The translations under genes and the position numbers were made by a program. A stretch of DNA of 46,707 nt from Flavobacteriales bacterium. Its GTDB lineage: Bacteria; Bacteroidota; Bacteroidia; UBA10329. Below the pieces are notes generated by a model that did no database searches, had not been told where the DNA came from, and saw nothing but the letters and a program-made list of their open reading frames with translations. The stretch spans positions 1 to 46,707 of the forward strand of contig JAIOYP010000030.1 of NCBI GenBank assembly GCA_021741155.1, read 5' to 3'. Positions 1 to 46,707 of this stretch are shown piece by piece; within the stretch, counting starts at the first letter, position 1, and each line of letters opens with the position of its first letter.

Positions 1-83
1 ATTTCTCTTTTCGGACACCCCTGTTTCAAAAACCTTGAAGGTCTCTACAAAAGGATCAATTCATAATTCTTCATTTCTAATTT

Positions 84-1742
84 TTAATTATTCAAGTTAA
101 CGAGGTTTTTCGCGTGAGTCAATGCCGCTTCCGTTGGATTGGCATTGCTCAACATCTTCGCAATTTCTACAATTCTATCCGCCATATCCAATTCTCGAAC
201 GCCAGTTGTAGTTCTTCCCTCCTGCTCTTCTTTGTAAACGTACAAATGCTGATCGGCCTTAGATGCAATTTGCGGCAAATGCGTAATGCATAGCACTTGC
301 ATCCTCGAACTCAATTCTTTGATCTTTCCTCCCATTTTATCCGCCACATCGCCCGAAACTCCTGTATCTACCTCATCAAAAATGATGGCTGGAAGTTGCG
401 TCTTGCTTGCCATTTCAGCTTTGGTCGAAAGCATCAATCTTGACAACTCACCACCACTGGCAATCTTGCTAATGTCTTGTGGTTTTTGTCCCTTGTTGGC
501 GGTGAATAGAATCTCAATTTTATCCTGACCACTCACGTTTCGGTCAGTCTTTTCAAGTTGAATTTCCATCTGCGCATCTGGCATTCCTAATTGCTGCAAT
601 TCAGCAGTTAAGATTGGAGCAATCCGTTTTGCCTCTGTTACTCGAAGATGAGATAGTTTTTCCGCTTCTGTTTGAAGTAAAGATTCAATCTTCTCAAGCT
701 TGCCGTTAAGCAGCGTTAGTTGCTCGTCAGAGTTGGTAATTGAACTCAACTTATCATCTAATTCAAACTGATACTGGATTAACTCCGCCTCAGATTGCTT
801 TCGGTGCTTGGCCATTAAACGGACAATCTCATCCACACGCCCAGCCAATCGTTCCAATTCGGTAGGATCTTGTTCAACCGAACCTGCTTTCTGTGACATT
901 TCTTCCGCCACATCTTCCAGATCAATCAGGTTCTGTTTGATGCGCTGCGACCAATTAGCAGCTGTAGGGTACTTCTTTGACAAACGTTGAAGTTCGTTTT
1001 CAATCTTTCGAAGACTATCAACCATCGCATTCTCCGAGTTGAGCAATGCATCCGAAACCTGACTTAATGTAGCGCTGATTTCTTCAGAGTTCTCCAACAT
1101 GGAAAGCTTTTCCTGATTCTCTATCAGTTCTCCTTCTTTCAAGTTCAATTCTTCCAATTCGGAAAGTTGAAACTTCAAGTAATCTTCATCTTGAGCAGAC
1201 TTTTGCAGGGCATCTTTCAACCGTTCCACTTCTTTTCGAAGTGAGTTCCACTCTTGATAGACTTTCTGATACGCGTAAATCTGCTCGCCTCCATCGGCAC
1301 ATGAATCCAAAAACCGTGTTCTGAAATCGGCCGATTTAAGCGTTAAAACTTCGTGCTGAGAATGGATGTCAATCAGATACGATGCCAAGTCTTTCAGTTG
1401 CACCAACGTCACTGGAGTATCGTTTATGAACGCTCTCGATTTACCGTTGGCGTTAATTTCTCTTCGTAGGATTGTTGGATTTTCGAAATCCAAATCGTTC
1501 TCTTCAAAGAAGGGTTTGAGGTTGTAATTCTCAATATTGAAGAACGCCTCTACCACGCATTTCTCATCTTCTTTATACAAAACCGATGAATCGGCTCGTT
1601 TACCAAGAACCATGGAAAGCGCTCCAATAAGAATTGATTTTCCAGCTCCAGTTTCGCCTGTAATGATGGTCAGGCCATTGTTCAGCTTGACATCAAGTTC
1701 GCTGATGATGGCGTAATTGCGAATATGCAGACGAGTCAGCAT
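84..1742 (-). CDS. recN: DNA repair protein RecN
   Basis: SMC-like ATPase that acts on double-strand breaks with RecA. The 552 residues are full length for the family. The N-terminal ATPase half carries Walker A GETGAGKS at residues 29-36. A long coiled coil fills roughly residues 150-370, and the C-terminal half holds the ABC signature ASGGELSRLML and Walker B AIIFDEVDTGVSG followed by a conserved THLPQIA switch. It starts at an ATG and is 5 bp downstream of the DUF4835 gene, so it is probably the last gene of the coaC-coaB-DUF4835-recN unit. Nothing is odd in it. The 83 bp after its stop contain only AT-rich sequence. Confidence 0.97.
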   Translation of the reverse strand: MLTRLHIRNYAIISELDVKLNNGLTIITGETGAGKSILIGALSMVLGKRADSSVLYKEDEKCVVEAFFNIENYNLKPFFEENDLDFENPTILRREINANGKSRAFINDTPVTLVQLKDLASYLIDIHSQHEVLTLKSADFRTRFLDSCADGGEQIYAYQKVYQEWNSLRKEVERLKDALQKSAQDEDYLKFQLSELEELNLKEGELIENQEKLSMLENSEEISATLSQVSDALLNSENAMVDSLRKIENELQRLSKKYPTAANWSQRIKQNLIDLEDVAEEMSQKAGSVEQDPTELERLAGRVDEIVRLMAKHRKQSEAELIQYQFELDDKLSSITNSDEQLTLLNGKLEKIESLLQTEAEKLSHLRVTEAKRIAPILTAELQQLGMPDAQMEIQLEKTDRNVSGQDKIEILFTANKGQKPQDISKIASGGELSRLMLSTKAEMASKTQLPAIIFDEVDTGVSGDVADKMGGKIKELSSRMQVLCITHLPQIASKADQHLYVYKEEQEGRTTTGVRELDMADRIVEIAKMLSNANPTEAALTHAKNLVNLNN

Positions 1743-1747
1743 GACCG

Positions 1748-2641
1748 CTAGCCTTTTACAATTACTTGATACTTGTTTGCGTTGGCTGGATCTGCCTGCA
1801 TCAGGTCGTTGGCAACCTTGGTTTTTACATCAGGAAAAGCCTCTTTGAAAATATTGATGAGCTCATCGACCTTGGCGGTAAAAAACACAGTCAGGAGATA
1901 CGAATTGGGCTGATCCAATCGGAGTTTTTTGAGGGGCTCGATGCATTCTGTGATTGCCTTTCTACCAGTTTCAAGATCAGATTGCATCAAATCAAGTCCT
2001 TGTCTGTGGTATTTGTAAACCATCTCGCGGAATCCTTCATAACGCGCATTCAGCATGTTCTCAATCAACCAATAACGGTTCTTGGTGCTTTCAAACGCTT
2101 TCCAACCTCGCTCCGATTCACCTTGAGCATTGTTCACAATCTGCAAAGCTTTTTGGAAATAAGGTTCACCTCCTTTTGATGAGAAGCTATCGTAATCGGC
2201 CCCAATAATCATGTAGGCATAAAACGCCATCACAGAGCTCAAGTTGTTGATGTGTTGATTCTCCTGGAATTGAATCGGCTGACTCTCTACATAATTGAAC
2301 ACGAAATCTTGATCGTTCACGTTCAACAAAACCGTGTTGTACGAAGTCATGTAAGCCGGACGACTAGACTGTATCTGCATCGTGGCTTTAAACTTATCTC
2401 CAGAAATCTTTTCTGTGATTGTGATTAATATACTGCACTCAATGCGTTCCTCAATAGCAAAGGCATCGCTTGTCCAAGCGGTCGAATTCATGAACTCACG
2501 CAAATCATTCTGAAGTGTTTCAAAAATTCGTTTCTCCGTATTCTGAATGGCAGGGCTGATAACAGAAACCGTACAATTGAGTTCCTGCGCTTGCGATACA
2601 GTTGTAATTACTAGAAGAAGAATGGTGAGAAACCGTGTCAT
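1748..2641 (-). CDS. DUF4835 family exported protein
   Basis: Exported protein of unknown function, 297 residues. A clear signal peptide covers about residues 1-18 (hydrophobic LTILLLVITTVS, then QAQ), placing it in the periplasm or at the outer membrane. The remainder is soluble and mixed alpha/beta, with no catalytic motif that I recognise. The DUF4835 call rests on the family-like N-terminus, the length, and the known Bacteroidota habit of lying between coaBC and recN. The start overlaps the coaB stop by 4 bp (ATGA), which implies translational coupling. Function is unknown. Confidence 0.85.
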   Translation of the reverse strand: MTRFLTILLLVITTVSQAQELNCTVSVISPAIQNTEKRIFETLQNDLREFMNSTAWTSDAFAIEERIECSILITITEKISGDKFKATMQIQSSRPAYMTSYNTVLLNVNDQDFVFNYVESQPIQFQENQHINNLSSVMAFYAYMIIGADYDSFSSKGGEPYFQKALQIVNNAQGESERGWKAFESTKNRYWLIENMLNARYEGFREMVYKYHRQGLDLMQSDLETGRKAITECIEPLKKLRLDQPNSYLLTVFFTAKVDELINIFKEAFPDVKTKVANDLMQADPANANKYQVIVKG

Positions 2642-3288
2642 TTAAAGGCTATGATTGTGCGCAGAATGTCTTTGGCAACTTCTGCTTTTGTCTTCAATTC
2701 AAAAGTACTGATATTATTGTGTCGATCCAGAATGGTAACCTTGTTTGTATCGTGACCAAAACCTGCTCCAGCATCTTGAAGTGAGTTCAAAACAATCAGA
2801 TCGCAGTCCTTCTTTTTTAGTTTTCCTTTGGCATTATCCAACTCATTATCTGTCTCCAATGCAAAGCCTACCAGAAGTTGGTCGGCACGTTTCCGTTCTC
2901 CCAGCGAAGCTAAAATGTCTGGCGTTGGCTCTAATTCAATGGTCAGCTTGGAATCTTTCTTTTTGATTTTATTCTCAGCCACAAATTTGGGACGGTAATC
3001 CGCTACAGCTGCAGATAGAATCAATACATCATGAGTTGCTTGTTCCGTCATCACCGCATCAAACATATTCTGTGCGGACTGCACGTTAATCCGTTTGATT
3101 TCTTTTGATGATGAAACATTAGATGGCCCGCAAATCAACGTTACCTCTGCCCCACTCGCCAATGCTTCTTCGGCAATGGCAATTCCCATTTTCCCAGAAG
3201 AATGGTTGCTAATAAAACGAACTGGATCAATCGCCTCGTGGGTTGGGCCAGCGGTGATAAGAATCTTCTTTCCTTTAATCTCAGGCAT
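2638..3288 (-). CDS. coaB: Phosphopantothenate-cysteine ligase half (CoaB)
   Basis: Second enzyme of the CoaBC pair: it joins 4'-phosphopantothenate and cysteine. The 216 residues match the C-terminal half of a normal fused CoaBC: ITAGPTHEAIDPVRFISNHS near the start, AAVADYRP around residue 100, the basic KIKKKDSK segment and GFALET. It begins with its own ATG, which overlaps the last codons of coaC by 8 bp in a different frame. In most bacteria CoaBC is one chain of about 400 residues, so this is either a genuine split gene with coupled translation or a one-base frameshift. All expected motifs are intact, so activity as a separate subunit is plausible. Confidence 0.93.
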   Translation of the reverse strand: MPEIKGKKILITAGPTHEAIDPVRFISNHSSGKMGIAIAEEALASGAEVTLICGPSNVSSSKEIKRINVQSAQNMFDAVMTEQATHDVLILSAAVADYRPKFVAENKIKKKDSKLTIELEPTPDILASLGERKRADQLLVGFALETDNELDNAKGKLKKKDCDLIVLNSLQDAGAGFGHDTNKVTILDRHNNISTFELKTKAEVAKDILRTIIAFK

Positions 3289-3820
3289 GAAGTAACTTCT
3301 TCATGAATTCAAAAATAGCTTCTGGTTCTTCCATTCTTCCTTTGCCTTCCAATCCGCTTGCTAATTCGCCTTCGGTAGGTTCAATAATGTGATTTCCGAA
3401 CTCGGCAATGGTCTTGAGGTTCTTCTTCACGGCTGGATGTTGCAACATATCCAAATCCATAGCTGGTGCAACCGCAACAGGACAACGGGCAGATAAATAC
3501 GTAGCTAAAAGTAGGTTGTCGCAAATGCCATTTGCCATCTTACCAATGGTATTGGCAGTTGCAGGGGCAATCACAATTACATCAGCCCAAAGACCAAGTT
3601 CTACATGGTTGTTCCAGTTGCCTTGAGCATCAGAAAATTCAGATTCAACCGGATTTTTGGAAACGGTAGAAAGCGTGAGTGGCGTAACGAAATCAAATGC
3701 AGAATCAGTAGCAACTACCTTCACTTCAGCTCCAGCTTTAACCAACAACCGAACAAGCAAAGGCGTTTTATAAGCAGCAATGCCGCCTGTTACGCCCACC
3801 AATATCTTCTTCCCGTTCAT
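3281..3820 (-). CDS. coaC: Phosphopantothenoylcysteine decarboxylase half (CoaC)
   Basis: FMN-dependent decarboxylase making 4'-phosphopantetheine for CoA. The 179 residues from the ATG at 3820 begin MNGKKILVGVTGGIAAYK, the flavoprotein motif. They also contain the active-site-type sequence NHVELGLWADVIVIAPATAN (the VEL context holds the catalytic His), and a PAMDLDM substrate-clamp motif. A longer reading frame exists from a TTG at 3850, but that start lies inside the terminator loop upstream, so ATG 3820 is preferred. The frame ends KKLLHA-stop. A one-base shift there would join it to CoaB, giving the usual fused length. Confidence 0.93.
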   Translation of the reverse strand: MNGKKILVGVTGGIAAYKTPLLVRLLVKAGAEVKVVATDSAFDFVTPLTLSTVSKNPVESEFSDAQGNWNNHVELGLWADVIVIAPATANTIGKMANGICDNLLLATYLSARCPVAVAPAMDLDMLQHPAVKKNLKTIAEFGNHIIEPTEGELASGLEGKGRMEEPEAIFEFMKKLLHA

Positions 3821-3837
3821 AGACTCTAATATACTTG

Positions 3838-3860
3838 AAAACCCGAACAAGTCGGGTTTT
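3838..3860 (-). terminator. Intrinsic terminator between rpoZ and coaC
   Basis: Perfect 9-bp stem AAAACCCGA/TCGGGTTTT with loop ACAAG, followed by T residues on either strand. It lies 21 bp after the rpoZ stop and 17 bp before the coaC start, so it should end or attenuate the bamD-rpoZ transcript before coaC. Confidence 0.8.
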
Positions 3861-3881
3861 TCAATTCAGTTTGAGTTTGGA

Positions 3882-4229
3882 TTACGCTTCTTTAGTGGCA
3901 GCTGCAGCTTCCTCCTTTGCAGGATTACGGAAGTAAATCTTGCCTTGAAGGTATTCTTCAACAGCAATTGAAACTGGCTTTGGCAAAGCTTCATAGAACT
4001 TAGAGATTTCAATTTGCTCACGGTTCTCAAAAATCTCTTCTAGGTTATCAGAAGAGGTTGCGAATTCAGCCAATTTAGAGTTCAACTCCTCTTTAACGTC
4101 AGCACCAATCTGATTGGCTCGTTTTGCAATAATAGCAATGGTTTCGAACGTGTTGTCCGTTCCAGCCTCGAACCTGCGCATGTCGCGTGTTACAGTGTCT
4201 CTCTCAGCCTTTGTGTTCTTGTATTCCAT
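3882..4229 (-). CDS. rpoZ: RNA polymerase omega subunit, Bacteroidota type
   Basis: Small RNA polymerase subunit that helps beta' folding and assembly. The 115 residues have the omega features as seen in Bacteroidota: an early TVTRDMRRFEAGTDNTFE segment, IAKRANQIGADVKEELN (the conserved AKRA region), and the phylum-typical NREQIEISKFYEALPKP. The tail is Ala/Glu-rich. The start overlaps the end of bamD by 26 bp, so the two are co-transcribed and coupled; the terminator follows. Position next to bamD and coaBC is the usual one in this phylum. Confidence 0.9.
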   Translation of the reverse strand: MEYKNTKAERDTVTRDMRRFEAGTDNTFETIAIIAKRANQIGADVKEELNSKLAEFATSSDNLEEIFENREQIEISKFYEALPKPVSIAVEEYLQGKIYFRNPAKEEAAAATKEA

Positions 4230-5040
4230 CTCTCAGGGTTTTTAACTTATCCAGTTGTCGTTTAGCGTCTGCTTTAATATTCTCCGCGTTTTTTAAATCT
4301 TCAGATCGCGGGTGCTTTTCAATAAAATCATTACACTCCTGCAACGTCTGCTCAAAACGCTCAATTTTCTTTTCGTCAATACTATTATCGGCCAGCAGAA
4401 AACTTGAACGAAGTATCATAAAGCTGATTTCCTCACTGAATTTCGTATCAGGAAACTCCTTGAGCGTATTTCGGAGCGCAAAGATAGCAGCTTTATATTC
4501 ACCTAAACGGTAATAAAGCTTTGCGCCATTATATGCTTTTGTCTCTAGCTTAAAGCGTAAACGATCCATAAGGTCGTTACACTCTTCCACCTTCGGGCTT
4601 TCTGGGTACTTATTAATAAACAATTGAAGCTCATCAATCGCTTTAAGCGTACTTGCCTGATCGAGACTTGGCTCAGCAGAATCCAAGAAATAGCACTTGG
4701 CATTCATAAACTGCCCGTCTTGCGCTCGTTCGCTTCTCGGAAATGTTTTAACAAAGTTATCGAAGTGGTAACCCGCAAGCATGTAATCGCCCAAGTGGTA
4801 ATTGCAATACGCGTAGTAGTAATAGACATCCTCAGCCTTGCTCGTACCACGGAAAACCGTAATCAATTCCTCAAATAAAGGAAATGCTTTCTGGTACTTG
4901 CCATTATCATAATAAACCTTGGCCATTTCGAACTTCTTTTCGAAGTCGTTGCTCTTAAGAACGCGCTGATACTTGCTGCAACCAGCAAACACCATAAGAA
5001 TAGCGAGAATGGTTATGGCTGAATATGCCTTTTTGAACAT
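4204..5040 (-). CDS. bamD: Outer membrane assembly lipoprotein BamD
   Basis: TPR lipoprotein of the BAM complex, which inserts beta-barrel proteins into the outer membrane. From ATG 5040 the protein is 278 residues with a lipoprotein signal: positively charged MFKKAYS, a hydrophobic core and lipobox MVFAGC with the lipidated Cys near residue 21. After it come several TPR units such as AKVYYDNGKYQKAFPLFEEL and AYCNYHLGDYMLAGYHFDNF. A longer frame to 5130 would put about 30 residues ahead of the signal and is rejected. A TATCTTTG promoter box lies 5 bp upstream of the ATG, so the message may be nearly leaderless. Confidence 0.93.
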   Translation of the reverse strand: MFKKAYSAITILAILMVFAGCSKYQRVLKSNDFEKKFEMAKVYYDNGKYQKAFPLFEELITVFRGTSKAEDVYYYYAYCNYHLGDYMLAGYHFDNFVKTFPRSERAQDGQFMNAKCYFLDSAEPSLDQASTLKAIDELQLFINKYPESPKVEECNDLMDRLRFKLETKAYNGAKLYYRLGEYKAAIFALRNTLKEFPDTKFSEEISFMILRSSFLLADNSIDEKKIERFEQTLQECNDFIEKHPRSEDLKNAENIKADAKRQLDKLKTLRDGIQEHKG

Positions 5041-5045
5041 GGCCG

Positions 5046-5053
5046 CAAAGATA
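5046..5053 (-). promoter_or_regulatory. Candidate -7 box for bamD
   Basis: TATCTTTG on the minus strand matches the Bacteroidota TAnnTTTG consensus. Only 5 nt separate it from the bamD ATG, implying a start of transcription at or next to the start codon. No convincing -33 TTTG is visible. Confidence 0.4.
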
Positions 5054-5175
5054 GTTTTTTGAATCACGTGGCGTGAACGGATGTTTTGGGGATTTATTAG
5101 AGGTTGAATGCTAGACAATTCTGCTCGCATCTATTACTTCTTGTGTTCATTCTTAGAATACCTTCACCAATTCTT

Positions 5176-5913
5176 ATGGAATACATAGACTATCTTCCAC
5201 TCTTTATCCTGCTTGCGCTATTGGCGGAAATACTGGGAACTGTGGGTGGATTTGGCTCATCTCTCTTCTTCATTCCTATTGCAAGCTACTTTCTCGATTT
5301 CCATTCGGTTCTGGGCATTACGGCCATCTTTCATGTATCAAGCAACATTTCTAAGATTGCCTTTTTTCGAAAAGGGTTTGATAAAAAGGTGGTGTTATGG
5401 TTAGGGGTTCCTGCCGTGCTATTCGTCATTATTGGTGCTTTCATAAGTAAATACATCACTACTGAATACCTAGAAATTGGACTTTCCGTATTTCTTATAG
5501 TAACAAGTCTTACATTTTTGATATTCAAGAAGTTGGAAATTAAACCAACCATGGCTAATTCGGTTGGTGGTGGCGTGCTTTCTGGGCTTCTTGCTGGTGT
5601 ACTTGGCACAGGTGGTGCCATCCGAGGAATCACCCTTGCGGCATTCAATATGAAGACAGAAGTTTTCATTGCCACGTCTGCCATAATCGACCTTGGTATT
5701 GATGCCAGCCGAAGTGTGGTTTACACGCTTAACGGCTATGTTCATTATCATGACCTCTATCTCATCCCAATTCTGCTCGTAGTGAGTATTCTTGGTACTT
5801 GGATTGGTAAGAAAATTCTCGAACGCATATCGCAAGAGCAATTCAAATCGACTGTACTAGTGCTGATTCTCATTACGGGGGTTGTCACGCTTGGGAAAGT
5901 AATTCTTGGCTAG
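5176..5913 (+). CDS. TauE/SafE family membrane permease
   Basis: Integral membrane protein of the TauE/SafE family, whose members export sulfite, sulfoacetate or other organic anions. From ATG 5176 it is 245 residues with about seven or eight hydrophobic helices. Two family half-repeats are visible: ILGTVGGFGSSLFFIPIASY at the N-terminus and SGLLAGVLGTGGAIRGITLA in the middle, both with the Gly-rich loop of the family. A frame continues upstream to 5104, but the segment is not hydrophobic in the right way and I chose the internal ATG. It is divergent from bamD. The substrate cannot be told from sequence. Confidence 0.88.
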   Translation: MEYIDYLPLFILLALLAEILGTVGGFGSSLFFIPIASYFLDFHSVLGITAIFHVSSNISKIAFFRKGFDKKVVLWLGVPAVLFVIIGAFISKYITTEYLEIGLSVFLIVTSLTFLIFKKLEIKPTMANSVGGGVLSGLLAGVLGTGGAIRGITLAAFNMKTEVFIATSAIIDLGIDASRSVVYTLNGYVHYHDLYLIPILLVVSILGTWIGKKILERISQEQFKSTVLVLILITGVVTLGKVILG

Positions 5914-6144
5914 TTCGACAAATAATGCATAAGTAAACTTTCTGGTTTAACAGCAGAGGACACGGAGATTTTGTTGCTCCGAGGAATGAATAGTCTCACG
6001 ATAAACCACTGTGCCGATAATCATTTCAACTAGTCGCTCATAAACGCCTACATTTACACCGTCTTCAGTTTATGGTGAACTGCGGACACGCTTGAGAAGC
6101 CGCAGAAACCCGTCACAGGTGGAGCGGCTTCTTGTGCTTTAGCA
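5914..6144. other. Intergenic stretch with a 9-bp stem-loop
   Basis: No gene seen. Two items stand out. AGAAGCCGC (6095-6103) and GCGGCTTCT (6124-6132) form a perfect 9-bp stem with a 20-nt loop, 13 bp after the stop of the minus-strand gene 6145-6648. There is no U-run, so it is at best a weak terminator or RNA-end stabiliser. Around 5948-5975 a scrap resembling the GCCACAGA repeat family (cagaggacacggagatt) is present. Confidence 0.4.
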
Positions 6145-6648
6145 TCAATCCTTCCAGCTTCCTTCTTTCTCGGAAGCATCCCAGATTCTTAAATTCAGCT
6201 TGGCTGAAACCTCTTTTGCAAAAGCAAATGCTTCTTCTGCTTTCTCTGTTTCTAGCAAACGAATCCGTTTATTTTGATTTGTGGCAAGATTCACCTGAAT
6301 TACAGACTCTGTGGTTGTAACGCTCGCATTTGACCTACCATATGTTTTGCTGGTTAGCTTGGTTTTGAATACCGAAACACACTTTAATTCATGTAGTTGC
6401 TGCCATTCTCCAAAACCCTGCGTTCCAAAAGCGGTAATCAATCTATACTTACGCTCATCAAAATCGACTTCAATTCCACTCTGATAGCTAAGTAATCCTC
6501 CAGCGGCAAGAACCAATACAATCCCAAGAATGGGGCTACTTGCTAGTCCTCCAATACTGACTAACGCAACAATGATTCCCATTATCTTCAAGGACATTGG
6601 CTTGTCTCTTTTATACAAGTACTGATAAATTCCGTTTTTTAACTCCAT
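6145..6648 (-). CDS. Small two-helix membrane protein
   Basis: Unrecognised protein of 167 residues. Residues about 20-57 form two closely spaced transmembrane helices (IMGIIVALVSIGGLA and ILGIVLVLAAGGLL). Then comes an extramembrane domain of about 110 residues rich in beta-strand propensity, starting SGIEVDFDERKYRLITAFG. The architecture, two helices followed by a strand-rich domain, recalls bacterial PH-like membrane proteins, but no motif proves it. It stands alone on the minus strand. The codon pattern looks coding and a clean ATG is present. Confidence 0.7.
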   Translation of the reverse strand: MELKNGIYQYLYKRDKPMSLKIMGIIVALVSIGGLASSPILGIVLVLAAGGLLSYQSGIEVDFDERKYRLITAFGTQGFGEWQQLHELKCVSVFKTKLTSKTYGRSNASVTTTESVIQVNLATNQNKRIRLLETEKAEEAFAFAKEVSAKLNLRIWDASEKEGSWKD

Positions 6649-6682
6649 CTCTATAATTGATTAACAATTTGTCTAAAAATAT

Positions 6683-6711
6683 GCGGCCAACGAACACGTT
6701 CAGCGGCCAAC
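6683..6711. repeat. Short direct repeat GCGGCCAAC at the edge of mobile-element remains
   Basis: GCGGCCAAC occurs at 6683-6691 and again at 6703-6711, 20 bp apart, with a GAAC/GTTC inverted pair between them. It sits just downstream (minus-strand sense) of the integrase fragment and may be the remnant of a recombination or element end. Confidence 0.3.
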
Positions 6712-6722
6712 TTATTATCTCT

Positions 6723-6863
6723 TTATACATGTTTCTCCATCTGCTCCTTAGTAATAACGTTCGGTTGCACATTAGGGAAAGCCGCCAACAAATTCCTAAA
6801 ATGATAACCGTAGGCAGCATAGTTTCGCTCGCTGTAGTTTCTCATTTTTAGATAATTGGCCAT
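6723..6863 (-). pseudogene. Fragment of a tyrosine recombinase (core-binding domain)
   Basis: A 46-codon frame from ATG 6863 reads MANYLKMRNYSERNYAAYGY, then HFRNLLAAFPNVQPNVITKE, then QMEKHV and stop. This has the pattern of the N-terminal SAM-like, core-binding domain of phage-type integrases (Y-L-K-x-R-N-Y-S-E-R ... I-T-K-E-Q-hydrophobic-E). The frame is open a further 16 codons upstream with no start. After the stop the same frame continues as about 20 sensible codons to a second stop near 6661. The catalytic domain with the Arg and Tyr residues is absent, so this is a relic of an integrated element. Confidence 0.6.
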
Positions 6864-6941
6864 TACCACATGGCTATCAACTGTTCTTTGATTCAAGTAG
6901 GATTTGTTGATTTATTTGAAGTAGGAGACCCCTTCGTTCGT

Positions 6942-7139
6942 GGTGATTTCCTAGTAAGTGGCAATCAACCTCACAAGTTGTTGTTCACTATACAGATGTG
7001 AAACCCTTAGTTCCTTAGAGGAGCAACTTGCAGACTCTGACGTATCCGTTTGTTTCCCTGAGGTTGAGTTTATCCTGAGTTTTTACCGAAGGGAAGTGTC
7101 TGTTTTGGTAGCCATTGAGCCATTAACTAGGAAATCACC
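6942..7139. repeat. Inverted repeat bounding a 198-bp mobile-element remnant
   Basis: GGTGATTTCCTAGT at 6942-6955 is repeated inverted as ACTAGGAAATCACC at 7126-7139, with partial similarity for some bases beyond each arm. The interior has no gene. It includes, at about 7060-7096, an inverted-orientation relative of the CCCTTCG.TAAA..ACTCAGG motif that recurs at 18239-18258. The size and terminal repeats suggest a decayed MITE-like element. Confidence 0.5.
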
Positions 7140-7183
7140 TCCTTCGTCTGGTTGACAGGTGGATTGATGGTTGGTTCGGTTGG

Positions 7184-7200
7184 GAGACCTAGTAGGTCTC
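7184..7200. repeat. Perfect palindrome downstream of lon
   Basis: GAGACCTA-G-TAGGTCTC, an 8-bp perfect inverted repeat with a one-base centre, ends 5 bp from the lon stop codon. A related GTAGGAGACC lies at 6921-6930. It could help terminate lon transcription, but no T-run follows; a dispersed-repeat end is equally likely. Confidence 0.4.
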
Positions 7201-7205
7201 TGTAT

Positions 7206-9653
7206 TTAAGACAACTTCAACGGATTCTTAACCTTTTCCTTGAGCAAAGCGCGCTCCATCACTTCGTCCATGTTTTTGACGTAGTGGAAAGTCAATCCTT
7301 TCAAATAATCTGGTTCAATCTCTTCGATGTCTTTTCTGTTCTCGACAGAAAGAATGATTTCCTTGATATGCGCTCTTTTGGCAGCCAAAATCTTCTCTTT
7401 GATTCCTCCTACTGGAAGCACCTTTCCGCGAAGCGTAATCTCGCCAGTCATGGCTAGTTTCTCTCGAACCTTGCGTTGCGTGTAAAGCGATGCTAATGCA
7501 GTAAAAATGGTAATACCTGCTGATGGACCGTCCTTTGGAGTTGCTCCCTCAGGAACGTGGATGTGAAGATTCCATTCGTCAAATATCTCAGACTTAAGAC
7601 CGAGCTTGTCGGCATGCGCTTTCAGATATTCGAGTGCAATGACGGCAGATTCCTTCATCACATCTCCCAAGTTTCCAGTTAAGGTCAACTTGCCTTTTCC
7701 TTTACTTAGACTTGATTCGATGAAAAGGATGTCACCTCCAACGGAAGTCCAAGCTAGGCCAGTTACCACCCCTGCAAAGTCATTATCTGAGTAGCGGTCA
7801 CGCTGCATTCTTGGTGCACCAAGAATTTCTTCCACATCTTCCAATGTAATAGTTGGGCTTTTGGGCTCTTCCATTGCCACAAACTTGGCACGGTTACGAA
7901 CCAACTTTGCAATGGTTTTTTCCAATCCACGAACACCACTTTCGCGTGTGTATTCTTCTACCACTTTCTCCAAAACTTGCTTGCTCAGCTTCACTTGAGA
8001 CTTTTTCAAGCCGTGTTCCTCAATTTGTTTTGGAACGAGGTGTCGTTTGGCAATTTCCAACTTCTCCTCTACGGTATAACCGCTTACTTCGATTATCTCT
8101 AACCGATCGCGAAGCGCAGGCTGAATGGTACCCAAACTATTAGCCGTTGCAATGAACATCACCTTTGAAAGGTCATATTCTACCTCAAGGTAGTTGTCGT
8201 AAAACGCGTTGTTCTGTTCTGGATCCAGAACTTCAAGCAGAGCTGAAGATGGATCGCCATGGTGATTTGTACCTACTTTATCAATCTCATCCAACACAAA
8301 AACAGGGTTGGAAGATTTTGCCTTTTTGATATTCTGAACAATACGTCCGGGCATGGCTCCAATGTAGGTCTTGCGATGTCCTCGAATTTCCGCTTCGTCT
8401 TTCAAACCACCCAAAGAAACACGCACATAACTTCTACCAACTGCTTCGGCCACAGATTTACCTAAGCTCGTTTTTCCAACTCCCGGAGGGCCAACTAAGC
8501 ACAGAATTGGCGCTTTCAAGTCGCCTTTCAGTTTGAGAACGGCCAAGTGTTCAAGAATACGCTCTTTTACCTTTGCAAGACCAAAATGGTCTTTATCCAA
8601 GATTTTTTGCGCTCGTTTCAGGTCGAAATTATCTTTTGAGAATTCGCCCCAGGGAAGATCCAACAATACATCGAGATAGTTCATCTGAACTGAATACTCG
8701 CTCGAATTTGGATTAATTCGAGCCAATTTATCCAGCTCCTTATTGAAATGCTCCTTTACCTTATCTGCCCACAGCTTTTTTTCAGCTTTGGCTTCCATTT
8801 CACTGATCTCCTGATCGAGCGAATTTCCACCCAATTCCTCCTGAATCTGCTTCATTTGCTGATTGAGGAAGTAATCGCGTTGCTGCTTATCAATATCAAC
8901 CTTCACCTTAGATTGAATCTGATTTTTCAGCTCCAACATCTGTAGGTTCTTGGTCAAATGCTCCAATACCATGGTGGCACGATCCTTCAAATCGGCCACT
9001 TCAAGCATTTTCTGCTTTTGTGCCACGGTGGCGTCCATGTTGGACGAAATGAAATTGATGAGGAATGAAGGACTTTCAATGTTCTTCAACGCAAATTCGC
9101 TCTCAGAAGGAATGTTCGGGGATTGACGAATGATATTCAACGCCAAATCCTTCAACGAATCGACCAATGCGGTGAACTCCTTGCTCTTGCGCATTGGTTT
9201 GATTTCGTCAAATGCAGTGATTCTTCCACGGAAATATGGCTCAATCTCCACCATCTCACGCACCTCAAAACGTCTCTTTCCTTGAATGATGACTGTGGTA
9301 CTGCCATCAGGCATTTGCAGCATTTTTATAATGCGTGCCACCGTACCAATACGGTTCATGTCCTTAGGTTGCGGATCCTCAATAGCTAAGTCTTTTTGCG
9401 CCAATACACCAATCACCTTGGTGCTTTGGTATGCTTCTTTTACCAACTTAATGGATTTATCTCTACCGATGGTAATCGGAATAACAACTCCAGGAAAAAG
9501 GACGGTATTACGTAGCGGGAGAATTCCAACGAGCTCTGGAATTTCTTCCGAATTCATATGTTCCTCATCTTCAGGGGAAAGCAAAGGAATGAACTCCGAA
9601 TCTTCTTCGATTAGATTCGAGAATTGCACAATATCTTCAAATGGGTCGTTCAT
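7206..9653 (-). CDS. lon: ATP-dependent protease Lon
   Basis: Homohexameric AAA+ serine protease that degrades misfolded and regulatory proteins in the cytosol. The 815 residues are normal for the family. In order: an N-terminal substrate-binding domain ([16 protein letters not shown]), a coiled-coil middle ([20 protein letters not shown]), Walker [10 protein letters not shown] with Lys394, Walker [11 protein letters not shown], and the protease domain with the Ser/Lys dyad at Ser711 (KDGPSAGIT) and Lys754 ([13 protein letters not shown]). It is monocistronic, with a TAGTTTTG promoter box 19 bp upstream and a palindrome after the stop. The acidic N-terminal extension of about 35 residues is typical for the phylum. 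Confidence 0.98.
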
Positions 9654-9672
9654 GTAACTAGGGGTTTGGGGG

Positions 9673-9680
9673 CAAAACTA
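9673..9680 (-). promoter_or_regulatory. Candidate -7 box for lon
   Basis: TAGTTTTG on the minus strand fits TAnnTTTG. The predicted transcript would start near 9667, leaving a leader of about 14 nt before the lon ATG. A TTG about 24 nt further upstream is a poor -33 match. No obvious heat-shock operator is seen. Confidence 0.35.
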
Positions 9681-9750
9681 CTTTGATAACGGAGGCCGAA
9701 ATGTCAATGAATGTGCCGAATTTTCAAATTGGCCATTATCGGTCAAAAGG

Positions 9751-10920
9751 TCAGTTTCGGAAACGCTGTGTCAGGTCAAAGACTGACGAAAGGATTGCTT
9801 TCTCGGTCTCATCGAACTTTTTGCCACGTCTTTGCATTACACGTTCAGCAGTAGCAAACGCCTTTTCTGCATTGTATTCTGTGAATCCAGCTGCTCCACC
9901 CCATTGGAACGATGGAATGAATGTGCGTGGAAATCCTGAACCGAAAACATTGGTGCTTACACCAACCACGGTTCCTGTATTGAACATGGTATTAATTCCT
10001 GATTTGGAATGATCGCCCATAATGAGTCCGCAGAATTGAAGACCAGTTTTAGCAAAGCGTTCTGTCTCATAGCTCCAAACCCGAACCTCGTCATAATTGT
10101 TTTTGAGATTGGAATTATTGGTATCAGCACCAAGATTGCACCATTCGCCAAGCACAGAATTCCCAAGGAAGCCATCATGTCCTTTGTTTGAATACCCCAT
10201 GATGACCGAATTATTGACTTCACCTCCTACTCGACTTTCAGGACCAACGGTTGTGGGGCCATAAATCTTCGCTCCCATCTTCACTTGGCTCCCTTCGCAA
10301 AGTGCGAATGGTCCGCGAATGATAGAACCTTCCATTACCTCTGAATTCTTTCCGAAATAAATAGAACCACTTGATGTATTAAAGATGCAGGCTTCCGCCT
10401 TCGCTCCTTCCTCCAAGAAAATATTTCCATTTCCGATAACCGTGTTGCTTTCAGAAAGCTTTGCTGATTTGCGGCCAGCAGTCAACAATTGAAAATCAGC
10501 TTCAATTGCATCTCCATTCTTGGAAAAAATATCCCACGGATTTACGACTGATAGAATTTCACCTCCGAATTCTTTTCCTCCGTACGCTACTTTTTTAAAA
10601 CCGGAAACATCCTTACCCACTTTTGCGGCAAGCAACTTTCCATCTTTCATCAATCGATCACCTTCCTTCAAAGCACCAATGGCAACTACCAAATCTGCCG
10701 ATGGACAAACACTTCCATTGATAAAAGTGTTCTCAGAAGCTGAAACCAACGGAAATTTCACACTCAGATAATCTTCTGTAAGCGTGCTAGTAGAATCCTT
10801 CAAATAGGACTCCCATTTCTCACGAATCGTGAGAATTCCAATACGCAAATCACAAACTGGTCGTGTGAAAGTCAATGGGAGCAATTTCTCCCGCGAGTCG
10901 TCAAAAAGAATGTACTTCAT
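9751..10920 (-). CDS. GlmU-like sugar-phosphate nucleotidyltransferase
   Basis: Bacteroidota GlmU-family protein, 389 residues from ATG 10920. The short N-terminal part opens MKYILFDDSREKLLPLTFTR, typical of this group and unlike the LAAGxGTRM of true GlmU. From about residue 180 on, hexapeptide repeats typical of a left-handed beta helix are seen (GNGNIFLEEGAKAEACIFNT, GPTTVGPESRVGGEVNNSVI), as in N-acetyltransferase and sugar-nucleotide enzymes. It probably acts in cell-envelope sugar-nucleotide metabolism, but the exact substrate is not shown. The frame extends to 11040, yet a TACCTTTG box 6 bp upstream of ATG 10920 and family similarity support the shorter form. Confidence 0.8.
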   Translation of the reverse strand: MKYILFDDSREKLLPLTFTRPVCDLRIGILTIREKWESYLKDSTSTLTEDYLSVKFPLVSASENTFINGSVCPSADLVVAIGALKEGDRLMKDGKLLAAKVGKDVSGFKKVAYGGKEFGGEILSVVNPWDIFSKNGDAIEADFQLLTAGRKSAKLSESNTVIGNGNIFLEEGAKAEACIFNTSSGSIYFGKNSEVMEGSIIRGPFALCEGSQVKMGAKIYGPTTVGPESRVGGEVNNSVIMGYSNKGHDGFLGNSVLGEWCNLGADTNNSNLKNNYDEVRVWSYETERFAKTGLQFCGLIMGDHSKSGINTMFNTGTVVGVSTNVFGSGFPRTFIPSFQWGGAAGFTEYNAEKAFATAERVMQRRGKKFDETEKAILSSVFDLTQRFRN

Positions 10921-10926
10921 TGTGTT

Positions 10927-10934
10927 CAAAGGTA
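10927..10934 (-). promoter_or_regulatory. Candidate -7 box for the GlmU-like gene
   Basis: TACCTTTG on the minus strand, 6 nt from the ATG at 10920. This spacing predicts an almost leaderless mRNA, as for bamD and the kinase gene at 17997. Confidence 0.4.
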
Positions 10935-11103
10935 GGCAGTTAGCATGACTTGCATTATGACAAATTCGGAAATGTTTGGGCATCAATCTTGCTCCAATCT
11001 GGTTCATGTAAAGAGGAAACGTACACATACTGAAATGCACGAAAACTCATCCACATCGTTATTCACATCAACTTTGAAGTATCTTGGCGTGACCAAAATG
11101 AGC

Positions 11104-11135
11104 TTGTATGACAATCTCGTGCGGTTGTCATACAA
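11104..11135 (+). promoter_or_regulatory. 11-bp inverted repeat upstream of the radical SAM gene
   Basis: TTGTATGACAA (11104-11114) and TTGTCATACAA (11125-11135) are perfectly complementary with a 10-nt loop, 47 bp before ATG 11183. There is no U-run after it, so it looks like an operator or an mRNA leader hairpin, not a terminator. Confidence 0.5.
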
Positions 11136-11182
11136 ATATTTTCAGGAGTAGGTAAATCAAATAAACTGAATAGAATTCGTAC

Positions 11183-13369
11183 ATGAATCAAGAGAGTCTA
11201 AAATTCGCTTTAATCAATTGTCCTGCTTGGGAAATAAATCCTCCATTCGATCTTTCCGAAATTGAAGGCTTAATAGTTTCGCATGGGCATGATGTAAAAA
11301 CCTTTGATTTCAATTTAGCGTTTCGGAATTCTTCTCCTAAATTAGTAAAGCAAGGATTTTGGGATGTTTCATGCCAAAATCAATGGAACATGGATTACAA
11401 TTGTCGTACTGACATACGTTTTAATGCTCATTCTCAATTTAACACTACTCCTTTACCTATAGATCAATGGGCAGATGAAGTTCTTTCCTTTAAGCCAGAC
11501 GTAGTTGGATTTACAACCATACCCACCAATATAGCTCCTGGGCTTTTGCTAGCCAAAGAACTAAAGAAGCTTTTGCCAAATGTTCACATAATATTTGGTG
11601 GTCCAAATCTAACCAGAGACCTAAAAGGTGATGAAATTTTAAGAACTGGCATTCCGGATGCAGTTCTAGATGGGCAATCAATTGAAACATTGCTTGAGGT
11701 TATAAACACGATATCAAATCAAGGTGATATAAGTTCGATTCCAGGAATAGGTTATCTCCTTAATGATACTCCAAGCTGGACTCAATTGCCACCTTCTCAA
11801 TCAGATCATTTCGTTAGCTTTCCTTTTCCTAGTATTACTGAGAATCCTTTGGCTAAACCTAGATTAGCTTTAATAAACTGTCCAGCTTGGGGAGCAATCC
11901 CGCCTCTTGGTATTGCCACGCTAAAATCATTTATGGTTTCAAAAGGGTACGAGGTGAAGTGCTTTGATTTCAATTTAGCGTTCTATAATTCCTCTCCTGA
12001 ATTAGTAAAACAAGATTTCTGGGGTGCTTCTAGTTATAATCAGTGGACCATGGATTATAATTGTCATACCGATATCCGCTTTAATCCTGGTTCGTTTTTC
12101 AATACAACTCCACTCCCCTTAAAAGAATGGACGGATGAAATTTTGTCTTTTAAGCCAGATGTGGTGGGGTTTTCGTCCAACATAACAAATATGACCACAG
12201 GACTTCTACTTGGTAGAGAATTGAAAAATATTGCACCAAATATTCCAATAATATTTGGTGGTCCAAATGTGGCCCATGACCGAGAGGGCAACATTGCTCT
12301 AAAAACTGGTGTGCCGGATATAATAGTGAATAGAGAGGGAGAGGAAACTTTGCTAGAAGTAATGCAAGTATTGCAAATACAAGGAGACATCAGGGCAATT
12401 TCTGGAATAGGATATCTCGTTCAAAATACTCCCACTTGGAATCCAGTTCGTCCTCAAATAAGTAATCTTGACAGCCTACCATTTCCTGATTTCAATGATT
12501 TCCCATTGGCTGAATATCCTAACCCATACGACATTCCTATTATGGCTTCAAGGGGGTGTGTTTATCATTGTGTTTTCTGTTACGAAACGGTTTTTTGGAA
12601 AAAATTCCGAATGCGTAGTGGTGAGAATATTGTAGATGAAATGGTCTTTAGACTCTCTGAATACAATCGTCTATTGGAGACTAGTCAAAATTCCGATAAC
12701 GGAAGCAGTCACCAAGAGAGAAAACGAGATTATATGGGGGTAAGCGTTGAATCTATAAATAATGGGGAAAGGCCCACTTTTTCATTTTTATTTGCAGACT
12801 CGCTAGTAAACGGGCATTTCAAAGCCTTGGAAAAAATGTGCGACTTAATAATAAAGCGTGAATTGAAGATAAAATGGATGGGTCAGGCCACTTTGGACAA
12901 ACGAATGACCAAAGAAATGATTCACAAGTTTAAAATGTCTGGATGCACTGGTTTGGCCTTTGGGTTCGAAAGTGGATCTCAAAAGGTGCTTGATGGCATG
13001 AGCAAAAATTATAAAATCGAGAATGCAAGTAGTATTTTACGGGACTTTTATGAAGGTGGTATGCCCCCAACGATAAACGTCATGGTTGGTTTTCCTACAG
13101 AAACATTTCAGGACTTTATTGAAACAGCTAAGTTTTTATTCAAGAATAGGAAATGGATAGGGCAGGTAAGCAATGTTTCGGAAACACAGGCTGCTCTTGG
13201 TACACCACTTTTTGAAACCCCTGAAAAATTTGATATGACATTTCAAGCCGATGGCACATGGACTTCTCCCAGTACTGGAACCGAAAAGGACCGAAAGAGA
13301 AGACTGAAGTTATTGCACTGGGCAATGACCTTAATGAATATCCGTCATCAAAAAATAGGGTCAGATTAG
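11183..13369 (+). CDS. Radical SAM protein with two tandem B12-binding-type domains
   Basis: The 728-residue protein belongs to the B12-binding radical SAM superfamily. Residues about 8-200 and 228-420 are two copies of one domain, offset by exactly 220 residues (660 bp) and still alike at DNA level. Examples are INCPAW at 11 and 231, and FDFNLAF and SFKPDVVGF in both. Copy 2 keeps the usual PPLGIATL and NREGEETLLEV motifs. Copy 1 has lost them (PPFDLSEI, DGQSIETLLEV). Neither copy shows the DxHxxG cobalamin ligand motif. The radical SAM core follows with the cluster ligands Cys459, Cys463 and Cys466 (CVYHCVFC), and GFPTET later on. The substrate is unknown. It is AT-richer than the flanking housekeeping genes. 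Confidence 0.85.
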   Translation: MNQESLKFALINCPAWEINPPFDLSEIEGLIVSHGHDVKTFDFNLAFRNSSPKLVKQGFWDVSCQNQWNMDYNCRTDIRFNAHSQFNTTPLPIDQWADEVLSFKPDVVGFTTIPTNIAPGLLLAKELKKLLPNVHIIFGGPNLTRDLKGDEILRTGIPDAVLDGQSIETLLEVINTISNQGDISSIPGIGYLLNDTPSWTQLPPSQSDHFVSFPFPSITENPLAKPRLALINCPAWGAIPPLGIATLKSFMVSKGYEVKCFDFNLAFYNSSPELVKQDFWGASSYNQWTMDYNCHTDIRFNPGSFFNTTPLPLKEWTDEILSFKPDVVGFSSNITNMTTGLLLGRELKNIAPNIPIIFGGPNVAHDREGNIALKTGVPDIIVNREGEETLLEVMQVLQIQGDIRAISGIGYLVQNTPTWNPVRPQISNLDSLPFPDFNDFPLAEYPNPYDIPIMASRGCVYHCVFCYETVFWKKFRMRSGENIVDEMVFRLSEYNRLLETSQNSDNGSSHQERKRDYMGVSVESINNGERPTFSFLFADSLVNGHFKALEKMCDLIIKRELKIKWMGQATLDKRMTKEMIHKFKMSGCTGLAFGFESGSQKVLDGMSKNYKIENASSILRDFYEGGMPPTINVMVGFPTETFQDFIETAKFLFKNRKWIGQVSNVSETQAALGTPLFETPEKFDMTFQADGTWTSPSTGTEKDRKRRLKLLHWAMTLMNIRHQKIGSD

Positions 13370-13465
13370 CGCTGTCAGCATAGAAAACCACATAACTGAT
13401 AAGATTTAAATAGATAGCGAGATTATAGTTCAAAGAAACTCTAAGCAAGAAATAAAAAAGATTAA

Positions 13466-13858
13466 ATGACCGAATTAGAGGAAATCATCAAAATAATTAA
13501 AACCGCACGTCTGAAAATTACAGATGATACTGAATTGGTCTGGTCTGGATATGACAGCGTAGCTGGGTTACAAGCTGATATTGACAAAGACATAAAAGAA
13601 TTGATTGCTGGAGATCTAACCAAGCTGGACTCATTTAAATTTCATTTCCTACCAACATCAACTTTTCAGGAAATTTCTTTGTCAAATGGATGGAGTGAAG
13701 AATGCATGGAGCTATCGTTAGATTTTGACAAATGTTATGAGAGCATAAAGAATAAGGTTGAACTCAATACAGCTGAGGTTATTGATAATCGAACTGGTTC
13801 TAGTGAAGGAAAAGACCGTGGGCTACATAAAATTTGGTCATGGCTAAAAGGATTATAA
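13466..13858 (+). CDS. Hypothetical protein, 130 residues
   Basis: Not recognised. It is acidic, soluble and mostly helical at both ends, without signal peptide or membrane segment. The centre (LTKLDSFKFHFLPTSTFQEI) looks strand-rich, and the C-terminus ends KIWSWLKGL. It starts 96 bp after the radical SAM gene on the same strand, so both could share a transcript. A hairpin follows its stop. Size and composition would fit an immunity or partner protein, but nothing in the sequence shows this. Confidence 0.55.
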   Translation: MTELEEIIKIIKTARLKITDDTELVWSGYDSVAGLQADIDKDIKELIAGDLTKLDSFKFHFLPTSTFQEISLSNGWSEECMELSLDFDKCYESIKNKVELNTAEVIDNRTGSSEGKDRGLHKIWSWLKGL

Positions 13859-13862
13859 CCTA

Positions 13863-13937
13863 AAATTGGCCAGAACAGTCTTATCACGACCAATTTGTTT
13901 GAGAAGGAGAACGCTACAACAGCCGAGGGCGTTTCCC
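13863..13937 (+). terminator. Two consecutive hairpins after the 13466-13858 gene
   Basis: AAATTGG (13863-13869) pairs with CCAATTT (13890-13896), followed by a short T-rich run; this begins 4 bp past the stop. A second hairpin pairs GGAGAACGC (13906-13914) with GCGTTTCCC (13929-13937), with one mismatch and one G-T pair. The first is the better terminator candidate. The second lies in GGGCGTTTCCCC-like sequence resembling dispersed repeats I recall from other Bacteroidota. Confidence 0.45.
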
Positions 13938-14305
13938 CTACTCTTTCCGCTCCATTCGCTCATGGGCGCGAAATTAAATTTATGATGAAAGAATAAGGAG
14001 AAAAGGAAAAAACGAAGGGGTTTTCAGTTGTTTTCTATCACACGTTTTTAGCCACCTCTCTCATTACATTATACCGGCATTACCGCAAAATACTGAGCTA
14101 TTACGACCGAATATACAGCCATTACAACTAGATTTACGGATTACAGGGTCTGTTCAGCAAACTGTGTCTGCCCTGCTGGGGCTGGACGAGGCTAACTCTT
14201 TAGAAGATCAGTTGCAACTAAGCAAAGCGGAATCACCGTAGGTAAACTGAGTGGGTTGGGTAGTGCGCAAGTTGGGTTGTGGGAGGCTTGGGCTGGCGGG
14301 CGAAA
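13938..14305. other. Gene-free stretch with a G-rich tract (possible G-quadruplex)
   Basis: No supported gene. A plus-strand frame is open from about 13975 to 14240 but has no credible start. At 14274-14300 four GGG runs are separated by TTGT, AGGCTT and CTGGC, meeting the usual G3-N1-7 quadruplex rule. A further GGGTTGGG lies just upstream at 14253-14260. The tract ends 6 bp before the stop of the minus-strand membrane-protein gene. Confidence 0.45.
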
Positions 14306-15271
14306 TCAGGGTATTAGACCCGCTAATTCTTTCATCCAGTGTTCATGCGACATTGTCCAATCTGCATCCTTTGATTTGGCATTTCGACTCTCGAACAATT
14401 GCATTTCGCTTTTAGCCATTTCAAGATTATGCATGGCAACATGAATTTTGACAATGAGTTTAACAATTCCGAACTCCAGATTTATAGGAAATGTGTTAGT
14501 CAATACCAAAGCTTTTGCCTCTTCCATATAGGCAAGCGCGTCTGGAAATGAATCACTTTTCCCACTATCCAATATTTCCTTTGCGACACTAGCAAAAGAT
14601 TGAACTCTGATATTTGGAGGATTCTCCTTGTTATTAGCGGATCCAATAAACTTACTACTTGTGCCCTGACCATGAATTTCGGAAAACTCATCCACCCCTT
14701 TTTCTACCTTCCTTCCAAACCAAGAAGTATTCAGTCCATACAAATAACAAATACATATAGTAAACACCAGCGTTATCAGACTTGAAGGAGTCGTTACGAA
14801 AATTAGCAGATCCAGACAAGTTTGGAAAAAAGCCTCCCTACTTAGAGTGATGTGTGTGTCGTGGAATCCGTGAGTATTCTTGAAAACTATAACAAACACG
14901 AGAAAAAACATCAATCCAAGAGCTGCCCGGTTAGGCCAAGAATTCGACCTCCCGTCTTCCTCTCCCCAGTATTTTCCGTGATATTTAAGAATAAAAACCC
15001 CAATCATTCCGAAAAAACCAGCTAAAAGAACTCCATTCTTGGCATGCTCGTAAATGGGGTCAACCTTGCCAGTCGTATGACTAACCAAAGACAAGTAGTA
15101 CAATAGATTACTATAGCATGCGATAAACAAGCTTTCCAATCCGTTTTGTTCTATAATAGGTTTAACCGTACTCTTTGGTGTTGCGATATTCTTCACGTAG
15201 AAAGTAAACAGCATCAATCCAAAAGGAGCCATTACATATTCAGTAATCTGAAAAAAGCAGGTAGAATACAT
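14306..15271 (-). CDS. Multi-pass membrane protein of a kinase/receiver operon
   Basis: Unrecognised 321-residue protein. Hydropathy by eye shows about five membrane helices in the first two thirds: APFGLMLFTFYVKNI, FIACYSNLLYYLSLV, GVLLAGFFGMIGVFILKY, ALGLMFFLVFVIVF and LITLVFTICICYLYGL. The last 120 residues are a soluble, helical tail (FASVAKEILDSGKSDSFPDA, then AHNLEMAKSEMQLFESR-like helices) that resembles TPR-type repeats. It starts 3 bp after the receiver gene, so it is the third gene of the unit. It may be the output or anchor of the signalling pair; this is inference. It is AT-richer than its housekeeping neighbours. Confidence 0.65.
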   Translation of the reverse strand: MYSTCFFQITEYVMAPFGLMLFTFYVKNIATPKSTVKPIIEQNGLESLFIACYSNLLYYLSLVSHTTGKVDPIYEHAKNGVLLAGFFGMIGVFILKYHGKYWGEEDGRSNSWPNRAALGLMFFLVFVIVFKNTHGFHDTHITLSREAFFQTCLDLLIFVTTPSSLITLVFTICICYLYGLNTSWFGRKVEKGVDEFSEIHGQGTSSKFIGSANNKENPPNIRVQSFASVAKEILDSGKSDSFPDALAYMEEAKALVLTNTFPINLEFGIVKLIVKIHVAMHNLEMAKSEMQLFESRNAKSKDADWTMSHEHWMKELAGLIP

Positions 15272-15274
15272 GGT

Positions 15275-15733
15275 CTAATCAGTCCTTTTAGAATTCTGAG
15301 AAACGCTCTTACTGTAAAAAGATTCCAGAAGATTAATAAAGTTCATGTAAGACTCCTTATCAGGTTTATACAAATAGTGTCCCCCTTTTCCAATTATTTC
15401 TTTTATTATTTCAGGCTCATTGACCCATGAATAGCAAACTACTGGGATCCTAGGATAATTTTGAACTAAGTAATCTAAAACCGCCAACCCTTCTAACGCA
15501 AATTCACGTTTCAATTTGGGGTCTCTTAATAATTGATAAGGCATTAGAAGATCCAATGAAACTACTGAAATAGCTGACGGGTATTCTTTTATGTATTCCA
15601 ACGCATCAATGGTGGACTGCATGTGCTTACATACTCCTTTACCATGGCGCTCCTCCATCACGTCCATAACAGGTTCCACCTCCATAACGTGCTCATCAAT
15701 GAACAGTATAACTTTTTCTGAATCGTCACTCAT
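15275..15733 (-). CDS. Stand-alone response-regulator receiver protein
   Basis: Single-domain receiver of 152 residues. The pattern of CheY-like domains is present: acidic pocket FIDEH (Asp13-Glu14), phospho-acceptor Asp61 in VVSLDLLMP, Ser102 in PVVCYSW, and Lys123 in LYKPD. There is no DNA-binding output domain. An insertion of about 15 residues follows the DLLMP loop (YQLLRDPKLKREFALEG), longer than in CheY. It starts 5 bp after the kinase gene and is followed at 3 bp by the membrane-protein gene. It presumably receives phosphate from the kinase at 15739-17997 and acts by protein contact. Confidence 0.8.
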   Translation of the reverse strand: MSDDSEKVILFIDEHVMEVEPVMDVMEERHGKGVCKHMQSTIDALEYIKEYPSAISVVSLDLLMPYQLLRDPKLKREFALEGLAVLDYLVQNYPRIPVVCYSWVNEPEIIKEIIGKGGHYLYKPDKESYMNFINLLESFYSKSVSQNSKRTD

Positions 15734-15738
15734 TGGAT

Positions 15739-17997
15739 TTATTTATCTATTTGTACTATAATGCTCGTCTTGCCAGACGTTTCATCATGAGTAGCCTCGG
15801 CTTTACCTCCCAACGCTCTCATTATTCGATCTACCACGTAAAGTCCAATTCCAGATCCAACAACGCCTTCAAAGTTTCTCGCATCATCACCTTGAGTGTT
15901 GAGTTCGAAAATGTTTCTAAGCTCATTCTTTTTGATTCTACAACCCCAATTAGAAACCGTTAAAACGAACTTACTTGACGTATTGACTGCCGTTAGTGCT
16001 ATCACTGGCTCAATTCCATACTTTTCTCTTCTACTAACATACCAATCTCTTTCTCTATCAGCCTTTGGAAATGAATACTTTATAGCATTATCTATTAGAC
16101 ATTGAACCACATGCCCGAGGAGGGTCTTATCACTATATAAGCCAGCTTCAGTAGATTCTGACGATTCAATATATGCAATACTCAAATCCTTTTCTTTTCT
16201 AGCTCTAAGCTGATAAGGCCTAATTTTCTCAACAATAAACTGCGAAATGTTAAATCGATTAGCACGAACCGAAATTTGGCCTTTGGCCGACAAATCCGAG
16301 AAAAACTGATTAGTTTTCAGCATATCTAGAAAGTCATCATAAGTAAACTCCATTTCTTCGAGCCTTAATCTCACTTTCTCCTTATCGGTTATTAATCCTT
16401 GACTAATGTTGACTATGTGTTGATTCAATGAGGAAATCGGTGCCCCTAATTGATGAAAAAGTATTCTTGTACCATCAATCAACGCTTCTTCTTTACCTCG
16501 TTTTTTCTCTTTTAGATTTTCCTGTAAATGAGCAAACTCCAATCCAATTCTCTGAACGACAATGTATATGAGCTCAATATCTCTTAAATCGAATGGATGC
16601 GTTGATTTATTCAATAACGTTATCATACTACCTTTCAATTCCTTGATAGGCATGAGCAGAACTTCTTTAATGTCAAAGGATTCGAAAAGGCTTTGTGAAT
16701 ATTTAGCTAGCTCTTGCAGTTGTTGTTCAATTTCAGAAATGGATGATTGAGGCACAAATGATGTTTTTGTCACTTCAATAATTTGGTCACCCCCATCGAG
16801 AACATAATAACGTAGTCTAGGTTTCAAATTTGGAGAAAGCTTAATTTTAGCACCGATTACCGGTCCAATTTCTTTCGGTGCATCAGTATCACTATCATCA
16901 AACAACTTAACTAATGGCGCGGCAAGTCCAAGCTTATCTGCAAAAGGGTCATTTCTTGAATTGACGATTTCAACATATTCTTTGACTGAAATGGAATGAC
17001 CAGTTATTTTGATTTTCCCACTACTGGCCTGTGTTCTTACTATACACCCGAAGCAATTAACAACACTAGTTAGTTCGTCAGCTAACTTGTTATAGTCGGC
17101 AAACTCCTGATTGAGTTGTCGCTTAAATGAAATTCTTCTGAATCCCGTTAACAATTCGTGATTACTAAGTCTATCACCTATAAGACTTGCAATGTTTGTT
17201 ATTTCATATTTTGACTCCAATAATTCAGCTAAATGATTCTCTTGATTACTATTGTCGCTTTTGAAAATCTCCGGAAAAATCTGCTTACGGAAAGTGATTC
17301 TAAGGATTCCTATTATCCTCTTTGAATCGGAGACCAAAGGTATTCCAACGTATACTCCTCCTTCAGCAAGACTAATACGTAATTTCTGAGTCAAATTTTT
17401 TCTACATTCACTTGTTAACTCTGATGAGTCTCGGAGACTTTTCACACAAATGCTTGTAGCATCGTGAATAACACCAATGTCAAAATTTTCTTTCTTGAAC
17501 AACCTATTATGTAATAGGAAGTAATACTTCCCCGACAATGAATTGGAAGTTCCTACTGGATGATGCTCAGCGTCAAAACAAGATTTATATCTCCAGTATT
17601 GATTCTTCCATTTTGCAACGGTTGTGGTGGAAACAATATCATGAAACTCTTTTTGCGAAATGTTGTTATCGAAAAAATGTGACGTCTGATAATCTGCATA
17701 ATTTGGAGTAATTGGCTTATTTTCGATGGTCTTGACGTATTCCCACACATCAATATGTGACATAATCTGGGGCAAATGCTCAAGATTACAATTAGTGAAA
17801 TCCACATTTGCTTTATCAGGCCTCGGGTTAATATATCTTCCAGTACACTCAAGGTTGTTTGTTGGGCCACGATATAAGAGAATGGACACGGAATCTGCCA
17901 TTATTTCGTTGGCTATTTTCCTACAGACCATATCATGGCGCAATTTAATCTGTACACCATGCTGATATATTTGATTTATTGTTGATTCCAGATTCAT
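15739..17997 (-). CDS. Cytosolic sensor histidine kinase with GAF-like domains
   Basis: Histidine kinase of 752 residues with no membrane helix or signal peptide. The first 500 residues look like two GAF-type sensor regions (VYVGIPLVSDSKRIIGILRI near 230, and EVLLMPIKELKGSMITLLNK near 445). A phospho-acceptor region follows with His515 in LFHQLGAPISSLNQ. The ATPase domain has the N box with Asn637 (DNAIKYS) and the G box GSGIGLYVVDRIMRALGG. The long N-terminus is not one I recognise. It is first in a three-gene operon, with a TAGGTTTG box 4 bp before its ATG. The signal is probably intracellular. Confidence 0.82.
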   Translation of the reverse strand: MNLESTINQIYQHGVQIKLRHDMVCRKIANEIMADSVSILLYRGPTNNLECTGRYINPRPDKANVDFTNCNLEHLPQIMSHIDVWEYVKTIENKPITPNYADYQTSHFFDNNISQKEFHDIVSTTTVAKWKNQYWRYKSCFDAEHHPVGTSNSLSGKYYFLLHNRLFKKENFDIGVIHDATSICVKSLRDSSELTSECRKNLTQKLRISLAEGGVYVGIPLVSDSKRIIGILRITFRKQIFPEIFKSDNSNQENHLAELLESKYEITNIASLIGDRLSNHELLTGFRRISFKRQLNQEFADYNKLADELTSVVNCFGCIVRTQASSGKIKITGHSISVKEYVEIVNSRNDPFADKLGLAAPLVKLFDDSDTDAPKEIGPVIGAKIKLSPNLKPRLRYYVLDGGDQIIEVTKTSFVPQSSISEIEQQLQELAKYSQSLFESFDIKEVLLMPIKELKGSMITLLNKSTHPFDLRDIELIYIVVQRIGLEFAHLQENLKEKKRGKEEALIDGTRILFHQLGAPISSLNQHIVNISQGLITDKEKVRLRLEEMEFTYDDFLDMLKTNQFFSDLSAKGQISVRANRFNISQFIVEKIRPYQLRARKEKDLSIAYIESSESTEAGLYSDKTLLGHVVQCLIDNAIKYSFPKADRERDWYVSRREKYGIEPVIALTAVNTSSKFVLTVSNWGCRIKKNELRNIFELNTQGDDARNFEGVVGSGIGLYVVDRIMRALGGKAEATHDETSGKTSIIVQIDK

Positions 17998-18001
17998 ATA
18001 A

Positions 18002-18009
18002 CAAACCTA
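18002..18009 (-). promoter_or_regulatory. Candidate -7 box for the kinase operon
   Basis: TAGGTTTG on the minus strand fits TAnnTTTG and is only 4 nt from the ATG at 17997, so the transcript would be leaderless. A run of eleven T (plus strand, about 18031-18042) lies further upstream. No -33 element at the right distance. Confidence 0.4.
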
Positions 18010-18162
18010 GAATATAATATGAGGGATTATGATTTTTTTTTTGCAATTCATTTAAACCTCATTCTTGAAGTCTGGTCTGGTATTGATAAGTGTAACCACC
18101 CGCGTTAGGGATTGCAGCGGCATCCTTTTCCGTTCAATGTTCAAAGTGGCTCGACCTGAAAC

Positions 18163-18283
18163 AGATTGCTTCGTCCTTCGTCCTCCCATATGACGTGCGT
18201 GATGAGTACCGTGCTAAGTTGTTGGAGATTGCCGCGCTCCCTTCGATAAACTCAGGGCAGGCTGTTCCTCACTCGCAATGACG
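18163..18283. repeat. Two degenerate arms of the GTCATTGCGAG palindromic repeat family
   Basis: The 295-bp gap between the kinase operon and the ACP gene holds no gene. 18163-18195 begins AGATTGCTTCG and ends ATGACG. 18226-18283 begins AGATTGCCGCG and ends CTCGCAATGACG, interrupted by CCCTTCGATAAACTCAGGGC. Both are in the orientation of the right arm of the complete element at 24086-24166. Confidence 0.6.
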
Positions 18284-18297
18284 CGGGCGATTAGGTT

Positions 18298-18540
18298 CTA
18301 ACCGACCTTACTCGCAATAAAATTGTAGAAATCATCAAACGTAGAAATCGCTTGAAAATCCTCAGAAGTGGCTTTAAAACCGAAATTCTCATCAATAAGA
18401 ACCACCAAATCCACGTAATCGAGACTATCGAGGTCGAGGGTCTCGTGCATATTAGCATCGGCTACAATATCGGCCGCATCGGCTTCAAATTCCTCAATGA
18501 GGAACTCATTTACCGTATCAATTATCTGCTGCTTATCCAT
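18298..18540 (-). CDS. Acyl carrier protein of the pigment cluster
   Basis: 80-residue ACP that carries growing acyl chains on phosphopantetheine. The attachment site is Ser39 in LDLDSLDYVDLV. The protein is strongly acidic and four-helical, as usual. The DSLDYVD sequence and the context next to a dedicated ketosynthase separate it from the housekeeping AcpP (DSLDTVE). It is the last gene of the lyase-FabG-ketosynthase-ACP operon and begins 2 bp after the ketosynthase stop. Confidence 0.93.
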   Translation of the reverse strand: MDKQQIIDTVNEFLIEEFEADAADIVADANMHETLDLDSLDYVDLVVLIDENFGFKATSEDFQAISTFDDFYNFIASKVG

Positions 18541-18542
18541 TT

Positions 18543-19766
18543 TCAGGGCGCGAACTTACGAATTATCAGGGTTGAATTGGTGCCTCCAAAACCAAAGGAA
18601 TTGGAGAGAATGGTGTTCAATTGTTTGTCAACGGCCTTAGTGGCGATGTTGAGTTTGGCGCTGTACTCGTCTGGCTCGTTAAAGTTGATGTTTGGAGCTA
18701 CAAAACCGTGCTCCATCATCAATAACGAATAAACCATTTCGCTTGCTCCTGCCATCCAACATTCGTGGCCTGTCATGCTTTTGGTTGAACTCACCAACGG
18801 TCTGCCTTCGCCAAAAACCTTGTCGATGGCCTGTGCTTCAAAACCATCGCCAACAGGCGTAGATGTGGCGTGGGCGTTGATGTAATCGACTTCTTCGGGC
18901 TTCACATTTCCCATTTCCATGGCCATTTTCAGGGCGCGTTCTTGTCCATCTACATTCGGATTGGAGATGTGTTCTCCGTTGGAACTGAAACCGTAACCGA
19001 CCACTTCGGCCAAGATGTTGGCACCACGTGCTTGAGCACTTTCGAGGCTTTCGAGAATGACGGTTGCTGCGCCACCACTTGGCACTAATCCATCACGGTT
19101 TTTGTCGAATGGTTTGGATGCTTTGCTTGGTTCGTCTTCTTGCACAGAGAATGTTCCGATGCCATCGAAGCTTCCAAAAGCATACGGATTGATTTCTTGC
19201 GCACCACCACAAATGATTTGCTTTTGCAATCCCATTTTGATGAGCAAATAGCCCATTCCAATAGAATGCGAACCGCTGGCACATGCCGCACTCACGGTGA
19301 AATTCACGCCTTTCAGCTTGAATATCGTGCTCAAATTCATGGTCACAGTGCAATTCATACTTTGGAAAATATTTCCAGAACCAATAAGCGTTGTGTCTTT
19401 CTTCTCGCGAAGCAAGTCAACACCTTCAATCACCGCACCTGCTGTACTGTCGTTTCCAAATAGAATACCGACTTCGTTCTGGTCGATGAATTCCTGTGTC
19501 ATTCCAGCATGCTCCAACGCTTGCTTGGTAGAAGCGAAGGCATACAACGCCTCTTCGGGCATGTTTTTGCGCTCCTTTCTACCCAATTCGTTCTTCAAAT
19601 CGGGCATGGGAACATTCCCAATCAAAGCCGAACGGTAACCCATTTCCTTACGAATTGGGTCGAATACAATTCCAGATTTCCCTTCACGAAGGGAAGCAAC
19701 TACTTCCTCTGCATTTGTGCCTAAGCACGAATGAATTCCTAATCCTGTTATGACTACTCTGTTCAT
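18543..19766 (-). CDS. Beta-ketoacyl-ACP synthase (FabF type), aryl-polyene/flexirubin
   Basis: Elongating condensing enzyme, 407 residues, with the complete catalytic triad: Cys162 (VSAACASGS), His299 (NAHATSTPVGD) and His334 (KSMTGHECW). Numbering almost equals E. coli FabF. A C-terminal NSFGFGGTNSTL loop is present. Divergence from housekeeping FabF and its own ACP directly downstream point to polyene synthesis, as in flexirubin and aryl-polyene clusters. It lies 130 bp after fabG, with a GCCACAGA repeat filling that gap. Which step it performs (first or later elongations) cannot be told. Confidence 0.9.
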   Translation of the reverse strand: MNRVVITGLGIHSCLGTNAEEVVASLREGKSGIVFDPIRKEMGYRSALIGNVPMPDLKNELGRKERKNMPEEALYAFASTKQALEHAGMTQEFIDQNEVGILFGNDSTAGAVIEGVDLLREKKDTTLIGSGNIFQSMNCTVTMNLSTIFKLKGVNFTVSAACASGSHSIGMGYLLIKMGLQKQIICGGAQEINPYAFGSFDGIGTFSVQEDEPSKASKPFDKNRDGLVPSGGAATVILESLESAQARGANILAEVVGYGFSSNGEHISNPNVDGQERALKMAMEMGNVKPEEVDYINAHATSTPVGDGFEAQAIDKVFGEGRPLVSSTKSMTGHECWMAGASEMVYSLLMMEHGFVAPNINFNEPDEYSAKLNIATKAVDKQLNTILSNSFGFGGTNSTLIIRKFAP

Positions 19767-19790
19767 GCCTGAGTAGATGAAAAAGTAAAC

Positions 19791-19895
19791 ATGTTTTTAG
19801 CCACAGATTCATTGATGAACACAGATTTTTCACTGATAAAATTTATCCGTGACATCTGAGAAAATCTGTGCATCTGTGGCTCTTTCATGTAAAAA
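19791..19895. repeat. GCCACAGA palindromic repeat, copy 1
   Basis: Imperfect palindrome of about 105 bp. AGCCACAGATTCA (from 19799) is mirrored by TGCATCTGTGGCT (to 19881), with outer ends ATGTTTTTAG and ATGTAAAA. It fills the gap between fabG and the ketosynthase gene and would form a long hairpin in the operon mRNA. Confidence 0.75.
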
Positions 19896-20636
19896 TCAAC
19901 AAAAAAGTCCTCCGTTAATATTGATAACATTCCCAGTAATGTAGCCCGCATCGTCCGAAACCAAGAACGAAACAGCCGCAGCCACTTCTTCTGGTTTGCC
20001 AAAACGCTTCATCGGTATCATCCTCGACATCTCTGCCTGATCTAAATCGGCTGTCATATCTGTTTCAATGAATCCTGGAGCAACGGCATTTACAGTCACG
20101 TTTCGCTTCGCAATTTCTTTTGCCAATGCTTTGGTGGCTCCGATAACGCCTGCTTTTGCAGCCGAGTAATTCACTTGTCCCGCCTGACCCATCATTCCCG
20201 AAACGGAAACCACGTTCACAATTCGTCCATACCGCTTGCGAACCATCTTGTCCACCAACTTGCGAGTGATGTTGTAAAATCCACCTAAAGAGACACCGAG
20301 AACGCCATCCCAATCTTCCTCCTTCATGGCCATAAACAGTCCGTCTTTGGTGATGCCTGCGTTGTTTACAATAACCGAAATCTGCTCAGCTGGATTAGCT
20401 TCCATCCAAGTAGAAAGCGCCTTATCCGTTCCTTCTCTATCGGCCACATTGAAACCAATGGTTTCGCCTGTTCCGCCAATTGCTGCAATCAATTTCACGG
20501 TCTCATCCGCAGCAGATGCGTTAAATGAATAGTTCACCAAAATGTGTAATCCGTGGTCTTTGGCCAAGCGTACCGAAATGGCACGACCCAAACCGCGCGA
20601 ACCACCTGTTACCAATGCTATTTTTCTATCAGACAT
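19896..20636 (-). CDS. fabG: 3-oxoacyl-ACP reductase (FabG-like SDR)
   Basis: NADPH-dependent SDR that reduces the keto group after each condensation; 246 residues from ATG 20636. The cofactor loop is TGGSRGLGRA (10-19), NNAG is at 91-94, and the catalytic residues are Ser144, Tyr157 and Lys161 (NYSAAKAG). The C-terminus GYITGNVININGG is typical FabG. The frame is open to 20714, but the family start is the MSDRKIALVTGG chosen here. That ATG lies in an ACATGTTTTTAG-like repeat end. It is the second gene of the pigment operon. It could in principle be the housekeeping FabG, but context says otherwise. Confidence 0.9.
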   Translation of the reverse strand: MSDRKIALVTGGSRGLGRAISVRLAKDHGLHILVNYSFNASAADETVKLIAAIGGTGETIGFNVADREGTDKALSTWMEANPAEQISVIVNNAGITKDGLFMAMKEEDWDGVLGVSLGGFYNITRKLVDKMVRKRYGRIVNVVSVSGMMGQAGQVNYSAAKAGVIGATKALAKEIAKRNVTVNAVAPGFIETDMTADLDQAEMSRMIPMKRFGKPEEVAAAVSFLVSDDAGYITGNVININGGLFC

Positions 20637-20775
20637 GTTTTTAGTTACGAGTTGCGAGTTGCAAGTTGCGAGACCGTTTATTGCACAGAGAAAAACTGAG
20701 ATTTGGAGATGCACAGAGAAGAATTACTCTGTGAAACATCTGTGAAGATCTGTGTTTCTGTGGCATTAACATGTC
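20637..20775. repeat. GCCACAGA palindromic repeat, copy 2 (diverged), with GTTGCGA tandem
   Basis: The outer end ATGTTTTTAG at the fabG start and the mirrored TTTCTGTGGCATTAACATGT at the other end define a diverged copy. The interior has several CACAGAG/CTCTGTG pairs. At 20651-20672 GTTGCGA is repeated three times with one variant. It separates fabG from the lyase gene. Confidence 0.6.
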
Positions 20776-20820
20776 AATTTTATCTCTTTATAAAACAGCA
20801 AATCCCCCGTCTCGTTCCTC

Positions 20821-20857
20821 GACACCCCCTTTGCAAAGGGGGAACTGCATTCTGCCA
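20821..20857. repeat. Dispersed hairpin repeat (CCCCCTTT/AAAGGGGG), copy 1
   Basis: CCCCCTTT (20825-20832) and AAAGGGGG (20835-20842) form a perfect 8-bp stem with a 2-nt loop. The flanks GACAC and TTCTGCCA are shared with the copy at 27537-27574. No coding function. Confidence 0.65.
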
Positions 20858-20867
20858 GTTTCATCAC

Positions 20868-20933
20868 TTAATCAACTCTATCTCTTTATCAACTTTATAA
20901 ACTTTATAAACTCTATCTCCCTATCAACTTTCA
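20868..20933. repeat. AT-rich direct repeats at the 3' end of the lyase gene
   Basis: ACTCTATCTC-TTATCAACTTT-like units recur about 36 bp apart, with AACTTTATA twice in tandem between them. The last unit runs into the lyase stop codon (20931-20933). Probably slippage-prone spacer; no further role is visible. Confidence 0.45.
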
Positions 20934-22514
20934 AAAAATCTCAATCTGAGGATTATTCTCATGTAGATATTCCGTCAATTCGGCCAATTGATGCGAACGT
21001 GGTTTGTCGTCATCAAACGTTGCCAAATGCTTACGAACCGTGTCGTAAAACTTCTGACCAGCAACCGACATCTTCGATTTGCAACCCAAGCTATCAACGC
21101 CTTGGGCAATGGCAACGGCTTCAATCGCCATTACCTGAAACGAGTTATCAATTACCTTTTTGGTCATCAATGCAGCATTCGTTCCCATGCTCACGATGTC
21201 TTGATTATCGTTGTTGTTAGGAATAGAATGCACGTACATCGGGAACGAAAGCGTTTGGTTCTCAGCCGTTGTTGATGTGGCTGTGAACTGCATGCCTTGC
21301 ACTCCGAAATTATATCCGAGTTTTCCCAAATTCATGAACGGGGGGAAAATATCATTCAGCTTTTCGTTCATCAGATAATTCAGCTGTCGTTCGCACAACA
21401 TGCTCAACTTCGTGATGGCAATCTTCATCTTGTCCATCTCCAACGCCACGTAATCGCCATGGAAATTTCCACCATGATACACGTGCTTGTTTTCGAGGTC
21501 AACAACTGGATTGTCGTTGGTAGAATTCACTTCATCCAGCAGTATTTCTTCCGCATTCTGAACGGTTTCTAAGATTGGGCCGATAATCTGTGGAATGCAA
21601 CGGAACGAATAATATTCCTGCACCTTTTCCTTGATCGGCTTGCCGTTTCCTACCTTCTCAATATCCTTGAAAAGTCGGTCTTCGCGCTTGCGAACCAACT
21701 TGCTTGTCTCCAAACATCTGCGCATCGCAGCAGCAACTTTTTGCTGACCTTGATGCTTCTTGGCTCGGTTCAGAAACTCCGAATAACTATCATCATACGA
21801 ACGCACAATCTCGTTGATGACCGCTCCGATTAGCGTAGCCCAACGAAGCAATCGCGTGGCATAAATCACGTTCAGCAATCCAATACCACTCATGCACGAA
21901 GTTCCGTTCATCAAGCCCAAACCATCGCGAAGCTGAAGCTTTACTGGCTCTATTTTCAACTCCTTGAGAATGTCTTTAACTGGTCGCTTTTCGCCTTTGT
22001 AGCGCGCTTCTCCTTCGCCAATCAATCCCAACGCCAAGTGCGCCAACTGAACGAGGTCGCCACTGGCACCCACACTTCCGTGTTCTGGGATGTATGGGTA
22101 AATTCCATTGTCTAGAAACAACACAAGTTGATCCACAATTCCCATGCTGATACCTGAACCGCCTAACGCTAGCGTGTTCAATCGGTTCAACATAACGGCA
22201 CGCACATACTGGTCTGGAAGTCCAGCTCCCAAACCAGAAGCATGACTTCTTACAAGGTTATACTGAAGCTGCTCAAGCTCCTCGTTTTCAATACGATACT
22301 GCGCCATTGGCCCAAAACCTGTATTGATTCCGTAAATGATTTTATCCTTAGAGAACTCTGTCAGAAACTGAAAGCTTTCTTCAACAACAGCTCGCTGTTG
22401 GGCCGAAAGCCGCACTTTTTCTTCCTGAACAACAATGCGGAAAAAACTGTCGAGTGTAATTGTTGGTCCTATAGCTTGAGAGTTTTGGGTGAGTCCCTTT
22501 TTGAGGGGCTGCAA
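20931..22514 (-). CDS. Aromatic amino acid ammonia-lyase (HAL/TAL family)
   Basis: MIO-dependent lyase of 527 residues that releases ammonia from His or Tyr. The MIO cofactor forms from Ala150-Ser151-Gly152 (GSVGASGDLVQLAH). INTGFGPMA, NLVRSHASGLG and TSTTAENQTLSFP, typical of the family, are present. In flexirubin clusters this enzyme is a tyrosine ammonia-lyase that makes the 4-coumarate starter, so Tyr is the likelier substrate here. The SH pair in the selectivity loop does not exclude His. It is the first gene of the minus-strand operon. The start is odd: only a TTG at 22514 is available, with a stop codon five codons upstream. Confidence 0.9.
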   Translation of the reverse strand: MQPLKKGLTQNSQAIGPTITLDSFFRIVVQEEKVRLSAQQRAVVEESFQFLTEFSKDKIIYGINTGFGPMAQYRIENEELEQLQYNLVRSHASGLGAGLPDQYVRAVMLNRLNTLALGGSGISMGIVDQLVLFLDNGIYPYIPEHGSVGASGDLVQLAHLALGLIGEGEARYKGEKRPVKDILKELKIEPVKLQLRDGLGLMNGTSCMSGIGLLNVIYATRLLRWATLIGAVINEIVRSYDDSYSEFLNRAKKHQGQQKVAAAMRRCLETSKLVRKREDRLFKDIEKVGNGKPIKEKVQEYYSFRCIPQIIGPILETVQNAEEILLDEVNSTNDNPVVDLENKHVYHGGNFHGDYVALEMDKMKIAITKLSMLCERQLNYLMNEKLNDIFPPFMNLGKLGYNFGVQGMQFTATSTTAENQTLSFPMYVHSIPNNNDNQDIVSMGTNAALMTKKVIDNSFQVMAIEAVAIAQGVDSLGCKSKMSVAGQKFYDTVRKHLATFDDDKPRSHQLAELTEYLHENNPQIEIF

Positions 22515-22566
22515 ATTTAACGTTTAATCAATTTTGTTTCCTATCATTATCGCCCATTCTTTTTCA

Positions 22567-25500
22567 ATGGGTCGTATACTTCAATCGGTTTATCTTAATA
22601 CTTTAAAATTCAAATGGTTATGGCTATTTGGGTTTGCCGTGATTTTCGTCATGATGGGTTGGAAAGCGAGCCAACTCAACATCGAAGAAGACATTACCAA
22701 GACGTTTCCGCGTACAGAGGAGTTTAAAAAGTACGACAATTTGTACCGCAATTCTTCAATTTCGGGCAATATCATTGTAGCCATTGGTCCGCTTTCAAAA
22801 TCTTCAAGTGAAGAGTTGGTTTCCATCGGAGAAACGCTTTTGGAACAATTCAACGATTTGGATACTGGGTTGCTCAAAGCCATTCAGTTTAATTCGAATG
22901 CCGCAAAGCTGGAAGAATCCTACGGTAATTACCTACGTTATCTGCCGTATTTTCTGACCAAGACCGAGATTGACACACTCTTCAATGATTTGGCGAGCGA
23001 TGGCATTGAGACACGCCTCTCATCTACCTTAAATAGGCTGCGCAGCTACGAAAGCATGGGAACAAAGAAGTTCCTGATGAAAGATCCGCTGCAATTAGGT
23101 GCGCCCATTCTTGGCAGGTTGAGCAAATTGCAAGAAGGCAACGCGTTCAAAATTGTAGACGGTTACACCTTTACTGCTGATGGAGAATACTTGCTGATGG
23201 TTGTAAAACCGTCTCACCCGCCTTCAGAAACAGTGGAAAACACACGGTTAGTCGAAAGTCTTAAGTCGAAAGTTGAAAGTGTCTCCGCTAACCTGACCGA
23301 GACAGAAATCCTTCTTTTTGGTGGGCCAGTAATTGCGGTTGGGAATGCATCACGCATTAAGAAGGATACCAGCTTGGTTTCTTGGCTGGCAGGCGGTCTG
23401 ATTCTGTTGTTGCTGATTGGTTATTTCCGAAAGATTACCATTCCAATCCTGTTTTTCATTCCAGCTGTTTTCGGACTAACATTCGCCTTAGCAGTCATCT
23501 CGCTAACACAAGGATCTATCTCCGCCATTTCAGTTGCGGTTGGCACTATCGTACTTGGAATTGCCATCGACTACAGCTTCCATTTCTTCAATCATTACCG
23601 CGAAACAGGCTCGATCGGAGAAACGCTGAAGGAGATCAGTTCTCCGATGTTGTTGGGATGCGCCACCACGGTTGCGGCTTTTTTCAGCCTCAATTTTCTG
23701 CATTCTGATGTCTTGGCCGACTTCGGAACTTTTGCTGGCTTAAGCTTGATTGGAACTGCTTTTTTCGCGTTGCTTGCATTGCCGCATATAGCCAGTTGGG
23801 CCAAGTTCAAGCCGATGGCGGAACCCAAGCCGTCTCAACCTCTGAAATTCAAGTGGAAAGCGCTGCTGTTTTTCAGTCTCATTGCTGCCACCATTTTCCT
23901 TTGGAACCATGCTGGAAATGTTGAATTTGAAGACGACCTGAACAAGATTAACTACTTCCCGCAGCATTTGCAGCACGCCCAAGATGTGATTGTGGGAGAT
24001 GGCGACAGAGAAAGCCTATTCGTGCTTTCGGCTGATAGTTCATTGGCAAAGGCGGTTGAAAAGAGCGCGTTATTGCGCGGTCTCCCGTCATTGCGAGGAA
24101 CGAAGCAATCTCTTGATGCAGAAGGAAATGACAGATTGCCACACTCGTCCCTCGCTCGCAATGACGGACAGGACACCTCCATTCATTCAACAGTACTTAC
24201 CGATGTCGTTCAAACGCCTGCACAAATTGCCGAAAGCGTTACCGCTTGGAACGCTTACATGGCTGAATTGGACGAGGAAATTGAACTTAATCTTTCCGTA
24301 AAAGGTGCCGAACTCGGTTTCCAGCCGCAATTCTTCAATGTTTATCAGGATATGTTCAGGCACTTTGAACCTGCTAATGAGCAATTCTATCAGGATTTTC
24401 TGCTGAACGACCCGATTTATAGTGAGTTCGTTTTCTTAGGCGATGATGGCTACAACGTGGTTTCTACAGTCAATTTACCGAAGGCCAACCGAGAAGAATT
24501 TACTTCAACAGTCAATCAAATTCAAGGTTTAGAAAGCGTTGCCAGAAGTTCGTTGGCGCATGATTTGGTTAACACCGTAAGCGATGATTTGAACTTCATT
24601 CTCATCCTATCATCACTGTTGGTTTTTGTAGTTCTACTACTTACCTACGGACGACTGGAATTGGCCATTGTCACCTTCCTCCCAATGGCCGTGAGTTGGG
24701 TTTGGATTTTGGGCATTTGCGGCCTTTTCGACATCAAATTCAATATGATTAATGTGGTTGTCACCACCTTCGTTTTCGGTTTGGGCGATGATTACTCCAT
24801 CTTCATTTCTGATGGAATTTTGAGCCGATACAAGTACGGAATTGATAAAGTAAAATCATTCAGAAGTTCCATCATTCTTTCTGCCATCACTACCATTATT
24901 GGAACGGGCGTGCTCATTTTCGCGAAGCATCCTGCACTCTATTCCATCGCTGTTCTATCTGTTACAGGAATGGTTTGCGTGCTCATCGCATCCCTCACGC
25001 TGCAACCGCTTTTATACGATATTCTGATTGAGAGCCGCAGAAAACGTGGCTTCTCTCCTCTTGAATTGCGTGATTTTCTCCGTGCGGCCTTGGCATTCGG
25101 TTGGTTCCTCATTGGTTGCATTGTTTTATCAACAATCCTTATTGTTCTCATTCCGCTGCCGCTTTCAAAAAAGCGAAAACAGCGCATCATGATGTCGCTG
25201 ATTAGCGTTCTCATCAAAACGGATGTGGACATCATGACGCACGCCAAACAGCGTTGGATTGATAAGGACAAGCTCGATAAACCTGCCATTCTCATTGCGA
25301 ACCACGCTTCGTTTGTTGATTTAATGCTGATGATCGGCAGCAGCAATAAACTGCTGTTAGTGACGAACGATTGGGTTTGGAACTCACCGTTGTTTGGGTT
25401 CTTTATTCGATATGTGGAATACATCCATGCTAAGGATGAAACGTCATGGGATTTGGTGAAAATCCAGCAGAAAGTGGATGAGGGTTATTCCATTCTGATT

Positions 25501-26439
25501 TTCCCAGAAGGAACTCGCAGTTTGGATGGTAGAATGGGCCGCTTTAAGAAAGGTGCGTTCTACTTGGCAGAACAGATGAAATTGGATATCCAACCTGTTA
25601 TTCTTCACGGTATTCATCACGCCTTGCGAAAAGGCGATTTCTCGGTTCAGAAGAGTTTAATGACCATCAAGTATCTGCCTCGAATTACAGCGAATGATAC
25701 TTCTTTCGGAACGGGTTATCGTGAACGAACCAAGGCCATTTCCAAATACTTCAAAGCTGAGTTCAAGAAGGTACAGTTAGAAGTAGAAACCGCAGACTTC
25801 TTTGCAGATAAGGTGCAGCGGTTGTATTCCTACAAAGGTCCCATTCTAGAATGGTATGTGCGTATTAAAATGCTGCTCGAAAAGAACTTTACGGAGATTG
25901 TGGAGCGCGTGCCGCGAGAAGGAAAGATTTACGACATGGGCTGTGGCTACGGATATCTATCACATTTACTTGCCATGCAATCGTTTGATAGAAATGTGAT
26001 TGGGTTAGATTATGACGATGAGAAAATTCAAGTCGCAGCACACAGTCATTATCTAGCTGGAAACTTGGAATTCACACAAGCGGATTTAACGCAATTCAAT
26101 CCTGAAGCAGCCGACTGTTTCATCATTAAAGATGTGCTACACTACTTCCCTGCTGATGAGCAAGAAGCATTGCTTAAACGCTGTGGCGAAAAACTGAACG
26201 CTGGCGGAACCATCATTATCCGTGATGGCATTGAAGACGAGAAGAAAAAGCATGGCATCACCAAAATGACTGAGGTTTTCAGCACTAAGGTCTTTGGCTT
26301 CAATAAGGCGGAACACCAATTGGAATTCCTACCCGAAGAACGGGTGCTTTCCTTTGCTCAAGAGTTCAATTTAAGCGTAGAGCGGTTGGAAAATAGGGCG
26401 AGTTCGAATGTGACTTTCGTTTTACGAAGGGAAAAATGA
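22567..26439 (+). CDS. Trifunctional MMPL exporter / acyltransferase / SAM methyltransferase
   Basis: 1290-residue fusion from ATG 22567. (1) About residues 1-850: an RND/MMPL-type exporter with two sets of membrane helices and large extracytoplasmic loops, including GIAIDYSFHFFNHYRE and GLGDDYSIFISDG. (2) About 880-1090: a lysophospholipid-type acyltransferase with NHASFVD (His913, Asp918) and FPEGTRS (979-985). (3) About 1095-1290: a class I methyltransferase with YDMGCGYGYLSHLL (Asp1123 onward). Such fusions are known from Bacteroidota flexirubin clusters. They probably acylate, O-methylate and move the pigment to the outer membrane. Residues about 507-534 are encoded by a palindromic repeat inserted in frame. 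It is divergent from the lyase gene, 52 bp apart. Confidence 0.9.
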   Translation: MGRILQSVYLNTLKFKWLWLFGFAVIFVMMGWKASQLNIEEDITKTFPRTEEFKKYDNLYRNSSISGNIIVAIGPLSKSSSEELVSIGETLLEQFNDLDTGLLKAIQFNSNAAKLEESYGNYLRYLPYFLTKTEIDTLFNDLASDGIETRLSSTLNRLRSYESMGTKKFLMKDPLQLGAPILGRLSKLQEGNAFKIVDGYTFTADGEYLLMVVKPSHPPSETVENTRLVESLKSKVESVSANLTETEILLFGGPVIAVGNASRIKKDTSLVSWLAGGLILLLLIGYFRKITIPILFFIPAVFGLTFALAVISLTQGSISAISVAVGTIVLGIAIDYSFHFFNHYRETGSIGETLKEISSPMLLGCATTVAAFFSLNFLHSDVLADFGTFAGLSLIGTAFFALLALPHIASWAKFKPMAEPKPSQPLKFKWKALLFFSLIAATIFLWNHAGNVEFEDDLNKINYFPQHLQHAQDVIVGDGDRESLFVLSADSSLAKAVEKSALLRGLPSLRGTKQSLDAEGNDRLPHSSLARNDGQDTSIHSTVLTDVVQTPAQIAESVTAWNAYMAELDEEIELNLSVKGAELGFQPQFFNVYQDMFRHFEPANEQFYQDFLLNDPIYSEFVFLGDDGYNVVSTVNLPKANREEFTSTVNQIQGLESVARSSLAHDLVNTVSDDLNFILILSSLLVFVVLLLTYGRLELAIVTFLPMAVSWVWILGICGLFDIKFNMINVVVTTFVFGLGDDYSIFISDGILSRYKYGIDKVKSFRSSIILSAITTIIGTGVLIFAKHPALYSIAVLSVTGMVCVLIASLTLQPLLYDILIESRRKRGFSPLELRDFLRAALAFGWFLIGCIVLSTILIVLIPLPLSKKRKQRIMMSLISVLIKTDVDIMTHAKQRWIDKDKLDKPAILIANHASFVDLMLMIGSSNKLLLVTNDWVWNSPLFGFFIRYVEYIHAKDETSWDLVKIQQKVDEGYSILIFPEGTRSLDGRMGRFKKGAFYLAEQMKLDIQPVILHGIHHALRKGDFSVQKSLMTIKYLPRITANDTSFGTGYRERTKAISKYFKAEFKKVQLEVETADFFADKVQRLYSYKGPILEWYVRIKMLLEKNFTEIVERVPREGKIYDMGCGYGYLSHLLAMQSFDRNVIGLDYDDEKIQVAAHSHYLAGNLEFTQADLTQFNPEAADCFIIKDVLHYFPADEQEALLKRCGEKLNAGGTIIIRDGIEDEKKKHGITKMTEVFSTKVFGFNKAEHQLEFLPEERVLSFAQEFNLSVERLENRASSNVTFVLRREK
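24086..24166 (+). repeat. Palindromic repeat inserted in frame in the exporter gene
   Basis: Left arm 24086-24111 (begins CGTCATTGCGAGG) and right arm 24133-24166 (ends CTCGCTCGCAATGACG) are complementary apart from small gaps. The element is 81 bp, exactly 27 codons, and stays open, adding a peptide that begins SLRGTKQSL. It falls in the extracytoplasmic loop between the two halves of the MMPL domain. The family recurs at 18163-18283. Confidence 0.8.
26395..26439 (+). repeat. 3' end of the fusion gene, duplicated at 27012-27056
   Basis: The last 15 codons (RASSNVTFVLRREK-stop) recur at 27012-27056 as RASSNVTFVLRKAR-stop. Core DNA identity is high (AGTTCGAATGTGAC in both) and the differences are largely synonymous (TTA/TTG, CGA/AGG). 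The pair brackets a 572-bp insert holding a hairpin, a GCCACAGA repeat and the HigA-like gene. Confidence 0.75.
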
Positions 26440-26457
26440 GAAAATGGAAAAACGAGA

Positions 26458-26482
26458 AAAAGTTTCCATAAGTGAAACTTTT
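26458..26482 (+). terminator. AT-rich hairpin after the fusion gene
   Basis: AAAAGTTTC (26458-26466) pairs perfectly with GAAACTTTT (26474-26482) around loop CATAAGT, then GCATTTTTG. It begins 18 bp after the stop. Stem is AT-rich but the layout fits a weak intrinsic terminator. Confidence 0.5.
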
Positions 26483-26509
26483 GCATTTTTGTACTTGTGA
26501 TGAAATACA

Positions 26510-26608
26510 TTTTTTAGCCACAGAAACACAGATTTTCACAGAGGAAAAAGGATTTTTCTGTGAATACTTCTGTGCCTTCTGTGTTTCTGTGGCTATTTCA
26601 TGTAAAAT
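26510..26608. repeat. GCCACAGA palindromic repeat, copy 3
   Basis: AGCCACAGAAACACAGA (from 26516) is mirrored by TCTGTGTTTCTGTGGCT (to 26594). The outer ends ACATTTTTT and ATGTAAAAT correspond to the other copies. It lies between the exporter fusion and the HigA-like gene, where a toxin gene would normally be. Confidence 0.8.
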
Positions 26609-26620
26609 GCATTGAAGACC

Positions 26621-27013
26621 ATGGCAGAGTTGAAATACAGCGTTATCAAAACCAAAAAGCAATACAACGATTACTGCAGCACGTTGGAAGAACTGGTTTT
26701 AAGCCAGAATGCAGCAATGCAAGATGAGATTGAACTGCTTACGCTTTTGATAGAAACGTGGGACGCTGAGCAATCCTCTTTTAAAGAAATGGATCCGATT
26801 GAATTGCTAAATGCTTTGATGCAGGAAAACGGACTAAAAGCAAAAGACCTAGTCGATATTCTGGAACTTTCAAAAGGAACAGTCTCTAAAATTCTGAACC
26901 ACCAAAAAGGATTATCTAAAGGGAGCATCCGCAAGCTGGCAGAACATTTTAAGATGGCGCAGGAGGCTTTCAATCGTCCTTATGAGTTGATGGAGAATAA
27001 GAGTGCTGCGTAG
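26621..27013 (+). CDS. HigA-like antitoxin / XRE-family regulator, orphan
   Basis: 130 residues from ATG 26621. The C-terminal half holds a helix-turn-helix of the HigA/XRE type: LKAKDLVDILELSKGTVSKI followed by LNHQKGLSKGSIRKLAEHF. The N-terminal half is helical (TKKQYNDYCSTLEELVL, LIETWDAEQS), as in HigA antitoxins that follow a higB toxin. No RelE-fold toxin is found on either side; the upstream gap is a palindromic repeat. It could be a stranded antitoxin or a regulator of neighbouring genes. It lies inside the segment bounded by the duplicated 3' end of the fusion gene. Confidence 0.82.
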   Translation: MAELKYSVIKTKKQYNDYCSTLEELVLSQNAAMQDEIELLTLLIETWDAEQSSFKEMDPIELLNALMQENGLKAKDLVDILELSKGTVSKILNHQKGLSKGSIRKLAEHFKMAQEAFNRPYELMENKSAA

Positions 27014-27056
27014 AGCAAGTTCGAATGTGACGTTTGTTTTGAGGAAAGCCCGTTAA
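27012..27056 (+). pseudogene. Second copy of the fusion gene 3' end
   Basis: Fifteen codons equal to the C-terminus of the 1290-residue fusion protein, ending in their own TAA. The copy starts at the last two bases of the HigA-like stop codon. It is not translated as part of any gene and looks like the original or donor gene tail left by an insertion or recombination. Confidence 0.7.
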
Positions 27057-27063
27057 TTCAATC

Positions 27064-27273
27064 CTACTTCTTCCCAACCGCAATTACAACCATCCCACCA
27101 ACAGCGCAGATAACACCAGCAATAATTAGCATATTGATGTTTTCGGTGGCATCTTTTTCAATTTCCAAGTTTCCAATTTCTAAAATCTTGTTGTCTTGCG
27201 ATTGCTGGTAAAAACCAACAGCAGCAAGCACAATTCCAGCAACAAGTAAAACTACACCTAGTGACTTTTTCAT
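27064..27273 (-). CDS. Small two-helix membrane protein (DUF3185-like)
   Basis: 69 residues with helices at about 5-22 (LGVVLLVAGIVLAAVGFY) and 48-66 (MLIIAGVICAVGGMVVIAVG), joined by a short charged loop IGNLEIEKDATEN. Size and the GIVLAAVG/GGMVVIAVG pattern resemble DUF3185-type inner-membrane proteins. A clean ATG is present. Function unknown. It stands alone on the minus strand. Confidence 0.7.
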   Translation of the reverse strand: MKKSLGVVLLVAGIVLAAVGFYQQSQDNKILEIGNLEIEKDATENINMLIIAGVICAVGGMVVIAVGKK

Positions 27274-27299
27274 GTTTTGAGTTTTTGTTGAAGTTCAGT

Positions 27300-27391
27300 A
27301 GAATAATTCACTTCTGCACTTTTAGATGGATTCCACAGCTTCAATTTCTAACGAATTCATAATCGAATGGCTGAGAAGGTTTTATCGACTT
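27300..27391 (+). pseudogene. Relic copy of the leader and start of the desaturase-like gene at 33201
   Basis: 27300-27333 (AGAATAATTCA ... GGATTC) matches 33106-33140, and 27365-27391 (GAATGGCTGAGAAGGTTTT...) matches 33199-33223, which spans the start codon of the gene at 33201. Here the frame MAEKVLST stops after eight codons. It is therefore a degraded partial duplicate. The rest of the 27274-27770 gap holds the hairpin repeat at 27514-27574 and a second leader fragment at 27688-27722; no gene. Confidence 0.7.
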
Positions 27392-27513
27392 AAAGAAAAG
27401 TAAGTCCAATCCGTTTGTTCAGACCCTGCTCAAAATGCGGATTAGTGTAGATAGCTGAATATTCCCTTTGGCGTTTTCGAGTTTGGAAATGTTCGTCTAC
27501 CAATAAATCCTCC

Positions 27514-27574
27514 GTCCCGATTTGCTGCGCCATCGGGACACCTCCTTTAAAAAAGGAGGAACCGTGTTCTGCCA
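27514..27574. repeat. Double hairpin including copy 2 of the CCTCCTTT/AAAGGAGG repeat
   Basis: GTCCCGA/TCGGGAC (27514-27520, 27533-27539) is followed directly by CCTCCTTT/AAAGGAGG (27541-27548, 27552-27559) and TTCTGCCA. The second part aligns with 20821-20857 over its whole length. Dispersed repeat; no coding function. Confidence 0.6.
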
Positions 27575-27687
27575 AGTTCTCCACAAAACTGAAAGCTATT
27601 TCTGCCTTAATCAAATACCAACTCACATTTCTTCCTTTTTCATTTTCTCGTTTTTCCTTTTTCCCTTTGGTCGGGAAATCACCTCAA

Positions 27688-27722
27688 CCTCATTTTCCAA
27701 CTTATGCGAACTTCGCAGCCGA
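27688..27722 (+). repeat. 35-bp leader repeat with TGCGAA-C-TTCGCA palindrome, copy 1
   Basis: Matches 33166-33200 at 32 of 35 positions, the last 23 being identical. It contains the palindrome TGCGAACTTCGCA (27705-27717). It lies 48 bp before the SDR start at 27771; a small GAGCAA/TTGCTC hairpin (27725-27744) follows. Confidence 0.65.
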
Positions 27723-27770
27723 TTGAGCAATTCATAACTTGCTCGCTCAAAGTTTAATCCGAATGCGAAA

Positions 27771-28514
27771 ATGAACGTATTTATCACGGGTGGCCTCTCA
27801 GGTCTTGGGCTTGATCTTTCGCATCGTTTTCTGGCTGACGGATATACGGTCGGGGTTTGCGATTTGCAATCTGACGATGAAGCCAAACCGTTGCTTAAAA
27901 CTGGCATTCAATATTTTCAGGCGGATGTATGCGATACGATGCGTATGTCCGTGATTATCCACCAGTTTGCAGAAGCGAACAATGGCCTAAACATTATGGT
28001 TGCCAATGCGGGAATTTCAATGCCAAAGACCAAAATTCCCGATTTCAATCGAGGTCGGAAAGTGATTGAGATCAACGTTATCGGTGTTTTGAACACGTTT
28101 GAACCCGCTATTGACATTATGAAGGAACAAGGTCATGGACAATTGGTCGGTATCGGTTCGGTGGCAGGAACTGTTGGATTGACGGGTGTTGCCATTTACG
28201 GTGCTTCCAAATCGGCTGTAATCAACCTCTGCGAATCGCTTGAGATCGATCTCTCAACCTTCGGAATTCATGTGACCACCCTTGCGCCTGGGTTTGTAGA
28301 GACGCCACTAACGAGCCATCTCAAGCACAAAATGCCTTTCAAAATCTCTCAGGAAGAAGCAGTGAATCTGATGTATCGCGCCATTTTGAAGAAGAAGGGA
28401 CTTTACATCCTTCCCTTCAAAATGATGCTTCTGTCGCGGTTTCTCTACCATTTGCCACGACCGATCTTTAAATATCTTCAGAAGCAAGACCCATTGGGAC
28501 TTACCAAGCAATAG
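27771..28514 (+). CDS. Short-chain dehydrogenase/reductase
   Basis: Classical SDR of 247 residues. The cofactor loop is TGGLSGLGLDL near the N-terminus, with Asp in VCDLQS favouring NAD. NAG in VANAGIS, Ser in GIGSVAG, and Tyr-x-x-x-Lys in YGASKSA complete the active site. The C-terminal 60 residues (ILKKKGLYILPFKMMLLSRF) are basic and hydrophobic and may touch membrane, as in SDRs acting on lipid or polyene substrates. It converges with the ThDP enzyme gene, the stops being 1 bp apart. The substrate is unknown; a pigment-tailoring role is inferred from context. Confidence 0.88.
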   Translation: MNVFITGGLSGLGLDLSHRFLADGYTVGVCDLQSDDEAKPLLKTGIQYFQADVCDTMRMSVIIHQFAEANNGLNIMVANAGISMPKTKIPDFNRGRKVIEINVIGVLNTFEPAIDIMKEQGHGQLVGIGSVAGTVGLTGVAIYGASKSAVINLCESLEIDLSTFGIHVTTLAPGFVETPLTSHLKHKMPFKISQEEAVNLMYRAILKKKGLYILPFKMMLLSRFLYHLPRPIFKYLQKQDPLGLTKQ

Positions 28515-28515
28515 C

Positions 28516-30261
28516 CTACCCTTTCGGTTCTGCGTGCATGGTTTTGAAATGCAGCAAAGCTGGTGCCCACATGTGTTTCACGGGGTTCACATCCACATGA
28601 ATTACCGAGCATTTTCCCGAAGCCAGACATCGCTGAATGGCTCCATCCAACTCTTTCGGATCTGACACGCGTTCGCCATGCGCTCCCATGCTTCTGGCCA
28701 TCATGTCCCATTCAATTTCTCCAAGATCAGCATTGATGGTCTCCTCCTCGCTGAGCGATTTCATGATGACGGTCTTAATCGGTTTAAGTGCAAATTGCTG
28801 ATTGATCTTAACCATGCCCCATTGCTTGTCTGAAACAACAAGAAAAACTGGCTTCAGGCCATTACGGATGGCCGTTTCCACTTCCTGTGGATGAAATCCC
28901 ATGGCGCCATCTCCGATAATGCAATACACCTGACGGTTTGGATAAGCTGCCGCCACACCCAACGCCTGACCAACTCCAGCTCCCAACATTCCCATCTTTG
29001 GTGTAGAAATACCTGAACCTGGATTCGTGCATTTGTAGAAGAATTGTCCCCAAACAGCCGTGTTGCCACCATCAAAGACCGCCAAAGCATTGGCCTCGAA
29101 ATTGCGTTTGCAAGCCACCGCCACATGAGCCGTGTTCATCGGAGAATCTAAATCCTCCAAGTGCTTATCCAACTTCTTGCGATCCTTGTCCTTTTCCTTC
29201 AAAAATCCGCTCATGACGGATTTTCGGCTATTCAAATCCATCTTATAATTGCCGCTTTTCAGTTCCTCATACAAGGCAGCAAGAAATGGCTTCACATCGG
29301 CAAGAATAGCAAGGTCAACAGGTTTGTTTCTGCCAAGGTAATTATCATCAATATCCACCTGAATCATCTTCTGCCCAGCATCCCAGTTGGGTGATTTTCC
29401 CCACCAATCGGTTTCGCCAATGCGTGAGCCTAAGGTCAATACAAGGTCGGCCTTATTCCGAATGCTATTGTTCAATTCTACATGTAGCATTGGAATAGAC
29501 AGTTCATTGTCTTCGCAAAGGGAACCACGTGCCCCCCAACTTGTGGTAACAGGCAGATAAGCCTCATTGGCCACGTTCTCCAATTCCTTGAAAGCAAGCG
29601 CATGTAGAATGCCGCTACCCGCGTGAATAATCGGAAATTTGGCCGCAGCAATCATTTCTGCCGCACGCTTCACTTGATTTGGTGACGGATGAATCGGCTC
29701 TGTTCTTCGGTAACGAGAAGGTTCAGCAAACACACCTTCATCAAAACTGAACTTGCCGTTCACGTAATTTTCAGGCACATCGACATGCACCACGCCTGGG
29801 CGTCCTGAAAAACTTACTCGGAACGCCTGTTTCATAATCTCAGGAATACGTTCAGGAATGGAGATGTTTTCGCTGTATTTAGACATGGGACGGATAACTC
29901 CCGTCTGGTCAAAACACTGATAGCTTCCTCCACGATCTGGATAGGCAATTGGGTTTCTTCTCGAACTGGTAATGAGCATGACGCGATTTCCCTCTGCATT
30001 CTCAACAGCAACACCCGAAATGGCATTGGCCACACCTGGCCCGTTGCTTGCTATGCACACACCTATCTTGCCTGTAACTCGCGCATAGGCTCCTGCCATG
30101 TGTACGGCACTCGCTTCATGCCGAGGTGTAATTAATCGGATACCGTACTTTTTGAGATTGGAATACAGCCCAAAATAGGTTCCATCTATAATTCCGAATA
30201 CCACTTCTACTTTTTCGTTCTTAAGGAAGCGGACGATTGCTTCTCCACCTGACATTGCCAT
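28516..30261 (-). CDS. ThDP-dependent enzyme of the acetolactate synthase family
   Basis: 581 residues with the three ALS-type domains: PYR domain with the catalytic Glu49 (TPRHEASAVHMAGAYAR), a central domain, and PP domain with GDGAMGF (GDG at 450-452). In the family motif GDG-x(24-27)-N the Asn is replaced by Asp478 (LVVSDKQWG), which could still bind Mg. Carboligases and decarboxylases such as benzoylformate decarboxylase, oxalyl-CoA decarboxylase and sulfoacetaldehyde acetyltransferase share this fold, so the reaction is not settled. It follows the epimerase-like gene at 12 bp, forming a two-gene operon. It is unlikely to be IlvB, as no IlvN-type regulatory subunit is nearby. Confidence 0.85.
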   Translation of the reverse strand: MAMSGGEAIVRFLKNEKVEVVFGIIDGTYFGLYSNLKKYGIRLITPRHEASAVHMAGAYARVTGKIGVCIASNGPGVANAISGVAVENAEGNRVMLITSSRRNPIAYPDRGGSYQCFDQTGVIRPMSKYSENISIPERIPEIMKQAFRVSFSGRPGVVHVDVPENYVNGKFSFDEGVFAEPSRYRRTEPIHPSPNQVKRAAEMIAAAKFPIIHAGSGILHALAFKELENVANEAYLPVTTSWGARGSLCEDNELSIPMLHVELNNSIRNKADLVLTLGSRIGETDWWGKSPNWDAGQKMIQVDIDDNYLGRNKPVDLAILADVKPFLAALYEELKSGNYKMDLNSRKSVMSGFLKEKDKDRKKLDKHLEDLDSPMNTAHVAVACKRNFEANALAVFDGGNTAVWGQFFYKCTNPGSGISTPKMGMLGAGVGQALGVAAAYPNRQVYCIIGDGAMGFHPQEVETAIRNGLKPVFLVVSDKQWGMVKINQQFALKPIKTVIMKSLSEEETINADLGEIEWDMMARSMGAHGERVSDPKELDGAIQRCLASGKCSVIHVDVNPVKHMWAPALLHFKTMHAEPKG

Positions 30262-30273
30262 GTTTTTCTGTAT

Positions 30274-31242
30274 TTATTGATTATCAATTTTCAAATTCAT
30301 TTTTACAAAATAGTTGAATGCCTGTTCGCTTGTGAATTCTGGAATATATCCGAATTCTTCTTTCAAGCGCGTATTCAACAACGCTGGTCTGTACTGTAGA
30401 AATTTCAGTTGCTCTGGACCGTATTGGGTAAATCCCAACTTGTTCCCAACTGCTAGTACAGATCGAAGCATCCATGCTGGAAACCGTACGAACGGTTTAT
30501 GCAGTTTCTTGGCCAATTCAGATAGGGTCAGCGCCCCATCGCCAGCCACGTTGTAGATCCCTTCGTTCTCTTCCAATATTCCTTTGACGAGGATGCGAGC
30601 CATATCCACATCCCAGATGAACACAAAGGGTGTGTCTGTTCCACAAATGCCTTTAATGACCGCTCTTTTGAACATGTCGATAATCTGATTATCGGCATTT
30701 TTTCCAATGATGGTCCCTGGTCGCAACACAAGTTGTTTAAGCTGCGGATGGCTTTTTCTGTACTCAGCCAAAATCTCTTCTTGCTGACGTTTATGATCAG
30801 AATACGCAAATTCCGTATTTCCGCGTAGCGCATCTGTCTCCACCAACCATGTTGGATTATCGGCATGATAACCATAGGACGCTCCGCTACTGGTGATGAT
30901 AAACTTCTTCACACCCGATTTCACACAAGCTTCCAGCAGATTGCGCGTACCTTCCACATCAACCGAATAGGCAAACTGCCTTCCCTCGCCTTTTGGTGGC
31001 GTAACGATGGAAACCAAATGCACCACCGTATCAATCCTATTATCGACAAGAATCCGCTCCATTTCCTGAGAACGGATATCGGCCTTCACGTATTTTATCC
31101 CTTTGAGCTGATCCGCTGGTTCAGGAATTCGTATATCCTGCGCCACAATTGTTTCCATACCACCTTGGTTTTGAACAAGTTCGCTCAAAGTGATGCTGCC
31201 GACATAGCCGTTAGCACCAGTGATTAGGACAGAATTCCTCAA
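30274..31242 (-). CDS. NAD-dependent epimerase/dehydratase (extended SDR)
   Basis: 322 residues. Nucleotide-binding loop TGANGYVGS is at the N-terminus, TSSGASYGYH supplies the active-site Ser/Thr, and Tyr-x-x-x-Lys is YSDHK. Family members act on sugar nucleotides, sterol-like or flavonoid-type ketones. The only plausible start is a TTG at 31242; no ATG precedes the cofactor loop in frame. It is first in a unit with the ThDP enzyme, which starts 12 bp downstream. Substrate unknown. Confidence 0.85.
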   Translation of the reverse strand: MRNSVLITGANGYVGSITLSELVQNQGGMETIVAQDIRIPEPADQLKGIKYVKADIRSQEMERILVDNRIDTVVHLVSIVTPPKGEGRQFAYSVDVEGTRNLLEACVKSGVKKFIITSSGASYGYHADNPTWLVETDALRGNTEFAYSDHKRQQEEILAEYRKSHPQLKQLVLRPGTIIGKNADNQIIDMFKRAVIKGICGTDTPFVFIWDVDMARILVKGILEENEGIYNVAGDGALTLSELAKKLHKPFVRFPAWMLRSVLAVGNKLGFTQYGPEQLKFLQYRPALLNTRLKEEFGYIPEFTSEQAFNYFVKMNLKIDNQ

Positions 31243-31425
31243 TACGTTTATTGATTTAGGGGGATTACAAAGTTGTAAACAAATCGATTGAAAAGATGGA
31301 ATGGGTCAGATATTTTGGAAATCTGGGTTTTACGGTGATGGACTTGCGTCCTGCCTGTCTTGAATGAAAGACAACCGTATCATTTGCTGCGCTACCGACC
31401 AAATAGAAAAGGATAAAACAATGAT

Positions 31426-31465
31426 GGTCAGATAAGAAGAGTTTATTTTTTTACTTATTCTGACC
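31426..31465. promoter_or_regulatory. Hairpin in the leader of the delta-60 protein gene
   Basis: GGTCAGATAAG (31426-31436) pairs with CTTATTCTGACC (31454-31465) with one bulged base, loop T-rich. It ends 50 bp before ATG 31516. The rest of the 31243-31515 gap shows a 6-bp TGTCTT/AAGACA hairpin near 31357 and nothing else. Confidence 0.4.
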
Positions 31466-31515
31466 CTGATACATATTCTGCTATTTTTACTTCTAAATCA
31501 CTAAGAACCAAAGTC

Positions 31516-33039
31516 ATGAAAAGCAAATTCGCCTTTTGTATCCTTTTTTGTCTTGCCTGTAGTTTGACCACATACGGTCAATATGGCGCATTGGATAATA
31601 GTTTTGACATAGATGGACGGAACAAGTCCGACTTTGGTAATGATGATGACTACGGCTCAGCAGTTGCCATTCAATCCGACAATAAACTAGTGGTGGCCGG
31701 TTATACCATTATTAGCGCAATAAGCAATTTTGCCGTGTTGCGCTACAATAGTGATGGCAGCCTCGATAATACCTTTGATACGGATGGGAAATTGACCACC
31801 TCCGTTGGTGGTTTTAATGACAACGCAACCTCAGTTGCTATACAAACTGACGGCAAAATAATTGTTGCAGGAAACACCCATGATGGCAGCTACTGGGATT
31901 TTGCACTGGTGCGTTATAATACCGATGGCAGCCTTGACAACACTTTTGGCACCAATGGAATTGTAACCACAGATATTGGCGGCTACAATGATTATCTCAA
32001 CTCCATTGCAATACAATCCGATGGAAAAATAGTGGCGACAGGCTCATCTAATAATATGACCTATGATGATATAACGGTAGTGCGTTACAATGTAGACGGA
32101 AGTTTAGACATTACTTTTAATGGTGATGGTAAGGTTACCACTGATTTTATAGGTTATAACGATAAGGCATATACAGTAATGCTACAAAGCGATGATAAAA
32201 TTTTAGTGGCGGGTCGAACAAGTAGTTTTAGCAGTATTGATTTTGCACTGGTGCGTTACGAAAGCGATGGAAGCCTTGATAATACATTTGGCACAGGCGG
32301 AATGGTTACCACCGATTTTGTAGGTGGCGATGATTTGGCTCTTGCTGCTACACTTGATGTTGACGGAAAAATTGTGGTGGTAGGAGGCGTTCGTAACCCC
32401 AGCTGGGATTTTGGATTAGCCCGTTACAACTCAGATGGCAGCCTTGATAACACATTTAGCACAGACGGACTAGTAATTACCGACTTTGGTATTGGTGATG
32501 ATATGGCTCAATCTGTTTTTATACAATGGAATGGAAATGTTGTAGCAACAGGCTACGCAAAAGTTGGCACTTATAATGATTTTGCAGTATTCAGATATCA
32601 TTACAACGGCACTTTGGACAACACCTTTGGCACTGGAGGCAAGGTTACCACCGATTTTGGTTTGAATAACGATCACGCCTATGCATCATTGATGCAACCC
32701 GACCATAAAATTGTAGCTGTTGGTGGTACTTACAGCGGATTGAGTACCAAGGTTGATGTTGCCATTTCTCGTTATGAAAACTCCATTCTTACTGATTTAA
32801 CAACAAATACTATATCCAATAAAATAAGTATTTACCCTAATCCGGCCAACAATATCGTTGTAATGGAAGTGAAAGAATTTACTGATAATTTGGCCTATGC
32901 ACTAACCGACCCTACTGGCAAGCAGGTGATGACCGGTAGCCTGCCTTCCAAAAACACGCAGATAGATATAAGCCAACTAGCGGCAGGTGTTTATACCTTG
33001 CAGGTCGGAGAGCAAAAAGTTAAACTACTGAAGAACTGA
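31516..33039 (+). CDS. Secreted delta-60 repeat protein with T9SS sorting domain
   Basis: 507 residues. The signal peptide FAFCILFCLACSLTTYGQ ends near residue 21. Seven repeats of about 55 residues follow, each with a core like RYNSDGSLDNTFGTDGKVTT and a second strand pattern IQSDGKIVVAG: the delta-60 repeat, probably a beta-propeller-like fold. The C-terminal 80 residues (ISIYPNPANN ... LAAGVYTLQVGEQKVKLLKN) are a type A sorting domain of the type IX secretion system, so the protein is exported across the outer membrane and likely anchored at the surface. It is probably not part of the pigment pathway. DNA repeats of about 165 bp make it prone to recombination. Confidence 0.9.
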   Translation: MKSKFAFCILFCLACSLTTYGQYGALDNSFDIDGRNKSDFGNDDDYGSAVAIQSDNKLVVAGYTIISAISNFAVLRYNSDGSLDNTFDTDGKLTTSVGGFNDNATSVAIQTDGKIIVAGNTHDGSYWDFALVRYNTDGSLDNTFGTNGIVTTDIGGYNDYLNSIAIQSDGKIVATGSSNNMTYDDITVVRYNVDGSLDITFNGDGKVTTDFIGYNDKAYTVMLQSDDKILVAGRTSSFSSIDFALVRYESDGSLDNTFGTGGMVTTDFVGGDDLALAATLDVDGKIVVVGGVRNPSWDFGLARYNSDGSLDNTFSTDGLVITDFGIGDDMAQSVFIQWNGNVVATGYAKVGTYNDFAVFRYHYNGTLDNTFGTGGKVTTDFGLNNDHAYASLMQPDHKIVAVGGTYSGLSTKVDVAISRYENSILTDLTTNTISNKISIYPNPANNIVVMEVKEFTDNLAYALTDPTGKQVMTGSLPSKNTQIDISQLAAGVYTLQVGEQKVKLLKN

Positions 33040-33105
33040 TTTTTTACGAATAGAGCATATCATTCCGAGGAACTTTCTCGTGTTCTGAGTATTTGTCCAG
33101 CTCAC

Positions 33106-33200
33106 AGAATAATTCAATCTTTCACTTTTAGACAGGATTCGATTCCGGTCAGTAAATCATCGTAGCCTCGTTTTCTCACTTATGCGAACTTCGCAGCCGA
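33106..33200 (+). repeat. Leader of the desaturase-like gene, copy 2 of the duplicated blocks
   Basis: 33106-33140 matches 27300-27333. 33166-33200 matches 27688-27722 (32 of 35) and ends directly at the ATG 33201. The palindrome TGCGAACTTCGCA is at 33183-33195, 5 bp before the start codon. This compact copy seems the intact parent of the scattered blocks near 27300-27722. Confidence 0.65.
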
Positions 33201-34715
33201 ATGGCTGAAAAGGTTTACGACTTCGTGATTATTGGCAGCGGGCTTGGTGGCCTGCAATGTGCCTACATCTTGGCCGACCATGGTTTTAGCGTTTGCGTGC
33301 TTGAAAAGAACCAGCAGTTAGGCGGTTCGTTACAGGTTTTCAGTCGCGATAAGACGGTTTTCGATACTGGAGTTCATTATCTGCCTGCCATGGATGAAGG
33401 ACAACCCCTTCACTCCTATTTCAAATATTTTGGGCTCACCGACAGCGTGAAATGGAAGAAGATGGACAGCCATTTCGATCAAATAAGCTTTGATGATGGT
33501 TCAAAATTTCATCACGCGAGTTCTTGGAATGAATTCAAAAAGAGCTTAATCGCTGATTTTTCCAAGGAAGAAACAGCTATCAAAACGTATTCGGAAACCA
33601 TCCAGAAATTGGTAAAAACGTTTCCGCTTGATGAATTGGAATACAACGAGAAAGACCATACGGATAATGCTATTCTTGAACTCAGCGCCAAGGAATTCAT
33701 CGATGGATTGACAGAGAATGAAAAGCTGCGTGCGGTCTTGACTGGCTCCAACTTGCTTTATGCGGGTTCGGCAGAGAAATGTCCACTGTACATTCATGCC
33801 TTGGTCACGAATGGTTACGTTCAAAGCGCGTATCGTTGCGTGGATGGCGGTTCGCAATTGGCTAAGGAACTTGCCAAGCGTATCCGCGAGAAAGGTGGAG
33901 AAGTATTGAGACGGAAAAAAGTGATCGGTTTTGAGTTGGAAAACGAAGAAATCCGCACCGTAATTACGGAAGATGGCGAGTGTTATTCTGGACTCAAATT
34001 CATCAGCAATATCCAACCAAAAGTTCTGCTTCAACTCGTTGGGAAGGAACATTTCAAACTATCGTTTTACAATCGATTTCAGAAAGCTAGGAATACGCTT
34101 TCGAGTTTCACGGTTCATATCGTTTGTAAGCCGAATTCGTTCCAGTATCTGAATCACAACGTTTATCATCACACCACCAATCATGTTTGGGCCAAACCTG
34201 ATTATTCTGAAAGTGAATGGCCGCTGCAATTCATGTTGAGTACACCAGCCTCGTCAAAATCGGATGAATTTGCGGAAGGTATTTCCATCATGACCTACAT
34301 GCGATTTGATGAAGTGGAAAAATGGAAAGACAGTCACAAAACGATTGTTTCTCCAGGCGAACGACCTTCTGAATATGAAGAATTCAAAGCCGAAAAGACG
34401 GAGCAATTGCTGAAAGCGGTGGAAAAGCGTTTTCCTGAAATCCGAGATTGTATTCAAAGCATACATGCTTCTACTCCACTTACTTACCGCGATTATATTG
34501 GTAGCGATGATGGCAATATGTATGGCACGGAAAAAGATTTTCGCAAAGGAATGGCAAACTTCATTGCACCAAACACAAAAATCCCTAACCTTTGGCTCAC
34601 AGGTCAATATTTGAACTTACACGGGGTAATGGGTGTTACCATCAGTTCAATTATTACTTGCAGTCAATTTTTAGATAAGAAAAAACTACTCGAACGCATT
34701 AAAAATGCACAATGA
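33201..34715 (+). CDS. Carotenoid desaturase/isomerase-like flavoprotein
   Basis: 504-residue FAD/NAD(P) oxidoreductase of the CrtI/CrtISO superfamily. The N-terminal dinucleotide fold is VIIGSGLGGLQCAYILADHG with the acidic strand end VLEKNQQLGGSLQ. FDTGVHYL matches the family substrate-domain motif, and LWLTGQYLNLHGVMGVTISS near the C-terminus is the FAD-binding end. It probably acts on a polyene chain (desaturation or cis-trans isomerisation), in keeping with flexirubin loci. It overlaps the next gene by 4 bp (ATGA), so the two are coupled. The exact reaction cannot be read from sequence. Confidence 0.85.
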   Translation: MAEKVYDFVIIGSGLGGLQCAYILADHGFSVCVLEKNQQLGGSLQVFSRDKTVFDTGVHYLPAMDEGQPLHSYFKYFGLTDSVKWKKMDSHFDQISFDDGSKFHHASSWNEFKKSLIADFSKEETAIKTYSETIQKLVKTFPLDELEYNEKDHTDNAILELSAKEFIDGLTENEKLRAVLTGSNLLYAGSAEKCPLYIHALVTNGYVQSAYRCVDGGSQLAKELAKRIREKGGEVLRRKKVIGFELENEEIRTVITEDGECYSGLKFISNIQPKVLLQLVGKEHFKLSFYNRFQKARNTLSSFTVHIVCKPNSFQYLNHNVYHHTTNHVWAKPDYSESEWPLQFMLSTPASSKSDEFAEGISIMTYMRFDEVEKWKDSHKTIVSPGERPSEYEEFKAEKTEQLLKAVEKRFPEIRDCIQSIHASTPLTYRDYIGSDDGNMYGTEKDFRKGMANFIAPNTKIPNLWLTGQYLNLHGVMGVTISSIITCSQFLDKKKLLERIKNAQ

Positions 34716-35950
34716 AGAATATTGATGTACTAGTTATTGGAGCAGGACCATCGGGTTCGGTGGCAGCTTCGCATCTTGCAAATCAAGGTTATAAAGTCAC
34801 AATTGTTGAACGAACCAAGTTTCCGCGCTTCGTGATTGGGGAAAGTTTGCTACCTATTTCGATGGAACATTACATGGAAACAGGTTTACTTCCTGCTTTG
34901 GAAGCCAAGAACTTTGAGATAAAAGAAGGAGCACTTTTCACACGAGATGACAAGGATTTTCTCATTTCGTTTGATGACAATTTCACCCCAGGATGGACTT
35001 ACGCTTGGCAAGCTCCGCGAGATGAATTTGATAAAACCTTGGCAGATGAGACCGCGAAAAAAGGTGTTGAAATTCTCTACGAAACAACGCTTGATGGCAT
35101 TGATTTCAATGATAATGGTGCCACTTTCAGCGTAACAAACGCGAATGGAAAGACAGATTATTCAGCTCGTTTTGTGATTGATAGTAGCGGCTATGGTGGC
35201 GTTTTGGCAAAGATGTTAGAAATTCCAACGCATGTTTCGCCAACGAGCAACATGGCTACTTACACCCATTTTGTGGACGACACGCGAGATACGTTCCCCA
35301 ACCCAATGCAGATTTCGTTCGACATCCTCGAAACGGATTTGTGGTTGTGGGTTATTCCATTCAATAATGGTGTGACATCGCTAGGATTTGTGGGCAACAA
35401 GAAGTATTTCGGAGAGTTTACAGCTGAAGATGCTGATGTGAATTTGGCCTTCAATAATATGTTCAAGCGTTCGAAGAAATTCGGGGAACGATTCAAAGAC
35501 AAGACCTACAAATTCACCCCAAAGGTTCATGCCGATTACATGCGTTCTTCCGAACGTTTCTTTGGAAACAAGTACGTTTTAACTGGAAACACAACTGAAT
35601 TCTTGGACCCCGTATTCTCTTCAGGCGTTGCTTTTGCCACTACTTCTGGCTTGACAGCCGCCAAGTTGGTTGACCGCGAATTGCAGGGAGAAAAAGTGGA
35701 TTGGCAAACGGAATACGTTGAATTTTTGGAATACGGAATTGACGTATTCCGAACCTACGTTCGCGAATGGTACACAGGCGATTTGCAGAAAATCTTCTTC
35801 CATGTAAACATCAATCCATTGATGAAGAAACAGCTTACTTCTGTATTGGCTGGCTACGTTTGGGACAAAACAAACCCTTTCGTGCGTAAGCACAAAACCA
35901 TCATCAACACGCTTGCACAGGTGGTTGATATTGAAAAGATGAAAATTTGA
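34712..35950 (+). CDS. Flavin-dependent halogenase candidate
   Basis: 412-residue FAD monooxygenase-fold protein. The FAD loop is VIGAGPSGSVAASHL (8-22), followed by FPRFVIGESLLP (Glu44). Both halogenase fingerprints are present: Lys71 in FEIKEGALF, at the same number as the catalytic Lys of CmlS as I recall it, and WLWVIP at 211-216 matching the WxWxIP signature that blocks ordinary hydroxylation. DPVFSSGVAFA near residue 300 is the usual FAD/chloride-loop region. Chlorinated flexirubins are known, so chlorination of the phenyl ring is the likely role. It overlaps the desaturase-like gene by 4 bp. No flavin reductase is nearby; a shared one would serve. Confidence 0.8.
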   Translation: MKNIDVLVIGAGPSGSVAASHLANQGYKVTIVERTKFPRFVIGESLLPISMEHYMETGLLPALEAKNFEIKEGALFTRDDKDFLISFDDNFTPGWTYAWQAPRDEFDKTLADETAKKGVEILYETTLDGIDFNDNGATFSVTNANGKTDYSARFVIDSSGYGGVLAKMLEIPTHVSPTSNMATYTHFVDDTRDTFPNPMQISFDILETDLWLWVIPFNNGVTSLGFVGNKKYFGEFTAEDADVNLAFNNMFKRSKKFGERFKDKTYKFTPKVHADYMRSSERFFGNKYVLTGNTTEFLDPVFSSGVAFATTSGLTAAKLVDRELQGEKVDWQTEYVEFLEYGIDVFRTYVREWYTGDLQKIFFHVNINPLMKKQLTSVLAGYVWDKTNPFVRKHKTIINTLAQVVDIEKMKI

Positions 35951-35991
35951 GTTTCTTTGGGATTCGCTTAACTCTTAGATTCAACTAGTTA

Positions 35992-37470
35992 ATGGCAAAG
36001 ACGACTTATAGCAATCGTGAATTGATGTTATTGGCCATTAAGCAGATGAACGAAAGCATCAATGAGCCTCGTCCCGATGGAAAAGTTCCACCGAAGGTCG
36101 GTGTCGTAATTCTTTTTCCAGATGGTAGAATTGAAAAATCTTATCGCGGAGAGCTAAGAGAAGGTGACCATGCCGAATTCACCTTACTTGAAAGAAAATT
36201 AGGGAACTCCAATTTGGAGGGATGTATCCTCTTCACAACCTTAGAACCATGCGTTGAACGAAATACGCCAAAGGTTCCGTGTTGTAGAAGAACTTCAAAC
36301 GCTAGGATCAAAAAAGTGTTTGTTGGAATTGAGGATAAAGACCCTACGGTTGATGGCAAAGGCATTAAACACTTGCAAAACGCAGGGATTGAGGTAAAAA
36401 TGTTCGATAGAGACCTTCAACGAATTATTGAAAAGGAGAATAAGCGTTTTTTGGAGCAAGCACTTGAAAGGAAAAAGGAGACGGAGAAAGAAGACCTACG
36501 TATTGACCTGGAACGTGCGGTTTCAACCTTTGACATTTCAAAACTCTCGGAGGATGCCCTTAATAAGTTTATCCTTGAAGCAAATCTTGACCACCATGCC
36601 TCAGATATTGATTTCCATAAATACTTAGCCGACTTCGGTGCGCTGGAATTTGACAGGGAAAGCGGAATTTTTCGTCCAACTGGATTTGGAATTTTGTTGT
36701 TCGGAAAAAATCCAAGGGCAAAATATCCACAAGCAGTTCTGAAAGCGCAGATTGATTATGGGGCAGGTAAAGTTGAACCCATGGATTTTGATGGACCTTT
36801 GGTAATGGTTCCTGATAGAATTGAAGGTTGGCTCAGAAAAGTTCTTCCACATTCAAAAAACACAAGCAGTTTTAAACGAAGGGATGTACCTGATTTCCCG
36901 ATTGAAGTACTTCGTGAAGCAATAATCAATGCACTGGTACACCGTGACTACGAAATTCCATCGGCCAAATGTGAATTGAAGATTACTGCGGATACTGTGA
37001 CCATAAATAGCCCTGGGGCCCCTTTACCCGCTATTTCCATTGAGGAACTCAATTCCTTCGAAGCATCTTCACTAAGTAGAAATCCTATTCTAACATATGT
37101 GTTCAACAAAATGGAATATGTGGAAGAAAAGGGATTTGGTATGGATACTTTCAGGGATATTGAGAGGGACTTTGGATTACCTATTCCAAGGTATGTCTAT
37201 AAAGCTCCTTTCTTGACTTTGAAGTTTGCAAGAACCACAAAAGGACTTGAGAATCTTATTGACAATAAGGCAATCAAAGGCTTAAATGCTGATGACCTGA
37301 ATGTATTTGAAATCATACGAAGCAGAGGCCCAATCAGTAAATCTTCCATAGTTGAGATGGTCAATTTGACTCCGAGAACTACCGAAAGACTACTTAAGAA
37401 ACTGGTTGATAAAAGCCTGATTATGGTTGAAGGTTCTGGAAGAAGTACAAAGTATCGTCTGAATGATTGA
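35992..37470 (+). CDS. RibD-like deaminase / RecG-type ATPase / winged-helix fusion
   Basis: 492 residues, an unusual three-part protein. (1) Residues 1-140 form a zinc deaminase domain close to the RibD deaminase: HAE at 60-62, TLEPC ending at Cys87, VPCC with Cys97, then DPTVDGKGIKHLQNAGIEV. (2) After a charged helical linker (145-175), residues 180-415 match the HATPase_c_4 region of RecG-C-terminal/Schlafen-type regulators: FRPTGFGILLFGKNP, REAIINALVHRDYE (Glu309, Asn313), INSPGAPLP and EKGFGMD. (3) 430-490 is a winged helix (GPISKSSIVEMVNLTPRTTE). No reductase domain exists, so it is not RibD. It sits 41 bp after the halogenase gene among pigment genes and is followed by paired direct repeats. 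It may be a nucleotide-sensing regulator or defence protein. Confidence 0.82.
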   Translation: MAKTTYSNRELMLLAIKQMNESINEPRPDGKVPPKVGVVILFPDGRIEKSYRGELREGDHAEFTLLERKLGNSNLEGCILFTTLEPCVERNTPKVPCCRRTSNARIKKVFVGIEDKDPTVDGKGIKHLQNAGIEVKMFDRDLQRIIEKENKRFLEQALERKKETEKEDLRIDLERAVSTFDISKLSEDALNKFILEANLDHHASDIDFHKYLADFGALEFDRESGIFRPTGFGILLFGKNPRAKYPQAVLKAQIDYGAGKVEPMDFDGPLVMVPDRIEGWLRKVLPHSKNTSSFKRRDVPDFPIEVLREAIINALVHRDYEIPSAKCELKITADTVTINSPGAPLPAISIEELNSFEASSLSRNPILTYVFNKMEYVEEKGFGMDTFRDIERDFGLPIPRYVYKAPFLTLKFARTTKGLENLIDNKAIKGLNADDLNVFEIIRSRGPISKSSIVEMVNLTPRTTERLLKKLVDKSLIMVEGSGRSTKYRLND

Positions 37471-37478
37471 CAAAGACT

Positions 37479-37566
37479 TCGCCATATGCTTGCCAATTTG
37501 GCGGGTGTTGTCCGTTTCGGATGGTCACTTTTTGAAATCTCGCCACATACTCGCCATTTTGGCGAG
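37479..37566 (+). repeat. Two 27-bp direct repeats downstream of the deaminase fusion
   Basis: 37479-37505 (TCGCCATATGC ... TTTGGCGGG) and 37540-37566 (TCGCCACATAC ... TTTGGCGAG) agree at 22 of 27 positions, starting 61 bp apart. Each contains two YGCCA half-sites followed by an inverted TGGCG. They occupy most of the 113-bp gap before the next flavoprotein gene and look like regulator sites or element ends. Confidence 0.65.
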
Positions 37567-37583
37567 AAACTTACGTCAATTCT

Positions 37584-39284
37584 ATGCGGAATAAACCCAT
37601 CAAACCATCCTATGATGTCATCGTTATCGGTGCAGGCATCAGCGGGCTAACCTCAGCTGCCCTACTCAGCCGTGCTGGACTTTCCGTTGGCGTTTTTGAA
37701 ATGGACAGTCGCCCAGGTGGTTACTTGGCTGGTTTCAAGAGAAAGGATTTTCGCTTTGATAGCGCCATACATTGGCTCAATCAGTGCGGACCAAAAGGAT
37801 TGGTAACGCGCGTTTTTGATTTTATCGGAAGTGATCATCCAATAGCTTTATCTCAACCAAATATCAAGCGGTATCAAGGAGATAATTACGATTATCTACT
37901 CACAGATAAACCTGATGATCTGAAAGCTGAATTCATCCAACTTTTTCCGCACGAAAAGGATGGAATTGAACGCTTTTTCAAGGATGCAAAGCAATTGGGC
38001 TCAGCATTTAATGATTTACCTGCTTTTTCAAGATCATTGGAAACGATGGGTTTCTTTGAGAAGATTGCCTTCAATATGAAGCGTCTGAAGTTTGCGCTTG
38101 TTTTTCTAAAGCACATTCGTTTTACGGGGCCAGAAGGAACAGTAAAAGGACTGCAGCGCTATTTCAAGGATCCTGCCATGCTAAAGATCTTCGGTTCGGA
38201 GGAAGAATTACTTTCCTGTTTGGTTCCGATTGGATGGGCGTATTATGGCGATTATCAAAGTCCACCAAAAGGTGGCAGTCAGGCGTTTCCTGAATGGTTG
38301 GATTACACGATTGAAAAGATGGGCAACGATGTCTATTATCAATGTCGCGTGGAGAAAATTGAACTCGAAAACAGTCAAGCCGTTGGCATTCAATTAGACC
38401 GAAAAGGAGAGAAATTCAGCGTCAAGGCCAAGCAGATTATTGCAGCATGCGATGTAGAAGCTTTATACGAACGTATGCTTCCTGAAACCGCCATCCCGAA
38501 GGAAGTAAAAGACAAGCTGCATAACGCACAGTTGTATAGCTCGGCTGTGACCATTTCGCTTGGCATTGATTGTCCAGTTGAAGATTTAGGCTTGGATGAC
38601 GCCATGCTTTTCATTGTGCGCGATGATGTGAAACGTACCGAACACAACACGGGCAATCCGCACAAATGTGGCATCAGTATTCTGGCTCCTTCTTTCCGCG
38701 ATAAATCTTTGGCTCCCGAAGGAAAAGGCACCATGACCATCTATTGCTACGCCACTTTTAATCAGGATGACAAGTGGAAAACGGAGGTTGATGAGAACGG
38801 AAAACTCATCCGGGGCGAGGCTTACAAGAAATTCAAACAGGAATTTGCGGATGTGCTCATCTCACGTGTGGAGAAAAAACTGGGCAAGGATATCCGTTCA
38901 CACATTGAATATTGCGACATCGCAACGCCTATTACGCATTGGCGTTACACAGGCAACCGCGATGGAAGTTTGATGGGCGCACGCCCCGGAAAAGCGAACA
39001 TGAAAGCTGGAATTGCTGGTCATAGAACGGCTGTAAAAAACCTTTGGCTTGGTGGACATTGGGCCGAATTGGGCGGTGGTGTTCCTGTGGCGGTTAAATC
39101 AGGAATGAATGCAGCACTTTTAGTCATCAAAGAACTGAAACCGAAGGTTTACAAAGTTCTTTCTCAATACGTTGATACGAACATTACGAAGGAAGAAGCG
39201 GATAAATCGGGCGTTTTCACGGAGTATGATAATTCCTGGGTTCAGGAAATGACGCCAGCAGAAAAGAAAAGGAACATTTTATAG
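37584..39284 (+). CDS. Carotenoid isomerase/desaturase-like flavoprotein (CrtISO type)
   Basis: 566-residue FAD oxidoreductase of the phytoene desaturase / CrtISO / retinol saturase group. The N-terminus is DVIVIGAGISGLTSAALLSR followed by FEMDSRPGGYLAGFKRKDF, then FDSAIHWLNQCG. The C-terminal FAD-binding end is NLWLGGHWAELGGGVPVAVK. It is a distant paralogue of the protein at 33201-34715. The 566 residues are longer than bacterial CrtI (about 500) because of an extended C-terminal tail after residue 530. It likely acts on the pigment polyene or on a carotenoid. Its last codons and TAG stop coincide with the end of a GCCACAGA repeat, so the C-terminus may have been reshaped by that insertion. 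Confidence 0.87.
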   Translation: MRNKPIKPSYDVIVIGAGISGLTSAALLSRAGLSVGVFEMDSRPGGYLAGFKRKDFRFDSAIHWLNQCGPKGLVTRVFDFIGSDHPIALSQPNIKRYQGDNYDYLLTDKPDDLKAEFIQLFPHEKDGIERFFKDAKQLGSAFNDLPAFSRSLETMGFFEKIAFNMKRLKFALVFLKHIRFTGPEGTVKGLQRYFKDPAMLKIFGSEEELLSCLVPIGWAYYGDYQSPPKGGSQAFPEWLDYTIEKMGNDVYYQCRVEKIELENSQAVGIQLDRKGEKFSVKAKQIIAACDVEALYERMLPETAIPKEVKDKLHNAQLYSSAVTISLGIDCPVEDLGLDDAMLFIVRDDVKRTEHNTGNPHKCGISILAPSFRDKSLAPEGKGTMTIYCYATFNQDDKWKTEVDENGKLIRGEAYKKFKQEFADVLISRVEKKLGKDIRSHIEYCDIATPITHWRYTGNRDGSLMGARPGKANMKAGIAGHRTAVKNLWLGGHWAELGGGVPVAVKSGMNAALLVIKELKPKVYKVLSQYVDTNITKEEADKSGVFTEYDNSWVQEMTPAEKKRNIL

Positions 39285-39385
39285 CCACAGATGCACAGAT
39301 TAACATAGATTTTTTTCACAGATAAAAGCAAATCATCAATGTTTCATCTGAGAAAATCAGTGAATCTGTGGCTAAAAGTATGTTT
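39275..39385. repeat. GCCACAGA palindromic repeat, copy 4
   Basis: AGCCACAGATGCACAGATT (from 39283) is mirrored by AATCAGTGAATCTGTGGCT (to 39373). Outer ends ACATTTTAT and AGTATGTTTT agree with other copies. The stop codon TAG of the upstream gene is inside the left end. It separates two flavoprotein genes. Confidence 0.78.
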
Positions 39386-39406
39386 TAACCCATCCTCTAA
39401 ATAAGT

Positions 39407-40873
39407 ATGAACGAACTACCATCAAAAGTTGACATTGTAGTTATAGGAACTGGTTTTGCTGGCGTTTGCATGGGTATTCAGCTCCTCAAAAACGGTTTTA
39501 CGGATTTCGTCATTCTCGAACGGGCCAACGATGTAGGCGGAACGTGGCGCGACAACACCTATCCTGGGGCTGCTTGCGATGTGCATTCTCCTCTCTATTC
39601 TTTCTCATTTGAGCCAAATCCAAACTGGAGTCGCATGTTTTCGGGCCACAAGGAGATTTACGATTACACGTGGCATTGCGTGCGGAAATACGGTTTGGAG
39701 AAATACATCCGTTTTGAGCGTTCCATTTTGGGGGGTGATTATGATGCTGCCAAAGCAGAATGGACCATCAACCTAGCCGATGGCAGCAGCATTTTGTGCA
39801 ACAAATGGATTAACGGCATGGGTCCGCTCAATCGACCTGTATTTCCAAATTTGGAAGGACTAACGGAGTTTGAAGGCACGTCTTTTCACTCATCAGAATG
39901 GAATCACGCTTACGATTTAAGCGATAAGAAGGTAGCTGTGATTGGTACGGGTGCGAGTGCAATTCAGATTGTCCCAAGCATTGCCAAAAAGGTGAAGGAA
40001 CTCACCCTCTTTCAACGAACGGCAGCATGGATTATTAGTAAACCAGACCGTAAGATGACAGAGACGGAGAAATGGCTTTTTAAGCACGTTCCGTTCATTC
40101 AGAAACTCTATCGCTGGCGCGTGTATTGGCAAAATGAGGTAACGGCCATTGTGCTGGTTTACCGTCCGCATTTGGCAAGAGTTATTCAAGGACTAGGCAT
40201 CAAACAACTGCACAAAGGCATTAAGAGTAAAACACTGCGGCAGAAACTCAAGCCCAATTACAGCATGGGTTGCAAGCGTATTTTGCCTTCAAACCACTTC
40301 TACCCCGCTTTAGAACGCTCAAATGTTCACCTGAATACCGATGGCATTCTGCGCATATCAGAAAACGGAATTGTAGACAAGGGCGGACGAGAAACCAAGG
40401 TCGATTGCATCATTTACGCCACTGGTTTTGAGGCGGCAGATTTCCCCGCGTGGTTCAAGGTTTCGGGCAATAAAGGCCAGCAGTTGATGGATGTTTGGAA
40501 GGACGGCCCCGAAGCGTACTTGGGCACAACCGTAAGCGGTTTCCCAAACATGTTCATGCTCATTGGCCCCAACACAGGATTGGGCCACACCAGCATGACC
40601 ATTATGATTGAAGCATCTGTTCAATACACCATTTCGTGCTTAAAAGCGCTGCGCGATAAGAACGCCAAAAGCATGGATGTGAAGCCCGAAGTGCAGGCGG
40701 CATTCAATACCGATATTCAGAAGAAACTGGCAAAAACCGTGTGGATGACGGGCGGTTGCAAGAGTTGGTACATCTCTAAAACGGGAAAAAACACCTCGCT
40801 TTGGCCGGGGTTTACCTTCAGTTATATCAATAGAACGAAGAAGGTGAAGACGGAGGAATATATATTGGAGTAG
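39407..40873 (+). CDS. Baeyer-Villiger-type flavin monooxygenase
   Basis: 488 residues. Two dinucleotide loops flank the family fingerprint: GTGFAGVCMG for FAD near residue 14 and GTGASAIQIV for NADPH near 182. Between them is FEGTSFHSSEWNH, which fits FxGxxxHxxxW of Baeyer-Villiger monooxygenases but has Asn where Pro or Asp is usual. GGTWRDNTYPGAACDV is also typical of the class. It could insert oxygen next to a ketone or act as an S/N-oxygenase. It ends the run of pigment-associated flavoproteins; whether it acts on the pigment is unproven. It lies about 120 bp after the CrtISO-like gene, separated by a repeat. Confidence 0.87.
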   Translation: MNELPSKVDIVVIGTGFAGVCMGIQLLKNGFTDFVILERANDVGGTWRDNTYPGAACDVHSPLYSFSFEPNPNWSRMFSGHKEIYDYTWHCVRKYGLEKYIRFERSILGGDYDAAKAEWTINLADGSSILCNKWINGMGPLNRPVFPNLEGLTEFEGTSFHSSEWNHAYDLSDKKVAVIGTGASAIQIVPSIAKKVKELTLFQRTAAWIISKPDRKMTETEKWLFKHVPFIQKLYRWRVYWQNEVTAIVLVYRPHLARVIQGLGIKQLHKGIKSKTLRQKLKPNYSMGCKRILPSNHFYPALERSNVHLNTDGILRISENGIVDKGGRETKVDCIIYATGFEAADFPAWFKVSGNKGQQLMDVWKDGPEAYLGTTVSGFPNMFMLIGPNTGLGHTSMTIMIEASVQYTISCLKALRDKNAKSMDVKPEVQAAFNTDIQKKLAKTVWMTGGCKSWYISKTGKNTSLWPGFTFSYINRTKKVKTEEYILE

Positions 40874-40926
40874 AACTTATTCAGTCCTTCTCAAAACAGA
40901 AAACAATACCTCTCTGAACGGAAATA

Positions 40927-41307
40927 TTAGCAGTACTGCTCTATTTTTTGCCTGATAATCTCCTTATCAATGGGCTTTGAAATAAACTCCTTAACCAGAG
41001 GTTCTTTTTTAGCACGCTCAATATCCTTGGGATTAAGAGATGAAGAGAGAATAATCACATTTAATCTTCGATCAAACTCATTAAGCAAATCAATCATTTG
41101 CCAACCTTCCAAGTACTTCATATTAAGATCGAGGAAAATAAGTTTGGGCGTTACTCCCGTTTTTGCTGCATTAATAATTGCAAGCATAGCCAGATCTCCA
41201 TCATCAAAATATTTGACGCGATGCTCACAAGTGCTGTCCTGCAAAAATTTCTTAATGATAAACCTGAAGGTCAGATCATCATCTACGAACCAAATATCCT
41301 TTTCCAT
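40927..41307 (-). CDS. Single-domain response regulator
   Basis: CheY-like receiver, 126 residues, no output domain. Acidic pocket VDDD (Asp9-Asp11), phospho-acceptor Asp60 in IFLDLNM, Ser88/Ser89 in IILSSS and Lys111 in FISKPID. It starts 1 bp after the stop of the PAS kinase gene and is certainly co-transcribed with it. It probably works through protein-protein contacts in a phosphorelay. Confidence 0.92.
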   Translation of the reverse strand: MEKDIWFVDDDLTFRFIIKKFLQDSTCEHRVKYFDDGDLAMLAIINAAKTGVTPKLIFLDLNMKYLEGWQMIDLLNEFDRRLNVIILSSSLNPKDIERAKKEPLVKEFISKPIDKEIIRQKIEQYC

Positions 41308-41308
41308 C

Positions 41309-42994
41309 TTATGCTTCTTTTAATTCAATTCTCCCAAACTTGACGGTAAATTTGCTCCCTTCACCCACAACGCTTTTTACTTGAACATCGCCATGAAGAC
41401 TAGAAAGCTGATTCTTTATTAAAAACAGTCCGACACCTTTAGATGCTGGATGAGTATGAAACGTTTTGTAAAGCTTAAAGATAGAATCTCCGTGGCGGTT
41501 TAAATCTATTCCTAGACCATTGTCTTTAACCGAAAGGAATACGTCTCCATCATTGATCTTACTATGTATCTCAACCATATTTTTCCTTCGTGGATCGCGA
41601 TACCGAATAGCATTGGAAACCAAATTCAGAATAATGTTATGTACATGATTGACTGGATATATGACCGAATTCGCCTCAGAAAAATCACATGTAATTTTCG
41701 TTTTGGTTTCTTTAATAACCTCTCGAAGTTCAATTAGCACATCTTTAAGAATCTCTTTAAACACTACAACCTGAGGATTAATAGCCTGACTCGTACTGGA
41801 AAGCACTTCTGAGACGTCATCTAATGTCCGCATTAGCACTTCCACACTATCGTTAAGCAGATAGGTAACGGTTTCAATTTCTTCAGGATCTTTTTCCTCT
41901 AAGAGTATTTTGGTTAAAGAGCTCAGGTTTGCGGCCGGAGACCGAATATTGTGCGCGGTGATGTGTGCAAACCGTTCTAATTCTTCGCTTTTAGCCGCAA
42001 GCTCTCTTGCTCTTAGTAGTTCGCTTTGCTGCGATTTACGTTCAGAAATGTCTCTAATGGCGGCACTCACCAAAACTCCTTCTTCGGTTTCTAATGGGCT
42101 TAAGGATATTTCCACAGGAAATTCTTCTCCGCTTTTTCGTTTGCCCAGTAGTTCTAACCCCGCCCCCATTGGCCGTGCATTGGGGTTTCCGAAATAACTA
42201 GTGCGATGACCAGCATGATTTCCCCTAAACTTATCGGGAATCAGTATTTCAACCGGCTTACCAATTAGTTCAGACCTGTTGTATCCAAAAATATTTTCTA
42301 CCTGCCGATTAACCAACTGAATGTTGCCATCGTTACCTACAATTACAACCGCATCTGGCGCAGATTCTAGCAATCCTCTAAACTTAATTTCTGCAAGTTT
42401 CTCCCTAGTCACATCTTGGGCTGTACCTATAAGTTTAGTCACAAATCCGTTTGTTTCAATTGGCTTTCCTCGTCCTCTAATAATGCGACTTTCTCCGTTT
42501 GGGAGCACAAAATTGAACGTGAAATCAAACGATTCTCTTTTCTCTACAGCTGAGCGCACCACAGAAACAATACGTGGTTTTTCTTCGGCAGGCACAAGGC
42601 CAAGAAAACCATGATACTTAGGTTCATAATCTCGGTTTAGGCCAAATATCTTATATATCACATCCGACCATTCCACCTCATTGGTTTCGGTATCCATAAC
42701 CCAAGAACCAACGCCCGAAACTTCTTGAGCCTCATGAAGTGCGGCTGTTCTCTCTGCAACCAAATTTTCTAATTGATGTTTGACCAACTCCATCTCTGCA
42801 ATCTTATCGTTGATTACATCAGTCATTGTTTTTATCCCAAAAAACAGGCCCGTAAACTCATCTTCAATCTCGGGAATTTCGATCCGTTGGTTAAACTCAC
42901 CAACAACGGCAGCCAGAAACACGGGCTCGAAACTGGCAAACGTATCCGCCACCAGTTTTTTATACGCTTCAAGTTCTGGATTATTTTCACTCAT
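41309..42994 (-). CDS. PAS-domain sensor histidine kinase
   Basis: 561 residues, soluble. After an N-terminal helical segment with a coiled coil (about 60-90) come two PAS domains: one near 95-200 (GSWVMDTETNEVEWSDVIYK, ending with the PAC motif GTAQDVTREK) and one near 205-325 (LLESAPDAVVIVGNDGNIQL, ending AAIRDISERK). The phospho-acceptor is His348 in HITAHNIRSPAAN. The ATPase domain has NAIRYRD, DNGLGIDL and GVGLFLIKNQL. It lies between a STAS-like protein gene (3 bp upstream) and a receiver gene (1 bp downstream). The whole looks like a cytosolic sensory unit. Confidence 0.93.
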   Translation of the reverse strand: MSENNPELEAYKKLVADTFASFEPVFLAAVVGEFNQRIEIPEIEDEFTGLFFGIKTMTDVINDKIAEMELVKHQLENLVAERTAALHEAQEVSGVGSWVMDTETNEVEWSDVIYKIFGLNRDYEPKYHGFLGLVPAEEKPRIVSVVRSAVEKRESFDFTFNFVLPNGESRIIRGRGKPIETNGFVTKLIGTAQDVTREKLAEIKFRGLLESAPDAVVIVGNDGNIQLVNRQVENIFGYNRSELIGKPVEILIPDKFRGNHAGHRTSYFGNPNARPMGAGLELLGKRKSGEEFPVEISLSPLETEEGVLVSAAIRDISERKSQQSELLRARELAAKSEELERFAHITAHNIRSPAANLSSLTKILLEEKDPEEIETVTYLLNDSVEVLMRTLDDVSEVLSSTSQAINPQVVVFKEILKDVLIELREVIKETKTKITCDFSEANSVIYPVNHVHNIILNLVSNAIRYRDPRRKNMVEIHSKINDGDVFLSVKDNGLGIDLNRHGDSIFKLYKTFHTHPASKGVGLFLIKNQLSSLHGDVQVKSVVGEGSKFTVKFGRIELKEA

Positions 42995-42997
42995 GGT

Positions 42998-43375
42998 TCA
43001 GTCCTCTTTTAACCATGCAAATGCCTCTTCGTATGAAGTAAAATACCTCATTGGGTTACCAATTACCTTCACCAATCCGTTTACAAAATACTTTACAAAC
43101 AGATTGTTTCCAACAACTGCAAACTTTGTATAATTGGCTGACCGAAGCCACTGAACACCATGCTTCCTTGCTTCTAATTTAATTCCAGTTAAATCTCTAG
43201 CGTCTGCCAGTCCTAGCGGTGGTAAACCACTAGCAGACAGGTCCGCTAAGTATGCATCTGCTTGCGCAAGCGTTTTTGCCAACGGTTCAACCTCCAAATC
43301 GCCATTTAGGACGATTACGGCTATGTAATTTACACTGTCAAACTCGGCATGAGCGCTAGAATGGTATTGGCTCAT
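42998..43375 (-). CDS. SpoIIAA/STAS-like protein
   Basis: 125 residues without signal peptide. The strand-helix pattern and the C-terminal KFAVVGNNLFVKYFVNGLVK, then FTSYEEAFAWLKED, resemble SpoIIAA-like (STAS-type) proteins, in which the last motif is a typical ending. LADARDLTG in the middle aligns with the D-S region of STAS domains. It begins a unit with the PAS kinase and receiver and may be a partner or sensor in that pathway. No enzyme motif is seen. Confidence 0.65.
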   Translation of the reverse strand: MSQYHSSAHAEFDSVNYIAVIVLNGDLEVEPLAKTLAQADAYLADLSASGLPPLGLADARDLTGIKLEARKHGVQWLRSANYTKFAVVGNNLFVKYFVNGLVKVIGNPMRYFTSYEEAFAWLKED

Positions 43376-43441
43376 AAATTTTTAAAATGGTGTAAGCTAA
43401 AGTAAGTGATTTACATGAGGTGCCCTTAATTTAGCAACTTA

Positions 43442-44074
43442 CTACTTCACTTCTTGCTTAAAAGCCTTCCTAAACTTCTCCAGTTTAGGCCCTACCACCA
43501 TCGAGCAATACGAATTCTCGGGATTGTTGGCAAAGTAATCTTGATGGTAATCTTCGGCTGCATAGAACTCAGGCATTGGCGAAATCTCTGTCACGACCGG
43601 AGCGCCATAGGCATCTTCGGCATTGAGGCGGTTCTTGTACTCTTTAGCAAGCATTTCTTGCGTGGCGGTGTGATAGAAAATAACTGAACGGTATTGCGTA
43701 CCAACATCTGCCCCTTGGCGGTTAAGTTGCGTTGGATCATGCGATAGCCAAAAAGCTTCCAAAAGCGTTTCGTATTTCACAATATCGGGGTCATAAGTCA
43801 CCTGAATAACCTCGGCATGGCCTGTTCTTCCTGTACAAACTTCTTTGTAGGATGGATTTTTAACCGTTCCGCCAGCGTAACCAGACACAACACTTGTTAC
43901 GCCTTTCACGTTCAAAAACATGGCTTCAACGCACCAAAAACATCCAGCTCCAAAAGTTGCTTTTTCCAATGCGGCTTCGTTTGTAGTACTCATTTTCTTA
44001 ACTGGTTTTTCGGTTCCGAAAATAGTCATCGCTCCAATGAGAATTGCTGCTACTATGGCGAGTGAATATTTCAT
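43442..44074 (-). CDS. msrA: Peptide methionine-S-sulfoxide reductase MsrA, exported
   Basis: Reduces methionine-S-sulfoxide in proteins. From ATG 44074 it is 210 residues with an N-terminal signal segment (YSLAIVAAILIGAMTIFG), so it acts in the periplasm. The active site is Cys45 in GAGCFWC, followed by TGRTGHAEV and HDPTQLNRQGADVGTQYRS, complete for the family. The frame reaches back to 44092, but ATG 44074 gives the better signal peptide. It follows the outer-membrane protein gene at 44 bp on the same strand. Confidence 0.96.
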   Translation of the reverse strand: MKYSLAIVAAILIGAMTIFGTEKPVKKMSTTNEAALEKATFGAGCFWCVEAMFLNVKGVTSVVSGYAGGTVKNPSYKEVCTGRTGHAEVIQVTYDPDIVKYETLLEAFWLSHDPTQLNRQGADVGTQYRSVIFYHTATQEMLAKEYKNRLNAEDAYGAPVVTEISPMPEFYAAEDYHQDYFANNPENSYCSMVVGPKLEKFRKAFKQEVK

Positions 44075-44117
44075 GGTTTTGTGGTGTATCAACAGTAATT
44101 AGGCATGTAGGTTTAAA

Positions 44118-44969
44118 TCAGAACCCAACCCCTAATCTAATTCCAGGAATGATGAGGTGGCCTACACCTTCTTTCTTCACCTTGGCAGTTACCTGTCCAG
44201 CCTGATCCAAAAACAACTGGTGATAATCGTAATTCACCTGCTTGTAGTTAACGTTGAAAAGTAAGCTGAAGTGACCTTTGTGTCTGCGAGATTGAACTTT
44301 TATTCCAAGTCCAGCACCAGCAATAACCCCTCCTTTCAAGCGGTTGCCATAGTCATCCACATTCCCTCTTGATTTGCCCATTCCCTTAAACGCCATGGCA
44401 TATCCAGCTTCAATGGCATAAAACGGTGTAAAGCGTCCTCTCGTAGGACCATCTCCAGCATGAAACAAATACAGCGGCAAGTAAACACCAGCCAATTCTT
44501 TCTTAGCAAGACCATTCACTTTTGGATTAAACGGGTTTGAAAACACACGGTCTACACCTACTCCAATACCCAAATAGGCAAATCGATTAAACTTATATCC
44601 GTTCACAACTCGTACGCCTCCTTGCACATTCTCTACCAATATCTGTAGTTCATTGAAGTAGCCTTTTTGGCGCGGTTCATAACGGGTAGAATCCATTCCC
44701 CACGGATGATGCCCCCACGAACCGAAGTCGTTCTTCGCATATTCATTCTTTTCCTTGGTAATCTTTTCCACCTCTTCTGCCTTCACAGCAAAAATGTTCC
44801 CATCTCTCGATTCAATCTTGTAGCTCACGTTCGGAACCGTTTCTATAATCATTCCCTTATAGATGCTGCCATCTTTGAGGTAAATAACGTCTTGCATGGC
44901 ATTTTGGGCAAAGCCAGCCAATGGCATAAACGCGGCAATTATGATTAGTATTTTCAGTATTGATTTCAT
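44118..44969 (-). CDS. Predicted outer-membrane beta-barrel protein
   Basis: 283 residues from ATG 44969 with signal peptide MKSILKILIIIAAFMPLAGF, then AQ. Residues 24-65 form a small domain (VIYLKDGSIYKGMIIETVPN and following) as seen in front of Bacteroidota barrel proteins. From about 95 on, alternating strands (GIGVGVDRV, YLPLYLFH, FTPFYAIEAGYAMAF, GVIAGAGLGIKV) end in LGVGF with a terminal Phe, the mark of an outer-membrane barrel. Function unknown. The 45095 upstream extension lacks a signal and is rejected. Confidence 0.8.
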   Translation of the reverse strand: MKSILKILIIIAAFMPLAGFAQNAMQDVIYLKDGSIYKGMIIETVPNVSYKIESRDGNIFAVKAEEVEKITKEKNEYAKNDFGSWGHHPWGMDSTRYEPRQKGYFNELQILVENVQGGVRVVNGYKFNRFAYLGIGVGVDRVFSNPFNPKVNGLAKKELAGVYLPLYLFHAGDGPTRGRFTPFYAIEAGYAMAFKGMGKSRGNVDDYGNRLKGGVIAGAGLGIKVQSRRHKGHFSLLFNVNYKQVNYDYHQLFLDQAGQVTAKVKKEGVGHLIIPGIRLGVGF

Positions 44970-45059
44970 GTTCGTGTATTTAGTGAGTGTAACAAGCATA
45001 TTTCCTGATTGTTGCAATCCAATAAAGAAACACCCCACGAAGGTCTTACAGATTACATT

Positions 45060-45067
45060 TAAGTTTG
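45060..45067 (+). promoter_or_regulatory. Candidate -7 box upstream of the CPBP-like gene
   Basis: TAAGTTTG fits TAnnTTTG. It is 83 bp before ATG 45151. A 12-codon frame (ATG 45070, MKDTLEEDIHHV) lies in the would-be leader. No -33 match is visible. Confidence 0.3.
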
Positions 45068-45150
45068 TAATGAAGGACACACTAGAAGAAGACATCCATC
45101 ACGTTTAACATCGATGTCATGAATATTTGATTAGCGATATTCGCTCTCAG

Positions 45151-46083
45151 ATGAAAACACTCTATCACGCTGTAGCCGATTTTGTAAAGAAGGACTTCAA
45201 TGGCTCAGTCTACGGCATTACCATGCTATTCTTAGCTGTGGCAATGTTTATTAATTACAGCAAAGGAATTGACCTTAATTGGTTTGATACCCGTGGTGGA
45301 TTCAATCAACGATTAGCTTACTACGGATTGCTGTTTGGCGGCACCTATTTCATGACCGCATTACTGGCAGCTAAAGGAGCAGAAACGTCTTATTTAAAAG
45401 ATTGGCGGTTCTGGGCATTGGCCATTTCATTCGTCTTCATTGCCGCCATTCCCAAGTTGCACATTTTTAAATTGATGGATGTGCGTGCTCACGGTTGGAA
45501 CCTGCACGAAATGGTCTTTGCATCACGCAGCCATTTCTTCTTTCATCAAATGGTTATTTCCTTGATTGGATTGGGAATTGTAAAGCTGCTCTTTCATAAA
45601 TGGGTAGCCATCGACTACGGTTTTCGTGCCGATTGGAAAACCTTGAAACCCTACTTCTTTGTGCTTGCTTTGATGGCTCCGCTGGTTATTGGCGCCTCTT
45701 TCTTTCCCGACTTTCAGCACGCTTATCCGCAGTACAAACCGTGGGATTACACCAACGTTTTCAACCTTTCAATTGCACAGCAGACCACCATTTTTGAGAT
45801 ATGTTATTCTACAGGATTCGTAGCTGTGGAAGCCGTTTTTCGTGGTGCGTTAGCCATTACCATGATAAAAGTGATGGGTTCACGAGCCGTGCTTGCCATG
45901 GCATCGTTCTACTGCGTATTTCACTTCGGAAAACCTGCAGGCGAGGCTGTAGGAGCCTTCTTTGGTGGTTACGCATTGGGCGTTCTCGCCATTCATAGTC
46001 GCAGCGTTTTAGGAGGATTGATTGTGCACTTGGGAGTTGCCATGCTGATGGAAAGCATGGGTTATCTTCATTACTTCTTTTAA
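45151..46083 (+). CDS. CPBP-like intramembrane protein, motif 1 incomplete
   Basis: 310 residues with about eight membrane helices. The C-terminal half resembles CPBP (CAAX-processing/bacteriocin-immunity type) membrane proteases: VEAVFRGAL (Glu227, Arg231) as motif 1, YCVFHFGKP with His as motif 2 and GGLIVHLGVAML as motif 3. In active enzymes motif 1 is EExxxR; here the first Glu is Val, so activity is doubtful. The N-terminal half is an extra four-helix region. The start is ATG 45151; a TTG at 45127 in frame is less likely. Role unknown. Confidence 0.72.
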   Translation: MKTLYHAVADFVKKDFNGSVYGITMLFLAVAMFINYSKGIDLNWFDTRGGFNQRLAYYGLLFGGTYFMTALLAAKGAETSYLKDWRFWALAISFVFIAAIPKLHIFKLMDVRAHGWNLHEMVFASRSHFFFHQMVISLIGLGIVKLLFHKWVAIDYGFRADWKTLKPYFFVLALMAPLVIGASFFPDFQHAYPQYKPWDYTNVFNLSIAQQTTIFEICYSTGFVAVEAVFRGALAITMIKVMGSRAVLAMASFYCVFHFGKPAGEAVGAFFGGYALGVLAIHSRSVLGGLIVHLGVAMLMESMGYLHYFF

Positions 46084-46111
46084 GGTATTCCCAGATTAAA
46101 CCTTACAACGA

Positions 46112-46119
46112 TACCTTTG
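46112..46119 (+). promoter_or_regulatory. Candidate -7 box for the haem-binding protein gene
   Basis: TACCTTTG, an exact TAnnTTTG match, 26 nt before ATG 46146, predicting a leader of about 20 nt. Confidence 0.45.
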
Positions 46120-46145
46120 TTAAATCATTTAACGCATTATAAATC

Positions 46146-46577
46146 ATGTCCAAAACCAGAAAAATCCTCGTTCCTATTGTTCTCATTTTAGGACTTATTC
46201 AGTTCATTCCTCACCAAAGGGAAACCGTTGCGGTTGATGCATCGGCTGCGTTCAATACAGACAATATCGAGGTTCAGAACATACTAGATAAGGCCTGTAT
46301 GGATTGCCATTCCAACGAGTCAAAATATCCGTGGTATGCGGAAATTGTGCCTGTAAATTATTTTTTAGACAACCACATTTCTGAAGGTCGCGAGCACCTG
46401 AATTTGTCGGAATGGAATACCTTATCAACCGAAGATCGCAAGGATGCCATTAAGGAAATTGGTGAGGTGATAGAGGAAAAGGAAATGCCGATGCTTTCTT
46501 ACTGGCTCATTCATTGGGATGCCAAGCTGACAGATGCGGAACGGGCAACATTGGTTGAATATTTTAAAACGCTGTAG
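46146..46577 (+). CDS. Haem-binding domain protein (cytochrome-like)
   Basis: 143 residues. An N-terminal membrane anchor or signal (KILVPIVLILGLIQFIP) is followed by a single c-type haem site CMDCH (Cys51, Cys54, His55). The following SNESKYPWYAEIVPVNYFLD and HISEGREHLNLSEWN stretches are typical of the Haem_bd family; a Met in EEKEMPMLSY may be the second ligand. The protein is probably periplasmic and tethered to the inner membrane. The stop codon TAG lies in the left arm of an inverted repeat. Confidence 0.88.
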   Translation: MSKTRKILVPIVLILGLIQFIPHQRETVAVDASAAFNTDNIEVQNILDKACMDCHSNESKYPWYAEIVPVNYFLDNHISEGREHLNLSEWNTLSTEDRKDAIKEIGEVIEEKEMPMLSYWLIHWDAKLTDAERATLVEYFKTL

Positions 46578-46645
46578 GCGCGTATGGAAATACGCCTTTC
46601 CAATAAACCGTGCACCGATATGGGCGTATTTCCATACGCCCCTAC
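46574..46645. repeat. Inverted repeat GTATGGAAATACGCC / GGCGTATTTCCATAC
   Basis: Left arm 46574-46596 and right arm 46622-46645 are complementary over about 23 bp with one small mismatch and a 25-nt loop. It overlaps the stop codon of the haem-binding protein gene and could end its transcript, though no T-run follows. The remaining bases to 46707 show no gene. Confidence 0.7.
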
Positions 46646-46707
46646 ATTGAACCTTGAACGCTAAACTTTGAACGAATTCCAACTCATAGCAGACTTTAAA
46701 CCCATGG

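Follow-up and report, generated by a model that had tools for sequence, protein, structure and literature searches.

The window, by which we mean the whole 46,707-nucleotide stretch of Flavobacteriales DNA analysed here, carries on its + strand a gene for a 492-aa protein (35992..37470) in which a zinc deaminase is followed by a minimal GHKL ATPase and a C-terminal winged helix. The gene was taken from the list of open reading frames, and 80 relatives align with it over almost its full length. As judged from its sequence, this protein, a deaminase set on the C-terminal chassis of a known type of defence protein, is probably an unrecognised anti-phage factor. Its half-site array, which adjoins the gene, varies with the winged helix of the protein, and some relatives lie among restriction-modification (RM) genes.

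Domains of the protein and their nearest relatives

The deaminase domain was placed at residues 1-160 (35992..36471, + strand) by matches to Pfam, NCBIfam, PDB and Foldseek entries and by conservation in 76 of 76 aligned family members. PF00383 covers residues 9-112 (E 2.8e-9) and the RibD model TIGR00326 matches residues 34-156 (E 1.8e-18). The zinc site of the deaminase superfamily (H-A-E and P-C-x(n)-C), set in a deaminase fold, is present in the family. An earlier note, made from the sequence alone, had read this site as HAE 60-62 and C87, which the alignment bears out, since H60, E62 and C87 are kept in all 76 rows, so that the zinc pocket on which that reading depended is retained. Of the cysteines that it had read as PCC at 96-98, C97 is the one conserved in 76 of 76, and K94 never varies either. 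HGE replaces HAE in one relative of the 76 (L107) and an in-frame stop was found in one relative (L048, which is G411).

The ATPase occupies residues 295-415 (36874..37236, + strand), with a HATPase_c_4 match over residues 326-409 (Pfam E 1.5e-13, 51 bits against a cut-off of 26). E309 and N313, both named in the earlier note's correct reading of this region, never vary in the 76-row alignment, nor do H317, R318, G342, R363, N364, E378 and G383. The label of a RecG-type ATPase has to be dropped: HATPase_c_4 is a GHKL-type ATPase, not a helicase, and RecG is only a Pfam nickname. In an AlphaFold2 model made with the 76 aligned members, the individual domains are well modelled and their mutual placement is not, because the mean pLDDT is 88.5 but the pTM is 0.63. 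The structure at the top of the Foldseek list was DIP2311 of C. diphtheriae (3lmm, E 6.3e-14), which supports the ATPase assignment, and RibG/RibD structures came next, with B. subtilis RibG (2b3z) at E 1.7e-9; dCMP deaminase and APOBEC3 structures stood further down. The winged helix (residues 428-492, 37273..37467, + strand) had also been proposed before, and it was recovered in the model, with helices 450-457 and 461-473 and strands 477-480 and 487-490, but it is weak by sequence, no HTH model of Pfam being above its cut-off in the protein. Its recognition helix is 461-473 (37372-37410), and its assignment is further supported by the co-variation with the array half-sites described below.

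The protein shares with RibD/RibG the deaminase fold and the HAE..PC..C zinc site, but it differs from them in several respects. The score against TIGR00326 was 66.9 bits, far under the cut-off of 156.35, and no reductase half was matched in the protein with Pfam or NCBIfam, as the earlier note had said. All 14 of the 14 RibD comparators carry both PNP and G[KR]TPPC, whereas TPPC is found in 0 of 76 family members and an asparagine at the place of PNP in 6 of 76. All family members have instead a loop of the form C..R/H-x-x-P/G-K-x-x-C, which in the window protein is C87-x-x-R90-x-x-P93-K94-x-x-C97. RibD split from the rest of the deaminase tree with a support of 100/99, in a tree where three deaminases of other architectures stand on long branches and have an uncertain placement. 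The genome of the window has a separate RibD (an open frame of 356 aa, at C7). A riboflavin gene was rejected on these grounds, and the 492-aa protein is a member of a conserved family separate from RibD. RibD acts on a free phosphoribosyl pyrimidine, and by analogy the family loop, with its lysine and its arginine, hints at a substrate that bears a phosphate for the presumed deaminase activity.

The C-terminal part of the protein has other relatives. A profile of the family was compared with a profile of 20 HATPase_c_4 relatives (20 of 21 chassis open reading frames, L012 being excluded as a dubious pick and L025 and L030 being partial), and the two matched over residues 174-492 (313 columns, E 4.5e-53). 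This match includes the middle segment (residues 174-294, 36511..36873, + strand), which is common to SLFN_AlbA_2-HATPase_c_4 proteins. SLFN_AlbA_2 was found on 14 of these 20 relatives and DUF4062 on 4 of 20; PF04326 (SLFN_AlbA_2) had no Pfam match in the window protein. By profile comparison, residues 174-492 are thus the chassis of bacterial Schlafen (SLFN_AlbA_2) proteins, in which a deaminase appears to have been swapped in as effector. DUF4062 would be a third type of effector on this platform (which four proteins carry it was assigned by eye), and the proteins of L020-L023 have the same chassis with N-termini similar to one another.

Excerpts of PMC12839542 (NAR 2026) describe fusions of Schlafen RNases with a minimal histidine kinase and a wHTH across BREX-type loci, and count Schlafens among backup suicidal effectors. 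Compared with these Schlafen-GHKL-wHTH proteins (PF04326 + PF13749), as those excerpts present them, the window family has the same C-terminal chassis and a like association with restriction-type systems, but a zinc deaminase where they have a Schlafen RNase at the N-terminus. A full-text search of mainly open-access literature, in whose scope an earlier mention may have been missed, found no description of the deaminase version of the chassis. The earlier note had offered the gene as a candidate for an undescribed system, and this stands for the effector swap and for the DNA array that tracks the winged helix, which are new; the Schlafen-GHKL-wHTH chassis was already known.

Spread of the family, insertion in the window and neighbouring genes

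A scan of one genome per species gave 271 relatives, the best 80 of which, near full-length matches with 40-66% identity, formed the analysed set. By record titles, these 80 come from many bacterial phyla and from two archaea (Methanolobus). The open reading frames of the relatives were picked by a simple script, and one set of family sequences, restricted to a length of 460-530, covered 75 of the 80 loci. Among 395 Bacteroidota genomes, near full-length members were found in eight, the window's own and seven others at 40-44% identity; most other matches listed there cover the ATPase half only. A phage or plasmid gene was rejected, as no place covering 80% of the 492-aa protein was found in 72,556 plasmid and 50,697 phage records. 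A first viral scan with the 492-aa protein found nothing, and a second gave three weak or partial relatives, of the deaminase part only. Related deaminase domains also occur in other architectures (L112:4282-5316, L113:9983-10876 and L029:1426-2655), two of them on viral contigs.

The gene of the window lies in an inserted segment of about 35951..37583 (no strand assigned), delimited by gene order and by blastn in L138-L142. In these five congeners the preceding halogenase-like (flavin) gene and the following desaturase-like gene are adjacent, only 11-14 bp separate the aligned ends of their coding regions, and the family gene is absent; no full-length member was found in the eight congeners. 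The insertion between halogenase and desaturase genes that had been suggested earlier is thus confirmed as a one-gene segment. The GC3 of the gene is 0.355, against 0.44-0.54 for its neighbours. The pigment locus of the earlier note survives as a run of flavin enzymes around the gene, but only as an incidental landing place. This run (33201-40873) comprises two CrtI/CrtISO-like genes, a halogenase/geranylgeranyl-reductase-like gene and an FMO-like gene and looks like a pigment or lipid pathway, though none of its enzymes was above a curated cut-off among the 25 best NCBIfam models listed. An attC-like cassette site was also weighed for this one-gene segment, but a general system of cassettes is improbable, the array model being rare in 198 Bacteroidota genomes, in a search of limited reach that missed the window's own weak array.

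HsdM, HsdS, HsdR or type IIG-like genes were found in 30 of the 80 loci, all on the strand of the gene, with HMMs built from the same neighbours; in the other 50 no modelled RM gene was detected with these HMMs in the available flanks, many of which are short. We named 104 same-strand neighbours of the 106 chosen, a fragment of the gene itself and an open reading frame with X being excluded, and Pfam gave 13 HSDR_N, 6 Methylase_S and 3 Eco57I matches among them. The PADLOC model PDLC03040 (type I restriction enzyme) was matched by 12 of the 104. In 9 of the 50 genomes (of the 80) that were counted genome-wide, HSDR_N was found no more than 10 kb from the gene, against 0.48 expected (99 matches, 197 Mb). 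The gene lies inside an hsdM-hsdS-X-hsdR order in L036, L040 and L167 (by eye), and in L096 with extra genes between. In L167, from a genome of the same class (G460), the order is hsdM, hsdS, gene, array and hsdR, with a McrB-like gene farther on (names by eye). The family is therefore linked to RM in part of its members.

RM is not obligatory, because 50 of the 80 loci have no detected RM gene and the genome of the window (94.7% complete) has no N6_Mtase match; for this last reason the window gene is taken to stand without a type I RM system. Other neighbours were a ResIII helicase and N6_N4 methylase pair (L057), EndoU (L046), macro (L035), GmrSD (L110) and a SLFN_AlbA_2-HATPase_c_4 gene (L058). 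In L066 and L098, Piwi-domain genes lie immediately 3' of the family gene, and L067 joins them by cluster membership. In L048, L050, L051, L052 and L005, a small DprA-like gene stands after the family gene with its array, a call made by cluster for the group, with the Pfam score of L050 slightly below gathering and L005 assigned by eye. The commonest neighbour families are those of RM and others: no riboflavin family, the context that the earlier note had named as counting against it, is among the 25 commonest Pfam families of the 104 neighbours, beyond which lie 81 further families. The context of the relatives, with RM genes in 30 of 80 loci, points in the direction of defence that the note had taken, and its interpretation is in part supported, by the separate family, the insertion and this context.

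The array beside the gene and its relation to the winged helix

The array of the window (37477..37567, + strand), which is absent from the earlier note, lies directly after the stop codon and has two elements 61 bp apart, a strict one (37538-37567) and a weaker copy (37479-37503), identified by repeats, by a specific scan and by the covariance model R1 (E 8.7e-4). Each element consists of a half-site, 3-4 nt, a second half-site, 3 nt and an inverted half-site, and measures 31 nt in its commonest form; the period is mostly 61-63 nt. One of the two window elements passes the strict scan. The half-site pattern of the window array was found nowhere else in its own genome or in eight congeners when up to 2 mismatches were allowed.

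With the strict scan, 60 of the 80 loci have an element in the 400 nt that follow the stop; 88 elements are on the strand of the gene (2 of which belong to an unrelated common repeat) and 6 on the opposite strand. Elsewhere in the same loci the scan found 23 in 1,163,107 bases, of which 8 belong to that common repeat and three lie upstream of the gene, at most 500 nt away, in L054 and L061; one shuffled set gave 2. A looser scan of elements was discarded, as it scored 190 of 388 control regions against 78 of 80 targets. Model R1 was built from 13 of 14 equal-length two-element arrays, without L100 (a near-copy of L093), and it matched beside the gene in 71 of the 80 loci at E up to 0.01. With L055, L081, L096 and L101, found by the strict scan only, an array adjoins the gene in 75 of 80 loci; it is 3' of the gene in most and upstream of it in L054 and L088. 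This compares with a match to the geometry within 400 nt of the stop in 2 of 20 chassis relatives, one of them A-rich and chance-like and the other a single copy with another half-site (L019).

In 198 Bacteroidota genomes R1 matched beside two family genes only, plus one weak partial match, with stricter filters that missed the weak array of the window itself. In 50 gene-carrying genomes, 64 of the 68 model matches lie within about 600 nt of the gene, in 36 of the 50; the other four are one simple tandem repeat, one at the end of another GHKL-wHTH open reading frame, which adjoins a PglZ-like gene (by eye), and two beside other genes. The array is thus strongly tied to the gene, but in view of these matches away from the gene and beside chassis relatives its kind is not strictly confined to it. 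At L301:2098-2877, a HATPase_c_4 and wHTH open reading frame has an element at its end and stands beside a PglZ-like gene (by eye), so that the array may belong to a part of the chassis family and not to the deaminase branch alone. The single direct-direct-inverted element of L019 (2131-2160) lies 37 nt beyond the stop codon of a HATPase_c_4 chassis gene.

The same geometry was also seen on viral contigs (L184, L200, L258 and others) directly after ribonucleotide reductase genes (names by eye). Among the viral matches listed, a T run follows 62 of 128 pattern matches, and 52 of 89 upstream open reading frames belong to one cluster. These viral elements could be truly related to the array, or could serve a single phage lineage as terminators. 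For the array itself an intrinsic terminator was rejected, since a T run follows only 2 of the 88 strict elements of the + strand. No known RNA family was above its gathering score in Rfam over 35700-37800 of the window; Rfam gave three matches up to E 1 in five loci, of which one was above its gathering score (L035) and none lay at the array.

The sequence of the half-sites is more alike within a locus than between loci, differing by at most 1 base in 33 of 48 pairs within a locus against 18.5% of the pairs between loci. Mixed types are nonetheless found in some arrays, for example in L043, L053, L063, L072, L078 and L091. In 59 of the 76 sequences, those with a scored element, the half-site distances correlated at 0.463 with the wHTH (Mantel) and at 0.233 with the deaminase. 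The partial correlation was 0.412 for the wHTH given the deaminase and 0.032 for the deaminase given the wHTH. The half-sites vary with the winged helix more closely than with the deaminase, in tests whose correction for descent is partial.

When the best element of each sequence was compared with 442 protein columns, the nine best columns for half-site positions 6-7 were all in the wHTH, and residue 466 of the recognition helix came first. With N466 (n = 8), positions 6-7 are CC in 7 and CA in 1, and 7 of 8 have GCCA; with L466 (n = 2), both have CA and GCAA. K462 goes with AC and GACA in 15 of 15, and all 35 AC half-sites go with R466. On a tree made without the wHTH, well-supported branches account for at least 9 changes of the AC type. 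At positions 3-4 the wHTH was not singled out (4 of the top 15 columns), and L078 and L085 have the same helix with different best half-sites. The match of half-site to recognition helix has the look of a readable code.

Proposed mode of action and alternatives

We hold it somewhat more probable than otherwise that the gene is a one-gene accessory defence factor, often linked to RM, with a deaminase effector, a GHKL switch and a wHTH seated on its own array. The N-terminal zinc deaminase would be the effector and the GHKL domain an ATP-dependent switch, and the C-terminal winged helix would bind the array adjoining the gene and so hold the protein, set its dose, or both. In many hosts the factor would be embedded in type I or other RM operons as a second line. 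Phage infection, or the failure of the partner system, would disturb the complex, and the deaminase thus released or activated would deaminate a phosphorylated pyrimidine (or nucleic acid), by which the infected cell would be starved or stopped. Counting against this reading is the 3' position of the array in most loci, which is unusual for an autoregulatory operator. So do the 50 loci with no RM gene detected, the negative result in the plasmid and phage records, the weakness of the window's own array, the arrays of mixed half-site type and the occurrence of this kind of array beyond the family.

Two known systems offer analogies of mechanism, though not of membership. AvcD/DcdV reportedly carries a fused P-loop domain, whereas the family has another ATPase fold and no P-loop family was among the Pfam matches of the 492-aa protein. 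According to the abstract of PMC10511110, AvcD/DcdV is a deoxycytidylate deaminase toxin with the RNA antitoxin AvcI. As in the window family, a deaminase is joined there to a nucleotide-binding domain, and its use against phage is demonstrated; AvcD/DcdV is controlled by RNA and is not known to have a DNA-binding domain. The depletion of nucleotides that the window family might cause may be likened to that by AvcD. PrrC is, according to extracts of PMC12707154, the guard of the type I RM system in EcoprrI, and some family genes are similarly embedded in a type I RM operon, where a guard or second line is proposed. PrrC is an anticodon nuclease, the effector of the family is a deaminase, and the two are likened by context alone, so that guarding of RM by the family is again an analogy.

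A tethered immune enzyme is possible but unlikely: the protein would sit inactive on its co-evolving array, which would act as a tripwire, and the deaminase would be freed when a phage caused host DNA to be lost, occluded or modified, or when the neighbouring RM enzyme failed, on a platform with exchangeable effectors. It is also unlikely that the protein is a transcription regulator of linked restriction genes, in which the wHTH on the array would govern the expression of hsdR or of its own gene, with the deaminase domain as the sensor of a nucleotide. The array does lie between the gene and hsdR in the RM loci L093, L096 and L111, and the co-variation of wHTH and array would be expected of such a regulator, but the invariant catalytic residues exceed the needs of a pure sensor and the array is also present where RM was undetected, including the window.

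That the deaminase acts on phage DNA or RNA in the manner of APOBEC or MafB19, and not on free nucleotides, is distinctly unlikely. The better matches in sequence and in fold are to RibD, whose substrate is a free phosphoribosyl pyrimidine; on the other side, Pfam Inv-AAD is above its cut-off in the protein (MafB19-deam is below), APOBEC3 structures appear lower in the Foldseek list and a DNA-binding-type domain is on the same chain.

It is very unlikely that the array is transcribed into an RNA by which the deaminase is kept in check, in the manner of AvcID and other type III toxin-antitoxin systems. Pairing within the elements does co-vary strongly, with 26 two-sided changes against 6.6 when shuffled, and the array is mostly on the coding strand and directly after the stop. 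Of 119 elements, 57 show the better pairing between the outer and the inverted half-site and 8 between the middle and the inverted one, with 54 ties. G-T is not clearly in excess among the mispairs (22 G-T, 18 A-C and 23 other). A period of 61-63 nt agrees with the helical phasing of DNA, the half-sites follow the wHTH and no Rfam match lay at the array in the loci searched. The array is a constrained palindrome, closer in character to DNA than to RNA. A housekeeping or repair deaminase (riboflavin-like or clearing damaged nucleotides) that became mobile by chance is highly improbable, since its RibD-like domain is set against the patchy spread in 8 of 395 genomes of the phylum, the clade apart from RibD with a separate RibD in the same genome, and the linkage to RM.

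With the accessory defence factor as the preferred reading, the effectors of a widespread defence chassis would gain a deaminase, which occurs across many phyla of bacteria as well as in archaea and partly inside RM operons, the best-known immune operons of bacteria. If the tethered enzyme were true, one chassis would serve exchangeable effectors, namely a Schlafen RNase, DUF4062 and a deaminase. The array gives a concrete and testable handle on the control of GHKL-wHTH proteins, for which no explanation was found in the literature covered.
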